Source of the DNA: Bacteroidaceae bacterium
Lineage (GTDB): Bacteria > Bacteroidota > Bacteroidia > Bacteroidales > Bacteroidaceae
NCBI GenBank assembly: GCA_017547165.1
Contig: JAFYQK010000013.1
Span: 99,642-163,641 of the forward strand
Direction: 5' to 3'
Length of the DNA stretch: 64,000 bases
Each line of letters opens with the position of its first letter. Position 1 is the first letter of the stretch. Position numbers and translations under genes: made by a program. Below, in pieces: positions 1 through 64,000 of the stretch. Under the pieces are notes generated by a model, which saw only the letters and a list, made by a program, of their open reading frames with translations, did no database searches and was not told the DNA's origin.

Positions 1-3000
1 GCGTTGTTGTCGCCGTTGCGCAGAGCCAGAGTGGCCTTCTCGCCATTCCATGAAGCCCAACCGTAGATCTCGTGCTTGCTGCCTGTCCAGGGATCGCCAC
101 CTACCCAGTGAGCATCCATCAGAACATCCTCGTTCTCCTTCTGCCACTTGATAAGTTCAGCAAGGTCACCCCAAAGTTTGCCACCCTCGATAGAGTTCAT
201 CAGCTTATAGTCGTTGTAGAGTTCAACCATACCGCTACCGCAAGCGAAGGCGCAACGCAACTCGTTGAGCACTGACTTGTAGTCGCGTGGGTCACCTGCT
301 GGGGGACCAAACTCGGTGAGCATGAAGCCGTGGGTCATCAGGGTGTTGATAGGACAGATGGGAGAAGCGGTGACATAATTCTGGTGAACCAAGTTGTCGC
401 GGTAGGTGATCCACTGCTCACGGTTGTGGCTGTTGTTGCCTGCGCGACCGTGGTCGTTCTCCTGACGCCATGTTGCATCGGTGATCTGATACCAGAAGGG
501 AGAAGCCCAAGTACCTACTGTGGTGTTGAAGAAGATGTCCTCCTTGAGGTTCTCGCGAACATACTGCTCCAGACGGATGATACCCTCGGCATTTTCATTA
601 CCGGTGTCGCCATTGTCGGGACCTACGGCAGAGAATTGAGCAGAGATACCGTCGAACTTGAAGAAGTTGTAAGTACCCTTGCCGTTCACATGCTGGTTCT
701 TCACCAGGTTCTCGGCAGCAGTAAGGAAGGTCTCGTAATAAGCAGGGTTAGAGAGCTGCATACCACCCTTGTCGCTCCAATAGCTACGACGATAGTTACC
801 GCTCTCGCCATAACCACCAACGGGACCGAGCCATGCACCCACGCCAGCGTTCATGTCGGCAGCATAAGCAGCCATGTCCTTCATCTGGTTGGGGAAGGCA
901 GAGTGAAAAGTCCATGTTCCATAGTTGTCCCAACCGTCATCGATGATGAAGCTTGCAGGACCAACGCCATACTTGTCATACATCTTCTCCTTCCACTGAG
1001 CAAGGATCTCCATCACGGGACCAATCTGCATGTTGGTGTGCTCCTGTCCGGGGGCTGCGTTGTTGCGGTTGATATTGAGTTCGTACCAACTGATGTAGCA
1101 GGGGAATGCACGCCAGGGTACTGCACGCTCGCGCTCGCTGTAGGCAAGGAATGAGCGGCGCTTCTGGGTGAGGCGTACATCGCTCTCGTCCTCGTTGCCG
1201 TCCTGTGCGATAAGGCCTACCACGGCACCTACCTTCCAAACCTCGTCCTTCTTCAGAGTCACATTGCGGCTCCAACGGCCTTGCATGTTCACGATGTCGG
1301 TGTTGACAACGGCGCCAGCCTTGGGCTCGTACACCTCAATCATTATCTCACCGCCGGGGATTGTGGCCTCGCGCTTGTCGATGAAGACGCGCACATCAAA
1401 TTCGCCATCGTTGGGAGCTTTGAAACTATATACATTATTCTCCTTGGCCGTACCGCAGAAACCAAAGTGATAGTCGCTTGCCACCTCCTTGCCTGACTGA
1501 TCCAAAAGGTCGGCACCGTCGATGTTGTAGCGGTGGCTACCGCTCTTGTAACTCAGGGTAACAACCACCTTCTGGCCACTCTTCAGACTAACATTCTTTG
1601 TGAGGGTGTAGTAGGTCTGGTTAGAACCGCCAACCTCCTGCACACGCATAGGAACGCTGTTGATATCCATCTGCTTCCATTCAGAAGCTGCCACAGCCAC
1701 ATTGTTGTAGGGGGTAGCCACCAGATTCCAGCTGTCGCTATCGTCAGCACCACCCACGGTATTGTAGGCTGTTGGGGTCTCCAAACCAGCGAATATCTTG
1801 TTGCTCATAATCACCTTACCACGGGTGTTACCTATTGTAGCAGGCTTGCTGCCAGCCTCCTTGGAATCAACATTGTAGGTCATGGCGATGATGTCGAACA
1901 TGTCCACATTGCCGATACCCTTGAGTTCCATCTCGGTGCGCAGGTAGTGGCTGCCGTCGCGCAAAACCGCACGCCACAAAATCTCTATCTCCTCACCCTT
2001 GTAGGTATAGCCAAATACAGCTTCCAATGCCTTGCCATAGTAGTGCTCGGCGCCTCCGATAGCATTTTGTTTGGGAGTAAGATCCTTCTGCTCGAAGCTC
2101 TTCAGTGTCATCTGGCTTGCCGATACCTTCTCGCCGTTGCCGAAACCAACTACAAAGAGTTCGGTACCTGCCACCAGATTCATTGCCTTGCTACCAAGGA
2201 AGTATATGGCCTTCTCACCCTTGAGGAAACTTGCAGCCAATACCTTATTATAGAGAGTGTAGATGTCGTTGCTCTTATCGCTCATGGCATCGCCAACATT
2301 GTCCTGCTGCTTGGGATAAACCCATGCCTGGGTGTAGGGCTGACTTTCGCGAAGTTCGGGCATATCGTAGTAGGTAACGGAGATGGTCTTATTCTCGTTG
2401 TCCACATTTACTACAGCAAACTTGCCCTCCTTCTGTGAAGCAACTACGTCGCTGGGAGATATAGCACCTGTTGAGTTTACAATCTGTCCGTTAGTGTAGG
2501 TCTGTCCATTAATGATTACGCTCTCGCCATCAGCAAGCACCACGGTGTAGTCGTAAACCACCACCTCGGCAACAATCCAACGACTGCCAGCGTCATTATT
2601 GGCGCCATCCTGCCAAAAGCCAACTGTCGTGCTGGTATTATCCAAAGCATTCTGGCTCTCACCGCCATACCAGTTCATGTAAACGCTTGCTACCGAACCA
2701 CTACTGAGGTAAGGAGCAACCTGATAAACCTTGTTGCCACTAACGGTTACCTCACTGATATTCCATGGCTGAGCACTTGACTTTGCATCTACAAGCTTAG
2801 CCTTGTTGGTACCATTAGTGTAAGATGTTGATCTGGTGTAAGACACCCACTTCTGACGATCGATGCTGTAGATATAGACAGCATCCGCTTTGCTCCCTGC
2901 ATAGAAAGCAAACTTACCTGCATTTGCCTCTGTCTTTGTTGGAGAGGTGTAAGAGGTCATCGTCAAGCCGTTGCCGTTCTTCACGACATACATGTGTTCT

Positions 3001-3119
3001 GGCTTGTCAACGCTCTCGGACAACTTCACATCTTCTGTCTGTGCCCAAGCAAAGGCACCAACCATAGCAAAGATGGAAAGCATCCAAAAACGAAGTTTCT
3101 GCGAGTTTAGATTCTTCAT
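1..3119 (-). CDS. Large secreted clan GH-D-like glycosidase, 3' end outside window
   Basis: The reading frame is open from an ATG at 3119 to the left edge, giving at least 1039 residues and no stop in the window. The N-terminus is a signal peptide (hydrophobic core, then AFAWAQ). A long beta-rich N-terminal half is followed by a melibiase-like TIM barrel: FIIDDGWDNYGTW (D727/D728) and NFFKFDGI (D823), which match the position of the catalytic Asp in GH27/GH36/GH31-like enzymes. Related Bacteroides proteins are often labelled 'enterotoxin' although they look like glycosidases. Alpha-galactosidase or alpha-N-acetylgalactosaminidase activity is inference. The gene has its own canonical promoter and a repeat-bearing leader. 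The C-terminus is unknown, so sorting domains cannot be judged. Confidence 0.75.
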   Translation of the reverse strand, partial: MKNLNSQKLRFWMLSIFAMVGAFAWAQTEDVKLSESVDKPEHMYVVKNGNGLTMTSYTSPTKTEANAGKFAFYAGSKADAVYIYSIDRQKWVSYTRSTSYTNGTNKAKLVDAKSSAQPWNISEVTVSGNKVYQVAPYLSSGSVASVYMNWYGGESQNALDNTSTTVGFWQDGANNDAGSRWIVAEVVVYDYTVVLADGESVIINGQTYTNGQIVNSTGAISPSDVVASQKEGKFAVVNVDNENKTISVTYYDMPELRESQPYTQAWVYPKQQDNVGDAMSDKSNDIYTLYNKVLAASFLKGEKAIYFLGSKAMNLVAGTELFVVGFGNGEKVSASQMTLKSFEQKDLTPKQNAIGGAEHYYGKALEAVFGYTYKGEEIEILWRAVLRDGSHYLRTEMELKGIGNVDMFDIIAMTYNVDSKEAGSKPATIGNTRGKVIMSNKIFAGLETPTAYNTVGGADDSDSWNLVATPYNNVAVAASEWKQMDINSVPMRVQEVGGSNQTYYTLTKNVSLKSGQKVVVTLSYKSGSHRYNIDGADLLDQSGKEVASDYHFGFCGTAKENNVYSFKAPNDGEFDVRVFIDKREATIPGGEIMIEVYEPKAGAVVNTDIVNMQGRWSRNVTLKKDEVWKVGAVVGLIAQDGNEDESDVRLTQKRRSFLAYSERERAVPWRAFPCYISWYELNINRNNAAPGQEHTNMQIGPVMEILAQWKEKMYDKYGVGPASFIIDDGWDNYGTWTFHSAFPNQMKDMAAYAADMNAGVGAWLGPVGGYGESGNYRRSYWSDKGGMQLSNPAYYETFLTAAENLVKNQHVNGKGTYNFFKFDGISAQFSAVGPDNGDTGNENAEGIIRLEQYVRENLKEDIFFNTTVGTWASPFWYQITDATWRQENDHGRAGNNSHNREQWITYRDNLVHQNYVTASPICPINTLMTHGFMLTEFGPPAGDPRDYKSVLNELRCAFACGSGMVELYNDYKLMNSIEGGKLWGDLAELIKWQKENEDVLMDAHWVGGDPWTGSKHEIYGWASWNGEKATLALRNGDNN

Positions 3120-3221
3120 AGATTGTGTTTGGTTAGTTAATATTTTTTAGGTTAGTCATTAGTCATTCTCTCTCCCTTGAGAACATTCCCCAGCCAAACA
3201 CTCGACTTATAGAAAAGGAAC

Positions 3222-3266
3222 GCCTCAAGCGCCTCAAGCGCCTCAAGCGCCTCAAGCGCCTCAAGC
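3222..3266. repeat. Five perfect 9-bp tandem repeats in a 5' leader
   Basis: The unit GCCTCAAGC occurs five times without a mismatch. On the transcribed (minus) strand it reads GCTTGAGGC, and each junction offers a GCGC/GCGC mini-stem. It starts within about 10 bases of the predicted transcription start of the large glycosidase. Copy number could change by slippage. Confidence 0.9.
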
Positions 3267-3279
3267 GCTCTTTGCTATG

Positions 3280-3311
3280 CAAAGATACAAAAAAATACTG
3301 ATTTTTACAAA
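3280..3311 (-). promoter_or_regulatory. Bacteroidetes promoter of the clan-D glycosidase
   Basis: On the minus strand TTTG (3308-3311) lies exactly 20 bases before TATCTTTG (3280-3287), the phylum's -33/-7 arrangement. Transcription would start near 3273, leaving a leader of about 150 nt that contains the 9-bp repeat. Confidence 0.75.
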
Positions 3312-3362
3312 CATCACAAAAACTATTTTCGCTTAAAAACACCATTTGTCACAAGAAAGAAT

Positions 3363-3370
3363 TAACTTTG
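3363..3370 (+). promoter_or_regulatory. -7 box upstream of tcdA
   Basis: TAACTTTG fits TAnnTTTG and lies about 95 bases before the tcdA start. No well-spaced -33 TTTG is visible; the nearest is only 15 bases away. Confidence 0.5.
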
Positions 3371-3465
3371 CAGAAAAGGATACCGAAGACCCTGAAATAG
3401 CGAGATTCCGAGAGTAATCGGAGTATCGGAATCCTCACAACTATCGTAACACTCTACAAACAATT

Positions 3466-4245
3466 ATGGCACAATACTCCTCAAAAGAAACCTTCAACCG
3501 CTCCACCCTACTCCTTGGCAGCGATGGCATGAAAGCCCTCGACGAGGCAAGGGTAATAATCTTTGGCGTGGGTGGCGTGGGCTCGTGGTGCGCCGAAGGA
3601 CTGGTGCGCGCTGGAATCACACACCTCACCATAGTGGATAGCGACAAGGTGTGCCCCACCAACATGAACCGCCAACTCATGGCCACACACCATACCATAG
3701 GTCAGCCCAAGGTACTTGCCATGCGCGAGCGTCTCCTGCAAATCAACCCCGAGGCAGAAATCCAGGCTCTGGACATGATGTACACCGAGGAGACGGCAGA
3801 AGGGTTCCACCTTGAACAGTACGACTACGTGATAGATTGCATCGACTCACTGCGCGACAAGTGCGACCTCATCCTGCGCACCACCTCCCTGGAGCGCCCC
3901 ACCCTGCTCTGTAGCATGGGAGCAGCCCTGCGCATAGACCCCACCAAGGTGCGCCTGGCCGAGTTTCGCAAGGTAGAGGGAGATGCCCTGGCGCGTGCCG
4001 TGCGCAATCGTTTCAAGAAAGCCAAGACCTTCCCCCGCCGCAAGTTCCTCTGCGCCTATAGCGAGGAGCCTGCCATGCAGAACCGCACCGAGGATGCCGC
4101 ACTCACCGAGGAACTGAAGTTCAACAAGGTGCAAACCAACGGTTCCCTATGCCACATCACCGCCATCTTTGGCATGATGCTGACTGGCGAGGTGATCAAA
4201 CGATTAGCAGCGAGAAGCGAACAAAAGTTAAAAGTTGATAGTTGA
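3466..4245 (+). CDS. tcdA: tRNA threonylcarbamoyladenosine dehydratase
   Basis: This 259-residue E1-like (ThiF/MoeB/HesA fold) protein matches the TcdA/CsdL family, which uses ATP to cyclise t6A at tRNA position 37 to ct6A. The nucleotide-binding glycine motif FGVGGVGSW lies near residues 30-39, followed by the DSDKVCPTNMNRQ segment that is characteristic of TcdA and is not found in the MoeB or ThiF branches. Length is close to the E. coli enzyme. It is transcribed alone, with an unrelated convergent operon downstream. A generic sulfur-carrier adenylyltransferase is less likely, because no zinc-binding CxxC pairs are present. Confidence 0.9.
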   Translation: MAQYSSKETFNRSTLLLGSDGMKALDEARVIIFGVGGVGSWCAEGLVRAGITHLTIVDSDKVCPTNMNRQLMATHHTIGQPKVLAMRERLLQINPEAEIQALDMMYTEETAEGFHLEQYDYVIDCIDSLRDKCDLILRTTSLERPTLLCSMGAALRIDPTKVRLAEFRKVEGDALARAVRNRFKKAKTFPRRKFLCAYSEEPAMQNRTEDAALTEELKFNKVQTNGSLCHITAIFGMMLTGEVIKRLAARSEQKLKVDS

Positions 4246-4744
4246 CTGTAAGATTTTATGTCAAGAACACTTGTCATATTGTCAGTGCCAAAACGCTACG
4301 TTATTTCTGCCGAGACATCACGACTAAGATACACGGACATTACAATGATTTTCTGCATCAATTTGGTCACCAACGGCTAACACCACCATTTTTACCCCAT
4401 TTCATCGAAGAAATCCCCTCCCACAAATAATCTTTACACCCCACCATACATCTGACTTTTTGCCTCTACTCACACTTCGTCTCATTCATCCTCAGACAAT
4501 AAAACGCCACACCCAGCTCTATACGGCACATCAGCACCAGTATCTCCACAGAACAAGATGTAAGGATTTTTCCACCTCCACTGCCCCACTCCCGTTTCCC
4601 TCATCAAACGATTTTAGACGCTGGCTTATGAAATAAGACACATACGCCATCCCAAATTAAGAGCATTTTGGGGGCAGCGCGACTGAAGAAAACCATGTGC
4701 CATCTGGCTTCGGCAACTATTGCCAGTGCAAAGTATCAACACTC
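4246..4744. other. 500-bp convergent intergenic region, no supported gene
   Basis: This stretch lies between the 3' ends of tcdA and the permease gene. I see no protein with recognisable motifs and no strong terminator, only a weak CTGGC/GCCAG stem near 4707-4732. Two short GACATyAC words 22 bases apart (4314 and 4336) recall the 22-bp arrays elsewhere but are too weak to call. Confidence 0.5.
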
Positions 4745-5713
4745 TCATAATAAACAATTAAACAAATAGCCCGACAATATTATAAGTAAGGTTACCACAC
4801 CAAAGAATATGCCTATCAGGCGCCAGGTCATCACCTGTTTCAACATTGTGGCTTCGGGCATAGACAATCCGATTACCGACATCATAAAGGCAATAGCAGT
4901 GCCCAGAGGAATGCCTTTGGCCACAAAGACCTCAACAATGGGGACTATGCTTGCGGGGTTGGCATACATGGGTACGGCAAGCATCACCGCCATGGGCACA
5001 CCCCACCATTTATGGCTGGACAGGACACTCTCGAAGAAGCCTTCGGGAACAAAACCGTACATGCAGGCACCAATACCTATGCCTATGACGACATACGGGA
5101 ATACTTTTTTTACTAAGCCCCACGAGTCACCGACAATAACAGGCAAGCGTCCGGCAAAGGAAACATTCCCGGTATCCCATTGCTCGCTCTGCGCATTGCT
5201 CTGCTTCTGGGCATTCCTAACCCATTCGCACAAATAGGATTCCAGACGCATCTTACCCAAAAGATATCCTGCAGCCATAGACAAAAGCGTACCGCTGAGC
5301 ACATAAACGAACGTTGCCTTTACTCCAAACGAGCCAAGAAACATAGCAATAGCCACCTCACTGATTAGTGGCGAAGAGATAAGGAATGTCAGCGTTACAC
5401 CCAAAGGGATACCACCCTTGACAAAGCCTATGAACAATGGTACTGACGAGCAGGTGCAGAATGGGGTAATGGCTCCAAAGAGAGCCGCCAGAAGATAATC
5501 CAAACCATAGAGCCTATGGGTGAGAAGATATTGGCGGAGTCGCCCAATAGGGAAATAGGCATTGACAAGACCCATCAGGAAACTGATGAGAAAGAGCAAC
5601 AACAGAATCTTAATCGTATCATAGACAAAGAAATTTACTGCCGTGCCATGCGGAGCGGTGGCATCCAATCCAAAGATGCCATACACCATCCAATCTGCAA
5701 ATTGCTGTATCAT
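4745..5713 (-). CDS. ArsP-family (DUF318) permease
   Basis: This 322-residue integral membrane protein has about eight to ten hydrophobic segments. The hallmark is TPFCTCSSVPLFIGF near residue 90, a cysteine-bearing motif of the ArsP_1/DUF318 permeases, with a second GLSMPEA-like signature near the C-terminus. Characterised ArsP proteins export trivalent organoarsenicals, and other members have unknown cargo. It is the last gene of a unit ArsR - membrane ferredoxin - thioredoxin-like protein - permease, and its start overlaps the previous gene by 4 bp, so translation is probably coupled. Arsenical or another thiophilic metalloid is the most likely substrate; this is inferred from family and neighbours. 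Confidence 0.8.
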   Translation of the reverse strand: MIQQFADWMVYGIFGLDATAPHGTAVNFFVYDTIKILLLLFLISFLMGLVNAYFPIGRLRQYLLTHRLYGLDYLLAALFGAITPFCTCSSVPLFIGFVKGGIPLGVTLTFLISSPLISEVAIAMFLGSFGVKATFVYVLSGTLLSMAAGYLLGKMRLESYLCEWVRNAQKQSNAQSEQWDTGNVSFAGRLPVIVGDSWGLVKKVFPYVVIGIGIGACMYGFVPEGFFESVLSSHKWWGVPMAVMLAVPMYANPASIVPIVEVFVAKGIPLGTAIAFMMSVIGLSMPEATMLKQVMTWRLIGIFFGVVTLLIILSGYLFNCLL

Positions 5714-5958
5714 ACCCCCAACAAAGCCTTGACCTCACTCTCCGAGGGTACACGGCCCTTTATCCTCACCTCGCCATCCACACAAACGGCAGGCAGGGTC
5801 ATCACATTATATTTCACAATCTCTGCCATATCAGTCACCTTGGAAAGAGTGACGTCCAGATCATTCTCCCTGACCACCTTCTCAATTATCGAATAAGTAG
5901 CCTTACACTTGGCGCAACATGCACCCAACACTTTCACTTCCATGGTTTTTTTACGCAT
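5710..5958 (-). CDS. Small thioredoxin-like redox protein
   Basis: This 82-residue protein is of the redox-active-disulfide / Thioredoxin_3 type. A short beta strand leads into GACCAKC (C-x-x-C plus an extra Cys), and MTLPAV supplies the cis-proline typical of the fold. There is no signal peptide. It sits between a membrane ferredoxin and an ArsP-type permease and overlaps both, so all three are probably made together. A role in handing thiols or a thiol-bound metalloid to the permease is plausible but inferred. The start at 5958 overlaps the upstream stop by 8 bp; ATG at 5943 (MEVKVLG, 77 residues) is an equally good alternative. Confidence 0.8.
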   Translation of the reverse strand: MRKKTMEVKVLGACCAKCKATYSIIEKVVRENDLDVTLSKVTDMAEIVKYNVMTLPAVCVDGEVRIKGRVPSESEVKALLGV

Positions 5959-6607
5959 TTACAGAATCCGTCTTATTGCCTCCCTTCATCATCGCCATAA
6001 CCTTGGTGGGACAAGCCGCTATGCACTTGCCACACTTGATGCAATCGGGGTGAAGATAACCTTGTTGCTGACCTCGGGAGTCGTAGGGAGTGAGTTGCAT
6101 GGGGCATACCTTGGCGCATCGTTTGCACTTCATACCACAGACCTCCGACACCCACACATAGGGAAAACCATCCTTGTGCCTGTTGGGTGCCACCCAGGCG
6201 GAGAGAGTGCCCATGGGACAGAAGGTGCACCAGGTGCGAGGAGCATAGATAAAGCCCAGTACTATGCCTACAATGGTGGTAACGAGGATGATGTTCCAGA
6301 ACGTGCGACCTATACCTGCCATGGTGAGGCCATTCATGTACATCTGCACGCCAAACATACCAAAGATAAATAGGAGCATGAAGATGCGGAAACCCTTGGT
6401 GCGCACAAACTGGGGTATGCGCTTATGGGGAGAGAAACGCGATACCACCTTATCGTAAAGACTGCCTCGGGGACAGAAATGACCGCACCAATAGCGTCCC
6501 TTCCTGACTGCCATTGCCACAGGGCCTATCATACAAATCAGGGCAATAACACCCACCTCGGGCACAAAATATGCCACAATCAAATAAACAAACAGAATCC
6601 AAAACAT
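5951..6607 (-). CDS. Membrane 4Fe-4S protein, NapH/NosR-like
   Basis: This 218-residue protein has about four transmembrane helices and two CxxxCP-type motifs facing the membrane edge (WCGHFCPRG near residue 40, WCTFCPMG near 128). The C-terminal domain has two ferredoxin cysteine clusters (CGMKCKRCAKVCP and CIKCGKCIAACP), so two [4Fe-4S] clusters are expected. The layout is that of NapH/NosR/CcoG-type electron carriers. In this cluster it probably feeds electrons to the adjacent thioredoxin-like protein; that is inference from gene order. Its leader contains the 7-bp repeat array and, further upstream, a candidate ArsR operator. Confidence 0.8.
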   Translation of the reverse strand: MFWILFVYLIVAYFVPEVGVIALICMIGPVAMAVRKGRYWCGHFCPRGSLYDKVVSRFSPHKRIPQFVRTKGFRIFMLLFIFGMFGVQMYMNGLTMAGIGRTFWNIILVTTIVGIVLGFIYAPRTWCTFCPMGTLSAWVAPNRHKDGFPYVWVSEVCGMKCKRCAKVCPMQLTPYDSRGQQQGYLHPDCIKCGKCIAACPTKVMAMMKGGNKTDSVNA

Positions 6608-6624
6608 GGTTTATAGTAAATTAG

Positions 6625-6701
6625 TGAGTAATGTGTAATGAGTAATGAGTAGTGAGTAGTGAGTAGTGAGTAATGAGTAATGAGTAATGAGTAATGAGTA
6701 A
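6625..6701. repeat. Eleven 7-bp tandem repeats in the leader of the permease operon
   Basis: Heptamers TGAGTAA/TGAGTAG (one TGTGTAA) run eleven times in register and end 18 bp before the ferredoxin start codon. They lie between the second candidate operator and the start, so they are in the untranslated leader of the ferredoxin-thioredoxin-permease genes. Confidence 0.9.
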
Positions 6702-6813
6702 TTGGTTAGTAACGAGTCTTAACTATTCTACATTCGTATTTTTAGTTAATGGTTGATTATTTTATTCGCTTTGTAAGAGTAAAACCTTGGTGATTAACTG
6801 CTAACCTGTTCGT

Positions 6814-6833
6814 TATTCGTAAAATCACGAACA
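6814..6833. promoter_or_regulatory. Candidate ArsR operator 2
   Basis: TATTCGTAAAATCACGAACA is an imperfect palindrome and matches the operator in front of arsR at 17 of 20 positions. It lies 24 bp downstream of the arsR stop and about 200 bp upstream of the ferredoxin start, so it could control the structural genes separately. Confidence 0.6.
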
Positions 6834-6857
6834 TAAGTTCTAAAAAAAGAGGTTGCT

Positions 6858-7187
6858 CTACTTGCAACAACCCTCTTTCTTCTTCTCTGTACATTGACAA
6901 AACAGACCACCAAAGAGTTCGCAAGCCAAGTGCCAATTCTCACGGTTTATGCAATACCTCACCTTGGGTGCTTCCACCTCGCCTTGTATCAATCCTGCCT
7001 CCTTCAGTTCCTTCAGATGCTGCGATACGGTGGCCTTGGCAATGGGGAGTTCCTCGTGGATGTCACCAAAATAGCACTGCTTCTGCTTGGCAAGGAACTC
7101 CAGTATCGCTATGCGTGCCGGATGTCCCATAGCCTTGGCAAAGCGTGCCGTCTGCTCCTGTCTGAGGGTATAGTCTTTCTTTGTCAT
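6858..7187 (-). CDS. ArsR/SmtB-family repressor
   Basis: This 109-residue winged-helix protein has the ArsR recognition region (AKATVSQHLKELKEAGLI) and a beta-hairpin wing. The C-terminus is cysteine rich (FCQCTEKKKEGCCK), offering CxC plus CC thiolates for As(III) or a similar ion. It lacks the classical ELCVCDL sensor in helix 3, so the sensing site would be this C-terminal tail; that is inference. It precedes the membrane ferredoxin, thioredoxin-like and permease genes on the same strand. A palindrome overlaps its own -7 box, which fits autorepression. Confidence 0.85.
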   Translation of the reverse strand: MTKKDYTLRQEQTARFAKAMGHPARIAILEFLAKQKQCYFGDIHEELPIAKATVSQHLKELKEAGLIQGEVEAPKVRYCINRENWHLACELFGGLFCQCTEKKKEGCCK

Positions 7188-7207
7188 ACGCCTTCCATCA
7201 TGCTTTC

Positions 7208-7227
7208 TGTTCGCAAAATTACGAACA
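7208..7227. promoter_or_regulatory. arsR operator overlapping the -7 box
   Basis: TGTTCGCAAAATTACGAACA has perfect 6-bp arms (TGTTCG/CGAACA). On the minus strand its centre spells TAATTTTG (7214-7221), a TAnnTTTG box 27 bp upstream of the arsR start, so repressor binding would cover the promoter. Confidence 0.7.
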
Positions 7228-7544
7228 AAACTTCGATTCTACCCACTAAAACCTTCATTTTCTCGCCATTTTAACCAACATTTAACACAAAAAGAACATT
7301 CCAACGCCTCATCTTCAATTTTCATAGATGTGAATCAATAACTTTGAATAAAACGGTAATGTGTGCTCTATTATATGTCTTTTAGTTTAATGTTATTGCT
7401 CAACGTAATAATTAGAAAGAATCTATATTAGTTTTATTCTGTTTATAGTCTGCAGTGACAGGATTGTTATGAATAACTTTCCGATGTTTTTTAGATAAAA
7501 TTTAATCAATTACGAATTATTATAGAATCTTAATATATACGAAA
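7228..7544. other. Gene-free AT-rich spacer
   Basis: About 320 bases upstream of arsR and downstream of the next gene's terminator. I see no conserved reading frame, no repeat and no clear RNA structure here. Confidence 0.4.
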
Positions 7545-7570
7545 CAGGTTCTCGTATTTACAAGAACCTG
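7545..7570 (-). terminator. Hairpin terminator of the outer-membrane gene
   Basis: CAGGTTCT and AGAACCTG form a perfect 8-bp stem around a 10-base loop, 40 bp after the stop of the gene at 7611. The following bases on the minus strand are AT-rich. Confidence 0.6.
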
Positions 7571-7610
7571 CAGTTATTTAAAATTTGTCCGTTTATTGCG
7601 CGGATGTTGT

Positions 7611-8102
7611 TTACCATTCAAAGCCTACACGGAAATTTAATGTACTACCAACTGTAGCATTTTGTGTCATTTCATAACCAAAAGCAAAGGTAGCAGCTTT
7701 GGCACGACCTAATCTTACACCAATTGATGGCGCTACATATACTCCATAAATATCAACAGGAGAGTAACCTACGCGAAAATCAGCAAACAATGCAACTGGT
7801 GAAGAACCCAATGGTAATGTACCTCGTACATCTGCAAAAATCGGTAAACTAATGGTTTCATAATCTAACCAATATTTTACACCAATACCTGCACCTACAA
7901 ATAAGTATGGATTAAATTGATATCCATGTACTGTTGTAATGTTAATTCGACTTGGATCTGCTACCCAATCGTCGTGTATACCTATTCCATAGGCAAATTC
8001 CACTGAACCTGAATAACCTTTTTCGGGATAATCAGCTTGTGCAAACATTGATGTTGAACACAATAGTGCTATTGCAGCAACTAAAAATCTTAACTTTTTC
8101 AT
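7611..8102 (-). CDS. Small outer-membrane beta-barrel protein
   Basis: This 163-residue protein starts with a clear signal peptide (MKKLRFLVAAIALLCSTSMFAQ). Alternating hydrophobic/aromatic strands with glycine turns run to a terminal FRVGFEW, an aromatic C-terminal strand as expected for a BamA-inserted barrel (OMP_b-brl-like, about eight strands). No ligand site is recognised. It is monocistronic, with a structured leader upstream and a hairpin terminator downstream. Porin-like or adhesin-like functions are both possible. Confidence 0.65.
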   Translation of the reverse strand: MKKLRFLVAAIALLCSTSMFAQADYPEKGYSGSVEFAYGIGIHDDWVADPSRINITTVHGYQFNPYLFVGAGIGVKYWLDYETISLPIFADVRGTLPLGSSPVALFADFRVGYSPVDIYGVYVAPSIGVRLGRAKAATFAFGYEMTQNATVGSTLNFRVGFEW

Positions 8103-8124
8103 AGTAATAAAGATTTAGTTAAGG

Positions 8125-8189
8125 GAGGTTCTATAAATTCAATTAATCATTAGCGAATAGTCAGAACCTCTTTAAGGCTACCGCTAATG
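8125..8189 (-). other. Interlocking inverted repeats in the outer-membrane gene leader
   Basis: GAGGTTCT (8125-8132) can pair with AGAACCTC (8163-8170), and CATTAGCG (8148-8155) with CGCTAATG (8182-8189). The two 8-bp pairings interlock, the topology of an H-type pseudoknot, and lie 23-87 bases before the start codon. Confidence 0.45.
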
Positions 8190-8262
8190 CGATTATGTTG
8201 TCGTAAATTTAACAAAAATTTTTCTAACTTTTGATAAAAATTCCGTTATAAAGCTTTGTCAT

Positions 8263-8430
8263 TTACACAGTTGTCCACTCCTTGTGATATCTATAAATTT
8301 GTGTTAAGCGTGCTATGTTGTATGTAAGGTTTGTCATTGCTACATTCGCCTTTGCTCTGACAATGCCAATTCCCCGAAACACAAGACTGCTACATGACTG
8401 ATTGCGACGATAATTAGGACTTTTCTTCAT
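8263..8430 (-). pseudogene. Probable transposase C-terminal remnant
   Basis: A 55-codon frame from an internal ATG ends RAKANVAMTNLTYNIARLTQ...YHKEW. The 'NLTYNIARL' helix resembles the last helix of IS5/IS4-like transposases of Bacteroidetes, but no catalytic DDE segment remains. A TAnnTTTG box (minus strand, 8449-8456) lies just upstream, so the fragment may be transcribed. The assignment rests on one helix, and chance similarity is possible. Confidence 0.45.
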
Positions 8431-8469
8431 AATCTCTCTTATTTTGCACAAAGATACAAAATAATTCAC

Positions 8470-8709
8470 TGATTAACAAACGATTAATTTATAGAACTTC
8501 CCTAAATATTTTCTGTTATGGTTAAGAAATTTTAGAGAATATGTTTAAGAACATAGTTTTTTTGCCTCTAACTCTTACTTCCTTCATCTCCTTGTTGCAT
8601 CAATATTTTACAATATGTACGCATTAAAAATACCTCATTTAATAGAAAAGCAATGCTATTGACAAAGCATTTGTGGCGTCAAAAGGTGTGTATATAAGGA
8701 ACAAAATCG
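8470..8709. other. Gene-free AT-rich spacer before the SIMPL gene
   Basis: No supported coding sequence or repeat was seen. Its right end leads into the promoter at 8710. Confidence 0.4.
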
Positions 8710-8717
8710 TATATTTG
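8710..8717 (+). promoter_or_regulatory. -7 box of the SIMPL gene
   Basis: TATATTTG fits TAnnTTTG and lies 29 bp before the start codon. The -33 element is not obvious. Confidence 0.5.
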
Positions 8718-8746
8718 TAACACCGAAAGTATAAAAATTAAGCATC

Positions 8747-9457
8747 ATGAAGCACTATTATTGGGAAGCTGTGATTATAGCATTGGGAATTGTTGTATTT
8801 GGCTCGTTCATACAGAACTCTTTGGCGAGGTTTGTAAACAAGGAACGAGTGGTGACGGTGAAAGGCCTGTCGGAGCGCGAGATGCCTGCCGACAAGGTGA
8901 CATGGCCACTGGTGTTCAAAGAGTTGGGCAACGACCCTGCTGAGATATACCGTAGCATAGAGAGGAAGAACCAGGTGCTGGTATCGTTCCTTCAAGAGCA
9001 AGGTCTTGGCACCGACGAGGTGATGGTGAATGCTCCCGACATCAAGGACCGCTTTGCCGACTCGTGGTCGCAGGAACAGATAACAAACAGATATGTGGCC
9101 ACCAGCGTGATAATAGTGACCAGCAACAAGGTGGAACTGGTGCGCTCCATCATGCAGAAACAGGCACAACTAATGAAAATGGGCATAGCACTCATCACTG
9201 AGGACTATGGCAAGAACACTGTAAAGTATGAATTCACCCGACTGAACGACATCAAGCCCGAGATGGTGGAGGAGTCAACAAAGAACGCTCGCGCCACGGC
9301 AGAGAAGTTTGCCGAGGACTCGGATAGCGAGTTGGGCAAGATTCGTCGTGCCACACAGGGCCAGTTCAGCATCAGCGACCGCGACAACAACACACCACAC
9401 ATCAAAAACATCCGCGTAGTCTCCACCATCGAGTACTATATTAACGATGAGCGGTGA
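8747..9457 (+). CDS. SIMPL (DUF541) domain protein
   Basis: This 236-residue protein has one N-terminal membrane anchor or uncleaved signal (residues 6-25). The SIMPL/DUF541 fold follows: VVTVKGLSEREMPADKVTW at its start and a second lobe ending NIRVVSTIEYYIN. SIMPL proteins are periplasmic or outer-membrane associated; members have been linked to oxidative stress and outer-membrane function, but the biochemical role is not settled. It has its own promoter and terminator and is not in an operon. The stop codon lies inside a 7-bp tandem repeat, so repeat growth would lengthen the 3' untranslated region and not the protein. Confidence 0.85.
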   Translation: MKHYYWEAVIIALGIVVFGSFIQNSLARFVNKERVVTVKGLSEREMPADKVTWPLVFKELGNDPAEIYRSIERKNQVLVSFLQEQGLGTDEVMVNAPDIKDRFADSWSQEQITNRYVATSVIIVTSNKVELVRSIMQKQAQLMKMGIALITEDYGKNTVKYEFTRLNDIKPEMVEESTKNARATAEKFAEDSDSELGKIRRATQGQFSISDRDNNTPHIKNIRVVSTIEYYINDER

Positions 9458-9515
9458 GCGATGAGCGGTGAGCGATGAGCGGTGAGCGATGAGCGGTGAG
9501 CGATGAGCGATGAGC
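9446..9515. repeat. Ten 7-bp tandem repeats over a stop codon
   Basis: Ten heptamers alternate GATGAGC and GGTGAGC (a 14-bp higher-order unit, the last two both GATGAGC). The TGA at 9455-9457 in the second heptamer ends the SIMPL gene. Confidence 0.9.
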
Positions 9516-9551
9516 GAAACCAGCACACACAGGAATCCTAATACAACAACC

Positions 9552-9590
9552 CGACCTGCCTCCCAATGAAGAGAAGCAGGTCGTTTTCTT
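9552..9590 (+). terminator. Rho-independent terminator after the SIMPL gene
   Basis: CGACCTGC (9552-9559) pairs with GCAGGTCG (9576-9583) and is followed by TTTTCTTT. It may also end transcripts from ilvE on the other strand. Confidence 0.8.
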
Positions 9591-9635
9591 TTGCTTTGCT
9601 ATAATCTGTTTCGGTTTTACTTTTCCGTTTTAACC

Positions 9636-10658
9636 CTACTCTATCACCACGCGTGTCCAGTCGTGGATGTCGGGTTCGGTGCCGTATTGGATGCCACGGA
9701 GCTTGTTGTAGAGCTGGGTGGAAACGGGACCTGGCTTGCCGTCCTTGGAGATGACATAGCTGATTTCGTTCTCCAAATCATCAATGCGCTGAATGGGAGA
9801 GATAACGGCCGCCGTGCCACATGCACCAGCCTCCTCGAAGGTGGAGAGTTCCTCCACGGGGATGGGACGGCGCTCAACACTGAGGCCAAGGTCTTGTGCC
9901 AGTTGCATCAGGCTCTTGTTGGTGATGGAAGGCAGGATGCTGGTAGACTTGGGAGTAACATAGGTATTATCCTTGATACCGAAGAAGTTGGCAGCACCGC
10001 ACTCGTCGATATACTTCTTCTCCTTGGCATCGAGATAGAACTCGCAGGAGTAGCCCAGGTCGTGCGCCATCTTGTTGGCACGCAGAGAAGCGGCATAGTT
10101 GCCACCCACCTTATAGACACCGGTGCCAAGAGGTGCAGAGCGGTCGAACTCGCGGATGATGACATAGGGATTGGTGGAGAAACCGCCCTTGAAGTAAGGA
10201 CCAACGGGGGTTACGAAGATAAGGAACAGATACTCCTCGGAGGGATGCACACCAACCTGTGCGCTGGTGCCTATCATGAGGGGACGGATGTAGAGGCTGG
10301 CACCACTCTCGTAGGGAGGGATGAAACGCTCGTTCAGGCGCACCACACGATCTACCATCTCGTTGAACTTCTCCGTGGGCAATTCGGGCATCAGTATGCC
10401 ACGACATGTGCTCTGCAGGCGAGCAGCATTCTCATCAGAACGGAACACACGCACCTTGCCGTCGGGACAACGATAGGCCTTCAAGCCCTCGAAAGCCTCC
10501 TGACCATAGTGCAAACAGGTGGCAGCTATGTGCATGGGGATGGTCTCCTCGCTACAATTCTCTATCTCGCCCCATGCGCCATTGCGATAATAGCAGCGCA
10601 CGTTGTAATCCGTTTTCATGTAGCCAAAAGAAAGGCTACTCCAATCTATTCCGTTCAT
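9636..10658 (-). CDS. ilvE: Branched-chain amino acid aminotransferase
   Basis: This 340-residue fold-type IV PLP enzyme transfers amino groups between glutamate and the keto acids of leucine, isoleucine and valine. HYGQEAFEGLKAYR near residues 50-63 and GVYKVGGNYAAS (K183, the PLP Schiff-base lysine) match the larger bacterial/eukaryotic-type IlvE. The ECGAANFFG segment that binds PLP follows. The length fits that subgroup. It is monocistronic with TAnnTTTG boxes upstream. D-amino acid transaminase or aminodeoxychorismate lyase is unlikely given the N-terminal extension and motifs. Confidence 0.93.
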   Translation of the reverse strand: MNGIDWSSLSFGYMKTDYNVRCYYRNGAWGEIENCSEETIPMHIAATCLHYGQEAFEGLKAYRCPDGKVRVFRSDENAARLQSTCRGILMPELPTEKFNEMVDRVVRLNERFIPPYESGASLYIRPLMIGTSAQVGVHPSEEYLFLIFVTPVGPYFKGGFSTNPYVIIREFDRSAPLGTGVYKVGGNYAASLRANKMAHDLGYSCEFYLDAKEKKYIDECGAANFFGIKDNTYVTPKSTSILPSITNKSLMQLAQDLGLSVERRPIPVEELSTFEEAGACGTAAVISPIQRIDDLENEISYVISKDGKPGPVSTQLYNKLRGIQYGTEPDIHDWTRVVIE

Positions 10659-10689
10659 AGCAGTATTATGTTTTTTATGATTTTGCCTA

Positions 10690-10697
10690 CAAATTTA
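10690..10697 (-). promoter_or_regulatory. -7 box of ilvE
   Basis: Minus-strand TAAATTTG lies 31 bp before the ilvE start. Two further TAnnTTTG matches occur at 10722-10729 and 10733-10740, so the start site is uncertain. Confidence 0.45.
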
Positions 10698-10779
10698 CAC
10701 ATTTATAGCAAAAAAGCGATACAAATGTAAGGCAAATTTACAAAATCAGTAGTTTTTGTCAACGGAAGACTATACTCGT

Positions 10780-11484
10780 CTATTCATCGCGGAAACCATA
10801 TCCAAATCCAGAACGAGTGACTATACAAGACCCGTAGACCCCGATTTTAGAACGTAGGCGGGTGATGTTTACATCTATGGTGCGGTCGAGAACAACAACC
10901 TCGTCGCTCCACACCCGAGCAAGGATTTCCTCACGAGAGCACACCTTGCCACGATGGCGCAAGAGAAAGGCAAGCAGGTCGAATTCCGTCTTGGTAAGTT
11001 TAACCTCCACCCCGTCTATGGTGCAACGCTTGAACTTCATATTAAGGCATAATCCCTCGACTTGAAGGGCGTCTTCGGCACGAGTGGCAGACGGTGCATA
11101 TTGAAGCGAGGCGCTGGTACGACGCAGAACACTCTTGACACGAGCTATGACATTGCGCAGGGAGTATGGTTTCATTATATAATCGTCGGCACCAAGATTC
11201 AATCCCATAACCATCTCATCCTCGCTATCGCGTGCAGTACAGAATATTATAGGTATGTGAGCCGTGGCGGCATCGGCCTTGAGCATCTTTGCCATCTTTA
11301 TGCCACTGATTTCCCCCATCATAATGTCAAGGATTATCAACTGATATACCGAGAGGTCGAGTTTGAGAGCCTCTTCGGCACTGAGAGCAGTGTCTGCATC
11401 AAACCCTTCTAACTCGAGGTTATATTTGAGCACCTCGCAGAGCGACTCCTCGTCGTCGACTATCAAAATGCGTGCGTTTGACAT
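10780..11484 (-). CDS. OmpR-family response regulator, no adjacent kinase
   Basis: This 234-residue protein has a receiver domain (acidic DDEE near residues 10-13, phospho-acceptor D53 in LIILDIMMGE, lysine in DDYIMKPYS) and a winged-helix output domain with the typical EILARVWSDEVVVLDRTIDVNITRLR... recognition region. It resembles RprY-type regulators of Bacteroides. It lies 21 bp after xseB on the same strand and so is probably cotranscribed with xseA-xseB. No histidine kinase gene is in the window. Target genes cannot be read from the sequence. Confidence 0.85.
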   Translation of the reverse strand: MSNARILIVDDEESLCEVLKYNLELEGFDADTALSAEEALKLDLSVYQLIILDIMMGEISGIKMAKMLKADAATAHIPIIFCTARDSEDEMVMGLNLGADDYIMKPYSLRNVIARVKSVLRRTSASLQYAPSATRAEDALQVEGLCLNMKFKRCTIDGVEVKLTKTEFDLLAFLLRHRGKVCSREEILARVWSDEVVVLDRTIDVNITRLRSKIGVYGSCIVTRSGFGYGFRDE

Positions 11485-11505
11485 AGTGCTGCTTACTAAA
11501 AAAAA

Positions 11506-11691
11506 TTATTCTTGCTGACCAGAAGTTATCTTCTTGAGTTCCTCGTCCACACTGGTAAGTTGCTCCTGGCAATACTTCACCAGTTCCTGCGCCTCACGCA
11601 AGCGAGAGGCAATCTGGTCGATAGGCAATTCGTTTTGTTCAAGTTGCCGAGCAATCTGCTCAAGCTTTGCTATGGCTTCTTCGTATTTCAT
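11506..11691 (-). CDS. xseB: Exodeoxyribonuclease VII small subunit
   Basis: This 61-residue protein is an antiparallel helical pair (MKYEEAIAKLEQIARQLEQ... DEELKKI), the usual XseB length and pattern. Several copies bind the helical domain of XseA to form exonuclease VII, which degrades single-stranded DNA in both directions. It follows xseA by 27 bp and precedes a response regulator by 21 bp, so an operon is likely. Confidence 0.9.
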   Translation of the reverse strand: MKYEEAIAKLEQIARQLEQNELPIDQIASRLREAQELVKYCQEQLTSVDEELKKITSGQQE

Positions 11692-11718
11692 TTTATATTC
11701 TTATTTAGCGATTAGCGT

Positions 11719-12963
11719 TTATTCTGCTTCAACAACCTTTGATGTCACCTCTCCATCCTGCAAGCGGGTCACTATGGTTTGACCAGGAACAAGTTGCGAG
11801 GCATGGGTCACGATCTTGCCGTCATGAATGGTGATGCTATAACCACGTTTCAGCAAAAGTTCGGGATTCATGCTCTCCAGGCGATGCGAAAGCATGTCCA
11901 GACGATGCTTCTCCTTCTCTAGCACCATGATGGCCGAGACTGGCAAAAGAAGCGAGGTGCGCTCGAGACGCTGATGCTCGCATTGCAAACGCAGGGCCAC
12001 CATAGACGGAAGACGCTGATGCAAAAGAGCAAGGCGTCTGTCCTCGAGCTGCATCATGGAGGTGGCGGCAATAGGAATGCGTTGCTGAAGGTCCTGAAGA
12101 CGAGCAAGGCAAGAGCATTGGTGGTCGAGGATGAAAGCGGCGGCGGCCGTTGGTGTCTTCACCGAGGTGTGCGCAACATGGTCGAGCACCGTCTCGTCGC
12201 GATCGTGTCCAACACCAACAATAACAGGCAAAGGGTGCTGGGCTATGCAAGCGGCCAAAGGATAGGAGTCGTAATCGGAGAGGTCACTAGTGGCTCCTCC
12301 GCCTCGAATAATGACAACAGCATCCCAATGGTCGGCCTCATCCGATATTTGAGTCAATGCCGCAGCAATGCTATCAGGTACATGCTGACCTTGCATCACG
12401 GCAGGGAAAAGTTGTACACGGAAGGCCAATCCCCACTCGTTCTCGAGCAATTGGCGGCGGAAATCGCCATAACCTGCCGCCGATGAACTGGACACCACGG
12501 CAATGCGCTTTAGCAAGGCGGGCAGAGGCAAGGTCTTGTTGTCGTCGATGATACCATCCTCCGTAAGACGTTTAAGTATCTCTTGGCGTTGGCGTGCCTG
12601 ATCGCCTAGGGTGTAGGAACCATCGATATCAATCACATTGAGCGCATAGCCATAAAGTTCGCTGAAGGAGAGTTTCACCTTCATAAGCACTTTGAGACCG
12701 GCACGCAAACTTTGTCCCGTCTCGGCTTGGAAACGCAAGGCCAGCATATTGTAAACACGAGCCCAAATGGTGATGCGTGCCTTTGCCACTATGGCACCGC
12801 TGAGTTCGTTCTTTTCAACCATTTCGCCATAGAAATGTCCGCCATATCCAACCCTACCCTCCAGAAGTTCGCCATGTACCCAATAGGTATCTTCTGCACC
12901 CTCCTCGATGAAGGAGCGCACCAGTGCATTTAGTTCAAAGAGTGAAAGTGCTTGCATGGGCAA
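11719..12963 (-). CDS. xseA: Exodeoxyribonuclease VII large subunit
   Basis: This 414-residue XseA has an N-terminal OB fold (residues about 1-110, beginning SLFELNALVRSFIEE). The catalytic domain contains VVIIRGGGATSDLSDYD and GVGHDRDETVLDHVAHTSVKTPTAAA, the family's conserved signatures, and a coiled-coil arm occupies about 270-370. It cuts single-stranded DNA into acid-soluble pieces and acts in repair with XseB, encoded next. A canonical promoter precedes it, and it is the first gene of a probable xseA-xseB-regulator operon. Length is within the family range. Confidence 0.95.
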   Translation of the reverse strand: MPMQALSLFELNALVRSFIEEGAEDTYWVHGELLEGRVGYGGHFYGEMVEKNELSGAIVAKARITIWARVYNMLALRFQAETGQSLRAGLKVLMKVKLSFSELYGYALNVIDIDGSYTLGDQARQRQEILKRLTEDGIIDDNKTLPLPALLKRIAVVSSSSAAGYGDFRRQLLENEWGLAFRVQLFPAVMQGQHVPDSIAAALTQISDEADHWDAVVIIRGGGATSDLSDYDSYPLAACIAQHPLPVIVGVGHDRDETVLDHVAHTSVKTPTAAAAFILDHQCSCLARLQDLQQRIPIAATSMMQLEDRRLALLHQRLPSMVALRLQCEHQRLERTSLLLPVSAIMVLEKEKHRLDMLSHRLESMNPELLLKRGYSITIHDGKIVTHASQLVPGQTIVTRLQDGEVTSKVVEAE

Positions 12964-12992
12964 TCTACGTTTTTACACAATGGTAGTAAAGA

Positions 12993-13024
12993 CAAAGGTA
13001 CACTTTTTTTCATTGTCATGCAAA
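12993..13024 (-). promoter_or_regulatory. xseA promoter
   Basis: Minus-strand TTTG (13021-13024) is 20 bases from TACCTTTG (12993-13000), a complete Bacteroidetes promoter 30 bp before the start codon. Confidence 0.7.
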
Positions 13025-13151
13025 ATTCGTTGGAGACAAATCGGGATTTCGTAATGTAAAAGCAACCTTGTGTAGTGTTAATCTTTGCTGATTTTCACAT
13101 TTAGAACACTATTAGCGTTAAAAAACGAAGACAACATAAACAATATATGCG

Positions 13152-13159
13152 TACCTTTG
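13152..13159 (+). promoter_or_regulatory. -7 box of the RND efflux operon
   Basis: TACCTTTG lies 30 bp before the ATG at 13190. This position excludes the in-frame ATG at 13085 as the start, because that codon would lie upstream of the promoter. Confidence 0.6.
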
Positions 13160-13189
13160 CATGCGCAAAATAAAAGAAAACCAAACCTT

Positions 13190-14230
13190 ATGAAAAAGAA
13201 AACAATGAAAGCGTTATACTTGTGGCAAATCATGCTGATGGCGGTTTGCCTGATGGCATGCTCCCAGAAAAAGGAGCAGGAGCAAACGGTTCCTCTAAAG
13301 GTAAAGACAGAAAGTGCAGTATACCAACCTAACGAGGCAGAAACCGCCTATGTAGGCACGGTAGAGGAAGCAACATCCGTGGCGGTGAGTTTCACCGGCA
13401 TGGGAACTATTAAGCAGGTGCACGTAGGCGAAGGACAAAGAGTGCGCAAAGGGCAACTGATTGCCGAGATAGACAAGACTCAGGCACAGAATGCTCTGGC
13501 CACGGCACAGGCCATGCACAAACAGGCCACCGATGCCTATAACCGAATGAAGCAATTGCATGAGAACAAGTCGCTTGCCGACATAAAATGGGTTGAAGTG
13601 CAAAGCAAGGTGGAGCAGGCCGAAGCATCGCTCGCTGCCGCCAAGAAGATGCTGGAGGATTGCGAGATACATGCTCCCATGGATGGTATCGTAGGCAAGA
13701 AATGGGTTAGTGCCGGAGAAACTGCCTTACCAAGTCAACCCGTACTGACCATCCTGGACATCAAGACTTTGAAGGTGAAGGTAAGTATCCCTGAGAAGGA
13801 AATTTCCACCATCAAGCACAACACTTCATCATTCATAAGCATTGAAGCTATAGGAGACAAGACATTGGAAGGCGGAAAGATAGAGAAAGGCGTGGTGGCA
13901 GATGCGCTCACACACACCTACGACATACGCATAGCCCTGCCCAACCCCGATGGCGACATTTTGCCTGGCATGGTGGCAAAGGTGTATCTGCAAGCCAGCG
14001 ATAGCATTCAGGGCATGTATCTGCCTGTACGTAGCATCCAGCAATCGGCCGATGGCAAGCACTTCGTGTGGGTGGTGGAAGGCGGCAAAGCACACAGAAA
14101 AGACATCGCCATGGGTAAAACCATGGGCAATCGCATACAGGTGCTCTCCGGCCTAAGCAAGGACGACCATGTGATAACAAATGGCTATCAGAAGGTGAGC
14201 GAGGGAACAGAAGTGCAAACGGAAAACTAA
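13190..14230 (+). CDS. RND efflux periplasmic adaptor lipoprotein
   Basis: This 346-residue membrane-fusion protein follows a lipoprotein signal ending LMAC. Its barrel-sandwich hybrid motif appears as VSFTGMGTIKQVHVGEGQRVRKGQ, then an alpha-helical hairpin (about residues 95-150), the second half-lipoyl segment IHAPMDGIVGKKWVSAGE, and beta-barrel and membrane-proximal domains. It bridges the inner-membrane pump encoded next to the TolC-like channel at 17514. The start at 13190 is chosen over an earlier in-frame ATG because it gives the signal peptide and follows the -7 box. Substrate cannot be predicted. Confidence 0.9.
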   Translation: MKKKTMKALYLWQIMLMAVCLMACSQKKEQEQTVPLKVKTESAVYQPNEAETAYVGTVEEATSVAVSFTGMGTIKQVHVGEGQRVRKGQLIAEIDKTQAQNALATAQAMHKQATDAYNRMKQLHENKSLADIKWVEVQSKVEQAEASLAAAKKMLEDCEIHAPMDGIVGKKWVSAGETALPSQPVLTILDIKTLKVKVSIPEKEISTIKHNTSSFISIEAIGDKTLEGGKIEKGVVADALTHTYDIRIALPNPDGDILPGMVAKVYLQASDSIQGMYLPVRSIQQSADGKHFVWVVEGGKAHRKDIAMGKTMGNRIQVLSGLSKDDHVITNGYQKVSEGTEVQTEN

Positions 14231-14375
14231 ACGAAGACCGCAGGCGGTATTAAATCGGAATCCGATTACTCGGACTACTCAGATTACTCCGCCCTCTCCC
14301 CAGTTTTCCGATTTGACTTCAGCCCCTTCGGGCATCGACTTTCGGTTCCGTTTTCACATTTAAGATTTAACAACT

Positions 14376-17300
14376 ATGACATTCAAGAACAGCAGTTGGA
14401 TAGCATGGCCTATCCAGAACTATAAGATAACCGCCTTCCTCACAGCATTGCTTCTGGCCTTTGGCCTGTGGGCGATATATGTGATGCCCAAGGACGAGTT
14501 TCCAGCTTTCACCATACGTCAGGGTGTGGTGATTGCCGTAATGCCAGGTGCCACGGCCGAGGAGATAGAAGAACAGGTTGCTCGTCCCCTGGAGCGCTAT
14601 ATCTTCACCTACAAGGAGGTGGACCGTAGCAAGACCTACTCCACAAGCCAAAACGGCATGTGCATAGTGATGGTGCAATTTCATCAGGACCAGGACAACC
14701 TAACTCCCGTTTGGAGCAAGATGAAGCATGGGTTGAATACCTTCAAGTCTTCATTGCCTCAGGGAGTGCTGGCATTGGTGGTGCAGGACGATTTCGGCGA
14801 CACGAGTGCCTTGCTCATCACCGTGGAGAGTGACCAGCGCTCGTACCGCGAACTTCAGGGTTATAGTGATGAACTTGCCGACCGTCTGCGCCGATTTCCC
14901 AATGTGAGCAAGGTGCAACAACTTGGCGAGAAGAAGCAGCAACTCACCATCACCGTGGACAAGGAGCGTCTGGCTGCCTATGGCATCGGACGTCAGGCAT
15001 TGGTGCAGGCATTGACGAGTCAGGGACTTACCACCATGAGCGGTATGGTATCCACCCCGCATCAAAACCTGAAGATACATGTGACACCAAGCATCAGTTC
15101 CGAGCAGGAGATAAGCGAGCGCATCATCTTTAACGCTCCCGATGGCAAGGTATTGAGGGTGTGCGACATTGCCACCGTGACACGCGAATACGACATGAGC
15201 GAGGCATACATAGAGTCCAACGGCAAGCGTTGCGTAGTTCTCTCGCTGGAGATGCTCAAGGGCCACAACATAGTGCAGTTTGGCAAGGATGTGGACAAGG
15301 TGCTGGATCAGTTCCGCGAGGATTGTCTGCCCAACGATGTGGAGATGCGCCGCATCACCGACCAGCCAGAGGTTGTTGGCACAAGCGTGAGCGACTTCCT
15401 ACGCGACCTCGTCATCTCCATGCTCATCATCGTGGCGGTGATGATAGTGCTCTTCCCATTGAAGAGTGCCATCGTGGCGGCTCTCACCATACCTCTGTCA
15501 ACCTTCGTGAGCACTGGCATAATGTATGCCATGGGCATAGAGTTGAACATCATCACACTGGCTTGCCTCATCGTGGTGCTGGGCATGATAGTAGACAATA
15601 GCATAGTGGTAATCGACGGTTATCTCGAGTACCTGGGCAAAGGTATGGGCAGACGCGAGGCGGCGGTGAAGAGTGTACAACAGTACTTCTGGCCCATGCT
15701 TCTGGCCACGGTGTGTATCTGTGCAATCTTCTTCCCCATACTCAAGTTCATGAAGGGCGAGGCAGCCGATGTGATAAGACTCTTCCCCCTTACCATCACC
15801 ATCAACCTTATGGTTTCGCTTGTGATGGCGGCCTTTATCATTCCCCTGCTCAATGCGGCAATCATACGCAAGGTGAAGGAGAAGAAGCCAGGCAAGCGCG
15901 ATATAACGGATTGGGTGCAACACTGGTACGACAAGACCTTGGAGTGGAACTTCCGCCATCCTTGGCTCACCATAGTGGGAAGCATAGTGCTGGTCATCGC
16001 CACAGGTGCCTTGTTCCCCTTGCTCAAGATGCGCCAGTTCCCCTTTGCCGACCGTAATCAGTTTGCCGTGGAGATATACTTGCCCGAGGGTAGCGGATTG
16101 GAGGAGACGAAACTCATTGCCGAGGAATTAAGCACCATACTGGAGGCCAACGACAAGGTGACTGGGGTGACAAGTTTCATTGGTTGTTCTTCGCCTCGCT
16201 TCCATGCCAGTTATGCTCCGGTGATTGCCGGCAAGAACTTTGCACAACTTATAGTGAATACCGAGAGCAACAATGCTTCGCTTGAGATACTTGACGAACT
16301 GGCTCCGAAATATAGCAACCACTGGCCCAATGCCTATGTGCGTTGGAAACAGATGGATTATCTACCTGTGCCTACCTACGAATATCGTTTTTATGGCAAC
16401 AACGCAGATTCCATACAGAAGGCGGCTCAGATTCTTATGGAAGAGATGCGCAGGATTCCCGAACTGGAGTGGGTGCATACCGATTACGACATGCCTTCGC
16501 CTCTGGTGGAGGTTAACCTCGATCCCGTGGCATCGGCTCAGATGGGTATCACACGTACTTCTGCCGAATTGCAACTGATGCTCCAGACAGGTAAGGTGCA
16601 AGTGGGAAGCATCTGGGAGGCTGGTGATGTGGACGGGAAGAGCCGCACCTACGAAGTACCCATCATCATGAAGGATAGAAATCAGGATGCCATGCAGGTG
16701 AGCGATGTGGAGAACACCTATCTGACCACTCCTACCGCCTCGTCCGTACCACTACGTCAAGTGGCCGAGGTGAAACCCGTATGGAACCAAACAAAGATAG
16801 TGCATCGCAATGGCGAGCGTTGCATCTCCGTAATCGCCGAGGGAAAGCGCGGCACCTTCGCTCTTGACATACAAAACAAGTTAATCAGCTACATCAACAA
16901 TATGGACTTGCCTCATGGCGTACGTGCCGAGATTGGTGGAGAGACAGAGAAGAACAACGAGACGACACCCGACATCATGGTAAGTATGGGTATGGCCGTG
17001 GTGCTCATCTTCTTCTTCCTGCTCTTCAACTTCCGCAAGTTCTCCATAGCCACCGTGTGCATCGTTGCCATCAGCCTGGGCATGCCGGGTGCCATCATAG
17101 GCCTGCTCATTGCCAACAAGGTGCTGGGCCTCACGGGTATGTTCGGCTTTATCACCCTGATGGGTATGATAATGCGCAACGAGATACTCATCTTCGAGCA
17201 TGCCAACGAGAAAATGGCAGAGGGTATGTCGGCACACGATGCCGCACTGGATGCCGGCAAGCGCCGCATGGTGCCCATCTTCCTCACCACCGCCACCACG

Positions 17301-17444
17301 GCCGTGGGTGTAGTGCCTATGATTATCGCAGGTAGCAGTTTCTGGATGCCAGTGGGCATAACCATCTTTGCCGGTGGTATAGGCATGCTCCTGCTCGTCA
17401 CCACAGTACTGCCAGTTGTTTACTGGAAATTATATGAGAAATAG
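14376..17444 (+). CDS. RND-family efflux pump, inner-membrane subunit
   Basis: This 1022-residue protein has the AcrB layout: one N-terminal helix, a large periplasmic loop, helices 2-6, a glycine linker, helix 7, a second loop and helices 8-12. The proton-relay region in TM4 reads GMIVDNSIVVIDG with D407 kept but N at 408, where AcrB has a second Asp. TM10 reads GMIMRNEILIFEHA, with R934 at the position of AcrB K940. Both changes are seen in other RND subfamilies. It lies between its adaptor and a TolC-type channel and is probably cotranscribed. Drug, detergent or bile export is typical of the family, but substrate is unknown. Confidence 0.93.
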   Translation: MTFKNSSWIAWPIQNYKITAFLTALLLAFGLWAIYVMPKDEFPAFTIRQGVVIAVMPGATAEEIEEQVARPLERYIFTYKEVDRSKTYSTSQNGMCIVMVQFHQDQDNLTPVWSKMKHGLNTFKSSLPQGVLALVVQDDFGDTSALLITVESDQRSYRELQGYSDELADRLRRFPNVSKVQQLGEKKQQLTITVDKERLAAYGIGRQALVQALTSQGLTTMSGMVSTPHQNLKIHVTPSISSEQEISERIIFNAPDGKVLRVCDIATVTREYDMSEAYIESNGKRCVVLSLEMLKGHNIVQFGKDVDKVLDQFREDCLPNDVEMRRITDQPEVVGTSVSDFLRDLVISMLIIVAVMIVLFPLKSAIVAALTIPLSTFVSTGIMYAMGIELNIITLACLIVVLGMIVDNSIVVIDGYLEYLGKGMGRREAAVKSVQQYFWPMLLATVCICAIFFPILKFMKGEAADVIRLFPLTITINLMVSLVMAAFIIPLLNAAIIRKVKEKKPGKRDITDWVQHWYDKTLEWNFRHPWLTIVGSIVLVIATGALFPLLKMRQFPFADRNQFAVEIYLPEGSGLEETKLIAEELSTILEANDKVTGVTSFIGCSSPRFHASYAPVIAGKNFAQLIVNTESNNASLEILDELAPKYSNHWPNAYVRWKQMDYLPVPTYEYRFYGNNADSIQKAAQILMEEMRRIPELEWVHTDYDMPSPLVEVNLDPVASAQMGITRTSAELQLMLQTGKVQVGSIWEAGDVDGKSRTYEVPIIMKDRNQDAMQVSDVENTYLTTPTASSVPLRQVAEVKPVWNQTKIVHRNGERCISVIAEGKRGTFALDIQNKLISYINNMDLPHGVRAEIGGETEKNNETTPDIMVSMGMAVVLIFFFLLFNFRKFSIATVCIVAISLGMPGAIIGLLIANKVLGLTGMFGFITLMGMIMRNEILIFEHANEKMAEGMSAHDAALDAGKRRMVPIFLTTATTAVGVVPMIIAGSSFWMPVGITIFAGGIGMLLLVTTVLPVVYWKLYEK

Positions 17445-17513
17445 CATTCAGGAAGGCCTGGGATACCAAAGGGTGACTAGGACTTCCTACCCCACATCAT
17501 CAAAACAAAAAAT

Positions 17514-18872
17514 ATGAAACGCTTATTCCCTACCCTGGTCTTTTTCCTTGCCTCCATAACTATTCAGGCACAACCCAAGAATCTGACCATAGAAGAATGT
17601 TTGCAAAAAGCAGCCACTCATAATCGAGAACTACAGAACGCAGCCATAAGCCTACAGATGGCTGGAGAGCAGAAAAAAGAAGCCTTTACAAAGTACTTCC
17701 CACAAATTTCCGCCAATGTACTGGCATTTAAAGCCTTTGACAAGATAATAAGGAAAGAGGGACATTTCCCACAAGAACTTGAAGCACTTGCTCAAGTCAA
17801 TCCTCAATTGGCAGCATTGGCAGGTCAACCGTTCAGCATAGGCGAACTGGACAAAGGTTATGCCTTGATGGCAACCGTAACACAACCTGTCTTTGTTGGC
17901 GGGCAAATTGTAAATGGCAACCGCTTGGCCAACATTGGCAAAGAAGTGGCAGAACTGCAATTGGAACTGAAAACAGAGGATGTACTACAGAAAGTAACAG
18001 AAAACTTTTATCAAATAGCCAAACTGAAATTAAATTTGAAGACCATCTCAAGTGCACAAGCGCAACTTAAGGAAATTTATCGTGAGGTCAAGAACTTTGT
18101 CGATGCTGGTGTAACAACGAACAACGACCTGCTGAAAGTAACACTTGAGATCCAAGAACTTGCATCGGACAGCATTAAAACAACACATGCCAAACATGTT
18201 CTTAGTCTATTGCTTGCCCAACAGATAGGTATGCCAGGAGAAGACATTGAAGTAAGTGGAGAAATGGACTTCAATAACGAAACTCCGTACCCTTATTATG
18301 TTTCCCCAGAAGAAGCAATCTATAACCGTAAAGAATTAATGCTGGCAAAGAAGGGTGTGGATGCCAACAAACTGAAAGTAAAAATGGAAGTGGGCAAGCA
18401 TTTGCCTACCGTTGCCGTAGGTGCAAGTATCTTTCGTACAGGTTTTGGCGGAATTTCGGATGCAGTTTCAAGCATAATGGAAACAACTTCGAACAATGGT
18501 ATGGTATTCGGTACGATAAACGTTCCTCTTAGTGCCTGGTGGGGAGGCTCACATGCCATCAAACGCGAGAAACTGGCACTAAAGCAGGCAGAAAACCAAT
18601 TAGAAGATACACGAGAACTACTCATGATTGATATTGAGTCGGCATGGTCAGGACTGACTGAAGCCTTCGCACAAATAGGTGTTGCCATAACCAGTTACAA
18701 CGAGGCAAAAGAGAATATGCGAATGTCATTGGAAAAATATCGCATGGGAACAGAAATTCTTTCAGATCTTCTGGAGAGCGAAACTATGCTACGCAAGAGC
18801 GAAGACCGCTTGGCTTCTGCCGCAGCAGATTACCTCACAAAATTGGCCGATTACAGAAGAAAGACCAGATAA
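17514..18872 (+). CDS. TolC-family outer-membrane efflux channel
   Basis: This 452-residue protein has a signal peptide (cleavage after TIQAQ) and two repeated helical OEP domains with long heptad-like helices (about residues 25-230 and 250-450). The domains include LTIEECLQKAATHNRELQNAA, the usual start of the family, and a C-terminal YRMGTEILSDLLESE helix. It forms the trimeric exit duct for the RND pump and adaptor encoded upstream (gaps of 145 and 69 bp). Its A-rich codon use differs somewhat from the pump gene, which may reflect separate histories. The gene is complete. Confidence 0.9.
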   Translation: MKRLFPTLVFFLASITIQAQPKNLTIEECLQKAATHNRELQNAAISLQMAGEQKKEAFTKYFPQISANVLAFKAFDKIIRKEGHFPQELEALAQVNPQLAALAGQPFSIGELDKGYALMATVTQPVFVGGQIVNGNRLANIGKEVAELQLELKTEDVLQKVTENFYQIAKLKLNLKTISSAQAQLKEIYREVKNFVDAGVTTNNDLLKVTLEIQELASDSIKTTHAKHVLSLLLAQQIGMPGEDIEVSGEMDFNNETPYPYYVSPEEAIYNRKELMLAKKGVDANKLKVKMEVGKHLPTVAVGASIFRTGFGGISDAVSSIMETTSNNGMVFGTINVPLSAWWGGSHAIKREKLALKQAENQLEDTRELLMIDIESAWSGLTEAFAQIGVAITSYNEAKENMRMSLEKYRMGTEILSDLLESETMLRKSEDRLASAAADYLTKLADYRRKTR

Positions 18873-18938
18873 GACGAAAAACGGATAACAGAGCTCTAAC
18901 AATAACGTCCTCTCTTGACTAAATCCAACCACACTGCG

Positions 18939-18986
18939 CCACCCCCTCCGCTTCGCTCTGCCCAGCGGCGGGGGTGGATAGTTTTA
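18939..18986. repeat. Dispersed hairpin repeat, copy 1
   Basis: CCACCCCC (18939-18946) pairs with GGGGGTGG (18970-18977). The 17-mer GGGGGTGGATAGTTTTA at 18970-18986 recurs exactly in the MITE-like element at 56104-56219, and GCTTCGCTC matches that element in inverse orientation. Confidence 0.65.
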
Positions 18987-19080
18987 CGCTTTCACCCTTC
19001 ACATTCTCTCTCCCCCCAAGGCGTAAGCGCTAAGCTAATATTGATAATATTATCACGAAACTCTATTCCCCATTTATAAG

Positions 19081-19135
19081 TTTAACCCAAATAACTCATT
19101 AGTATGTTACGCACTAATGAGTTATTTGGGTTAAA
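19081..19135. repeat. Perfect 23-bp inverted repeat
   Basis: Bases 19081-19103 and 19113-19135 are exact reverse complements around a 9-base loop (ATGTTACGC). The arm begins TTTAACCCAAATAACTC. There is no adjoining T-run, so a simple terminator is not the obvious reading. Confidence 0.95.
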
Positions 19136-19202
19136 GATGTTAGTTACGGTTACCCAAAGCATTAAGACCAGAAAATAAACAGCTGAAATATGCATTTATA
19201 AA

Positions 19203-19268
19203 ATTGTACTGAACATTGTGTACAATTGTACTAAATATTGTGTACATTAATACTAAACACTGAGTACA
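19203..19268. repeat. 22-bp-period array (three units plus a decayed fourth)
   Basis: Units start at 19203, 19225 and 19247. Units 1 and 2 share GTAC-n10-GTAC palindromes (GTACTGAACATTGTGTAC and GTACTAAATATTGTGTAC), and unit 3 is TACTAAACACTGAGTAC. A decayed unit begins at 19269. The first junction forms the palindrome GTACAATTGTAC. Confidence 0.85.
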
Positions 19269-19532
19269 ATTGTCCTCAATATAGGATTTATTTTATTGAA
19301 AGTGCTCTTCCTGCATATACTTAGCATTCTTATTACCTTTGTATAGTGTAGAGTGTAGTTTCGGCAAATCTTAACCGAGGACATTCTGTGGCAAGTTATA
19401 AAGCGGAATAAACAAAGCAGACAAAAGGTGAAGACAGAAAACGGGAAAGTGACTGGCAGAGGTTGATGAGCGACAGCATTAGGTTGATGAGTTCGGACTA
19501 ACAAGGCGAACTATAACCAATGGCAAAAACAC

Positions 19533-19569
19533 AATACAGGCTCGGTACATAACGTGCCGAGCCTGTATT
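19533..19569 (-). terminator. Terminator of the mmd operon
   Basis: AATACAGGCTCGGTAC and GTGCCGAGCCTGTATT form a 16-bp stem with one G-U pair around a 5-base loop. On the minus strand the sequence after the stem includes GTGTTTTTG. It lies 35 bp after the last gene. Confidence 0.85.
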
Positions 19570-19604
19570 TATATATATAGGTCTATACCTTTTGGAGCGT
19601 TGGA

Positions 19605-20897
19605 CTAACCCAAGAAGCTGAGCAGAATACCAGCTGCTACGGCAGAACCGATAACACCGGCAACGTTGGGACCCATGGCGTGCATGAGGAGGAAGTTGCG
19701 GCGATCTTCCTTCTGGCCTTCCTGCTGAGATACGCGAGCAGCCATAGGCACAGCGCTCACACCGGCAGAACCGATAAGAGGATTTATCTTTGAACCTTCC
19801 TTCAAGAATAGGTTCATCAACTTGGCCATAAGAACACCAGAAGCCGAACCTGCACCGAAGGCAACGATACCAACGGCAAGGATACCGATAGTTTGCACAT
19901 TGAGGAAAGACTGAGCTGTTGCAGTTGCACCTACGGTAATACCGAGGAAGATAACCACGATGTTGTTTAATTCGTTCTGTGCAGTCTTGCTCAAACGATC
20001 TACAACGCCACACTCCTTCATCAAATTACCAAGCATCAAACTACCAATCAGTGTACCAGAACTGGGAACAACCAATGTAACGATGATAGCAACCACGATG
20101 GGGAAAATAATCTTCTCCTTCTTGCTCACAGTACGCAACTGAGACATGCGGATTAGTCGTTCCTTCTTGGTGGTGAGAGCCCTCATAATAGGAGGCTGAA
20201 TCACAGGAACAAGAGCCATATAACTATAAGCAGCCACGGCAATAGGACCAAGCAATTCGGGAGCCAACTTTGATGTCAGGAAGATAGCGGTAGGACCGTC
20301 GGCACCACCGATAATACCGATAGAACCAGCCTGAGCAGGGGTGAAACCGAAACCAGGTATATCAGCCTGTACTACGATGAAAGTAGCGAAGATACCAATC
20401 TGGGCTGCCGCACCGAGCAGAAGGCTCTTTGGGTTGGCAATCAGGGGACCGAAGTCAGTCATTGCACCCACACCGAGGAATATGAGACAAGGATAGATAC
20501 CTGCCTTAACACCGATATAGAGGATATCCAACAAACCGCCATGTGCCATGATGTGGCCATAGCTGTGGTAGTGAGGACTGGCAGGATTGATGAATTCCGC
20601 CCAAAGTTCGCTACTATACATACCTGCACTTGGCAGATTGGCAAGAATCATACCAAAGGCTATGGGCAGAAGCAAGAGGGGTTCGAAACCCTTCTTGATG
20701 GCAAGATAGAGCAGGTAGCAACCCACTGCTATCATTATGAGGTTCTTCCAACCCTCGCCCTGGAAGAAGGAGATGAAGCCCATCTCGTTGAAGAAATCGG
20801 CAATGCCCTCCTCCATATTGAAATCAGCAGCCATGACAGGTGTTGCCATAAGCAGCATCAAAGCCATTAAGGAGAAGTATTTCAAATAATTTTTCAT
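19605..20897 (-). CDS. mmdB: Sodium-translocating decarboxylase beta subunit
   Basis: This 430-residue membrane protein of the OadB/MmdB/GcdB family has about eleven hydrophobic segments. They include the conserved [17 protein letters not shown] region and [15 protein letters not shown]. The beta subunit decarboxylates carboxybiotin and exports sodium ions. An N-terminal signal-like helix precedes the usual start, giving a slightly longer protein than OadB of enterobacteria. It is the last gene of mmdA - gamma/delta subunit - biotin carrier - mmdB and is followed by a strong terminator. Substrate assignment to methylmalonyl-CoA comes from the carboxyltransferase gene; the symbol is by analogy. 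Confidence 0.9.
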
Positions 20898-20938
20898 AGG
20901 TGAAATTTCGTTTAGTCTCTTTATTATTTAATATGACA

Positions 20939-21649
20939 TTATGCCAATTCCACCAATGCCTGACCACTCTGAACCTGATCGCCTTCCTTACAAAGAATTG
21001 CCTTTACAGTACCAGCTGCCTCTGCGGTAATACTGTTCTCCATCTTCATAGCTTCCATCATCAACACGGTATCGCCGGTTGCTATAGTGTCACCCACCTT
21101 AACAACAATCTTGGTGATAGCACCTGGGAGTGGAGCTGTAACAGTCTTGCTTCCAGCAGGAGTTGGAGTAGACATTGAGGGAGTAGTATCAACACCTGCT
21201 GGAGCTGCTGGAGCAGGCTTGGGTTCGAGAGCAGGAGCCTTAGCGGCAACGAAATCTGCCACCATCTCAACTAAGAGATCACCCTGGTTTACACTCTGAC
21301 CATTGCTAACAGCAACACGCTGAACTGTGCCATCAACCTCTGAAACAATGTCATTAGCCATCTTCATTGCTTCGATAACAAGCAGAACCTCGCCACGCTT
21401 AACACGCTGACCAGCACTGACATTTACGCTTGTCACAGTACCAGGCAATTCACTAACAACATTCTTTGGACCACCTGCCTGTGCAGAAGCAGAAGCTGCT
21501 GCTGCAGGACGGGGACCCTGTGCCTTGGTTTGAGGTATCTCTACCTGATATGTCTGACCATTAACGGTAACCTGCATATTACCACCTTTCAGGTCTTCTA
21601 CGGTGGCAATATAGTCGGTACCACCTATCTTGAACTTGAATTCTTTCAT
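20939..21649 (-). CDS. mmdC: Biotin carrier protein with two biotinyl domains
   Basis: The 236-residue protein has an N-terminal beta domain (1-40), an Ala/Pro linker, a first biotinyl domain (about 62-131) with EAMKM and biotin-acceptor K96, a second Pro/Ala linker (132-167), and a second complete biotinyl domain (168-236) with EAMKM and K202. Carriers of this enzyme class normally have one such domain. Both copies keep the flanking glycines and the hydrophobic core, so both may be biotinylated by BirA. It carries CO2 from the carboxyltransferase (22027-23598) to the membrane beta subunit. Gaps to its neighbours are 44 and 41 bp within one operon. Confidence 0.9.
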   Translation of the reverse strand: MKEFKFKIGGTDYIATVEDLKGGNMQVTVNGQTYQVEIPQTKAQGPRPAAAASASAQAGGPKNVVSELPGTVTSVNVSAGQRVKRGEVLLVIEAMKMANDIVSEVDGTVQRVAVSNGQSVNQGDLLVEMVADFVAAKAPALEPKPAPAAPAGVDTTPSMSTPTPAGSKTVTAPLPGAITKIVVKVGDTIATGDTVLMMEAMKMENSITAEAAGTVKAILCKEGDQVQSGQALVELA

Positions 21650-21693
21650 TTTTCTGTTCGTCTTTAGTTATAAATGTGTGTGGTTAACACGAA

Positions 21694-22023
21694 TTACAGT
21701 CTTGGGTTCAACTCCGATGACCATGCCTGACTGCTATGCTTGATTGTGAGGACACGACTCTCGAGGTTATTCTTCTCCTCGGCATAAAGATACAATGCCA
21801 TTGCCACAGCTGCCTTGTCTTCGTCGCTGGCATTGGCAAAGCTCTTTGCCTGTTTGTATTGAGTGTGCGAATCCTTTACTACTCGTGCTCCCTTCATAGT
21901 TTTAGTAGCCAAGAGAGTAAAGATATTCAAAATCAATACAAGAACAATGAGGATAACGAATACCACGCCAATACTGATTAGGGCCAAATACAATGTATCG
22001 GCTGTTATTGCAAGGATATTCAT
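21694..22023 (-). CDS. mmdD: OadG-type gamma/delta subunit of the decarboxylase
   Basis: This 109-residue protein has one N-terminal transmembrane helix (about residues 15-38) and a charged cytoplasmic tail. This is the pattern of OadG/MmdD subunits, which hold the complex together and promote carboxyl transfer. Sequence conservation in this family is low, so the call relies on topology and position: it starts 3 bp after mmdA and precedes the biotin carrier. Confidence 0.8.
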   Translation of the reverse strand: MNILAITADTLYLALISIGVVFVILIVLVLILNIFTLLATKTMKGARVVKDSHTQYKQAKSFANASDEDKAAVAMALYLYAEEKNNLESRVLTIKHSSQAWSSELNPRL

Positions 22024-22026
22024 AGA

Positions 22027-23598
22027 TTAGAGAGGAATATTGCCATGCTTCTTGGCAGGGTTAGTAAGTTTCTTGTTCTCAAGTTGAGCCAAAGCACGGA
22101 TTATGCGGAAACGTGTGTTACGAGGTTCGATAACATCGTCGATATAACCATACTTTGCTGCCTGATATGGGTTAGCAAAGAGTTTGGTATACTCGTCTTC
22201 TTTCTCCTTGATATATGCCTTTGCTTCTTCCACCTTGCCTTCGTCCTTGAGGGCCTTGGCATCCTTGGCATAAAGTACGCTGGCTGCACCACTTGCACCC
22301 ATAACAGCAATCTCTGAAGAAGGCCATGCATAGTTGATATCGCCACGCAACTGCTTACAGCTCATTACGATGTGGCTACCGCCATAACTCTTACGCAATG
22401 TAACAGTTACTTTAGGCACAGTTGCTTCACCATAAGCATATAGCAACTTAGCGCCATGCAAAATAACAGCATTGTACTCCTGAGCTGTGCCAGGCAAGAA
22501 ACCAGGAACGTCAACAAGAGTAACGATGGGAATATTGAAAGCATCGCAGAAACGAACGAAGCGTGCACCCTTACGGCTACTATTACAATCGAGCACACCT
22601 GCCAATTGCTTGGGCTGGTTGGCTACGATACCTACCGATTGGCCATTGAAACGAGCGAAACCTACGATAAGGTTCTTGGCATAGTTGGGTTGCACCTCAA
22701 AGAACTCGCCATTGTCTACGATACCAGCAATAACCTGATACATATCATATGGCATATTAGGATTGTCAGGAATGATATCATTCAAATAATCCTCCATACG
22801 ACCAATGGGGTCTGTGCAAGTCTTACGAGGAGTCTTCTCCAGATTGTTCTGAGGAATATAACTCATCAATTTCTTGATCATTGAGATAGCCTCTTCCTCT
22901 GTACTTGCGGTAAAGTGTGTTACACCACTCTTGGTTGCATGCACACTAGCACCACCCAACTGCTCCTGAGTTACAACCTCACCCAATACAGCCTTAACGG
23001 GACCAGGGCCAGTCAGGAACATGTAAGAAGTGTTCTCCACCATAAGTGTGAAGTCGGTCAAAGCAGGACTATAAACGGCACCACCGGCACAGGGGCCCAT
23101 GATAGCACTAATCTGTGGTACTACACCAGATGCCATAATGTTGCGTTGGAAAATCTCAGCATAACCAGCCAAAGCATTGATACCCTCCTGAAGACGAGCA
23201 CCACCCGAGTCATTCAAACCAATAACAGGTGCACCTACCTTCATTGCCATATCCATAACCTTGCAAATCTTGCTTGCAAGCATTTCTGACAAAGAACCAG
23301 CACTAACAGTAAAGTCCTGTGCAAAAACATACACGAGACGACCATCAATAGTACCACTACCAGTTACAACACCATCACCAAGATAGTGTTTCTTCTCCAT
23401 GCCGAAGTTTGAACAACGGTGCTCAACGAACATGTCCATCTCCTCAAAACTACCTGCATCCAACAACAGGTTGATACGTTCGCGGGCAGTCAGTTTACCC
23501 TTCTCGTGCTGCTTAGCAATAGCTTTCTCACCACCACCAATGCGAGCCTTCTCGCGGAGCTGCATCAGCTCCTTGATCTTTTCTGATTGATTGCTCAT
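22027..23598 (-). CDS. mmdA: Methylmalonyl-CoA decarboxylase carboxyltransferase alpha subunit
   Basis: This 523-residue crotonase-fold carboxyltransferase has two lobes. Conserved acyl-CoA sites include [27 protein letters not shown] and [12 protein letters not shown], with the C-terminal ending [11 protein letters not shown] that is typical of the propionyl/methylmalonyl-CoA enzymes. It moves the carboxyl of (S)-methylmalonyl-CoA to biotin, giving propionyl-CoA. The presence of beta and gamma-type membrane subunits in the operon favours a sodium-pumping decarboxylase over an ATP-dependent carboxylase, since no biotin carboxylase gene is here. A -7 box lies about 97 bp upstream. Confidence 0.92.
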
Positions 23599-23694
23599 TT
23601 TTGATTTTAAATGATATTTTGTTAATATTCAAATTTCCTCTTGATATAAAACGAAAATCGCGCGTACCTATTTATAAATACGCACAATCGTTGG

Positions 23695-23702
23695 CAAAGT
23701 TA
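23695..23702 (-). promoter_or_regulatory. -7 box of the mmd operon
   Basis: Minus-strand TAACTTTG lies 96 bp upstream of mmdA. The -33 element is not clear. Confidence 0.5.
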
Positions 23703-23808
23703 GCAATAATTAACGAATGACATAATAACTTGTACCGCTATTTTACCTCAACCGGGCTTTTTTTATTGAAATATGATACGAGTAGAAGGATTATTGTGTA
23801 GTTTTTTA

Positions 23809-23816
23809 TACCTTTG
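23809..23816 (+). promoter_or_regulatory. -7 box of the MATE-PPTase-xth genes
   Basis: TACCTTTG lies 74 bp before the MATE start codon. Confidence 0.5.
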
Positions 23817-23890
23817 GCACATAACCTTGGATGAGTTTTCTCTAAATAACAAACTACATTTGCTAAACGCTAATACGCTACAGCTTTTTC

Positions 23891-25249
23891 ATGGCACAAA
23901 GAGTTCCTACAGAGTTGGGTGAAAAGCCCGTCGGAAAATTATTACTAAACTATGCCCTGCCGGCCATCGCAGCCATGGTGGCAAGTTCTTTGTATAATAT
24001 TGTTGACAGAGCCTTCATTGGTCACTATGTAGGCACATTGGCATTAGGAGGCCTTACTGCAACCTTTCCTTTTATGAACTTGGGGGCGGCCTTCGGTGCA
24101 ATGGTGGGTGTAGGTGCATGCACGGTGATAAGTGTAAGATTAGGACAGAAAGATTATGCAACGGCACAAAATGTTCTGGGAAATACAATTACACTAAATG
24201 TTATCCTTGGCACACTTTTCACCATCGTGTGTTTACTATTCTTAGACCCTATACTAATGGTTTTCGGTGCCTCCGATACCACCTTGCCGTATGCAAGGGA
24301 ATATATGCAGATTATACTGGTTTTCAATGTCATATCGCATAGTTACCTTGGCCTCAATGCCATAATGCGCGCAGCAGGGCACCCTATTACTGCCATGATT
24401 TTGACATTGTGCGGTGTAATGATAAACGCAGCATTAGACCCCTTGTTCATCATTGTTTTTGATATGGGCATACGAGGAGCTGCTATTGCCACAGTTATCT
24501 CCCAAAGTTTGGCACTTGTAGCAGTTTTGCTACTATTCAGTCGCAAAAGCGAACTTTTGCATTTAAGGCGTGGAATCTACAAACTAAAATCAAGTATCGT
24601 TCGTCAAACTCTGGCCATTGGCATGTCGCCATTCCTGATGAATGCATGTGCTTGTTTGGTGGTATTGCTGTTGAATCGAAGTATGCAGGAATATGGTGGA
24701 GACAATGCATTGGCCGCATATGGCATAGTTAACAGCGTAGCGTTCGTATTCATAATGGTTGTTATGGGGTTGAACCAAGGCATGCAACCCATTGCCGGCT
24801 ACAATTGGGGAGCACACAAGAACGACCGTGTTTGGCAGGTATTGCGTTACACCATGGTAGCAGGAACAATTGTGACAACCATTGGTTTCCTTATAGGCAT
24901 ATTTGCTCCCGAACTACCTGCTATGGCCTTCACAAAAGACGAAAAAATTATTGCCATGGCGGCACATGGATTCCGTATCTGTGTGCTCATATTCCCACTG
25001 GTAGGTGGGCAAATAGTTGTGAGTCATTTTTTTCAAAGCATCGGACATGCAGGCAAGAGCATATTCTTAAGTCTCTCTCGCCAACTCATATTCCTGATAC
25101 CAGGCATGCTCATACTGCCCAATTTCTTCGGATTGGACGGAGTATGGTATAGTCTGCCTTTTGCCGACACAATGAGTTGTATCATAGCAACAACACTGCT
25201 TTGGTGGCAAGTGCAACACATACGCTCTAAGGAGGAACAGAAAGCATGA
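23891..25249 (+). CDS. MATE-family efflux transporter
   Basis: This 452-residue protein has twelve predicted transmembrane helices in two six-helix halves, starting with KPVGKLLLNYALPAIAAM. It includes the family segments DRAFIGHYVGTLALGGLT and, in the second half, GLNQGMQPIAGYNWGA. MATE pumps exchange cationic drugs or metabolites for sodium ions or protons. Its stop overlaps the next gene (a phosphopantetheinyl transferase) by 4 bp, so the two are translationally coupled. That could mean export of a carrier-protein-derived product, but no synthase is nearby, so this is only a suggestion. Confidence 0.92.
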   Translation: MAQRVPTELGEKPVGKLLLNYALPAIAAMVASSLYNIVDRAFIGHYVGTLALGGLTATFPFMNLGAAFGAMVGVGACTVISVRLGQKDYATAQNVLGNTITLNVILGTLFTIVCLLFLDPILMVFGASDTTLPYAREYMQIILVFNVISHSYLGLNAIMRAAGHPITAMILTLCGVMINAALDPLFIIVFDMGIRGAAIATVISQSLALVAVLLLFSRKSELLHLRRGIYKLKSSIVRQTLAIGMSPFLMNACACLVVLLLNRSMQEYGGDNALAAYGIVNSVAFVFIMVVMGLNQGMQPIAGYNWGAHKNDRVWQVLRYTMVAGTIVTTIGFLIGIFAPELPAMAFTKDEKIIAMAAHGFRICVLIFPLVGGQIVVSHFFQSIGHAGKSIFLSLSRQLIFLIPGMLILPNFFGLDGVWYSLPFADTMSCIIATTLLWWQVQHIRSKEEQKA

Positions 25250-25848
25250 AACTGATTCTCAAGGACAACGTTGGCAACTACACGCATAAGGATTTGGAAG
25301 CAGATATGGCATTGCTTCCCTCCTGGCGTAGGGAGCAAGCCTTAAAATACAGACTTTTCAATGGGAAGCGCGATTGCACACTCTCTTATCTCCTGCTCTG
25401 CCAGGCCTTAAAAGAAGAATACGGCATAACTGACAAACCAACCTTTGTCATTAGCGAACATGGCAAGCCCTCACTACTGGAGTTTCCTGAAATACATTTC
25501 AACCTTAGCCATTGCAACAATGCCATCGCATGTGCAATATCTTCATCACCTATTGGCATTGATGTAGAAAGCACTGAGCGCAAGATAAGCGATGCACTCA
25601 TCAGGCACACGATGAGCCCGCAGGAACAGGAGCAAATAGCAGGGGACCCAATACGCTTCTTCCGCTTCTGGACACAAAAAGAGGCGCTTGTGAAACTACA
25701 CGGCACGGGACTTCAGGACAACCTGCACGACCTGCTTCTGCCACAAAACACGGCAGACATTGCCTTCCACACCGAAGAGCATACCGGCAAGGGTTATGTC
25801 CTATCCATAGCAACACTAAAACAAGCAACTCTAAAAGACAAGATATAA
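25246..25848 (+). CDS. 4'-phosphopantetheinyl transferase (Sfp/AcpT type)
   Basis: This 200-residue protein has the Sfp-superfamily signatures: HFNLSHCNNAIACAI, IGIDVEST with Mg-binding D106 and E108, and FWTQKEALVK with E146. It transfers phosphopantetheine from CoA to a serine of an acyl carrier protein. It overlaps the MATE gene by 4 bp and precedes xth by 7 bp. No carrier-protein or polyketide gene is in the window, so its partner may be the housekeeping ACP. Confidence 0.88.
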   Translation: MKLILKDNVGNYTHKDLEADMALLPSWRREQALKYRLFNGKRDCTLSYLLLCQALKEEYGITDKPTFVISEHGKPSLLEFPEIHFNLSHCNNAIACAISSSPIGIDVESTERKISDALIRHTMSPQEQEQIAGDPIRFFRFWTQKEALVKLHGTGLQDNLHDLLLPQNTADIAFHTEEHTGKGYVLSIATLKQATLKDKI

Positions 25849-25855
25849 CAGACAC

Positions 25856-26608
25856 ATGAAATTCATAAGTTGGAACGTAAACGGCCTGCGTGCCGTTGTC
25901 GGCAAGAACTTCCTAGAGGCTTTCAATGCCTTGGATGCCGACTTCTTCTGCCTTCAGGAGACAAAACTTCAGGAAGGGCAGATAGACTTGGATATACCCG
26001 GCTATCAGTCATACTGGAACTATGCCGAAAAGAAAGGATACAGTGGCACAGCCATCTTCACACGCCACACTCCCTTGTCCGTATCATACGGCATGGGCAT
26101 AGAGGAGCACGACCACGAAGGGCGCCTCATCACATTGGAGATGGAGGAGTTTTACCTCGTCTGCTGCTATACGCCAAACTCTCAGGACGGACTTAAGCGC
26201 CTTGATTACCGTATGCAATGGGAAACCGACCTGTGCGAATACCTGATGCAACTGGACGCAAAGAAGCCAGTCATCTATTGTGGCGACCTTAACGTGGCAC
26301 ATCAGGAGATTGACCTGAAGAATCCAAAGACAAACCGCATGAACCCAGGGTTTACCGACGAAGAGCGCGAGAAGATGACCGCTTTGCTGGGAAACGGTTT
26401 TACCGACACCTTCCGTTTCCTGCATCCTGACAAAAGGGACATCTACTCATGGTGGAGCTACCGCTTCAAGGCTCGCGAAAAGAACACAGGGTGGCGTATT
26501 GACTATTTCATTACATCCGATTCCTTAAGGGAACGCATCACAGAGGCAAACATCCTCACCGACATTTATGGTAGCGACCATTGTCCTGTAGAATTAATAC
26601 TAAGATAA
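25856..26608 (+). CDS. xth: Exodeoxyribonuclease III / AP endonuclease
   Basis: This 250-residue endonuclease/exonuclease/phosphatase-fold protein has the expected catalytic order: ISWNVNGLRA (N7), FFCLQETKL (metal-binding Glu), IYCGDLNVAH (Asp/Asn) and the C-terminal IYGSDHCPVEL (Asp-His). It cleaves 5' of abasic sites and trims 3' ends in base-excision repair. It is the third gene of a tight run with the MATE and phosphopantetheinyl transferase genes and ends before a strong bidirectional terminator. Confidence 0.95.
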   Translation: MKFISWNVNGLRAVVGKNFLEAFNALDADFFCLQETKLQEGQIDLDIPGYQSYWNYAEKKGYSGTAIFTRHTPLSVSYGMGIEEHDHEGRLITLEMEEFYLVCCYTPNSQDGLKRLDYRMQWETDLCEYLMQLDAKKPVIYCGDLNVAHQEIDLKNPKTNRMNPGFTDEEREKMTALLGNGFTDTFRFLHPDKRDIYSWWSYRFKAREKNTGWRIDYFITSDSLRERITEANILTDIYGSDHCPVELILR

Positions 26609-26667
26609 TTCCTTTTATCCCCAATAGGTCTTAAGTACCGCTTGACACTTCTGTCATATGATACATA

Positions 26668-26709
26668 AAGGAGGGTTCCGCTTTAACGGCGGAACCCTCC
26701 TTATTTTTG
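26668..26709 (+). terminator. Bidirectional terminator between xth and the C1 protease
   Basis: AAGGAGGGTTCCGC pairs perfectly with GCGGAACCCTCCTT and is followed by ATTTTTG on the plus strand. It also lies 20 bp beyond the stop of the convergent protease gene. Confidence 0.9.
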
Positions 26710-26721
26710 ATTATATATCAA

Positions 26722-29700
26722 TTACTTAACCACAACCTTCTTGCCATCAACAATATAAACGCCGGCAGGCAAGCCTACTATAGTTTTTCCGACATACTGA
26801 CCTGAAACGGAATATACACCCTTAAGATGTGCTGTTTGTCCTCCGTCTTGCAGTGCCTCGTCTACAGAAGTGATGGTCTCATTCGCTACCTTAGCGTCCA
26901 AATACAACGAGAACACACCCTTTGACAAGCCCCATGCGTCACCATCAGGACCAAAGCCTGTGCGCACACCATGGTTGCCATTAACCGTGCGGTCATTAAC
27001 ATCACCTCCATTCTGGTTGAAGTCATAATAAACCACTAGTTTCTGATCACTTACCAAAGCCGCCACCTCTTCATCTGATGGATATACATTGCAAACGTTC
27101 TTCAAGTACAGATAATCCTTGGTCCAAATACGGAACTCATCAATGCTTGCTTTCATTGGAATGCCATCTACCCCCAACATAAACTTGGTCATACCCTTGA
27201 CAGAAGTTGTTGCTCCTTCACTTGCCTCTGAAATTTTTTCATTGTTACGATAGAATGTAATCTTACCTGAACTATTACGTCTGATCGCATAATGATTCCA
27301 TATGCCGGGCTGAACATATCCATTGGCAGATTGTACTGTAACGCCATTTATGGACACATACATCGCACCAACCTCGTTCACTTTGATAAGGAAGGTTTCC
27401 TCACTCTCGCCCATACCCATGCAGTAATTACTCAAGAACGTGGGATTAGCCCAGAAGTCAATAGTCATAGCTCTGGCAGAAAGAGCATAGGGTATTGTAA
27501 CCTTGGCACCATCCTGAGAAAAGTTCAAACCATTCTTAGAGTCGTCATTACAAACAATCAAGAAGTTCTGCTTGGTTGCAGAATGGCTGCCAACACTATT
27601 TGTGGCCTTCAGTGTGACATCATATCTGCCTGGATATTTGGGAGTCCACCATTGTTCCTTCTGTCCTTCTGTTATAGTAACCGTATTGGCATCGCCCTCC
27701 AATGTCCACTCATATTCTGTTGCGCCATAACGCGATGTGCTGGTAAACATGACAGGAGTCTCTTTAAGCACAGCCATCTCATTCACCATGAAATCTGCTA
27801 CGGGAGCAACACTTGTAGTCAAGACTACCTGTGAACTTTCGGCAACACGGCCATCAGAAGATGTCATCTTAAGTGTCATGGTATAGGTTCCGGCGGCATC
27901 ATATATTGCGCCTGCCTTGGGACCAAATACTTTTTCTACGTTAGCACCATGCATTGTCCACTCATAGCTACAGGCATCTACATAATTGTTTACATGCATG
28001 CTGAACTGTTCGCCACAAGGCATTGTAGTTGAATTGATTGTGAACGAAGCATCAAGAGCAGCAGCCTCCTTTACTTCGATTTCCATAGTATCAGAAACAA
28101 TGGCATCGGCATAACTTGAACCAAACACAACCACCTCATGCTTGCCTGGTGTATTAAATACTACCGTTGGCGCAAGTATATGTTTCTCTGTCACACCACA
28201 TGATGATATTGTCCACCAAACTTTGTTTACGGCATCGCTTCTTTCAGCGCTAAATGTCACAGGAACACCAACAAAAATATCATCTTTTTGCTCTCTGATA
28301 GCAACAGTTGCCGCACGCTTTGTCACCTTTATCTTACTTGCGTTACCAGCATCGACCACAGGATTGGAAGTCACTGTCATACGGGCGTGGTTGCCACCAA
28401 CACAATCACGCATATAGTATGCTCCATCCTCACCAAGGAAGGCATCACCCTTATAGTATGCCAACAGACCTTCGGGCAAGACCTCACCATAATACTCAGG
28501 ATACTGCATTGATGTAGTTGAAAGTTTTTGTCCTCTAATCTCCGCCTGAGTACGCGCATAGTTCCATACACGGATTTCATCATACTGAGCATTCTGGGCA
28601 CCACTATTATGACTTGATGAACTGAAAACGTAGTCTCCAAATCCACCCAATCCACTATATGTATTACTTGTTACGGTTCCAACCGAAGTTCCATTCTTAT
28701 ACAATGTCATCTTATTGCCTTTTACAACAATGGCAATGTGATGCCATGTATTAACCCCAAATGTCTGAGAACTATTGATACGATTTGAGGTATCCCAACC
28801 ACAGGTGAATTGACCATTAGCGTTGAAATGTTGCATATATGTTCCCCAACCGGGACCTGCCTCACAATTCCAATTCTTCACAGCTGTGGGCTTTATCAAG
28901 AACTCTATGGTACATTCGTTGTATTTGTTTACAAAGATATTTGGGATTGTAAAACCTGCACCATCCAATAATATAGCATCATTATCATCTCCCTTTACCT
29001 CAGACTTAACTGACACCTTAGCACTCTCTGTGCCATCACTATAAACTGCAGAAACAGAATACTCGTTAGCCTCTCCTACGGCATATGTTCTCTCTGTTGT
29101 TTCACCAACAAGAACACCGTCGGCATAAACCTTGTACGACTTCACATCATAACTGCTCTTCTTGGGAGCATCCCACAACAGGGTTGAACCGTCAAGCATA
29201 AGGTTCATAACAGACTCATATCCCTTGCCATATACAACGGCACTAATCATCAAACACTTGCCATCTTGAGTTATTTCATAAAAGGACCCGCCCAAGTCAA
29301 ACATTGATTCTATACCATTCAGGTCCTTTTCAAGGTCAACTATACTTGCTTCGTATATATTGCCTGTACCGTTGCTTGTCGCATTCTTTCTGTTGACAAT
29401 AAAGAAATACTTCAAGGGTTTGTTGGTATCAAAGTTTGCGCTTAGGTCTGTAAGGTCGTAGCAGAACTCCATGGGGTCATAGTTAAGTGCATTCTTCCAT
29501 CTGCCCAGCATTGGAATGGCAGGAACAGGATCCGCATTACCATTTGCGCCATCACCGGCGTAGCGGAAGTGATGCATGTCCATCACTGCCTCTGGCTCTG
29601 TAGCATTCAAGTCAGAGCTGATGCCCACCTGAAGCAGCAACTCGCTTCGATGGCTGTAATCCATCTTCAGCTTTATCACGCGCAAGGGACGGAAGTTCTT

Positions 29701-30735
29701 GCGGGCATGATAGAGCTCGCCGCTCCAGTAGCCACTGGTCATCTCACCTGTAGCCTGGTCGCTCACAGGACCAGCATACTTATAAGGACAGTAGATGAAG
29801 CCCTTGTTCTCCCAGTTGCCCCAGCTATTAACGATAATCCAGGCGCCTTTTTCGTCCTTGCTAACCTCACCGGCAACACCATTGCCGTCTAAGTCGAACT
29901 CGATGCGGTCGTCCCAACCTACCATGGTTACAGCATGGTCTACCTGAGTACCCCAACGGTGAACATAGCCCATGCCTGTCACACCAGCGGCATCATTGGC
30001 TGCGGTCTGGGGGATATTCCTACATATACAAGCAGAAGCCACACCAAGACCGATAAGACCACCCGCCTTGAAGTCCAAGTCTCCGGCATGATTATATAGC
30101 CATGCCTTGGCAGCCAGGCGGCCTTCCTCTGTGTCTACCGTCAAAGGATTGGATGTTGGACGAAGCATACGATTGCCTATAGCATTCATCCACTTGTCAT
30201 AACCAGTCATCCAACCGAAGTCGTTATTCGTCTCTTCCTGATAGCCAAACAGAGAACTATAAGTGCGGCCTCCGTAAACAGCCGCATTGGGCACACCTAC
30301 GTATTCTACAAAGGCATCCTTGCCCGAATTACCGTTTGTCAGCAGCCATACGAAATGTGAAGGATACTGATTCTCGGGCAAACTGGCGTCAAGGTCACGC
30401 AAAGCATTTATCTCATGGGTAAACATGTAACAGATACGACTTGCACTACCGCACGAACCACCATCCTGATTGAACACCGGTGGGAAGTACTTGGTATCGG
30501 CATTGTTCCAATACTCTGGCAGTTCATCTGCAGCCACCCTACGCATTGCCGAACGGCTTGCAGCCTCACCTTCAACTGGAACAAATTTCAACAGTCGTGG
30601 CTCAGCTGGATACGCCTTCTGGGGATCAACATAATCGGGATACTTCTCTCTGTTTACAGGAACATCCTGTGCATACGACAATGTTGCCAAAGCGCAACAT
30701 GCCATTAAACTAAGAGTAAATCTTCTCATAAGCAT
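26722..30735 (-). CDS. Secreted papain-like protease with LamG and PKD modules
   Basis: The 1337-residue protein has a signal peptide (cleavage after LSYAQ) and a C1-like peptidase domain at about 75-340. FNQDGGSCGSAS supplies C95, VDHAVTMVGW H267 and IIVNSWG N303, the Cys-His-Asn triad. In papain the Cys lies six residues after the oxyanion Gln, but here it lies five after, a variant seen in Bacteroidetes relatives. A Ca-binding-like DLDGNG lies at 281. Two LamG-type lectin-like domains (about 590-740 and 1100-1240) flank PKD-like repeats (about 830-1080). The tail GVYSVSGQYVG...GVYIVDGKKVVVK resembles secretion or surface-sorting tails. The second ATG (30729) is an equally likely start. It is monocistronic. 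Confidence 0.8.
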   Translation of the reverse strand: MLMRRFTLSLMACCALATLSYAQDVPVNREKYPDYVDPQKAYPAEPRLLKFVPVEGEAASRSAMRRVAADELPEYWNNADTKYFPPVFNQDGGSCGSASRICYMFTHEINALRDLDASLPENQYPSHFVWLLTNGNSGKDAFVEYVGVPNAAVYGGRTYSSLFGYQEETNNDFGWMTGYDKWMNAIGNRMLRPTSNPLTVDTEEGRLAAKAWLYNHAGDLDFKAGGLIGLGVASACICRNIPQTAANDAAGVTGMGYVHRWGTQVDHAVTMVGWDDRIEFDLDGNGVAGEVSKDEKGAWIIVNSWGNWENKGFIYCPYKYAGPVSDQATGEMTSGYWSGELYHARKNFRPLRVIKLKMDYSHRSELLLQVGISSDLNATEPEAVMDMHHFRYAGDGANGNADPVPAIPMLGRWKNALNYDPMEFCYDLTDLSANFDTNKPLKYFFIVNRKNATSNGTGNIYEASIVDLEKDLNGIESMFDLGGSFYEITQDGKCLMISAVVYGKGYESVMNLMLDGSTLLWDAPKKSSYDVKSYKVYADGVLVGETTERTYAVGEANEYSVSAVYSDGTESAKVSVKSEVKGDDNDAILLDGAGFTIPNIFVNKYNECTIEFLIKPTAVKNWNCEAGPGWGTYMQHFNANGQFTCGWDTSNRINSSQTFGVNTWHHIAIVVKGNKMTLYKNGTSVGTVTSNTYSGLGGFGDYVFSSSSHNSGAQNAQYDEIRVWNYARTQAEIRGQKLSTTSMQYPEYYGEVLPEGLLAYYKGDAFLGEDGAYYMRDCVGGNHARMTVTSNPVVDAGNASKIKVTKRAATVAIREQKDDIFVGVPVTFSAERSDAVNKVWWTISSCGVTEKHILAPTVVFNTPGKHEVVVFGSSYADAIVSDTMEIEVKEAAALDASFTINSTTMPCGEQFSMHVNNYVDACSYEWTMHGANVEKVFGPKAGAIYDAAGTYTMTLKMTSSDGRVAESSQVVLTTSVAPVADFMVNEMAVLKETPVMFTSTSRYGATEYEWTLEGDANTVTITEGQKEQWWTPKYPGRYDVTLKATNSVGSHSATKQNFLIVCNDDSKNGLNFSQDGAKVTIPYALSARAMTIDFWANPTFLSNYCMGMGESEETFLIKVNEVGAMYVSINGVTVQSANGYVQPGIWNHYAIRRNSSGKITFYRNNEKISEASEGATTSVKGMTKFMLGVDGIPMKASIDEFRIWTKDYLYLKNVCNVYPSDEEVAALVSDQKLVVYYDFNQNGGDVNDRTVNGNHGVRTGFGPDGDAWGLSKGVFSLYLDAKVANETITSVDEALQDGGQTAHLKGVYSVSGQYVGKTIVGLPAGVYIVDGKKVVVK

Positions 30736-30779
30736 TTATTTGTTTAGGTTTTAAGTCATTTTTTGCGATTTTTGCCATA

Positions 30780-30787
30780 CAAATATA
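30780..30787 (-). promoter_or_regulatory. -7 box of the C1 protease gene
   Basis: Minus-strand TATATTTG lies 45-52 bp before the start, with an ATTG 18 bases further upstream. Confidence 0.55.
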
Positions 30788-30913
30788 CACGTTTTGCAAT
30801 TACTACAATTCAATTATACTTTATTTAACATTTTTCGTATTAGTATTGCCATTTATACCTTACAAATTAGTATATTTTCATATCTATCTATCAGATTAAT
30901 CAGTAAAAAACAG

Positions 30914-30921
30914 TAACTTTG
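30914..30921 (+). promoter_or_regulatory. -7 box of queA
   Basis: TAACTTTG lies 17 bp before the queA start codon, so the leader is very short. Confidence 0.6.
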
Positions 30922-30938
30922 CACGCAAAAATATATGT

Positions 30939-32210
30939 ATGGAGCCCAAGCATATTCAAATAAAGGACTACAACTACCATTTGACTGACGAAAGGATTGC
31001 AAAATTTCCTCTTTCCCAGCGCGACATGAGCAAACTCTTAGTGTATCGCCAGGGAGATATCAGCAAGGACATTTTCTGCAACCTTCCGGAATATCTTCCC
31101 AAAGGAGCCTTGATGGTTTTCAACAACACCAGAGTGGTGAGGGCAAGACTTCACTTTCGCAAAGGTCAGACATTACTTTGTCCGAGTTCAAACATTACTT
31201 TGTCTGAGGCAAAAGACAGTAATGTCCAAACACCCCTTGGAGCGCTCATCGAAATTTTCATCCTGGAACCTGCACTCCCCATTGAGTATCAAGAGAATTT
31301 TCTAAGTCGAGGCAAATGCTCATGGTACTGCCTTATAGGCAACTTAAAGAAATGGAAGGCTGGTGCTCTGCATCAACAAATTTCAATAGATGACACCACC
31401 ATCACGCTCTCTGCCAATCGTTTAGGCACTCATGGGACCAGTCATCAAATAGAATTCACATGGGACAGCGATCACACTTGGGCTGAGATTCTCGAAGCCT
31501 CTGGCGAACTTCCCATTCCACCATATCTTAACAGAAACACCGAGCAAAGCGACCTCACCACCTATCAAACCGTATATTCCAAGATTAAAGGCAGTGTGGC
31601 AGCCCCCACGGCAGGTCTGCATTTCACATCCGAGGTTCTAACATCACTTGACTCACATGACATTGACCGCGAAGAGGTTACACTGCATGTTGGTGCCGGC
31701 ACCTTCAAACCCGTTAAGAGCGAGGAGATTGGCGACCATGACATGCACACCGAACACATAGCCGTACGCCGAGAGACTATAGAGAAACTTATCTCCCATA
31801 ATGGACATGCTATAGCAGTTGGCACAACCAGTGTACGCACCTTGGAGAGTCTGTATTATATGGGCATATTGGCCATGAAGGGCGAGGAAGATTTGCACGT
31901 TAAACAATGGATGCCATACGAGGAGAATACCTCGCACATCAGCACATGCAAAGCTCTTAAAGCACTCCTCAAGTATATGGACAAGCGAGGCATGGACATA
32001 CTCCATTCTTCTACACAGATTATCATTGCACCTGGATATGATTTCCACATTGTAAGGATGATGATAACCAACTTCCACCAACCCCAAAGCACGCTCCTGC
32101 TTCTGGTTAGCGCCTTTGTAAAGGGCAATTGGAAGAGCATATACGATTATGCGTTGGAAAATGATTTCCGATTCCTATCCTATGGTGATAGCAGTATATT
32201 GATTCCATAA
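30939..32210 (+). CDS. queA: S-adenosylmethionine:tRNA ribosyltransferase-isomerase
   Basis: This 423-residue QueA builds epoxyqueuosine in tRNA by moving the ribosyl group of SAM to 7-aminomethyl-7-deazaguanine. Signatures are MVFNNTRVVRARL, SVAAPTAGLHF, VTLHVGAGTFKPV, AVGTTSVRTLES and MITNFHQPQSTLLLLVSAF. After ARLHFRK (residue 75) the usual two or three residues before GALIEIFILEP are replaced by about 24 residues (76-99) encoded by a 22-bp-period repeat array. The frame is kept because three units are 66 bp. The insertion lies in a surface loop of the N-terminal half, so activity is plausible but untested. A Nudix gene follows after 12 bp. Confidence 0.93.
   Translation: MEPKHIQIKDYNYHLTDERIAKFPLSQRDMSKLLVYRQGDISKDIFCNLPEYLPKGALMVFNNTRVVRARLHFRKGQTLLCPSSNITLSEAKDSNVQTPLGALIEIFILEPALPIEYQENFLSRGKCSWYCLIGNLKKWKAGALHQQISIDDTTITLSANRLGTHGTSHQIEFTWDSDHTWAEILEASGELPIPPYLNRNTEQSDLTTYQTVYSKIKGSVAAPTAGLHFTSEVLTSLDSHDIDREEVTLHVGAGTFKPVKSEEIGDHDMHTEHIAVRRETIEKLISHNGHAIAVGTTSVRTLESLYYMGILAMKGEEDLHVKQWMPYEENTSHISTCKALKALLKYMDKRGMDILHSSTQIIIAPGYDFHIVRMMITNFHQPQSTLLLLVSAFVKGNWKSIYDYALENDFRFLSYGDSSILIP
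31168..31233. repeat. 22-bp-period array inserted in queA
   Basis: Units start at 31168, 31190 and 31212. Cores are AGACATTACTTTGTCC, AAACATTACTTTGTCT and, in inverse sense, AAAGACAGTAATGTCC, each followed by six variable bases. GACA/TGTC arms make each core a short palindrome. The array is exactly 66 bp, so it inserts 22 codons in frame. Confidence 0.85.
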
Positions 32211-32222
32211 TCCTCCTCATGT

Positions 32223-32765
32223 ATGGCAAACATGCAAGATAATCAACTAGAACTCCTTCCGCTTGTCAACTCTGATGGCAATATCCTTGGAAGCGCTACA
32301 CGCGGAGAGTGTCACGATGGATCAATGAAACTTCATCCTGTGGTCCACCTTCATGTGTTCAACGGCAAAGGAGAACTCTACTTGCAAAAGCGTCCCGAAT
32401 GGAAAACCATTCAGCCAGGCAAGTGGGACACCGCAGTGGGCGGTCATGTTGATTTTGGCGAGGAAATCCACACAGCCATGCTTCGTGAAGCACGAGAGGA
32501 ATTGGGAGTTGATGCCAATCAAGCCCAACTGATAGAGAAATATGTGTTCACCTCCGAGTGCGAAAAGGAACTCATTTTTGCCTACAAACTCACCACTGAT
32601 GCCGAAATCTCCCCAAGTGCAGAAACAGACGGTGGTCGTTTCTGGAGCATGGAGGAGATACATGATGCCATAGGTCAGGGCACACTGACACCCAACTTTG
32701 AGCAGGAATTCATGCGACTATTCGAAAAAAATAAAAGAACCATAGCAAATCCTAGTACCATTTAG
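32223..32765 (+). CDS. Nudix hydrolase
   Basis: This 180-residue protein has a complete Nudix box, GHVDFGEEIHTAMLREAREELGV-like (G-x5-E-x7-RE-x2-EE-x-G), near residues 73-95. The context (LQKRPEWKTIQPGKWDTAVGGHV) resembles the YfcD/isopentenyl-diphosphate-isomerase-like branch. It hydrolyses a nucleoside-diphosphate-linked or similar substrate, but the exact one cannot be read from sequence. It follows queA by 12 bp and is probably cotranscribed. Confidence 0.85.
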   Translation: MANMQDNQLELLPLVNSDGNILGSATRGECHDGSMKLHPVVHLHVFNGKGELYLQKRPEWKTIQPGKWDTAVGGHVDFGEEIHTAMLREAREELGVDANQAQLIEKYVFTSECEKELIFAYKLTTDAEISPSAETDGGRFWSMEEIHDAIGQGTLTPNFEQEFMRLFEKNKRTIANPSTI

Positions 32766-32819
32766 GCTACCCAAAGAAACCCTAAAAAACAACCTAAAAC
32801 TTTAATCAAATACAAAACA

Positions 32820-34097
32820 ATGAAAAAGAATTTAGAAACTCTTTGCATACATGGTGGGTGGAAGGCAACCAAGGGAGAACCCCAGCAGTTGCCCATCTAC
32901 CAAAGCACCACGTTCCGATACGAAACCAGTGACCAAATGGCAAAACTCTTTGACTTGGAGGATAGCGGTTATTTCTACACCCGCTTGGCAAATCCCACCA
33001 ACGATGCCGTTGCCAAGAAGATTGCAGCCCTTGAGGGTGGTGTAGGTGCCCTTTTGACTTCTTCTGGTCAGGCAGCCAATTTCTATGCCATATTCAACAT
33101 CTGCCAGGCTGGCGATCATTTCATCACCTCCAACAATATTTACGGTGGTACCTTCAACCTCTTTGGTGTTACATTGAAGAAGTTAGGCATTGAGTGCACC
33201 TTCGTTGACCAGGACTGGGACGATGATCGTATCGAAGCAGAGTTCCGCCCCAACACTAAGTGCTTCTTCGGTGAAACTATCAGCAATCCTGGTGGTCGCA
33301 TCTTTGATATAGAGCGCTTTGCCAAGATGGCTCACAAGCATGGTGTGCCCCTCATTGTAGACAACACCTTTGCCACTCCCATAAACTGCCGTCCCTTCGA
33401 GTGGGGTGCCGACATAGTTACCCACTCCACTACCAAGTACATGGACGGTCATGCCACACAGGTTGGAGGATGCGTTGTGGATAGCGGTAACTTCGATTGG
33501 GAGGCTCAGCACGACAGATTCACCTGCCTCACCGAGCCCGACGAAAGTTACCATGGTCTGACCTACACCACTTCGTTCGGCAATATGGCATACATCACCA
33601 AGATGGTAGTTCAGCTCATGCGCGATTTGGGTAGCATCCCAGCTCCCCAAAACTGTTTCCTACTGAATATTGGTCTTGAGACCCTCGCCTTGCGCATGCG
33701 CCAACATTGTGCCAATGCACAGAAGGTAGCAGAGTGGCTTGAAAAGAACGATAAGGTAAGTTGGGTAAACTATGCTACCCTTCCATCTGATAAGGACCAT
33801 GCTTTGGCGCAGAAGTATCTGCCCAATGGTACTTGTGGCGTGATAGCATTCGGTCTAAAAGGCAGTCGTGAAGAAGCTATCCGTTTTATGGACAATCTGG
33901 ACTTCATATCCATCGTAACCCACGTGGCAGATGCCCGTACCTGTGTACTACATCCTGCCAGCCATACCCATCGCCAACTTTCAGAGGAGCAGCTCAAGGA
34001 GGCAGGAATCTCTCCCGATCTCGTGCGCCTATCCGTTGGTATTGAGAACGTTGACGACATCATTGCCGACCTACAGCAAGCAATGGATAAGATGTAA
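32820..34097 (+). CDS. metY: O-acetylhomoserine sulfhydrylase-like PLP enzyme
   Basis: This 425-residue protein belongs to the Cys/Met-metabolism PLP family. The PLP lysine is K206 in THSTTKYMDGHATQVGG. LAQKYLPNGTCGVIAFGLKG and the C-terminal VADARTCVLHPASHTHRQL segment match the long O-acetylhomoserine (thiol)-lyase branch; shorter cystathionine synthases (about 380 residues) lack these. It makes homocysteine from O-acetylhomoserine and sulfide. It is 54 bp after the Nudix gene and is followed by a terminator. Cystathionine or methionine gamma-lyase is the main alternative. Confidence 0.85.
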   Translation: MKKNLETLCIHGGWKATKGEPQQLPIYQSTTFRYETSDQMAKLFDLEDSGYFYTRLANPTNDAVAKKIAALEGGVGALLTSSGQAANFYAIFNICQAGDHFITSNNIYGGTFNLFGVTLKKLGIECTFVDQDWDDDRIEAEFRPNTKCFFGETISNPGGRIFDIERFAKMAHKHGVPLIVDNTFATPINCRPFEWGADIVTHSTTKYMDGHATQVGGCVVDSGNFDWEAQHDRFTCLTEPDESYHGLTYTTSFGNMAYITKMVVQLMRDLGSIPAPQNCFLLNIGLETLALRMRQHCANAQKVAEWLEKNDKVSWVNYATLPSDKDHALAQKYLPNGTCGVIAFGLKGSREEAIRFMDNLDFISIVTHVADARTCVLHPASHTHRQLSEEQLKEAGISPDLVRLSVGIENVDDIIADLQQAMDKM

Positions 34098-34108
34098 AGA
34101 AGACTATC

Positions 34109-34147
34109 AGGCGGGTGCCCGACAGACGGTGCACTCGCCTTCCTTTT
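34109..34147 (+). terminator. Terminator after metY
   Basis: AGGCGGGTGC (34109-34118) pairs with GCACTCGCCT (34131-34140, one G-U pair) and is followed by TCCTTTT. Confidence 0.75.
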
Positions 34148-34181
34148 GGGATATACATAAACCCTAATAAAATATAAAATT

Positions 34182-35693
34182 ATGTTTAACAACTTTCACG
34201 GATTCCATCTCATTGAGGAACTCCACAAAAGAAATCTGGAGAGAGCAGCCAAGCGACTGAACAGCAAGTTCTTTAAGCTCCTGTTGGCTATCGCCGTCAC
34301 TCTCACCATCTGGTTCTTGCCTGCCGAATCCTTCGGTATGGCCAATCTTACTGTAGTAGAGCAACGCATCATTGGCATCTTCGTTTTTGCCACCCTGATG
34401 TGGATTATGGAGGCCATCCCTGCATGGACCACCTCACTCATTGCCGTAGTATTGCTTCTGTTCATGGTCTCTAACAGTGCGCTTAAGCCATTAGTGCATT
34501 ATTCGCCAGAGCAACTGGGAACTATCCTCAAGTACGAGGACATTCTGCACTGCTTTGCAGACCCCATCATCATGCTCTTCATTGGTGGTTTCATTCTAGC
34601 TATTGCCGCCACCAAGTACGGTCTTGATGCAACCATTGCACGCGTGTTGCTTAAGCCCTTCGGCACTCAGTCACGTTTCGTTATGCTGGGTTTCATCATG
34701 GTAACAGGCCTGTTCTCCATGTTCGTTAGCAACACCGCCACCGCAGCCATGATGCTTGCCTTCCTGGCTCCAGTGTTGAAAGCTCTTCCTGCCGACGGCA
34801 AGGGCAAGATTGGTTTGGCTCTGTCCATCCCTGTAGCTGCTAATATCGGTGGTATGGCCACTCCTATCGGCACACCTCCAAATGGTATCGTACTGAAGTA
34901 TCTTAACGACCCTGCCGGCATGAACATGAACATCGGTTTCGGCGACTGGACAGCCTTCATGTTCCCACTAACCATCCTGCTTCTATTCCTCTCTTGGATT
35001 ATCCTGCTGAAGATGTTCCCCTTCAAGCAAAAGACCATCAATCTGGAGATTCCCGACAACTCAAAGAAGAGCTGGCGCACTACATTGGTTTATATCACCT
35101 TCTTTGCTACTATCCTCATGTGGATGTTCGACAAGTATCTTGGGGTAAAGACCAATGCTGTTGCGATGTTCCCCGTGGCGGTCTTCTGTGCCACTGGTAT
35201 CATTGACCGTCGTGACTTGGAACAAATCAACTGGAGCGTACTCTGGATGGTTGCTGGTGGTTTTGCTCTTGGTGTGGCGCTGAACAAGTCTGGCTTAGCT
35301 GCACACATGATTGATGCAATCCCATTCAACACATGGTCACCCCTGTTGGTAATAATTGGTTCAGGCCTGGTATGCTATGCTATGAGCAACTTCATCTCTC
35401 ACACCGCCACCGCTGCTCTGCTGGTACCTATTCTGGCCGTTGTTGGCATGAGTATGTCCAAAGAATTGGATGGTGTAGGTGGTGTTTGCACCCTGCTCAT
35501 CGGTGTTGCCCTCTGTTCTTCTGTGGCTATGGTTCTTCCAATCAGTACTCCTCCCAATGCCTTGGCACACGCCACAGGTCTTATTGAGCAAAAGAGTATG
35601 ATAAAGGTAGGCCTTGTCCTAGGCTTCATCAGCATGGCAATTGGTTATGTCCTGCTCATATTATTAGGTATCAACGGCATGTTCGAAAATTAA
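34182..35693 (+). CDS. SLC13/DASS sodium:dicarboxylate symporter
   Basis: This 503-residue membrane protein has about twelve helices with two inverted-repeat signatures, SNTATAAMMLAFLAPV and SHTATAALLVPILAVV. These are the SNT motifs that bind sodium and carboxylate in VcINDY-like transporters. NIGGMATPIGTPPNGI is also characteristic. Likely cargo is succinate, fumarate, malate or sulfate. Sodium coupling would suit a cell with the sodium-pumping mmd decarboxylase encoded at 19605-23598; that link is inference. It has its own transcription unit between two terminators. Confidence 0.9.
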   Translation: MFNNFHGFHLIEELHKRNLERAAKRLNSKFFKLLLAIAVTLTIWFLPAESFGMANLTVVEQRIIGIFVFATLMWIMEAIPAWTTSLIAVVLLLFMVSNSALKPLVHYSPEQLGTILKYEDILHCFADPIIMLFIGGFILAIAATKYGLDATIARVLLKPFGTQSRFVMLGFIMVTGLFSMFVSNTATAAMMLAFLAPVLKALPADGKGKIGLALSIPVAANIGGMATPIGTPPNGIVLKYLNDPAGMNMNIGFGDWTAFMFPLTILLLFLSWIILLKMFPFKQKTINLEIPDNSKKSWRTTLVYITFFATILMWMFDKYLGVKTNAVAMFPVAVFCATGIIDRRDLEQINWSVLWMVAGGFALGVALNKSGLAAHMIDAIPFNTWSPLLVIIGSGLVCYAMSNFISHTATAALLVPILAVVGMSMSKELDGVGGVCTLLIGVALCSSVAMVLPISTPPNALAHATGLIEQKSMIKVGLVLGFISMAIGYVLLILLGINGMFEN

Positions 35694-35707
35694 CATCACT
35701 ATATCCC

Positions 35708-35749
35708 ATAATTAGGGAGGCAAACATTTTAGTTTGCCTCCCTAATTAT
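35708..35749. terminator. Bidirectional terminator
   Basis: A perfect 18-bp stem (ATAATTAGGGAGGCAAAC and its complement) around a 6-base loop separates the convergent symporter and GH20 genes. It has AT-rich flanks on both sides. Confidence 0.9.
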
Positions 35750-35771
35750 ATTATATAATGTATGTCTGACG

Positions 35772-37427
35772 CTATTTTACAACCACCTCATCTAGGAAGA
35801 GCCAACCACGTCGTTCCGTACGTTTGGCCTTAATATGGAGGAAACGACACTTAGTGCCCGGAGTTGTATTCAATCTATAAGGCTGAACTACAAAAGGTGC
35901 ATCGTACATTTCTGATGGCAATAAACAATGAACGTCATATAAGTTTTTATTCTCCCCATCTATAACAGTCATCTCTACATCTGCAGGAAGGTATATCTCG
36001 GGGCCAAGAATCTGCAGAAAAGAGAGTTCAACGTATGAAACCTCACGCTCCTGACCAAGATCTACTACCAAATCTATATCACGTATAAAGCCCTGCCAAC
36101 GCTGGTCGTTATTGTTCCATGTACCACACACACCATCGGTCAAGGTGGTGTCACCTCCAGCCTTATAGAAAGCGTTATATGGATTGTTGTATGTCACCTT
36201 GGCACCGCATGCAAGATGCTCTACTGGTTGAAGAGACTCTGTGCGCTGACCATATTCATTGGCCAGGTCAAAGGCATTGATACCTGCCTGGCGCATGCTG
36301 TCTGCCACACCGACAGCCCACTGATGAAACTCCTCATAGGAACGTGTACGTCCCAAGCCACGCTCGGCGATAGCCAGGGCACGAGGCCATATCTGGTATT
36401 CGAGAATTTCTGGTGTAGGCACATATTCTGTGAAAATACATGCCTGTATGCCTAACAAACGACCTGTAGAGGTTGACTCCGCACAAATAGCGCTGTCCAA
36501 TGGCATCTCATAGATGTGCGAGAGGGGGCGATATCCACCCATTGCCTCGGGCTGGTCCATGGGGCGGTCCTGATAACTATCCAGATAACACCAATTACTC
36601 GGGCACATAATCACGTCATGACCAAGACGGATAGCCTCAGCAGCAGTATCGGGATTGCGCCATACCATTATTATCTGTGCACTGTCGGCAGGATTGTCGG
36701 TAAGTCCCTCGTCCCATACAATCATACGACGGCCAAGTCCCTCCACTATCTTCTGGATACGGCGCATAGCCTCGGGTTGAAGACCCTTTTGAGTTGCCGA
36801 TTCGTCGCCTCCAACATGTATGTATGGAGCAGGGAATATCTCTGCCACCTCGGCAAGAACATCTGCCATGAACATATAGGTACTATCCTTGGTCATGTCC
36901 ATCTCAGCATGATTATAGCCTATCCAAGGATAAGCAGCCACAACCTCCTCGCTATGAGCAGGAAACTCTATCTCTGGCACGATGGTAATGCCACGCTCCT
37001 GTGCATAGGCAACAAGCTGGCGCATCTCGTCCTGGGTATAGAAACCGCCAAAACCGTTCTGGGCATCTGAGAAGGCTGGTGCGAACCACTCATTACCCTT
37101 GGTCTCATCGGTAGCACGAGGACGCAGTGCCCACCATTCCTTCCATGTCCGGTGTGTACGCCATGCGCCAAGGTCGGTGAGACGAGGATACTTCTTTATC
37201 TCCAAACGCCAGCCTGCAGCATCGGTAAGATGCAAGTGCAGAGTGTTAAGGCCATAGTTTCCCATAAGGTCAATCTGCCGCTTCAGCACGTCCATGGGAT
37301 AGAAATGACGGCTAACGTCAATCATCAGTCCACGCCATTCCATCTGGCGCACCTCTTCCTTTTCTGTCTGTGTGCATGAGAAAATACACAGAGCAAGCGC
37401 AAATATTGAAAGGATACACTTCTTCAT
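35772..37427 (-). CDS. GH20 beta-hexosaminidase lipoprotein
   Basis: The 551-residue protein has a lipoprotein signal (IFSC, Cys18) and goes almost directly into the GH20 barrel: MEWRGLMIDVSRHFYP at about 29 and HVGGDE with catalytic D208-E209. The N-terminal GH20b domain usual in this family is missing. The C-terminal 150 residues (about 395-551) look like a beta-sandwich, possibly carbohydrate binding. It removes terminal beta-GlcNAc or GalNAc with substrate assistance. It is the last gene of a transglutaminase-like - GH29 - CutC - GH20 run on one strand. Confidence 0.9.
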   Translation of the reverse strand: MKKCILSIFALALCIFSCTQTEKEEVRQMEWRGLMIDVSRHFYPMDVLKRQIDLMGNYGLNTLHLHLTDAAGWRLEIKKYPRLTDLGAWRTHRTWKEWWALRPRATDETKGNEWFAPAFSDAQNGFGGFYTQDEMRQLVAYAQERGITIVPEIEFPAHSEEVVAAYPWIGYNHAEMDMTKDSTYMFMADVLAEVAEIFPAPYIHVGGDESATQKGLQPEAMRRIQKIVEGLGRRMIVWDEGLTDNPADSAQIIMVWRNPDTAAEAIRLGHDVIMCPSNWCYLDSYQDRPMDQPEAMGGYRPLSHIYEMPLDSAICAESTSTGRLLGIQACIFTEYVPTPEILEYQIWPRALAIAERGLGRTRSYEEFHQWAVGVADSMRQAGINAFDLANEYGQRTESLQPVEHLACGAKVTYNNPYNAFYKAGGDTTLTDGVCGTWNNNDQRWQGFIRDIDLVVDLGQEREVSYVELSFLQILGPEIYLPADVEMTVIDGENKNLYDVHCLLPSEMYDAPFVVQPYRLNTTPGTKCRFLHIKAKRTERRGWLFLDEVVVK

Positions 37428-37497
37428 AATCTGTTTTCTTTTGTTTTAGGATACCTGAGGAATCAAGAGATTTCACGGACTCTCCTATAATATTCCC

Positions 37498-38160
37498 TTA
37501 ACGGCGGGGCACTCCTCCCTTGAAGGAGCCGTGCACCTCTGTTGCCCCAGTCTCTTCCACAATCTGCATGTAGTTCGCGGCACTTACTCCGGCACCTGCC
37601 AGAATGCAGAGTCTGCCTGCAGAAGCCTCTACAAGCTTCTTCAGCATGGGAATTCCCTTGACTGCCGAAGATTCCTGACCAGAAGTGAGCAGGCGGTTGC
37701 ATCCCATGGCAATGATTTCCTCCAATGCCTGCATGGGATTGCGGCAGACATCAAAAGCACGGTGGAAGGTAATGCCCAGCGGACGATTGCCAGCCTGGTT
37801 AGCCATATACTCCTTGGCCACAGCTATCCACTTAAAGCACATAGGCACATCCAGGTTGCCGTCCTTGGTAAGAGCACCTATGACAATACCGTCAGCGCCC
37901 TCTTCCAAAGCCATTACTATCTCAGCAGACATCTGCTCTGCCTCTGCCTCGTTGTAAACAAAGTTGCCCTCACGTGAACGTATAAGCACATGCACCACCA
38001 CACCTTCGGCATGGCACATAGACACAGCCTGGTGTATCTCCTCCCTTGTAGGAGTCAAGCCGTCCAGTTCCAGAGCAGTACATAGTTCTATACGGTCTGC
38101 ACCACCCTCTATGGCACGCTTTACGCTGGCAAGGTCAGGACAGCAAACTTCTATCTTCAT
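37498..38160 (-). CDS. cutC: CutC family protein
   Basis: This 220-residue TIM-barrel protein matches CutC: MKIEVCCPDLASVKRAIEGGADRIELC at the start, then VHVLIRSREGNFVY and LTSGQESSAVKG. CutC was first linked to copper homeostasis, but its activity is unsettled. Here it lies between GH29 and GH20 with gaps of about 70 bp, which suggests a carbohydrate-related role in this operon; that is inference. An in-frame ATG at 38202 would add 14 residues not seen in the family, so 38160 is preferred. Confidence 0.85.
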   Translation of the reverse strand: MKIEVCCPDLASVKRAIEGGADRIELCTALELDGLTPTREEIHQAVSMCHAEGVVVHVLIRSREGNFVYNEAEAEQMSAEIVMALEEGADGIVIGALTKDGNLDVPMCFKWIAVAKEYMANQAGNRPLGITFHRAFDVCRNPMQALEEIIAMGCNRLLTSGQESSAVKGIPMLKKLVEASAGRLCILAGAGVSAANYMQIVEETGATEVHGSFKGGVPRR

Positions 38161-38235
38161 AATCTTTATTTTTTTACGGTAAGCGATGAGCGTCCCTACC
38201 ATGCTCCTGCTCTCGCTTACTCGCAGATTTCCGTT

Positions 38236-39564
38236 CTACTTCAGTACCAGTACATAGTCCACCACATCCACCTTCTCGGGCAGGGTAATGCTGACACAAC
38301 CCTTACTCTTGCTGAACTTCACCTTGGCACCACCGATGAACTCTGTAACGGATTTCACCTTGCGCGCCAATGGCAGATGCAGGATGCGCTGACCATTCTC
38401 GTCCTTCACAATCTGGTCAAGGGCAGTGATGTGCAGATAGAGTTTGTCATCCTTCTGTGTGCTAACACCCCATTTCTGATGCTTTATATCGCCAGCGTCT
38501 GTGCCGTAGATAGTCTCTCCGTAGACAGAAGTCCATTCGCCCAGTTCCTTCAGACGGTCCAATGCTATTGCAGGCAATTCACCATTGGGTTGTGGACCAA
38601 TATTCATGAGCAGGTTAGCACCCTTGCCAGAAGTATTGATGAGCAGACGGATTATGTCGGCCGAAGTCTTGTAGTTGTTATCAATAACTTTATACCCCCA
38701 CATGCCGTTCATAGTTTGACATGTCTCTAAGGGCAGACGGCTCACCTGGGCAGCATGCTTAGCAAAACCACTGGTCATCTCACCAGGGAGATCGCGTTCA
38801 AAAATTTGAATGTCCTCCCCTTCGAAAGGAGCGCCATGATGATTATTACCTACAAGGCAGGCAGGTTGTAATTTGTGAATCATCTCATACTGGGCAGGCA
38901 ATTCCCAATCAAAAGGAACACTATCCTCCTCATGATCCCACCAACCGTCGAACCAGATAGAACCTATATCGCCATACTCTGTGAGAAGTTCGGTCAACTG
39001 TGAGTTCATAAATTTATAATAACTCGCCCAATCAGAGTTGTTGCGACTTTTGCCACACTTGGTACCAGTACGCCCCATGGGATAATCATCACGCATCCAG
39101 TCAATATGGCTATAGTAAAGATGTAAACGTATGCCCTCTTCACGGCAAGCCTCTGCCAGTTCCTTCAGGACATCTTTACCATATGGTGTAGCATCCACTA
39201 TATTGAACTTACTCTGCTTGGTGTGCCACATAGAGAAACCGTCATGATGACGAGAGGTGAAACAAATGTACTTGGCACCTGCTGCCTTTATCGCACGAAC
39301 CCACTCTCGTGCATTAAAACGATGGGGATAAAAGGCATCTGCAGCCTTGGCATACTCATAACGGTCAGGCACTGCATTCTGTAAATACCACTCGCCCTGT
39401 GCAAACATACTGTAGATACCCCAATGCAGGAAGATACCAAGTTTCATATCACGGAACTCCTCACGAGAGCGCAGGTTAGCCTCTGTGGGAACATACTCTC
39501 CCTGTGCCTTCAAACTGGCGAAAGCCACCAGAGCCAATACTATTGATAATAATGCCTTTTTCAT
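38236..39564 (-). CDS. GH29 alpha-L-fucosidase
   Basis: This 442-residue protein has a signal peptide (ASLKAQ). GH29 signatures are LGIFLHWGIYS near 42, YICFTSRHHDGFSMW near 99, and IGSIWFDGWWDHEE with nucleophile D206. The C-terminal 110 residues form a beta-sandwich. It releases alpha-linked fucose from host glycans by a retaining mechanism; linkage preference (GH29A or B) is not decided here. It follows a transglutaminase-like lipoprotein gene by 60 bp and precedes cutC by 75 bp. Confidence 0.92.
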   Translation of the reverse strand: MKKALLSIVLALVAFASLKAQGEYVPTEANLRSREEFRDMKLGIFLHWGIYSMFAQGEWYLQNAVPDRYEYAKAADAFYPHRFNAREWVRAIKAAGAKYICFTSRHHDGFSMWHTKQSKFNIVDATPYGKDVLKELAEACREEGIRLHLYYSHIDWMRDDYPMGRTGTKCGKSRNNSDWASYYKFMNSQLTELLTEYGDIGSIWFDGWWDHEEDSVPFDWELPAQYEMIHKLQPACLVGNNHHGAPFEGEDIQIFERDLPGEMTSGFAKHAAQVSRLPLETCQTMNGMWGYKVIDNNYKTSADIIRLLINTSGKGANLLMNIGPQPNGELPAIALDRLKELGEWTSVYGETIYGTDAGDIKHQKWGVSTQKDDKLYLHITALDQIVKDENGQRILHLPLARKVKSVTEFIGGAKVKFSKSKGCVSITLPEKVDVVDYVLVLK

Positions 39565-39624
39565 GGTTATTTTTTATATCGTATCAGTTGTTTTCAGATT
39601 TCTGTTTTCTGTTCTCCGTTTTTC

Positions 39625-41619
39625 TCATCCTTGCACACTTGTTGCAGAGGCATCCTTGTCAGAATCCTGTAGATTCAGTAAATCGTGTGTTGCTTTCTTC
39701 TCACTCTGTCGAGAAGAAATAGTCACCACTGTATCCTCACCAGCCTTTACTTCCACGATCTGATAAGAAGCCAATACGTCACCACCCAACAAACGAGTTC
39801 CCGTTACAAGAAGATATGCTCCCTCTGGCAATAACAAGCCATAAGCAAAAGGATTACCCAAAGTCTGATCCTCATCGTCAAAATTCAGAGATTGGGGACG
39901 ACCGTCAACAATACGTGAGACAGAAAAATCAGAGAAATACTTCATTGACTCAGCAGCATGTATAAACAACTTTCCTTCTCCCTTAACCTTTTGCTCCTCT
40001 TGTGTTGCCCCTTCTATATATGCTGCACCAGTGGCATCAAGCCATGCCTTCATTCCTAATGCTCTTGCTCCGGCCACCTTAAACACCTCAATACTACGAG
40101 AATCTGTTGTTTTGTGCTTGGCAACAGAAACAGCACTCATATATACTTTGGTCGGATTGGTTGTGTCGTCTATGCTAATATTATCATTAACCCATTCCAA
40201 CCACTCACTTGGAGTCAACCCCACAGGCAACAGCTGCACCAATTCATCCATATAAGGACGGAGAGGTTCCGTTGCAATTCGTGTCGCACTGTCTTGCAAC
40301 ACATCCATAGTAACATCACGCAAATCCTTTTCACTCAAACCTGTCAGCAAATAATTTCTGGCAGCATCTTCATCCGGTGACTCTGCAAGATATTCCTCTA
40401 TCACTTGCCAATTGCTACGCGCCTTGCGCAACAACTCATCATCGCCCCAATAGAATGTCGCTTGCTGATATGCGACGCGTATACTGTCTTCCTTCAGTAA
40501 ACGACGTCCGTTCTCACTAACCGTATCAATAATGCTTCTATCTGGTTCTGGCAAAGCAGAAACAGGAGCATACAAGTCTAATTCTTGCGAAGACAATGTG
40601 TTTTGTTTCGTCGTCGGTTTAATAGTGACCTCTTCCTGCTGAGCTGGCACATACGCTGCATTAAAATTAACTCCATCACTAACCCATACCAACAAATCAC
40701 CATATCCCGTAGTCAAACATGCCTTTCCCTCGGCGTCTGTTGTCTGTGTTGCAATCGGATAGAACTCTGCATAGTTATACACTCTAAAATCCACAGTGGC
40801 ATTAGGCACAGGATTGCCATTGGTATCCAGCACAATAACCTTTAATTTCTTTGTTGGCGCATATGTTGGCAAACAGTTTATCTCGGTGAAGCATTTGTTA
40901 CGCGAAAGAACCTCCTCCTTACCATTATAATCAGCACCAAAAACACGGGTATGTACCAACATGGCACGAGAGGCGGCCCAATTAAACCAACCCTTATCCA
41001 ATACGGCTTCAGGTTCACAAGCACCCATAAAACGCCAACGCCCATTACCTTTGTCATCATCAGCAATCCAAACTTCAACCCAAGCATGGTTGCTATCAGT
41101 ATGCGACCATCTTGGACAATACACCTGACGCGCAGGGATACCCACAGCACGCATTGCCGCAACAGTAAATGTACTCTCCTCACCACAACGGCCAATTGCG
41201 TTTGCCATAGTTGCCAACGGAGGTGATGTTCTTCCGTCACTAGGTTGGTAACTAACCTTCTCATGGCACCAATGGTTGACTTCAAGAGCAGCCTCTTCCA
41301 TAGCCATTCCTTTAAGACGTGGAGCCAATTCTGCATAAATCACGCTACGCGCCTCATCAAGAGCTTCATTATTAACACGAACAGGAAGGACAAAGTGTTT
41401 CCACTCTGTCTCTGGCACCAACTTTGCCCAAGGCATTTCCCTACGTGCACGTTCAGACATAGCGACCTGACGTTCCCAATACTCTCGGGAATAATCCACA
41501 CTATCCGACAAAGGCATATATCTGTAAAGAAATGCCACATAATCATTTTTCTCACTATGGCATGCCCCTAAAAGCAACAGACTCATGCACAATATAAATG
41601 ACGAAAAGTAGTGTCTCAT
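39625..41619 (-). CDS. Transglutaminase-like surface lipoprotein
   Basis: The 664-residue protein has a lipoprotein signal (LLGAC, Cys20). Its transglutaminase/protease core has IGRCGEESTF (C145), SNHAWVEVW (H178) and a third residue in FMGACEPE (E202, where Asp is usual). A beta-sandwich, prealbumin-like module follows (about 258-320, NPVPNATVDFRVYNYAEF), and then long helical and beta regions with no recognised fold. Such proteins in Bacteroidetes probably cleave amide bonds of peptides or glycopeptides. It leads a run with GH29, CutC and GH20, so glycopeptide processing is a reasonable guess. Confidence 0.75.
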   Translation of the reverse strand: MRHYFSSFILCMSLLLLGACHSEKNDYVAFLYRYMPLSDSVDYSREYWERQVAMSERARREMPWAKLVPETEWKHFVLPVRVNNEALDEARSVIYAELAPRLKGMAMEEAALEVNHWCHEKVSYQPSDGRTSPPLATMANAIGRCGEESTFTVAAMRAVGIPARQVYCPRWSHTDSNHAWVEVWIADDDKGNGRWRFMGACEPEAVLDKGWFNWAASRAMLVHTRVFGADYNGKEEVLSRNKCFTEINCLPTYAPTKKLKVIVLDTNGNPVPNATVDFRVYNYAEFYPIATQTTDAEGKACLTTGYGDLLVWVSDGVNFNAAYVPAQQEEVTIKPTTKQNTLSSQELDLYAPVSALPEPDRSIIDTVSENGRRLLKEDSIRVAYQQATFYWGDDELLRKARSNWQVIEEYLAESPDEDAARNYLLTGLSEKDLRDVTMDVLQDSATRIATEPLRPYMDELVQLLPVGLTPSEWLEWVNDNISIDDTTNPTKVYMSAVSVAKHKTTDSRSIEVFKVAGARALGMKAWLDATGAAYIEGATQEEQKVKGEGKLFIHAAESMKYFSDFSVSRIVDGRPQSLNFDDEDQTLGNPFAYGLLLPEGAYLLVTGTRLLGGDVLASYQIVEVKAGEDTVVTISSRQSEKKATHDLLNLQDSDKDASATSVQG

Positions 41620-41714
41620 GGTTTTATAATTTATTTTTTCTATTATATGAAGTCATAGGTTATACTAAGGTTTCCTTGTAATGTCTATAACTGCCTCGGG
41701 GTTCCTATATCATT

Positions 41715-43370
41715 CTATCTCTCAATTCCCAGTAGCTGCAGTTCCTCCTGCTTCTTGGTTTCCAAGAATTCATATATGCCACACAAGTGCTCTCGAACCT
41801 TACCACCGCCAAATTCGTACACTTTGGTTACAAGTCCATCCAGGAAGTCACGGTCGTGGCTGACAACTATCAAAGTGCCGTCAAAGTCCTGCAGAGCCTG
41901 CTTCAGCACATCCTTAGTCTTCAAGTCAAGATGGTTGGTAGGTTCGTCAAGAATGAGAAGGTTAACTGGCTCAAGCAATAGTTTCAGTATTGCCAAACGT
42001 GTGCGCTCGCCACCCGACAGCACCTTTACCTTCTTAGTGCTCTCCTCACCACCAAACATAAAGGCGCCAAGCATGTCACGTATTTTTAGACGAATTTCAC
42101 CTTTAGCAACATCATCTATTGTCTGGAATACGGTGAGTTCACCGTCCAAAAGTGATGCCTGATTCTGCGCGAAGTAACCAATCTGCACGTTGTGTCCGAG
42201 TTCCAACTTGCCTTCGTGTTCCAACTGCTGCATAATGCACTTCACCAGTGTAGACTTACCCTCACCGTTTCTACCTACAAAAGCAATCTTGTCACCACGC
42301 TCTACGGTAAGGTTCACTCCACTGAATATCTGCTTCACCTTGCCGGTATCAGGATTCTCAAATGACTTTGCCACATCGGACATCATTACTGGATAACTGC
42401 CAGAGCGAGGACTGGGCGGGAACTTCAGGCGCAATGCGCTTGTATCCTCCTCGTCCACCTCAATGAGTTCCAGCTTTTCAAGCATCTTCACACGACTCTG
42501 CACCTGTAGTGTCTTTGAGTATGTACCCTTGAAGCGTTCGATGAAGTCCTTGGTTTCCTGAATCATCTTCTGTTGCTCCTCATACTGTTTCTGCTGCTGG
42601 GCACGACGCTCCTTGCGCAGTTCCAGATAATGCGAGTAAGTTGCCTTGTAATCATATATGCGACCCATTGTCACCTCTATGGTACGGGTTGTGATATTAT
42701 CCACAAATTTGCGATCATGACTAATAACTACCACAGCCTTGCTGCTTTCGCGAATAAAATCTTCAAGCCAGCCAATACTTTCTATGTCAAGATGATTCGT
42801 TGGCTCGTCCAGCAGCAGAACATCTGGGTCCTTAAGCAGAAGCTTTGCCAACTCTATGCGCATACGCCACCCTCCCGAGAACTCGCTGGTAGGACGGTCA
42901 AACTCTTCACGTTTGAAGCCAAGGCCAAGAAGGGTCTTCTCCACATCCTCCTCAAAATGTGTCATGTCTATGGCATAGAATTTCTCGGAAAGTGCGCTCA
43001 CCTTCTCTATGAGAGCCATGTACTCCTCGCTCTCGTAGTCAGTACGCACGGTCAGCTCTTCGTTTATGCGATTTATCTCTGCCTCCGTTTCATGCAGATG
43101 TGCAAAGGCCTGACAGGTTTCCTCAAACACAGTGCGTCCGTCCTCCGTCATCAAATGCTGCGGCAGGTATGCAATCACCGTATCCTTAGGGGCGGATACC
43201 GTACCTCTGGTAGCAGGGCGAACTCCTGCCAAAATCTTCAACAAGGTACTCTTTCCTGCACCGTTCTTGCCCATCAAGGCTATACGGTCCTTCTCGTTTA
43301 TCTGAAAGGAAATATCCTTGAATAATGTCGTTCCGCCGAATTCTACGGTCAGTCCATCTACTGTTATCAT
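41715..43370 (-). CDS. ABC-F family ATPase
   Basis: This 551-residue protein has two ABC cassettes and no membrane domain: Walker A GKNGAGKST and GRNGEGKST, signature motifs SGGWRM and SGGERT, and Walker B DVLLLDEPTNHLD and NLLILDEPTNHLD. The linker is a charged coiled coil (about 240-300), as in EttA/YdiF/Uup proteins that act on the ribosome. Antibiotic resistance (Are) members are related, but nothing here points to them. Its promoter region (43385-43424) is nearly identical to that of the downstream-encoded yhcG. Confidence 0.9.
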   Translation of the reverse strand: MITVDGLTVEFGGTTLFKDISFQINEKDRIALMGKNGAGKSTLLKILAGVRPATRGTVSAPKDTVIAYLPQHLMTEDGRTVFEETCQAFAHLHETEAEINRINEELTVRTDYESEEYMALIEKVSALSEKFYAIDMTHFEEDVEKTLLGLGFKREEFDRPTSEFSGGWRMRIELAKLLLKDPDVLLLDEPTNHLDIESIGWLEDFIRESSKAVVVISHDRKFVDNITTRTIEVTMGRIYDYKATYSHYLELRKERRAQQQKQYEEQQKMIQETKDFIERFKGTYSKTLQVQSRVKMLEKLELIEVDEEDTSALRLKFPPSPRSGSYPVMMSDVAKSFENPDTGKVKQIFSGVNLTVERGDKIAFVGRNGEGKSTLVKCIMQQLEHEGKLELGHNVQIGYFAQNQASLLDGELTVFQTIDDVAKGEIRLKIRDMLGAFMFGGEESTKKVKVLSGGERTRLAILKLLLEPVNLLILDEPTNHLDLKTKDVLKQALQDFDGTLIVVSHDRDFLDGLVTKVYEFGGGKVREHLCGIYEFLETKKQEELQLLGIER

Positions 43371-43384
43371 GTCGTTATCTTAAA

Positions 43385-43424
43385 GTTTATGTGCACAAAT
43401 TTAGTCATAATAGGGGAAACTGCC
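43385..43424. repeat. Promoter repeat, copy A (ABC-F)
   Basis: Forty bases match copy B (44771-44810) at 37 positions without gaps. On the minus strand it holds TAAATTTG (-7) upstream of the ABC-F start. The -33 TTTG of copy B is altered to TCTG here, so this promoter may be weaker. Confidence 0.9.
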
Positions 43425-43499
43425 AGAATTTACATTGGGACAAACATTACCATTGAACATCAGAATGACCTCTATCAAATGAATGCCCTTCCATGTCCA

Positions 43500-44756
43500 C
43501 TATTTTGAAATCCCGTTTTCTTGCATTAGAAAATCTTTTATCTTCTCCTTACTGGGCAACTGCAGTTCATATCGACCAACAAACAGTTGCGGGTCGGTAA
43601 AAGGAGCCAGATATTCCACCATCTCTTGTCCATACTCTGTACATAGCAGCAAACCGACAGGAGGATTGTCATCAGGCATCATATAATGCTTGCGGTAATA
43701 TTCCATATACATATTTAACTGGGCTACATCGGCATAATCCAAGCGGTGTGCCTTCAATTCCACAAGGCAGTGGCACTTCAATATACGATGATAAAATACC
43801 AGATCTACCTTATAATACCTGTCGTCAATCAACAAACGTTTCTGTTCGTCCTCAAGACAGAAACCCATTCCCATCTCCATTATGAATTCCCTCAGATGAC
43901 TCACAATGGACTTCTCCAAATCCTCCTCGCTGATGGCTTCCTTGGCAGAAAGTCCAAGAAATTCAAAGAAATATGGCGACTTCATGTCTTGGTGGAATGA
44001 AGGGCACTCTCCAGTGGCATTAAGCCTTTTGCTCAGCAACTCCGGTTTTTCACTCCAACCACTACGGACATAATAATTGGTATCTATCTGACGCTGCAAT
44101 TCCCTCACACTCCAAGGCCCACGCATAGCCTCAATGGCATAGAATGCCCGTTGTAACGGTTCTTCAATATGCAGAAGCTGGACGATATGGGTAAAAGACA
44201 ATCTGTCAAACAACATTTGAGGTTCTGCCTTCACACTGCCATCGTCCATAATAATGGCAAAACCATCTGGCGAAGTCCCTCTGACAGGAAACTGCTCATT
44301 ACGGATAGTCAATTCAGCAGTCAGCGACTGCTTTTTTTCGGAACCCAGCAATTCAGCAATCAGCGACTGCTGAATTGAGTCTATTTCACAATGCCTATGT
44401 ACTATCTCATTATTATACTGCCCAAAACGTTCATACAGATATTTTGCCACTATTGGACGCAATTCTGGATAGAGCAAATAAAACAATCTGTAACTGCGCA
44501 AGTTAGTGGCGCTATAGCTTTTGCCCCCAAGACTCTTGGAAAGGTTATGAATCAGGTTTTCGCCATACTTGGCTCTGTCCCTGCCATGCTGCTCATATTC
44601 TACGATATAGAAACCAGTAAGCCATGCTCTTGACGTGATATTGCGATTTATCACCACGTGAACATCATGGCGCAACACTTCGCCCACACCTTGAATATGC
44701 TCTATCAAACTACTGAAAGTTCCACCTGCATAAGCCATAGATTCTTCCGGAGTCAT
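43500..44756 (-). CDS. YhcG-type PD-(D/E)XK nuclease (DUF1016)
   Basis: The 418-residue protein has an N-terminal DUF1016 helical domain (about 15-170, with ITSRAWLTGFYIVEYEQHG and GENLIHNLSKSLGGKSYSATNLR) and a C-terminal nuclease domain with YKVDLVFYH (D318) and LVELKAH (E333, K335), so the catalytic set is intact. YhcG proteins occur near restriction systems and in mobile islands, but their function is not settled. Here no methylase or defence partner is adjacent. The gene is flanked by two near-identical promoter copies, which suggests it was inserted in front of the ABC-F gene. Confidence 0.88.
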   Translation of the reverse strand: MTPEESMAYAGGTFSSLIEHIQGVGEVLRHDVHVVINRNITSRAWLTGFYIVEYEQHGRDRAKYGENLIHNLSKSLGGKSYSATNLRSYRLFYLLYPELRPIVAKYLYERFGQYNNEIVHRHCEIDSIQQSLIAELLGSEKKQSLTAELTIRNEQFPVRGTSPDGFAIIMDDGSVKAEPQMLFDRLSFTHIVQLLHIEEPLQRAFYAIEAMRGPWSVRELQRQIDTNYYVRSGWSEKPELLSKRLNATGECPSFHQDMKSPYFFEFLGLSAKEAISEEDLEKSIVSHLREFIMEMGMGFCLEDEQKRLLIDDRYYKVDLVFYHRILKCHCLVELKAHRLDYADVAQLNMYMEYYRKHYMMPDDNPPVGLLLCTEYGQEMVEYLAPFTDPQLFVGRYELQLPSKEKIKDFLMQENGISK

Positions 44757-44770
44757 TGTATATTCTTTAT

Positions 44771-44810
44771 GTTTATGTGCACAAATTTACTCATAATTAG
44801 GGAAACTGCC
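44771..44810. repeat. Promoter repeat, copy B (yhcG)
   Basis: This copy contains a complete minus-strand promoter, -33 TTTG at 44810-44813 and TAAATTTG at 44782-44789 with a 20-base spacer, 26 bp before the yhcG start codon. Confidence 0.9.
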
Positions 44811-44850
44811 AAATATGCGACTATCTACATTGCTGATGATAAAGCCCAAA

Positions 44851-44894
44851 ACAAAAGCAATGTGCCTCTTTTATAGGAAACACATTGCTTTTGT
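44851..44894 (-). terminator. Terminator of the M6 protease gene
   Basis: ACAAAAGCAATGTG and its exact complement form a 14-bp stem around a 16-base loop, 26 bp after the M6 stop. The minus strand then continues with TTTTGGGC. Confidence 0.75.
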
Positions 44895-44920
44895 TTATAT
44901 TAGAGATAAATTGCAATTGC

Positions 44921-47044
44921 TTATTTTATCAACTTAGCGCCATTCTTTATATATATACCCTTGTGAATATTACTGTTGATACGTCGGCCTTGAAGGTCAT
45001 AAACATTGCTGTCAGACTGGTCCATTTCTGACTCCATGCCAGGCAGGGTTTCAATACCTGTTACAGTATTGTCACGCACGAGAACATCGTCAATATATAT
45101 TGGACAATCTGCAGAAATTGTTATCTTTGCCTTACCTGAGCCTGTCATCTCTGTACTAAATTCCACCCATTGCTGTGCTGTCATAGAAATCTTTTTAGTT
45201 GACAGAGAAACAGCAGGATTATCTGTAGTAACTGTTACTGTCATAGTGTTTTTCTTTGCAAATGGAGCTACACGGAAAGATAGAGTAGACGAGCCATTCA
45301 GTGTAATTTGAGGAGAAACAACATTAACTGCCGTTGTTGTCATTGTGCCAATTTTAGCGCAATGACGACCACCTGTTATACCTAGGTTTGCACTCCAACC
45401 ATCATTGTCCGCACGCAATGTACCTGTTGCAGTTCCAAGAGTCATCCAAACTCCATCATTTGCACCAGTGCCATTGCAATCATCAAATGATTCGGCAAAC
45501 AATACCGACTCATCAGCTGCTGCCCAATCGCCAAATACAAACGACATTGTACCATCATCATTCTTCTTTATACGATTGATACGGATATTCATTTTCGTTG
45601 TTCCATCAATGTTAGCATTATGGAGAGTTGCCGCTGGGATGCTATAATTAGAAAGCACATTTAAATTATTATATGGATACGGGTCGGTTGTTTCGTTTTT
45701 ATCACCCTCTGTATTATCTGCATGGAAAATGGTCAAACGCTGATGGTCATTAACACCATTAACAAATGTATTAGGTGCATTATAGGCATTGAAAATAGTC
45801 GCATTATAATCTACATGCAGAATCAGCATGCCCTCTGCAGGAATATGCCTGTCCCATCCTTGCTTGGCACGGTTCTCTATCAGATAATACTCGTTCTTGA
45901 AAGCGGGGTTATAGATAACATACGACTCACCACCATCTGTCAAAGGCTTCATGTCTGCTACATAGGTATCAGTTGTCAGTTCTATTGGTTCCAGCCAACC
46001 AGTCATCATCCTTTCCCAGCTGGTATAGCTTGCAGGGGTATAGCCATTGTTGTTATAGCTGCCACTGTTCATAATATCCCATGTACCCATACCATAATTG
46101 GCAGCGGTATTGCCGCTGTTTCCAGATGTATCATACATATCGGGCAAACCCAAACAGTGAGAGAACTCGTGACACAATGTGCCAATGCCTGCGGTCTTAT
46201 TGTTTTGGTTAACCTCGTTAGAGCATGCATACACGTCAAGTGTAATTCCCTGCTTAACAATAGGGGTACCGCCACACTCCGGTTTGTATCTCAGGTTATG
46301 CTTATGAGGCCAAATAGTATTAGCGCCTGCACCTGTTGCCTGTCCACCACCTGCATAGATAAAATATATCTGCTCAACCTCATTGTCACCATTCCAATCA
46401 TAATCGGCCCAATTTACCTGATTATCCACTACATTTATAGCAGTAATGAGCATAGAACCAATATTAACGTCAATATCGCCATTGGCACCATCCTGACCGT
46501 AATATGTGTGGTCGGCAGACATCTTCACAGGTCCAACGACATCAAATGTCAAGTCAAACTGACCGTAACTCTGGTCATAGAAATAGTCATGAACACTGCC
46601 AGACTGACTGCCATCCTTGAATCCAACATCATTTGCCATACGGTTGTAATATGCCTGTGGAGAAGGCATGGAGAAAGACTTATCTTTGAATTCTACCAAA
46701 ATGATGAGTCCCTTCTTTTTACCCATAAAAGAACTAGAAGACTTTGATACATTTGCCATGCGTGCATCATTCATAGTAGATGCATGCATGAATGTTCGAC
46801 GCTTCATAGCAAACGCATTAACCTCACCTACGGATGAACGAACGAAGTTACCGTCTCTTTGTACAAAGACTTCTCCAGCAACGGTCTGCCAATAGTGAGC
46901 ATATTCATCACCTTTAAGTTCAGCCAACACCTCTGTACCATCAGCCAATCGGATTGTCTGCCACAATCCCGGCATAGCTCTATCGGCCCAAACAGTAAGA
47001 GAGCAAGCAATAATCGAAAATAATAGTAGTAGTCTTTTATTCAT
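44921..47044 (-). CDS. Secreted M6-family metalloprotease
   Basis: This 707-residue protein has a signal peptide (cleavage near TVWAD). The M6 (immune inhibitor A-like) catalytic region includes GLIILVEFKD, SVHDYFYDQSYGQFDLT and the zinc site CHEFSHCLGLPDMYD (H292, E293, H296, likely D302). A jelly-roll domain follows (about 510-660). The C-terminal NVYDLQGRRIN...KGIYIKNGAKLIK resembles the tail of the C1 protease at 26722 and sorting tails of other Bacteroidetes. It lies directly downstream of the SusCD genes but after a terminator and with its own promoter. Confidence 0.88.
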   Translation of the reverse strand: MNKRLLLLFSIIACSLTVWADRAMPGLWQTIRLADGTEVLAELKGDEYAHYWQTVAGEVFVQRDGNFVRSSVGEVNAFAMKRRTFMHASTMNDARMANVSKSSSSFMGKKKGLIILVEFKDKSFSMPSPQAYYNRMANDVGFKDGSQSGSVHDYFYDQSYGQFDLTFDVVGPVKMSADHTYYGQDGANGDIDVNIGSMLITAINVVDNQVNWADYDWNGDNEVEQIYFIYAGGGQATGAGANTIWPHKHNLRYKPECGGTPIVKQGITLDVYACSNEVNQNNKTAGIGTLCHEFSHCLGLPDMYDTSGNSGNTAANYGMGTWDIMNSGSYNNNGYTPASYTSWERMMTGWLEPIELTTDTYVADMKPLTDGGESYVIYNPAFKNEYYLIENRAKQGWDRHIPAEGMLILHVDYNATIFNAYNAPNTFVNGVNDHQRLTIFHADNTEGDKNETTDPYPYNNLNVLSNYSIPAATLHNANIDGTTKMNIRINRIKKNDDGTMSFVFGDWAAADESVLFAESFDDCNGTGANDGVWMTLGTATGTLRADNDGWSANLGITGGRHCAKIGTMTTTAVNVVSPQITLNGSSTLSFRVAPFAKKNTMTVTVTTDNPAVSLSTKKISMTAQQWVEFSTEMTGSGKAKITISADCPIYIDDVLVRDNTVTGIETLPGMESEMDQSDSNVYDLQGRRINSNIHKGIYIKNGAKLIK

Positions 47045-47082
47045 AATATCCTTAGTTAGTTATATTTATGTAATATTTCGTA

Positions 47083-47090
47083 CAAAGATA
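47083..47090 (-). promoter_or_regulatory. -7 box of the M6 protease
   Basis: Minus-strand TATCTTTG lies 38 bp before the start, with a TTG 18 bases further upstream. Confidence 0.6.
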
Positions 47091-47159
47091 CTATATAAAT
47101 TAGATTAACAACAATTATATATAACTTTTAACGATACATTACAATTTATAACACTAACA

Positions 47160-47189
47160 AAAAGGGTGTGTCTATGGACACACCCTTTT
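47160..47189 (-). terminator. Terminator after the SusE-position gene
   Basis: AAAAGGGTGTGTC and GACACACCCTTTT pair perfectly around a 4-base loop, 20 bp after the stop at 47210. Confidence 0.85.
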
Positions 47190-47209
47190 ATATTAGCATT
47201 GTATTCTGA

Positions 47210-48115
47210 TTATTTCTTTACCATCTTGGCAACAACGAAACGATCCCACCAACCGTACAATTGACCACCAACAACAATCACCATACCCATCTTGGGAGTT
47301 GCTTCAAAGGTAATCTCAGACATATCATCATTCCATACACCTCTGATTGAAGCAGAAGACAACAGCTGGTTATTTTCATTTACACCGTAAAGATGAATGT
47401 CACCAACGAAAGAACCGAAGTTAACACTTTCTACTGAAACATAAGGCATTGGGAATTCAACATAACCTTCCTCTGTACTTTCGTTGTAAGAATAATCCAA
47501 ACGTGCAGTCATGAAAGAGTAACCAGAAAGACCCTGTATAATGCAGTATTTCTCATAAGCACTACCACCTTCTTCATCTGTTATAACGGTTACATCAAAT
47601 GTTAAAGGACCATCCCAGTCTGATACAACATTCATATACCATGCACCAGCCAATCTGTCATATGGATTACTGTCATTATCCTTCAAAGTTACCAAAGTAG
47701 ACTTGTTATTCTCATCAATTGTGGCTCCTTCAACAGAGACAACAGTAACAATAAACTGACGATTGTTATTAATCTCTACATCATCAACAGTCTTAATCTC
47801 AATATTACCTGTTGTTTTATCAGCAGGAACCTTGATAACCTTGCTTGTTACAAGGTAGTTAACATCCTCAATAGCGGAAACAACCTTATCTGTCTCCTCT
47901 ACGGGACTAACCTCAACAGTAATCTGAACTTCGGCATTACGATTACCTGTAACAGAAATAGGCAAATTGAAAATACCTTTGGCCTCGTTTACCACCAAAG
48001 TGGCATCTGCCATACCTACAAGGGCACCCTCTGATGTGTTCCACTCCTCTTTCTCAGAACAAGAAGCGAATGCGAGCGCTACACCTGCAAGCAAAAATAT
48101 TTTAGAAAATTTCAT
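47210..48115 (-). CDS. SusE/F-position surface lipoprotein with Calx-beta-like domain
   Basis: This 301-residue lipoprotein (AFASC signal) is the third gene after susC and susD. Residues about 35-150 look like a Calx-beta domain (NLPISVTGNRNAEVQITVEV ... NNNRQFIVTVVSVEG...TLVTLKDND). The C-terminal half is a separate beta domain (AGAWYMNVVSDWDGPLTFDV) with several exposed Trp/Tyr residues that could bind glycan. In Sus-like systems this position usually encodes a surface glycan-binding protein. No enzymatic motif is seen. The gap to susD is 31 bp, and a terminator follows. Confidence 0.7.
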   Translation of the reverse strand: MKFSKIFLLAGVALAFASCSEKEEWNTSEGALVGMADATLVVNEAKGIFNLPISVTGNRNAEVQITVEVSPVEETDKVVSAIEDVNYLVTSKVIKVPADKTTGNIEIKTVDDVEINNNRQFIVTVVSVEGATIDENNKSTLVTLKDNDSNPYDRLAGAWYMNVVSDWDGPLTFDVTVITDEEGGSAYEKYCIIQGLSGYSFMTARLDYSYNESTEEGYVEFPMPYVSVESVNFGSFVGDIHLYGVNENNQLLSSASIRGVWNDDMSEITFEATPKMGMVIVVGGQLYGWWDRFVVAKMVKK

Positions 48116-48146
48116 AACTTAATATTCTTGTTTGTTTTATCATTGA

Positions 48147-49682
48147 TTAATAACCAACGTTCTGCTGACCCTTCAAATTGGGATTAGCATCCATCTCAGT
48201 CTTAGGAATTGGCCATGTAAAGCGGTGGTCATCATTAGCATAGGTCATGCTACGACCAGCAGCAACTACAACATTATTCAAAGCAGGATTTTCATCATGA
48301 CTTGCATAACGTGAGAAACCCATATTCCAACGACGCAGGTCACTCATGCGGAAGCCTTCACCCAAAAGCTCAAGCTCACGCTCCTTCTTAACCTCTGACA
48401 AAAGGATATCAGAATTGTAATTTACAGCGCTGTAATTCTTAATACGATTTGCACGCAAAGCATTCAAATACACATTACCATTAGCCTCAGGTACGAAACA
48501 TGCAGCCTCAGCAGCAATCAAATACATCTCAGAAAGACGGAATACCTTAGGCATGTTTACATAGTTGTTTTCCTCTGTTGTACGAAGTGCAGGATTGCCA
48601 GGATACTTCAAGAAAACATATGCCTGATAATCAGAACCTTCTACATCCAGATTCCAAACCTTGAAATAGGTATTGAAACGAATGTCACCGTCTACCTGCA
48701 AATAGTTTAACAATGTACCACATGTTGGAATGTAGTCAGCCTGAGTCTCTGTAGTGCTTGCAGTATAGGTGCTACCGGTAGAAGCGAGACCTTCCTCCTT
48801 GCTCATGTAAGCAAGCATGATTACCTCACTGTTCGCGTCGTTAACCCACATGTCTGCATAGTTTTCGAGAGTTGCAAGGGTGTAAACATTAGAGTCGATA
48901 ACGCTCTTTGCCTTTGCAAAAGCTGTAGCATAGTCACCCTTAACAAGAGCGACACGAGCCTGCATAGCAGCTACTGCATATGAAGACAGGTAGATTGCAT
49001 TGGGAGCAACATTTGAAGCATCAGTCTTCTCATAAGCAACCAAACCCTCGTAAGCAGCCTGAAGATCGCTCTCAATCAAAGCATAAGTTTCTGCCAATGA
49101 ACTACGAGAGGGATATGCATTGATATCACCTGTAGGATTGTAGTGAGTAACAATCATTGCACCGGTACCATCCTGAGTGGGATCAACTTCAGCATATGGC
49201 TGAGAGAAGTGATCTGCCAAGAAGAAGTAAGAATAAGCGCGCAAGAAGTGACCTTCTGCCTTATAGCGATTGATAGAAGCGAGGTCTGCATCCTTATCCT
49301 TGTACAAACCAGAAGCTGCCATCTCTGCAGACTTATCAATCAAATAGTTAGCCTTTGCAATACGGCTGTAACAACCTGCAAACATGCTCTCAATGTCACC
49401 ATCAGCAGAAGTAAACAAAGCATTAGAGAAATTACCGCCACGGTTACCATTGTTAACCAAACCATGGAACTGGTCCATTTGGATGTCCTGATAAGTAATC
49501 CAGCCACCAGCATTCATGCTACGAAGGCTTGAATAAACACCAGCACGGAAACGACTGAGGTCGTTAACATTCTGGATTGCTGTTGTCTCGTCAAGAGATC
49601 CGAAAGGCTTCTTGTCCATTTCGCAAGATGTCAGGAATCCAAGTCCGAGCGCCAGCATCAATGATAAATATATTTTCTTCAT
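48147..49682 (-). CDS. SusD/RagB-family surface lipoprotein
   Basis: This 511-residue protein has a lipoprotein signal (FLTSC) and the helical TPR core of SusD proteins. Typical segments are GHFLRAYSYFFLADHFSQPYAEV, FRLSEMYLIAAEAA and the C-terminal ELLGEGFRMSDLRRWNMG followed by FTWPIPKTEMDANPNL. It caps the SusC transporter and binds the oligosaccharide at the cell surface. It lies 41 bp after susC. Ligand is not predictable from sequence; the neighbouring enzymes suggest host N-glycan or related material. Confidence 0.95.
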   Translation of the reverse strand: MKKIYLSLMLALGLGFLTSCEMDKKPFGSLDETTAIQNVNDLSRFRAGVYSSLRSMNAGGWITYQDIQMDQFHGLVNNGNRGGNFSNALFTSADGDIESMFAGCYSRIAKANYLIDKSAEMAASGLYKDKDADLASINRYKAEGHFLRAYSYFFLADHFSQPYAEVDPTQDGTGAMIVTHYNPTGDINAYPSRSSLAETYALIESDLQAAYEGLVAYEKTDASNVAPNAIYLSSYAVAAMQARVALVKGDYATAFAKAKSVIDSNVYTLATLENYADMWVNDANSEVIMLAYMSKEEGLASTGSTYTASTTETQADYIPTCGTLLNYLQVDGDIRFNTYFKVWNLDVEGSDYQAYVFLKYPGNPALRTTEENNYVNMPKVFRLSEMYLIAAEAACFVPEANGNVYLNALRANRIKNYSAVNYNSDILLSEVKKERELELLGEGFRMSDLRRWNMGFSRYASHDENPALNNVVVAAGRSMTYANDDHRFTWPIPKTEMDANPNLKGQQNVGY

Positions 49683-49723
49683 ATTATTTTTCGTCTTTTT
49701 TCCTTAAATGAATGTTTTTAACC

Positions 49724-52705
49724 TTAGAATGTCAACTCCATACCGAATACGAACTGACGTGTATTGGGGTAGTTGAACTTAACGAGGTTGATATCGGGTT
49801 CGGGATCATAACCAGAGAACTTTGTTGCAGTGAAGAGGTTACGACCTACGAAGAATACCTTTGCATTCTGAATACCCTTTGTTGCCTTCATCCACTTTGC
49901 AGGGAAGGTGTACTGAACGATCAAGTTCTTCATGCGCAAGAAAGAAGCGTCCTCCAACAAGTGAGTATCAAACTCAACCTGCTCACCATACTTAGGAATA
50001 TCGGTGATGTCGCCGGGCTTTGTCCAGATATTCAACATATCAACAGCCTGGTTGAATGAAGTACCCTGATTAGCGTTCATCAAGAAGTAGTTGTCGTTGT
50101 TGGTCATATACTTACCATACTGCCATGCGAAGTCAGCGGTTACAGAAAGACCCTTCCAGGTGAAGGTTGTACCCATACCACCGCTCCAAGGAGCAAAACG
50201 CTGCTTGCCAACGAACTTAGAGTCGCGCTCCTCGTTGTAAACCTTGGTCAGGTTACCGTCGATATCGTACCACATGGGCTTACCGTCGCGGGGGTCAACA
50301 CCTGCATACTCTACCATGTAGAACTCGCCATAGGGCTTACCTACCTCAAGCTTCATACCAGTGTTGGCGATGATGTACTCGTCACGACCAGCGAACAACT
50401 CGGTAACCTCGTTCTTGTTGTAGTTAACGTTAGCCTTGAAAGTCCAGTCAATATCCTTAGTCTTCAAGATGTTAACATTGATGTCAGCATCAAAACCCTT
50501 GTTAACCATCGCACCGATGTTACCAGCACCACTGCTGAAACCAGTTGTATAAGAATAAGGAATAGGCATCAACATGTCATAAGTCTTACGACGGTAAGCA
50601 TCAACATTCAATGTAACACGATCCAAGAAACCAAAGGTTACACCGGCATTGAATGAAGCAACTTTCTCCCAAGTCAGAGTGCTGTTGCTGGGACTAGAGA
50701 TACCCATAGAGCTCTGGCCATTGTAAAGAGAACCAGTACCGAAGAGACCATAGTAGTCATAAGAACCTACACCAGTAGAGTTACCTACCAAACCATAAGT
50801 GGCACGAGCCTGAAGATTGTTCAACCAATCTACATTCTTTAAGAAGTTCTCCTTCTTCATGTCCCACATACCACCTACAGAGTAGAAGTGACCCCAACGA
50901 TGACCGGGAGCAAACTTAGAGCTACCGTCAGCACGGTAAGAAGCATCCAAGTAGTACTTGCCTGCATAGTCGTATGACAATGTAGCGAAGAATGAGTTGA
51001 AGCTTTCCTCTGCACGAGAGTCAGATACATTACCGATGGCAATAGAAGTACCGTCGGTCAAACGAGTCTGACGGGGATCGGTCTGACCTTCTGTGTAAAC
51101 ACCGAAAGAACGGCTTCTTGAGAAGATAGACTCCTGACCAATCAATGCGCTAAATGCATGATCCTGAATCTTTTTACGATACTCTGCGGTGTGAGTAAAG
51201 GTATAAGAAGCATAGCGCTGGAAGCTGTTAGAAGTATAACCAGAACTTGCAGATACCGAAGAACCCATTGGAGTCTTGAATGCCTCATAAGGATAGTAAC
51301 GGTTGTCGGTAGTATAATCATAACCGTCCATAGCCTGCTGAGCACGGATAGTCAAGCCCTCGATGGGGTTCAACTGCTCGAATGCATTCAACATCAATGT
51401 TAGATTGTTCTTTCTGTAGTCACGATGTTCATTTACGAAACTGGGGTGCATCAAACCGCTATACTTCAGTTTGGCAACAGGTTCTTTACTCGGAACAAGG
51501 TTACCATGCTCACAGATTTCGTAATAGTAAGGAGCATCGTAAGGCAATGCCAAACGAGAGAAAATCATGGGGTTAAGGGTGTAGAGATCAGAAGCCTCTG
51601 CCTCATTGTTCTGCTGGTAAGAGTTAGTACCTAAATTCAACTGAACACCGGCCTTGAACCAACGATTAAGACGAGCCTCAACATTAGCACGGAGAGCCTC
51701 ACGGTGCATTCTTGACTGCTCAATCAAACCTTCCTGACTGTGGTGGTTGAAAGACAAATAGTAGTTGATGTGTTCGCTACCACCGGTCAAAGCAGCATCA
51801 ACAGTATAAGTTGCGGCATTGTTGTTCAATACCTCGTCGCGCCAGTTTGTGCTGATACCATAGTTCTTAACCAAGTCCTTGATGCTCTGACTAACAGGCT
51901 GACCAATCATATCACGGAACTGGATGTACTGCTCAGAGTTCATCATCTGCAAACCATCAGCAACAGGATCAGAGAAACCATACTGAGCCTTAACAACCAA
52001 GTTAGCCTTCTCGTTCAACTTACCCTTCTTACTGGTAATAACGATTACACCGTTAGCAGCACGAGAACCGTAGATAGCAGTAGAAGCAGCATCCTTCAAT
52101 ACAGTAATATCCTGAATGTCAGCAGGGTTCAATGTATTGAACATTGTTGAAGAAATGGGAGCACCGTCCAAAATGAACAAAGGAGTGCTGCTTGAGTTGA
52201 TAGAGTTGATACCACGAAGACGAATGCTTGCACTCTTTGAGGGATCACCACTTGCAGTCAATACGCTCAAACCTGAAACCTGACCAGCAAGAGCATCGGT
52301 GAAGTTTGGAGTAACTGCCTTCTCCATCTTCTTGTTGTCAACAGTAACAACAGCGCCTACGATAGAACCAAGCTTCTTACCAGAACCATAACCGGTAACA
52401 ACTAATTCGTCCATCATCTCTTCTGTTGTCTCCATCTTGACAAGCATACCATTCTTTGCGGCACGCTCTACTGTCTCCATAGCGATGTAAGAGAACACCA
52501 GGGTTTTGCCAGCCTCGGTGTTGATCTTGAACTTACCATTCAAGTCTGTCACAGCACCTTGGGTTGTACCCTTTACCTTTACAGAGGCGCCAATGATGGG
52601 TTCGCCATCAGCGGCAGACACTACTGTACCAGTGATAACTGTCTGTGCCCAAGCTGCAATAGTTGCAACCATGCACAGAAGCATCAATGAGAGTCTTTTT
52701 TTCAT
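49724..52705 (-). CDS. SusC/RagA-family TonB-dependent transporter
   Basis: This 993-residue protein has a signal peptide (ATIAAWAQ), an N-terminal carboxypeptidase-regulatory-like beta domain (about 22-90, GTVVSAADGEPIIGASVKVKG) and a TonB-box region near DELVVTGYG. The plug follows (ADIQDITVLKDAASTAIYGSRAANGVIVI-type signature) and a 22-strand barrel ends in FGMELTF. It imports glycan fragments with SusD. It has a complete promoter and a leader of about 180 nt. No ECF sigma, anti-sigma or hybrid two-component regulator gene is adjacent, and there is no N-terminal signalling extension. Confidence 0.95.
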   Translation of the reverse strand: MKKRLSLMLLCMVATIAAWAQTVITGTVVSAADGEPIIGASVKVKGTTQGAVTDLNGKFKINTEAGKTLVFSYIAMETVERAAKNGMLVKMETTEEMMDELVVTGYGSGKKLGSIVGAVVTVDNKKMEKAVTPNFTDALAGQVSGLSVLTASGDPSKSASIRLRGINSINSSSTPLFILDGAPISSTMFNTLNPADIQDITVLKDAASTAIYGSRAANGVIVITSKKGKLNEKANLVVKAQYGFSDPVADGLQMMNSEQYIQFRDMIGQPVSQSIKDLVKNYGISTNWRDEVLNNNAATYTVDAALTGGSEHINYYLSFNHHSQEGLIEQSRMHREALRANVEARLNRWFKAGVQLNLGTNSYQQNNEAEASDLYTLNPMIFSRLALPYDAPYYYEICEHGNLVPSKEPVAKLKYSGLMHPSFVNEHRDYRKNNLTLMLNAFEQLNPIEGLTIRAQQAMDGYDYTTDNRYYPYEAFKTPMGSSVSASSGYTSNSFQRYASYTFTHTAEYRKKIQDHAFSALIGQESIFSRSRSFGVYTEGQTDPRQTRLTDGTSIAIGNVSDSRAEESFNSFFATLSYDYAGKYYLDASYRADGSSKFAPGHRWGHFYSVGGMWDMKKENFLKNVDWLNNLQARATYGLVGNSTGVGSYDYYGLFGTGSLYNGQSSMGISSPSNSTLTWEKVASFNAGVTFGFLDRVTLNVDAYRRKTYDMLMPIPYSYTTGFSSGAGNIGAMVNKGFDADINVNILKTKDIDWTFKANVNYNKNEVTELFAGRDEYIIANTGMKLEVGKPYGEFYMVEYAGVDPRDGKPMWYDIDGNLTKVYNEERDSKFVGKQRFAPWSGGMGTTFTWKGLSVTADFAWQYGKYMTNNDNYFLMNANQGTSFNQAVDMLNIWTKPGDITDIPKYGEQVEFDTHLLEDASFLRMKNLIVQYTFPAKWMKATKGIQNAKVFFVGRNLFTATKFSGYDPEPDINLVKFNYPNTRQFVFGMELTF

Positions 52706-52892
52706 AAATACTGATTTGTGTTGATTAATATTATTACTAATTATTTTAAATCTCTCTACCAGTAAACTGAGTCACTATACCTTATTTATATTATATAAGC
52801 GTTATAAAGAATATTAAAACTTTCTAAGTTTAATGACCGTTTTAAAGAAACATTACATAAGTTATTTTTATCTTTTTAACGCAATTTGGTTG

Positions 52893-52924
52893 CAAAAGTA
52901 ATATTTTTAATCAATCTAAACAAA
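52893..52924 (-). promoter_or_regulatory. susC promoter
   Basis: Minus-strand TTTG (52921-52924) is 20 bases from TACTTTTG (52893-52900), a complete Bacteroidetes promoter. The predicted leader before susC is about 180 nt. Confidence 0.75.
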
Positions 52925-53598
52925 CAAATGTTTAAAAAATGTTATTACAAAGACACCAAAATAGCATTTTGTTACAAATAACCACCAAAATCACTGATTT
53001 AAGAGCATTTTGCTATCATTTTGACAACATTTTATTAAGTGTAAATATTACGATAAAAATTTCCATATTCCTCTTCTTTCAATCTCATTGACTCGCTTTT
53101 AACAACAATTTAAACGCTTTTGTTTGAACTTACACCTATTTGCTATCATTTTGTTAGTTAAAAGACACATACTAAGAATTCTGGATGGATATTAGTTTTT
53201 TATAATGGATTTCCAACTGAAAGACATCTATTCATGCCTAAAAGACTTATTCGTATTTCAGCATCCAACTAAAGCATCTGCTCAAACCGTAGATAATAGA
53301 AGAAAGCAGAAACCTTTGCAACATGATAATAGAGAAAGGCATTAGCCTATTCCGCGAATAAAAACAAACACATCTGCTAACCAGAAAAAAAACATCTCAT
53401 TCTTGCCGAACAAGAAGGATGGTCTCCTGCTGTATTCATCAGAGAAAAGTATTAAGCAAAACAGTTGGGGATTAAAGAATCGTAAACTGTTCCAGTATGT
53501 CCAGAAGAAAGGTGTAAACCTATTCTGCCAATGAAATCAAAACGTCTACATAAATCCAGAAAAGACTGTAAAAATATTGACATCATCAACCTTCGCAC

Positions 53599-53708
53599 AA
53601 GACATTACTTTCTTAGAAGCAAGACAAAGCATTCTTCGGACCATAAGATTGTAATCTTTGGCTCATAAGATTATAATCTTCGTGCCGTAAGATTAGGGAG
53701 TGTTTTCA
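53599..53708. repeat. 22-bp-period array upstream of susC
   Basis: Units start at 53599, 53621, 53643 and 53665, with a decayed fifth at 53687. Sixteen-base cores are AAGACATTACTTTCTT, AAGACAAAGCATTCTT, ATAAGATTGTAATCTT and ATAAGATTATAATCTT. All end TCTT, and each is followed by six variable bases ending in C. The first unit shares the 12-mer AGACATTACTTT with the array inside queA. Confidence 0.85.
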
Positions 53709-53918
53709 CAAAGATAAGATGGAGACAATCCGAGGAGTAGCAAAAGAATACTCAAAAACGAATATCCATCTTATAATCAACCACTTGAACAACACAAAAC
53801 CTCACCCAAACAACTATAGAATAAACTCCAAAAACCTTTCTATATACGACATTAGACAGAGAGGCAGCTACCTTTCACCATAGAGACCCCAATAGAAATA
53901 TCTTTACACCAAACAATT

Positions 53919-53955
53919 CCTCCCTGCTTAAGCACGTCAAACTTAAGCAGGGAGG
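53919..53955 (-). terminator. Terminator of the adenylate-enzyme remnant
   Basis: CCTCCCTGCTTAAG and its exact complement form a 14-bp stem around a 9-base loop. It lies 9 bp after the stop of the remnant at 53965, and also serves GH110 read-through. Confidence 0.8.
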
Positions 53956-53964
53956 TTCAAAATT

Positions 53965-54123
53965 TCATGCCTCATTGGCCAAACGATAAAATTTTCGATT
54001 TAACTTGCCTTTTGATGTTCGCTCTATTTTATCAACACATTGATAGACAAGAGGAACATGACAATGTTTCAAATGAACATTTCGAAGACTAATACAACTT
54101 AGTGCAAGTTCTGCGTTATAGCA
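53965..54123 (-). pseudogene. C-terminal remnant of an adenylate-forming (acyl-CoA synthetase-like) enzyme
   Basis: A 52-codon open stretch between stops has no start codon. It reads ...LKHCHVPLVYQCVDKIERT then SKGKLNRKFYRLANEA and a stop. This matches the last subdomain of ANL enzymes (acyl-CoA ligases, D-alanine ligases, adenylation domains): 'VP' before the strand, 'VDKIxRTxxGKxxRK' with the A10 catalytic lysine (RTSKGK). The rest of the gene, at least 400 codons, is absent; the GH110 gene ends 17 bp upstream. The original terminator remains. A DNA exchange that brought in GH110 probably removed the rest. Confidence 0.75.
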
Positions 54124-54139
54124 TCAAGATTTACAATAA

Positions 54140-55999
54140 CTATTCAGACAGGGACAGTTTCACTTCCTTTGCTATGCTTGCACCGCGATAATAGAAGATT
54201 TTTTCTATCTCTACATTGTTGACACGTTGAAGAAGGAACTGATTCTTATTCCAATGGAAAGGTTTATAATCTATGTTCTTAACAATATTGTTATTGCGGA
54301 ATAACAAGCCATCAACACTCTTGGCATAGAGAATAGGTGCATCAAAAGTTTCAAAGACATTGTCCTCTATGCGAATTGCTGTTTTTTTGCCTCCGTGGAA
54401 GAGTTTATTCTGTCCGGCCAAATTAGGTATCTCGGGATAGATGGAAATTACGGCATTAGTAAACTGGAACTGACTTGTAAGAGAGTTGACGAAACGGTTG
54501 TGGCGTATGGTGACATCACGACAAGCACCTGTTTCGAACCATCCATTGCAATCACCACACAACAAAATGGCACAACCCGAGGTATGGTCGAACAAATTAT
54601 GCTCTACCACAACCTTACGAGGGGTACTGAACAAGGTGCCACGAGCACGATTGTTGCGAATGGTATTATGTGCGAAATAAACTTCAGGGGTCCAGGTCAG
54701 ATTCTCTATACCATAGCCGTCCTTATCAGAAACTTCAGCAGGAACGGGTTTCTTGAAACGGATACGGAAAGTTTTGGCACCATCCATGCCACTACCCTGC
54801 TCCTTGATAACGGCATCCAAAGGACTGATTTCCACAACCTCATTGGTACCTTCAAGTAATTCCATGGTATTGGAACGAACGAACTGCACCTTATCACCCT
54901 TGTACCCCCAATCGAAACCATAAGCCTGCGAGTGCATATAACGACCCTCCAGGGTGTAATCGTCAATACGACGAACAACCTTGAGATATGTGCCATGAAC
55001 GTTGATGGCATCATCCATCATACCCTCATAAAGACCATTAACCGAAGTAATCTTGCCTTTACAACCCGAAAAATGTGTTGCATCGGCCTGAGTAGTAAAG
55101 TAGCGAGCATCGTCGTCACCCTTGAGACAAACCGAAAAACCATCCAACTCGATATTCTCACTCATCTGTGCCAACAATCCCATTCCTTCGGCATAGTGCA
55201 TCTTTACATTATGCAAACGAGTATTAACGCAATGTGTAAGGAAGATACCAGGAGAAGGACGCTCCCAACTTCTCAATGCCAACACAGTACCAGCCTTCAG
55301 GCGCTGATCCTTCCAACCAGGAACATTAAACTTGTTATCGCCCACCTGCTTAACGTTGGCGATTGGACAATACAAGTCGGCTGTATTGTATACAATATGA
55401 CGAGTATCTCCCTCGAATGCTATACCATACTGATGACGGAATGTCCACCCTTCGCCATAAGAAAGAAAATCACCACTATCGGAGATACGATACTTGACCC
55501 AAGGAGCCGGTGTAAAGGTAATTCCCTTCTCTGCATCACTTTCAACTATTGTTATCTGAGATATCTGAGGATTCTCAAAGTCAATACTGAAGTCCTTCAA
55601 GGTGCAATCTGTTGAACGGACAAGCGAAAGAGGCATCATTCGACCATGGAAAACGAGTTCTGCTCCCTGACCATCCAGGACGAAGTCGTGCAAGTCCTCC
55701 AAGGGCACGCCTACAGGGCGTGGCTGGGGCTGGTCGTGATTGGAAACATAATAGTTGCGAGTGGCAGCATCTTGAGGGTGAAAGTCGTAACGGCCCTTCT
55801 CTAGGACAAGGACGGCCTTGTCTCCTTTCTTCATCTCAGTGCGTATAGTTGCAATGACTTTCTGCATTTGGCCAGACATAGACTTTCCTGTGTTGGGCAC
55901 AACACCTAAATCGGCTGCCTTGTAGACTTTATTTTCTGCTAACACTGGCAAGGCAGAGCATACAAGCGCCACCAGAAACAAAAGGATGATTTTCTTCAT
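54140..55999 (-). CDS. GH110 alpha-1,3-galactosidase
   Basis: This 619-residue protein has a signal peptide (PVLAEN) and a right-handed beta-helix with repeated short strands (for example VRSTDCTLKDFSIDF, VVVEHNLFDHTSGCAILLCG). The start (YKAADLGVVPNTG) and length match the B. fragilis-type GH110 enzymes that remove the alpha-1,3-galactose of the blood-group B antigen or linear alpha-Gal. MMDDAINVHGTY with D329/D330 fits the paired catalytic aspartates reported for the family. It lies downstream of GH92 and GH125 genes on the same strand and probably acts with them on host glycans. Confidence 0.88.
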   Translation of the reverse strand: MKKIILLFLVALVCSALPVLAENKVYKAADLGVVPNTGKSMSGQMQKVIATIRTEMKKGDKAVLVLEKGRYDFHPQDAATRNYYVSNHDQPQPRPVGVPLEDLHDFVLDGQGAELVFHGRMMPLSLVRSTDCTLKDFSIDFENPQISQITIVESDAEKGITFTPAPWVKYRISDSGDFLSYGEGWTFRHQYGIAFEGDTRHIVYNTADLYCPIANVKQVGDNKFNVPGWKDQRLKAGTVLALRSWERPSPGIFLTHCVNTRLHNVKMHYAEGMGLLAQMSENIELDGFSVCLKGDDDARYFTTQADATHFSGCKGKITSVNGLYEGMMDDAINVHGTYLKVVRRIDDYTLEGRYMHSQAYGFDWGYKGDKVQFVRSNTMELLEGTNEVVEISPLDAVIKEQGSGMDGAKTFRIRFKKPVPAEVSDKDGYGIENLTWTPEVYFAHNTIRNNRARGTLFSTPRKVVVEHNLFDHTSGCAILLCGDCNGWFETGACRDVTIRHNRFVNSLTSQFQFTNAVISIYPEIPNLAGQNKLFHGGKKTAIRIEDNVFETFDAPILYAKSVDGLLFRNNNIVKNIDYKPFHWNKNQFLLQRVNNVEIEKIFYYRGASIAKEVKLSLSE

Positions 56000-56103
56000 A
56001 TAGGATGTAGAGTTTAGGGGTTAATAGTTAGAGTTTTGGGTGTGTTTAGTATGTATCCCTACTATTGGGGTTTCAGTTTTCAGTTTCGTTTTCCGTTGCT
56101 TTG

Positions 56104-56219
56104 TCCCCCTGAGACAGGTGGGACGAGGAGCGAAGCGACGGAGGGGGTGGATAGTTTTAAGTATTAAGTTTTAATCCACCCTCTCCCCACTGCGTGGGAC
56201 TCCCCCTGTCTCAGGGGGA
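56104..56219. repeat. MITE-like nested inverted repeat
   Basis: TCCCCCTGAGACAGG (56104-56118) and CCTGTCTCAGGGGGA (56205-56219) are exact reverse complements 86 bp apart. Inside, a GAGGGGGTGGAT-like arm faces ATCCACCCTCTC. The right end also folds alone (CTCCCCCTG/CAGGGGGAG). The 17-mer GGGGGTGGATAGTTTTA recurs at 18970. No coding capacity. Confidence 0.75.
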
Positions 56220-56266
56220 GAAAGAGGGAAAGGACCTTTCCGTTTTCAGCTTTCACCTTTCCGTTA

Positions 56267-57691
56267 TCATCGTCCGTACGCCTTAATGACAAGCTCCCCG
56301 AACAGGCCATTTGCCCAAGCAAACCAAGAGCGTGTGAACTTCGTTGGATTAGAAGGATTGAAACTTTCGTGCATGTAGCCAGTCCCACCATCAGTTTGCA
56401 TAAGCATACGCACACATTCCTGTTGCTCCTGACGGTCATTGCTGGTAAGGCCCTTCATGATAATGCTCATAGGCCACACCATGCCTAAGCCCGTATGAGG
56501 CGAACCTATTGCACCCACCTTGGCGCCATTAAGCGAACCAGTGAAGAAATATGGATTATCCTCACTCCATATCATACGGCGCGTATTCTGATAAACAGAA
56601 TCATCGATAGAAACCAATTCGGGACACAGATAAGGCAAGGAAAGCAGCGAAGGTGCATTGGCATCATCCATAAGAAGATGCGAACCATAGGCATCTGTCT
56701 CAAAGGCATATACCTTGCCATACTTTGGGTGGTTCACAATGGCATGTTGCTTCAAACCTCGATTGATATCATCGGCAATAGCCAGACATTCGGCTGACAA
56801 AGTGTCATCTTTATTGACATCTTTCAGAATTACTGCAGCTTTGCGCAAGACACTCTCTGCGAAGAAATTACTGGGAACAAGATAAGGAAAAATCTGACTA
56901 TCATCAGATGGACGGAAAGCACTTGCTACCATGCCACAAGGTTTGGCTGGATGTCCGTAGCCGTAATTGCTTGAGGTATCGTGAAGGAAATGCGTGGTGC
57001 GTTGAAATCTATATGTTGTTTTAGGACCATTGACACGTTGTTGCTCGCGCATCAAAGAAAGGATTTCGCCCATTGCCTGCATCCAAAGGTCGCCAAAGAT
57101 ACTGGAATCACCTGTCAACAACCAATACTGATAGGCAAGGCGTATGGGATAGCACATCGAATCCAACTCGTATTTACGCTCATGCACTCCCTTCTTCATT
57201 ACAGTATAATCCGAAGCCCAATGACTTACCTTTGTTGTATCACTCAGAAAAGCATTGGCATACGGGTCGAGACAAATAAACTCAAACTGCTGTAGAATAA
57301 CACCCCTGATAAGTTTGGCAAGCTCGGGATCGTCCTTAACATATTGAATGTATGTCCACACCTGCGCACCAGAATCCCTGAGCCACATGGCATCAATGTC
57401 GCCAGTAATTACAAAAGTATGGTCACCATCGGGAAAAACTGTTGTATCCAACGTGTTTGGAAAACAATTCTGAAACATCTGCCAAAGTTTGGGAGACACC
57501 TCAAGTAACCTCGAATGCATCTGCTTTATTTGCATTTCTACAGACCTGCTGACAAAACAACGTTTCTCAACAGGAGGGCGATGATAGAATGTGTCTGGCA
57601 ATTGCTCAGACAAAGATTGGCAAACATTGGGATTATATGCCTTGACCGTAGAGGCGATGATAAAAAGGATGAAGAAAAAGCGTAATTTCAT
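56267..57691 (-). CDS. GH125 exo-alpha-1,6-mannosidase
   Basis: This 474-residue protein has a signal peptide and an (alpha/alpha)6-barrel of the GH125 (DUF1237) type. Characteristic segments are FVITGDIDAMWLRDSGAQVWTY (residues about 93-114, including catalytic acid region), YELDSMCYPIRLAYQYW and the C-terminal SWFAWANGLFGELVI. It cleaves alpha-1,6-mannose by inversion, often after GH92 has removed alpha-1,2 or alpha-1,3 residues. It follows GH92 by only 7 bp and must be cotranscribed with it; GH110 follows after 267 bp that hold a MITE-like repeat. Confidence 0.92.
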   Translation of the reverse strand: MKLRFFFILFIIASTVKAYNPNVCQSLSEQLPDTFYHRPPVEKRCFVSRSVEMQIKQMHSRLLEVSPKLWQMFQNCFPNTLDTTVFPDGDHTFVITGDIDAMWLRDSGAQVWTYIQYVKDDPELAKLIRGVILQQFEFICLDPYANAFLSDTTKVSHWASDYTVMKKGVHERKYELDSMCYPIRLAYQYWLLTGDSSIFGDLWMQAMGEILSLMREQQRVNGPKTTYRFQRTTHFLHDTSSNYGYGHPAKPCGMVASAFRPSDDSQIFPYLVPSNFFAESVLRKAAVILKDVNKDDTLSAECLAIADDINRGLKQHAIVNHPKYGKVYAFETDAYGSHLLMDDANAPSLLSLPYLCPELVSIDDSVYQNTRRMIWSEDNPYFFTGSLNGAKVGAIGSPHTGLGMVWPMSIIMKGLTSNDRQEQQECVRMLMQTDGGTGYMHESFNPSNPTKFTRSWFAWANGLFGELVIKAYGR

Positions 57692-57698
57692 TTCTGCA

Positions 57699-59882
57699 TT
57701 ATTTTTTCTTTAATTCTGCGACCAAAACACCACCTTGCATTATTTCCTCGTGAGTTATATAAGGACGCTGCAACTTCTTTCCGTTCAACTTCCATTTTTT
57801 CACAATGCTTCCCTTGCCTTTAGTGCGTATGGTAAAAGTCTTACCTTCCGAAACCTGGAAAACGGCCTCACGAACAAGGGGAACCGAAAGCTGATAGACA
57901 CCTCCACATGGTTCAACCTGATACAATCCCAAGGCAGACATAATATACCATGCCGACATCTGTCCCACATCCTCGTTGCCACAAAGTCCGTCGGCACCTT
58001 CCGTATAAAGTCGGGAGAGGACCTCATGAACACGCTTTTGAGTCTTTTGAGGATTACCCAGATAATTATATATATATAAGGTGTGGTGTGATGGCTCGTT
58101 TCCATGCGCATACTGACCTATCAAACCTGTGATATCGGGGTTGGCACCTGCATTAAGTCTACTATCAGCAAGGAAAAGACTATCCAAACGCGCCTCTGCG
58201 CTCTCTGTCCCTCCAAGAAGTTCAACCAATCCTTGCACATCATGCGGCACTAGCCAAAGATATTGCCATGGAGTGCCCTCGGTATAATCAGGGGTATGAT
58301 GAGAGGGGTTGAAACCTTCTAAGCTACGGAAATTACCAGCCTTGTCCTTAGCACGGAAGCATCCGACACGCTCGTCGAAAAGTTTCCTGTACCCCTGACT
58401 TAAATTGTAGTAGCGTATACTATCCTCCGTATGTCCAAGTTTTCCTGCCACCTGTGCCACACTCCATGCCGCCAAATAATACTCCAAACTCTTTGATACA
58501 GTCTCTCCCTCCTTACTATCAAACGGCAAATATCCGTATTTCCACAAATCAGCCTTGCCACGATCGGGAATACGGCGATACTGGAAACGTCGTTGTTCGG
58601 GTGTATACTCTGGGTCACCCATACTCTGTTTCATATACAAGAAGGCTTTTTCATAATCAAAACCGTCAACACCCTTGAGAATCATGTCCGCCAACACCGG
58701 AATACCAGGTTCTCCCACCATACAATAAGTGTCGGTGCTGTGCAAATGCCACACCGGAAGTTCTCCATGTTGCTGACAGATTGCCATCATTGTCTGTGCC
58801 CAATCGCTAAGTTTGTCCTGCATCACAAGCGTTGCCAAAGGATGAAGCGCACGATAGGTGTCCCACAAACTCCATGTTGTATAATTCTGAAAATCAGGCG
58901 AACGATGTATCTGTCCATCCGTACCTTTATAATCACCAGTAACATCGTTCCACAACTGTGGTGCAAATAACGCATGATATAGCGATGTATAGAATACAAT
59001 GCTATCACGCTCCGAATTGAATGAAGCCTTGATACGACCAAGTTCGTTATTCCAGCGCTCACGAGCCTCTAACCTGATTTTATCAAAATCTTTTTCGTGT
59101 TGCTCAATCTGTAGATTAGCCAAAGCACCCATTTCGCTTACCGGAGAGATGCCGACCTGCACTTGTATGGCAGTTCCTGGGTCTACCTCAAAAAAGGTCT
59201 GACAATATCTGGCATCAATGCTATCCATATAGAATTCAGAAACAGGACGATCGAAGCGTATAGCATAGTAAACGGTATGATTTGTCCATCCGCGACTGGT
59301 ACGATAACCTACCAAAGTAAAAATATCATAGGGCCATATTCGTGTTTCAGTAGCACGGTCACCTACCCCACTCTCCAAATCAAGAACAATATTGGCATAA
59401 CGATTGCCTTTAGGAAAAGTAAAGCGATGAATGGCGGTGCGGTCCGTTGCCGTCATCTCTGCCTTAATACCCCACTTTTTCAATAAAACACTATAAAACC
59501 CTGGTTCAACAACCTCATGCTCATGGCTATAGCGTGATGCTATATCGGTAATAAAATCCGCCCTCGAAGGTTTTGTACGTGCAAAACCGTATATGGGCAT
59601 TAGAGTGATGTCACCCAAATCGCTACAACCCGTACCACTCAAGTGTGTATGTGAGAATCCAATAATTGAGTCACCTGATGCATGATATCCACTACACCAA
59701 TCCCAACCATGATATGGCTGAACCGGTCCGACATTGACCATACCCCATGGCACATTGGCGCCAACGAACACATGACCATGCTCAGCACTTCCAATACGAG
59801 GGTTAACCTTTTCAACATATTGAGAAAATGCAGTCAAACTGAACAAAAGCAGGATTGGAATTATATAAAGATTCTTCTTCAT
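57699..59882 (-). CDS. GH92 alpha-mannosidase
   Basis: The protein has 727 residues from the ATG at 59882, which gives a clean signal peptide (LLLFSLTAFSQ); an upstream in-frame ATG at 59924 adds 14 residues and overlaps the -7 box, so it is rejected. GH92 hallmarks are VNPRIGSAEHGHVFVGANVPWGM-like N-terminus, HGNEPSHHTLYIYNYLG and GLCGNEDVGQMSAWYIMSALGLY (catalytic Glu and Asp residues). These calcium-dependent inverting enzymes trim alpha-1,2/1,3/1,4/1,6-mannose of N-glycans. It is the first gene of a GH92-GH125 unit. Confidence 0.93.
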   Translation of the reverse strand: MKKNLYIIPILLLFSLTAFSQYVEKVNPRIGSAEHGHVFVGANVPWGMVNVGPVQPYHGWDWCSGYHASGDSIIGFSHTHLSGTGCSDLGDITLMPIYGFARTKPSRADFITDIASRYSHEHEVVEPGFYSVLLKKWGIKAEMTATDRTAIHRFTFPKGNRYANIVLDLESGVGDRATETRIWPYDIFTLVGYRTSRGWTNHTVYYAIRFDRPVSEFYMDSIDARYCQTFFEVDPGTAIQVQVGISPVSEMGALANLQIEQHEKDFDKIRLEARERWNNELGRIKASFNSERDSIVFYTSLYHALFAPQLWNDVTGDYKGTDGQIHRSPDFQNYTTWSLWDTYRALHPLATLVMQDKLSDWAQTMMAICQQHGELPVWHLHSTDTYCMVGEPGIPVLADMILKGVDGFDYEKAFLYMKQSMGDPEYTPEQRRFQYRRIPDRGKADLWKYGYLPFDSKEGETVSKSLEYYLAAWSVAQVAGKLGHTEDSIRYYNLSQGYRKLFDERVGCFRAKDKAGNFRSLEGFNPSHHTPDYTEGTPWQYLWLVPHDVQGLVELLGGTESAEARLDSLFLADSRLNAGANPDITGLIGQYAHGNEPSHHTLYIYNYLGNPQKTQKRVHEVLSRLYTEGADGLCGNEDVGQMSAWYIMSALGLYQVEPCGGVYQLSVPLVREAVFQVSEGKTFTIRTKGKGSIVKKWKLNGKKLQRPYITHEEIMQGGVLVAELKKK

Positions 59883-59921
59883 TATAAGTAAAATGTGGAT
59901 GATATAAATTAATTCAGTTAT

Positions 59922-59929
59922 CAAAGATA
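59922..59929 (-). promoter_or_regulatory. -7 box of GH92
   Basis: Minus-strand TATCTTTG lies 39 bp before the GH92 start at 59882. Confidence 0.6.
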
Positions 59930-59972
59930 CAATTTATAAGTCTATATTTCCTCTTATTAATCAGTTTTTTAA

Positions 59973-59980
59973 TAACTTTG
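59973..59980 (+). promoter_or_regulatory. -7 box of the metzincin gene
   Basis: TAACTTTG lies 43 bp before the start at 60024, divergent from the GH92 promoter only 43 bp away. Confidence 0.6.
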
Positions 59981-60023
59981 CGGCAAATTAAATATTTTTG
60001 ACAATAAAATTCAAATAATCAAC

Positions 60024-62405
60024 ATGAAAAAGTTATTTATGCTCCTTATGGCATCAGCTCTCTTAGTTATGCCTGTTGAAGCAAAGAAAAAAGACAAAAA
60101 AGGAAAGGGAAAGGCGAAGACAGAAGCAGCAACTCCTGCTCCTGCACCCAAGAAAAAGGATATCAAACCCAGCATCTCACGCAAAGGTATGCTGAATGTG
60201 GAGAAGGTGGGCACAGACTGGTTCCTTGAAGTACCCGACAGTTTGCTGGGCAAGGATATTCTGGCTGTTACACGCTACACATCCACTCCCTCAAGTTCTG
60301 GCAAGTTCGGTGGCGAGGAGTGCAACGAGCAAGTTGTATTCTTTGAGATGAACCCCGACAGCACTCTTCTTCTGCGCTCTCGCATGACCATTAACGTTGC
60401 TGATAGCACCACAGCCATTTCCAAGGCTATCAATGTCAGTAACGAGTCCCCCATTATCGGAGCCTTCAAGGTAGAGAAGCACAAGAATGGTATGTCACGC
60501 ATCAAAGTGACACAATTCCTCAATAGCGACAACCCTCTTGGCATTATGTCATTCTACAAGAAGTCTTTCACCTTGGGTATGCAGGATGCTTCCTTGTCTT
60601 ATGTGGAGGACATCAAGACCTTCCCTACAAACACTGAAATCCGTCTGGTAAAGACCTACAATAGTGCCGGCAGAGAACTCCCTGCTTCAGTATATACAGG
60701 CAAGGTGACTTTCGGTTTGAATATCAGTTTGGTTCTATTGCCTGAAGAACCCATGCTGCCCCGTCTGTTTGACCAGCGCGTGGGTTACTTCACCCATGGT
60801 TTCAACCAATTCAGTGACGAGCAGCAGCGTGTGGGCAAGCAGGTTATGATCTCACGCTTCCGTCTGGAGCCCAAGAACGCCGAAGATGCTGAAAAGATGC
60901 GTCGTGGCGAACTCATCGAGCCCAAGAAGCCCATCATCTACTACATCGACCCTGCCACTCCCAAGCAATGGCGCAAATACCTAATCATGGGTGTGAACGA
61001 CTGGCAGGCTGCCTTTGAAAAGGCCGGTTGGAAAAATGCAATCCGTGGCGAGGAATGGCCCGAGAACGACTCTACCATGAGCATGGAGGATGCCCGTTTC
61101 TCTATGATTCGTTACCTGGCAAGTCCCATCCCCAATGCATATGGTCCTCACATCTCCGACCCTCGTACAGGTGAGATTATGGAGGCACATGTTTGCTGGT
61201 ATCACAATGTTATGTCTCTGGTTCATGACTGGTACATGGTACAGGCCAGCAGCATAGACGAGGCAGCACGCAAGATGCACTATAGCGAGGAGTTGATGGG
61301 CGAACTGATCCGTTTCGTATCAAGCCACGAGGTTGGTCACTCGTTGGGCCTGCGTCACAACTTCGGTTCTTCTGCTATGGTTCCCACCGATAGTCTGCGC
61401 AACAAAGCATGGGTAGAGAAGAATGGCCATACTCCCTCTATCATGGACTATGCTCGCTTCAACTATGTGGCTCAGCCTGAGGACGGCATCTCACAGAAGG
61501 GCATCTTCCCCCGCATTGGCGACTACGACATGTGGGCCATCGAATGGGGTTATCGTCCTATGCTTGATGCCAAGACTCCAATGGAGGACCACAAGGCTCT
61601 GGAGGCTATGACACAGAAGGCACAGAAAAACCCACGTCTGTGGTGGGGCGATGGCGAAGGCCTGCGTGGCGTTGACCCCCGTCGCCAGACCGAGGACCTG
61701 GGTGATAATGCAGTAAAGTCAAGCACCTATGGTGTGATGAACCTTAAGCGTGAGATGGCAGAGTTAGAGAAGTGGACATTTGACGAGAATGACATTTACG
61801 ATGAGAACCTTGCGACCATGTACAAACAGATGCAGACACAATTCCTGCGTTATGCTGGACATGTTGCTGGTTATATCGGTGGTACATACCAGACCTACAA
61901 TACCCGTGCTCAGGGCGGTACAGCCTTCGAGCCAACTCCATTGAAGAAACAGAAAGAGTCTCTCCTGTGGTTGGAGAAGAACGTTCTGAACGAACCTGCA
62001 TGGATGCGTGAGTTTGATTACTGCAAGACCCTGACAAAGGACACACGCACACTGACTACATCAATTGCGTCTTCTGGTGCAGCTTTGTTGCTCAACCGTC
62101 TGACATATCTAAACGAACTCTATACCAGCGACAAGTACATTGCTGACATAGTCCGCATGTGCTTCTCAGAGGCTCAAAGTGGTAAGAGCATAAGCCTATA
62201 CCGTCAGACCCTGCAGAATGCGTTGGTACAGGTTTTGGTGAATCGTTTCGAGACAATGACAGCTATTTATCCTCTGCGTGCCGACATCCTTATGGCACTA
62301 AAGAGCATCCAAAGCAAAGTAAAGAATGCCGGTGCAGATGCCAAAAGCCGTGCACACTTCCAGAACCTCTCAGACATGATTGAGCGTGCTTTGGCAGTAA
62401 AGTAA
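60024..62405 (+). CDS. Secreted zinc metalloprotease (metzincin, DUF5117/DUF5118 type)
   Basis: This 793-residue protein has a signal peptide followed by a Lys/Ala/Pro-rich low-complexity stretch (about 20-50). A long N-terminal region (DUF5118/DUF5117-like) precedes the zinc motif SHEVGHSLGLRHNFGSS with H435, E436, H439 and H445, an extended HExxHxxGxxH site. A downstream SIMDY supplies the Met-turn (NGHTPSIMDYARFN). Its natural substrates are unknown. It is divergent from GH92 and monocistronic, with a terminator after it. Together with the C1 and M6 proteases it could open glycoproteins for the glycosidases. Confidence 0.88.
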   Translation: MKKLFMLLMASALLVMPVEAKKKDKKGKGKAKTEAATPAPAPKKKDIKPSISRKGMLNVEKVGTDWFLEVPDSLLGKDILAVTRYTSTPSSSGKFGGEECNEQVVFFEMNPDSTLLLRSRMTINVADSTTAISKAINVSNESPIIGAFKVEKHKNGMSRIKVTQFLNSDNPLGIMSFYKKSFTLGMQDASLSYVEDIKTFPTNTEIRLVKTYNSAGRELPASVYTGKVTFGLNISLVLLPEEPMLPRLFDQRVGYFTHGFNQFSDEQQRVGKQVMISRFRLEPKNAEDAEKMRRGELIEPKKPIIYYIDPATPKQWRKYLIMGVNDWQAAFEKAGWKNAIRGEEWPENDSTMSMEDARFSMIRYLASPIPNAYGPHISDPRTGEIMEAHVCWYHNVMSLVHDWYMVQASSIDEAARKMHYSEELMGELIRFVSSHEVGHSLGLRHNFGSSAMVPTDSLRNKAWVEKNGHTPSIMDYARFNYVAQPEDGISQKGIFPRIGDYDMWAIEWGYRPMLDAKTPMEDHKALEAMTQKAQKNPRLWWGDGEGLRGVDPRRQTEDLGDNAVKSSTYGVMNLKREMAELEKWTFDENDIYDENLATMYKQMQTQFLRYAGHVAGYIGGTYQTYNTRAQGGTAFEPTPLKKQKESLLWLEKNVLNEPAWMREFDYCKTLTKDTRTLTTSIASSGAALLLNRLTYLNELYTSDKYIADIVRMCFSEAQSGKSISLYRQTLQNALVQVLVNRFETMTAIYPLRADILMALKSIQSKVKNAGADAKSRAHFQNLSDMIERALAVK

Positions 62406-62428
62406 ACACAACAATACATGATATGATG

Positions 62429-62457
62429 CCCCGGACTCTCGAGTTCGGGGTATTTTT
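62429..62457 (+). terminator. Terminator of the metzincin gene
   Basis: CCCCGGACTC and GAGTTCGGGG form a 10-bp stem (one G-U) around a 2-base loop, followed by TATTTTT. Confidence 0.85.
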
Positions 62458-62539
62458 ATGCATTACAGAGAGTGAACATACTTAAATGCCGAATATTTTT
62501 AGTATGTTTACACCCGATTTCGTTTAAAATAAGATTATT

Positions 62540-63310
62540 ATGGGATTAGGAAAATGGATAGGTGGCATTGTCGGTTGGATGGCAGGAGGACCATTGGGGG
62601 CATTGGCAGGATATGCCATTGGCAAAATGCTTGAAGGTAATAACGAGAACGAGGATTATAAAACTAACACTTATGATTCAACGTCATATGGGCAACGTAA
62701 TAGTTTCCTTTTTTCTCTGCTCGTAATGGCATCATATATCATCAAAGCAGATGGTAAGGTAATGCATAGCGAAATGGAATTTGTACGACAGTTTCTGCGT
62801 ATAAATTTTGGAGAAGCTGCGGTAAATGAAGGTAATCAGATACTTTTAAACCTCTTTGAACAACGCAAGCAGATGGATGCCAGAAATCCATCTGCATTCA
62901 AGAATGCCATCTACGAATGTGGAGCACAGATAAAAGTGTATATGAACTATGAGCAGCGCCTGCAATTACTAAGCTTCTTGGTTCAGATTGCACAAAGTGA
63001 CGGAAATGTCTGTAATGAAGAAACAGAGGCACTGAAAGAGATTGCTTCTGCAATAGGTCTGTCTATGGAAGAAGTGGATTCGATGCTTAACCTTGGAGGC
63101 CAAACGCTGAAAGAAGCTTATAAGGTGCTTGAGATTGACGAAAATGCCACAGACGAAGATATTAAGAAAGCATATCGTAAATTAGCTCTAAAACATCACC
63201 CTGACAAAGTGGCGACCTTAGGAGAAGACATTAAAATGGCTGCAGAGGAGAAATTCCGACAGATCAATAACGCAAAGGAAATTATATTCAAGGCAAGGGG
63301 GATAAAGTGA
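62540..63310 (+). CDS. TerB-DnaJ (DjlA-like) co-chaperone
   Basis: The 256-residue protein has a glycine-rich N-terminal hydrophobic segment ([21 protein letters not shown], probable membrane association). A TerB-like helical domain follows (about 55-180, with [17 protein letters not shown]). The C-terminal J domain (about 193-256) has its HPD motif (H220-P221-D222) intact. DjlA proteins recruit DnaK to the membrane; this one matches that order of domains. It has its own terminator and no functional neighbours. Confidence 0.9.
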
Positions 63311-63339
63311 CTCTTATAAAATATCTTTGTATCTAAATA

Positions 63340-63374
63340 AAATCGACCAAAACCTAAATGGCTTTGGTCGATTT
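63340..63374. terminator. Bidirectional terminator
   Basis: AAATCGACCAAA pairs with TTTGGTCGATTT around an 11-base loop, between the convergent DnaJ-type and lipoprotein genes. Confidence 0.85.
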
Positions 63375-63395
63375 ATTTCGACTTAATTATTAGAT

Positions 63396-63755
63396 TTATT
63401 TATAAGCATTATATACCTCTTGGAATACATACTTAACCTCCTCATATGTCATGCCGACCAAACCAGGATAATTTTCTTCATACTTTTCACCGGCATACTC
63501 AACAGCAACAACACATTTAGTACACTTTCCACCACTAAAGGATGCTGTATACGTTGTTTTAACACCTTCAATATTGACCCTTAAAATAAGTTTACCAGGA
63601 GCCTGACTCTCGTCAATACCAACTTTCCAGTTACCTTCTGGTTGTTCCTGATTGTTGTCACCACCTGGCTTAATTTCGTTCTCGTCCTTGTCGCAAGATG
63701 TAAATGCCAAAGCACCACACAAAACAAACGCGAACATCAACCAAAACTTTTTCAT
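63396..63755 (-). CDS. Small lipoprotein of unknown function
   Basis: This 119-residue protein has a lipoprotein signal ending AFTSCDKDE, then an acidic Gly/Asn/Gln-rich linker (about 25-42) and a short beta-rich domain with a CTKC pair (residues about 76-79). I do not recognise the family. The D/E residues after the lipidated Cys fit surface export in Bacteroidetes. Its -7 box lies 90 bp upstream, only 14 bp from the edge of an insertion sequence. Confidence 0.7.
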   Translation of the reverse strand: MKKFWLMFAFVLCGALAFTSCDKDENEIKPGGDNNQEQPEGNWKVGIDESQAPGKLILRVNIEGVKTTYTASFSGGKCTKCVVAVEYAGEKYEENYPGLVGMTYEEVKYVFQEVYNAYK

Positions 63756-63844
63756 AGTAATTAAGATTTAAATTATCGGCGCATTATAGTTTGTGATTGT
63801 AAAGCCGCGCCTTATTAGCTCTGCATCACTACTTAACTCTATCG

Positions 63845-63852
63845 CAAATATA
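63845..63852 (-). promoter_or_regulatory. -7 box of the small lipoprotein
   Basis: Minus-strand TATATTTG. The place for a -33 element (about 63873) falls inside the insertion sequence that begins at about 63866. Confidence 0.55.
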
Positions 63853-63865
63853 CAGACTTATGTCT

Positions 63866-64000
63866 TGTACTGAAATAGGTTGACTCCCAGATAGGCTTAA
63901 ATGTTAAATTATCAAATTCATTTAAGAATTATGGGAAAACAAAAATTCAGCCGCTCCTTGAAGCGCAGTATTTGCATCGAGTACATGCAAAGTGGTAAAT
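63866..64000 (+). mobile_element. Left end of an IS3-like insertion sequence, runs off the window
   Basis: TGTACTGAAATAGGTTGACT at 63866 resembles the TGnACTGn...GTTGAC terminal inverted repeats of IS3/IS150-group elements. A reading frame with an orfA-like start begins 65 bp further in. The right end and any target duplication are outside the window. Confidence 0.65.
63931..64000 (+). CDS. IS3-type transposase OrfA, 5' part only
   Basis: ATG at 63931 opens MGKQKFSRSLKRSICIEYMQ and stays open to the window edge. The 'KFSxxxKxxIxxEYxxSG' pattern is the start of the helix-turn-helix in IS3-family OrfA proteins of Bacteroidetes. Only 23 codons are visible, so the family is a judgement from this motif and the terminal repeat upstream. 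Confidence 0.6.
   Translation, partial: MGKQKFSRSLKRSICIEYMQSGK

Follow-up and report, generated by a model that had tools for sequence, protein, structure and literature searches.

How did a tandem array with a 22-bp period come to lie in frame inside queA, and is it native to the gene or derived from elsewhere in the genome? The question is raised by a 64,000-nucleotide stretch of a Bacteroidaceae genome, here called the window; the genome itself is referred to as G000. A first-pass annotation of the window had proposed that three such units entered queA, that the residues they encode are foreign to the QueA family, and that they point to a mobile or templated repeat family able to enter coding DNA, with another array at 53599. 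The features discussed below are collected in Table 1.

Table 1. Coordinates of queA, of the repeat arrays of the window and of a second gene with an in-frame array. Positions refer to the window unless a locus is named.
Feature	Location	Strand	Details
queA, tRNA preQ1(34) S-adenosylmethionine ribosyltransferase-isomerase	30939..32210	+	423 aa, open throughout; aligned with 40 relatives
22-bp unit 1, core AGACATTACTTTGTCC	31168..31183	+	in queA
22-bp unit 2, core AAACATTACTTTGTCT	31190..31205	+	in queA
22-bp unit 3, core AAAGACAGTAATGTCC	31212..31227	-	in queA; inverted, core 2 bp short
Insert-derived residues 76-100 (GQTLLCPSSNITLSEAKDSNVQTPL), predicted loop	31164..31238	+	QueA alignment, AlphaFold
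Intergenic mosaic 22-bp array, ending AAGATTAGGG	53596..53709	.	two queA-type units, then two units of the AAGATTRTAATCTT family
Intergenic 22-bp array, third family (GTACTAAACATTGTGTAC)	19178..19294	.	repeat search of the window
U32-peptidase-family gene related to TrhP, in-frame 22-bp array	L098:2603-4360 (G000)		array in linker, about residues 494-522

The product of queA matches the family model TIGR00113 with 289 bits (cut-off 267), and it scores 323.6 against NF001140, just below the cut-off of 324. An open frame of 1337 aa adjoins the gene (26722-30735, reverse strand) and has no NCBIfam match. Within queA the three cores are spaced 22 bp apart, two of them direct and the third reversed, and over a stretch of 44 bases period 22 matches at best at 33. 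When the window was shuffled 100 times with its dinucleotides preserved, the period-22 maximum was between 22 and 27 and never reached 28. The array inside the gene is thus confirmed and well beyond chance. An AlphaFold model built from 41 sequences has a mean pLDDT of 85.3. Residues 80-97 have a pLDDT below 50 and lie between the strands 70-74 and 103-113, while the remainder is confidently folded except for residues 211-214 and 217-220, also below 50. According to this model, the insert-derived residues form a disordered loop in the turn of a beta-hairpin. Relatives with an experimental structure are 1yy3, 1vky and 1wdi.

To place the turn in its family, we compared 66 QueA sequences including our own (rows L013 and L051 are identical), using a tree built without the loop. 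The turn has two residues in 30 of the 66 sequences, 5-12 in 26 and 18-34 in only 10, and with 25 residues in G000 the inserted residues are indeed foreign to the family. The nearest relatives of G000 QueA are L031, which has 25 residues with diverged 22-bp units, and L032, which has five. As the short-turn L032 is the sister of the carrier L031 on the QueA tree, the history requires either a single gain followed by a loss or two separate gains. The set contains no filled and empty pair with identical flanks, the nearest short form, L032, differing in the turn itself. The first-pass annotation had expected a clean 22-residue gap, but the alignment gives 25 residues against two (30 of 66) or five (L032). 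Its statement that three units make 66 bp and leave the frame intact is right about the open frame but not about the exact history, as the net excess is 69 bp relative to the two-residue form and 60 bp relative to L032.

The inserted residues are not carried by all close relatives, and in the nearest carrier they have diverged. Between G000 and L031, 10 of 24 residues are identical in the insert and 338 of 397 elsewhere, and the ratio of synonymous to nonsynonymous codon changes is 5:14 in the insert and 147:59 in the rest of the gene. Judged from these residue and codon changes, the insert does not look constrained by selection on the protein, unlike the rest of QueA, which apparently is.

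The same turn is also occupied by other repeats. The turn inserts of L034-L036 are at most candidates for such repeats, being only weakly period-22 (27-29 of 44), and their family counts are modest, 25-29 against 8-10 for the control. In three further genomes (G005, locus L020; G020, L023; G036, L019) a G+C-rich palindromic sequence is found at the turn used in G000. Genome-wide, its pattern occurs 26 times against 0 for the control in G005, 43 against 1 in G020 and 42 against 1 in G036, compared with 1 against 1 in G000 and 4 against 3 in G067. Exact matches fall within queA in the sister species G005 and G020; the queA of G036 is absent from the pattern matches, its insert being more diverged, though G+C-rich. 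Because the three form one clade, their turn inserts may go back to a single event. A G+C-rich turn of 11 aa in L048 was also considered as a repeat and was not upheld (4 against 3). That a single QueA turn holds one repeat family in some species and another family elsewhere is an aspect that the first-pass annotation did not include.

The units in queA have counterparts throughout G000. With at most one mismatch, the core ACATTACTNTGTC is found at 27 places, compared with 14 for the reversed control, and 14 of these places have a neighbour at a distance of 22 or 44 bp. Aligned with other loci in the 832 kb of the genome searched, the queA insert scores 54 (L099), 51 (L091) and 50 (L105), compared with 27-33 for eight shuffles of the insert, so the proposed membership in a repeat family holds, and this family is scattered through the genome. 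The intergenic array at L105:9881-10100 contains the last two units of queA in matching order and orientation, the inverted one included, and is bounded by A-rich and T-rich ends. With matching units inside such ends at L105, the queA array resembles the inner part of a dispersed element; the queA insert has none of the A/T-rich ends present on intact copies. The array that had been reported at 53599 is real, but only two of its units are queA-like, the others belonging to a second family. This mosaic has the appearance of recombination between two families.

Period 22 was then counted in two samples of G000. The first, 451 kb, consisted of 20 stretches, 17 of them around core-pattern hits, and the window; it contains 20 arrays of period 22, the next periods having nine. 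The second, 380 kb mostly from contigs without core-pattern hits, contains eight, equal to period 14 and followed by period 21 with seven. In both samples together (832 kb) period 22, with 28 arrays, is the commonest of the periods tested, so the genome holds many 22-bp arrays besides that in queA. By eye, the families are AAACATTACTTTGTTT, AAGATTRTAATCTT, GTACTAAACATTGTGTAC, GACAACAAT...TTGTTG and GGACTGCAGTCC; arrays of AAACATTACTTTGTTT and AAGATTRTAATCTT can have the common end GACGCCCTAAT. Under a simple gene model, 14 of the 28 arrays lie in gaps between tandem genes, eight in convergent and two in divergent gaps, two at stretch edges and two in genes. A third in-gene candidate (L097:9828-10367, period-22 score 27) was rejected, the relatives aligning at the same length with no gap. 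The window and six further stretches gave no Rfam match.

Whole elements can be followed in G025, a genome of the same genus, whose own queA (L014) has the two-residue turn. The core of a G+C-rich 22-bp array has 1085 matches in its 2.5 Mb, against 51 for the control, and the stretches examined (L155-L174) contain roughly one array every 6.5 kb. In 398 kb, period 22 accounts for 61 arrays and period 44 for 27, with at most five for every other period. We found 371 units, 109 of them solitary; 175 of the 183 neighbouring pairs within 70 bp are spaced 22 bp apart, and 63 of the 64 elements with at least three units have three or four. Copies begin approximately with AAACGCAC and finish approximately with GTGCGTTT. 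Spacers in corresponding positions of the element have 4.74 of 8 bases in common for the last spacer, 4.00 for the second last and 3.76 for the third last, compared with 3.84, 3.86 and 3.13 across positions, so a spacer order is clear at the last position and weak elsewhere.

Best matches among the G025 copies have a median identity of 0.82 over 80 bp, and five of the six closest pairs were aligned. Three of these are 89-91% identical over 80 bp with unrelated flanks (24-34% identical), showing that the elements disperse as units. The other two have one or both flanks in common, so that some copies also spread when a whole segment is duplicated. Inspection of the pairs by eye revealed no target-site duplication. 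Selection for an RNA hairpin or a cruciform was considered and is unsupported, complementary change being marginal, at one of 25 dyad pairs. At first 24 of the 61 arrays overlapped open reading frames, in part spurious ones; with frames of at least 180 aa the number is 10 of 64. Nine of these ten frames were scanned, four had no Pfam match, and we claim no coding insertion from them.

More widely, a sample of 352 kb was drawn from G061 and 19 genomes of the genus. Among periods 10 to 59, period 22 is the commonest in it, with 16 arrays, followed by period 21 with 11 and period 44 with 10. The arrays occur in 10 of the 20 genomes, and by eye their unit sequences mostly differ. It is also the commonest period across the QueA loci, with 26 arrays against 14 for period 21; the 26 include the three of the window and a few low-complexity stretches. 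Records of Parabacteroides among these loci also hold 22-bp arrays. A sample of 268 kb, taken from 20 genomes that belong to other families of the order, shows no enrichment; four arrays were counted, two being runs of N.

Repeats are found at two further protein sites. A second QueA loop, after residue 309, could be read in 56 of 67 loci and has 11-20 residues in 51 and more in five. As read from the loop sequence, L019 and L020 carry 7-bp repeats there (40 and 33 residues) and L023 carries G+C-rich repeats (42 residues); the remaining longer loops are those of L066 (35) and L026 (26). In G036, queA contains two matches of the 7-bp pattern (C17:43856 and 43922). The window itself contains 7-bp tandem arrays at 6625-6702 (TGAGTAA) and 9445-9517 (CGATGAG/CGGTGAG), and the same period, in other sequences, also appears in the second QueA loop or the U32 linker of G008, G005 and G036.

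The other site is the linker of the U32/TrhP-like gene. The alignment of this gene has 25 rows, comprising our own and those from 23 other genomes, with one entry appearing twice. G061 and G062, which are close relatives, yielded no orthologue and only a paralogue at 31%. The G000 gene is open and the array makes up much of its linker of 40 residues, which is three residues longer than in G063 (37, counted by eye) and seven longer than in G004 (33); in neither of these are repeats visible. With an excess of only 3-7 residues, a net gain in G000 is unsupported. The linkers of G066 (53 residues) and G065 (59 residues) contain a G+C-rich inverted repeat, with some copies within the gene; its core is found 55, 39 and 22 times in G066, G065 and G064, against 0 for the control in each. 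Elsewhere the counts are 2 against 1 (G000), 1 against 0 (G019), 0 against 1 (G063) and 0 in G004 and G025. The linker of G008 has a 7-bp repeat with 85 places genome-wide against 0, some within the gene; this pattern is also found in G036 (64 against 11), G005 (23 against 0) and G025 (2 against 0), and has no place in G000, G004 or G066. The 35-residue linker of G036 consists mostly of another 7-bp repeat (53 against 0, with gene copies at C6:65503-65598), which is frequent in G005 (158 against 0), G020 (213 against 0) and G008 (51 against 0) and has none in G000 and G004. Pattern searches gave no repeat-family match inside the linker of G005, G019 or G064. Several further relatives have a linker of 68-91 residues with a common motif, and since they retain this longer version, the linker must also have been lost or replaced repeatedly.

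We considered whether the queA array could have arisen in place, by slippage in a fast-evolving loop whose native codons AGACTTCACTTTCGCAAAGGTC resembled a unit and were duplicated. Tandem Repeats Finder extends the array to the left over these native codons (31146-31201, 76% matches), and the length of the turn varies through the lineage. However, slippage can neither invert a unit nor supply dispersed copies, while the units of queA match other arrays of the genome far above shuffles, with the inverted unit in the same order, and other species have other repeat families at this turn. An origin in place is therefore unlikely. A spread of the copies mainly by segmental duplication or by gene conversion between arrays, without transposition, would account for the G025 pair whose right flanks are alike (0.84; left 0.32) and for the pair alike on both sides (0.66 and 0.63), but the other three stop sharply at the element ends, and we regard this as quite improbable for the main route.

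The arrays might alternatively serve the cell, as rows of sites, spaced by two turns of the helix, to which a chromosomal protein binds, or as bidirectional terminators, with the queA copy placed or kept by selection. Such a role would fit the 22-bp spacing, which by eye is constant while the unit sequences differ between species. It would also fit the G025 units, in which AC or GT is the central dinucleotide of 282 out of 371 and pairing is not conserved: one of the 25 dyad pairs is above shuffles at 0.02 (197 against 195.1 cells) and several are below expectation. Convergent gaps hold 18 of the 48 intergenic elements of G025 and make up 29 of the 113 gaps of at least 100 bp; yet nine of the 48 lie in divergent gaps. 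Termination finds weak and mixed support from gap orientation and end runs, and we did not retain it. T-runs follow on the sense 3' side in 14 of 21 tandem cases in G025, mildly above the 5' side (8 of 21), and in G000 the ends are asymmetric, with TTTT near the right end in 21 of 28 arrays and AAAA near the left in seven (random expectation 0.25 and 0.21). As RNA, the queA array folds no better than unremarkably (z -1.13). As a functional role also leaves the copies inside genes unexplained, it seems to us a poor candidate overall, with little probability.

The best-known case of palindromic insertions in frame is that of Rickettsia. There, palindromic non-coding repeats (RPEs) lie in frame in unrelated protein genes and are tolerated (PMC10969869, PMC3733652). 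The queA case is alike in the in-frame entry with the gene left open. RPEs are about 150 bp long and rickettsial, whereas the repeats described here are arrays of 22-bp units from Bacteroidales, most of which (24 of 28) are intergenic. On our comparison by description, RPEs are the closest system in behaviour and the queA case would be a variant new to Bacteroidales. REPs are short clustered palindromes, mostly extragenic and sometimes in genes, and two Xanthomonas species are reported to have different REPs at about one site of recB (PMC3733652), which sets a precedent for recurrent insertion sites. Like REP/BIME sequences, which are dispersed, mostly extragenic palindromic units of 20-40 bp, the arrays here have these properties, but they have a 22-bp period and several units per element. 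Neither GTAG nor CGTC, the REP/BIME tag, is present on either strand of the queA array or of the two other window arrays; spacers in G025 often form CGTC.

The first-pass annotation had suggested kinship with BrickBuilt of Porphyromonas gingivalis. BrickBuilt has a 23-nt unit, a leader and a tail, IS5-type ends and an always intergenic location (PMC4596501). It is likewise a dispersed, non-autonomous element of short tandem units in Bacteroidales, but the kinship fails on period, ends and location. Period 23 accounts for two arrays and one array in the G000 samples and for none in G025. The terminal repeat GAGACCTTTGCA, with one mismatch, has three places in 832 kb and none at an array: window position 53309, about 290 bp from one, and one place each in L120 and L125, two loci without a called period-22 array. 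Unlike BrickBuilt, the arrays here have copies in queA and in the U32/TrhP-like gene. In G025, no shared sequence was seen beyond the ends of the elements.

Candidate mobilising enzymes were searched for by domain. The Y1 transposase (PF01797) that would correspond to the RAYT of REP/BIME was not found in G000 or G025, whose assemblies are only 85-87% complete, and was present in two of 12 genomes, G063 and weakly G064. DDE_Tnp_1 (PF01609) has three matches in G000 and two in G061, and none in G025 or G012. Both RAYT and DDE_Tnp_1 were set aside as mobiliser in G025, neither being found in its incomplete assembly.

Taken together, we consider the insert in queA to be, with good probability, the in-frame inner part of a dispersed, non-autonomous palindromic element, kept at a tolerant turn. 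The source would be a non-coding element of roughly 90-100 bp, built of 22-bp imperfect palindromes and mobilised by an enzyme acting in trans, and the 66 bp in queA would be the inner part of one copy. This copy may have entered the gene in frame in the common ancestor of G000 and L031, and would have been retained because in the beta-hairpin turn it merely lengthens a disordered loop. The short turn of L032 would then reflect a later loss of the copy; alternatively, G000 and L031 gained theirs separately. Copies in genes would survive only where they keep the reading frame and fall in a turn or linker that tolerates them, so that the recurrence of one turn would be a matter of survival, by frame and fold, and not of target choice.

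A wider reading, which we find possible though doubtful, is that the genus has a class of mobile repeats set by geometry rather than by sequence: a few imperfect palindromes 22 bp apart, the palindrome being species-specific (for instance GACATTACTTTGTC, CGCACCACGGTGCG, GGTTAACC, AAGACGCGCGTCTT). They would be bound by a rapidly evolving protein whose sites have to lie two turns of the helix apart. The soft spots of proteins would then be an accidental archive, refilled when the repeat changes. In the literature searched, we found no description of unlike repeat architectures at common sites, nor of a fixed 22-bp geometry with changing palindromes. Should a single recognition system lie behind the constant spacing and the changing palindromes, the arrays would form a bacterial repeat class not found described in that literature.

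In this uncultured gut lineage, common protein sites are occupied by repeats of three dissimilar kinds, namely 22-bp arrays, inverted repeats rich in G+C, and 7-bp repeats. Across species, the QueA turn holds two of these kinds, the second QueA loop two and the U32/TrhP-like linker all three. This hints that shared sites recur through the tolerance of the protein rather than as a chosen target. Such sites may serve as a natural insertion screen for the soft spots of proteins and as a record of the repeat that was active in each ancestor. They also indicate, with queA as an example, that repetitive DNA can make a protein longer and still leave it intact.
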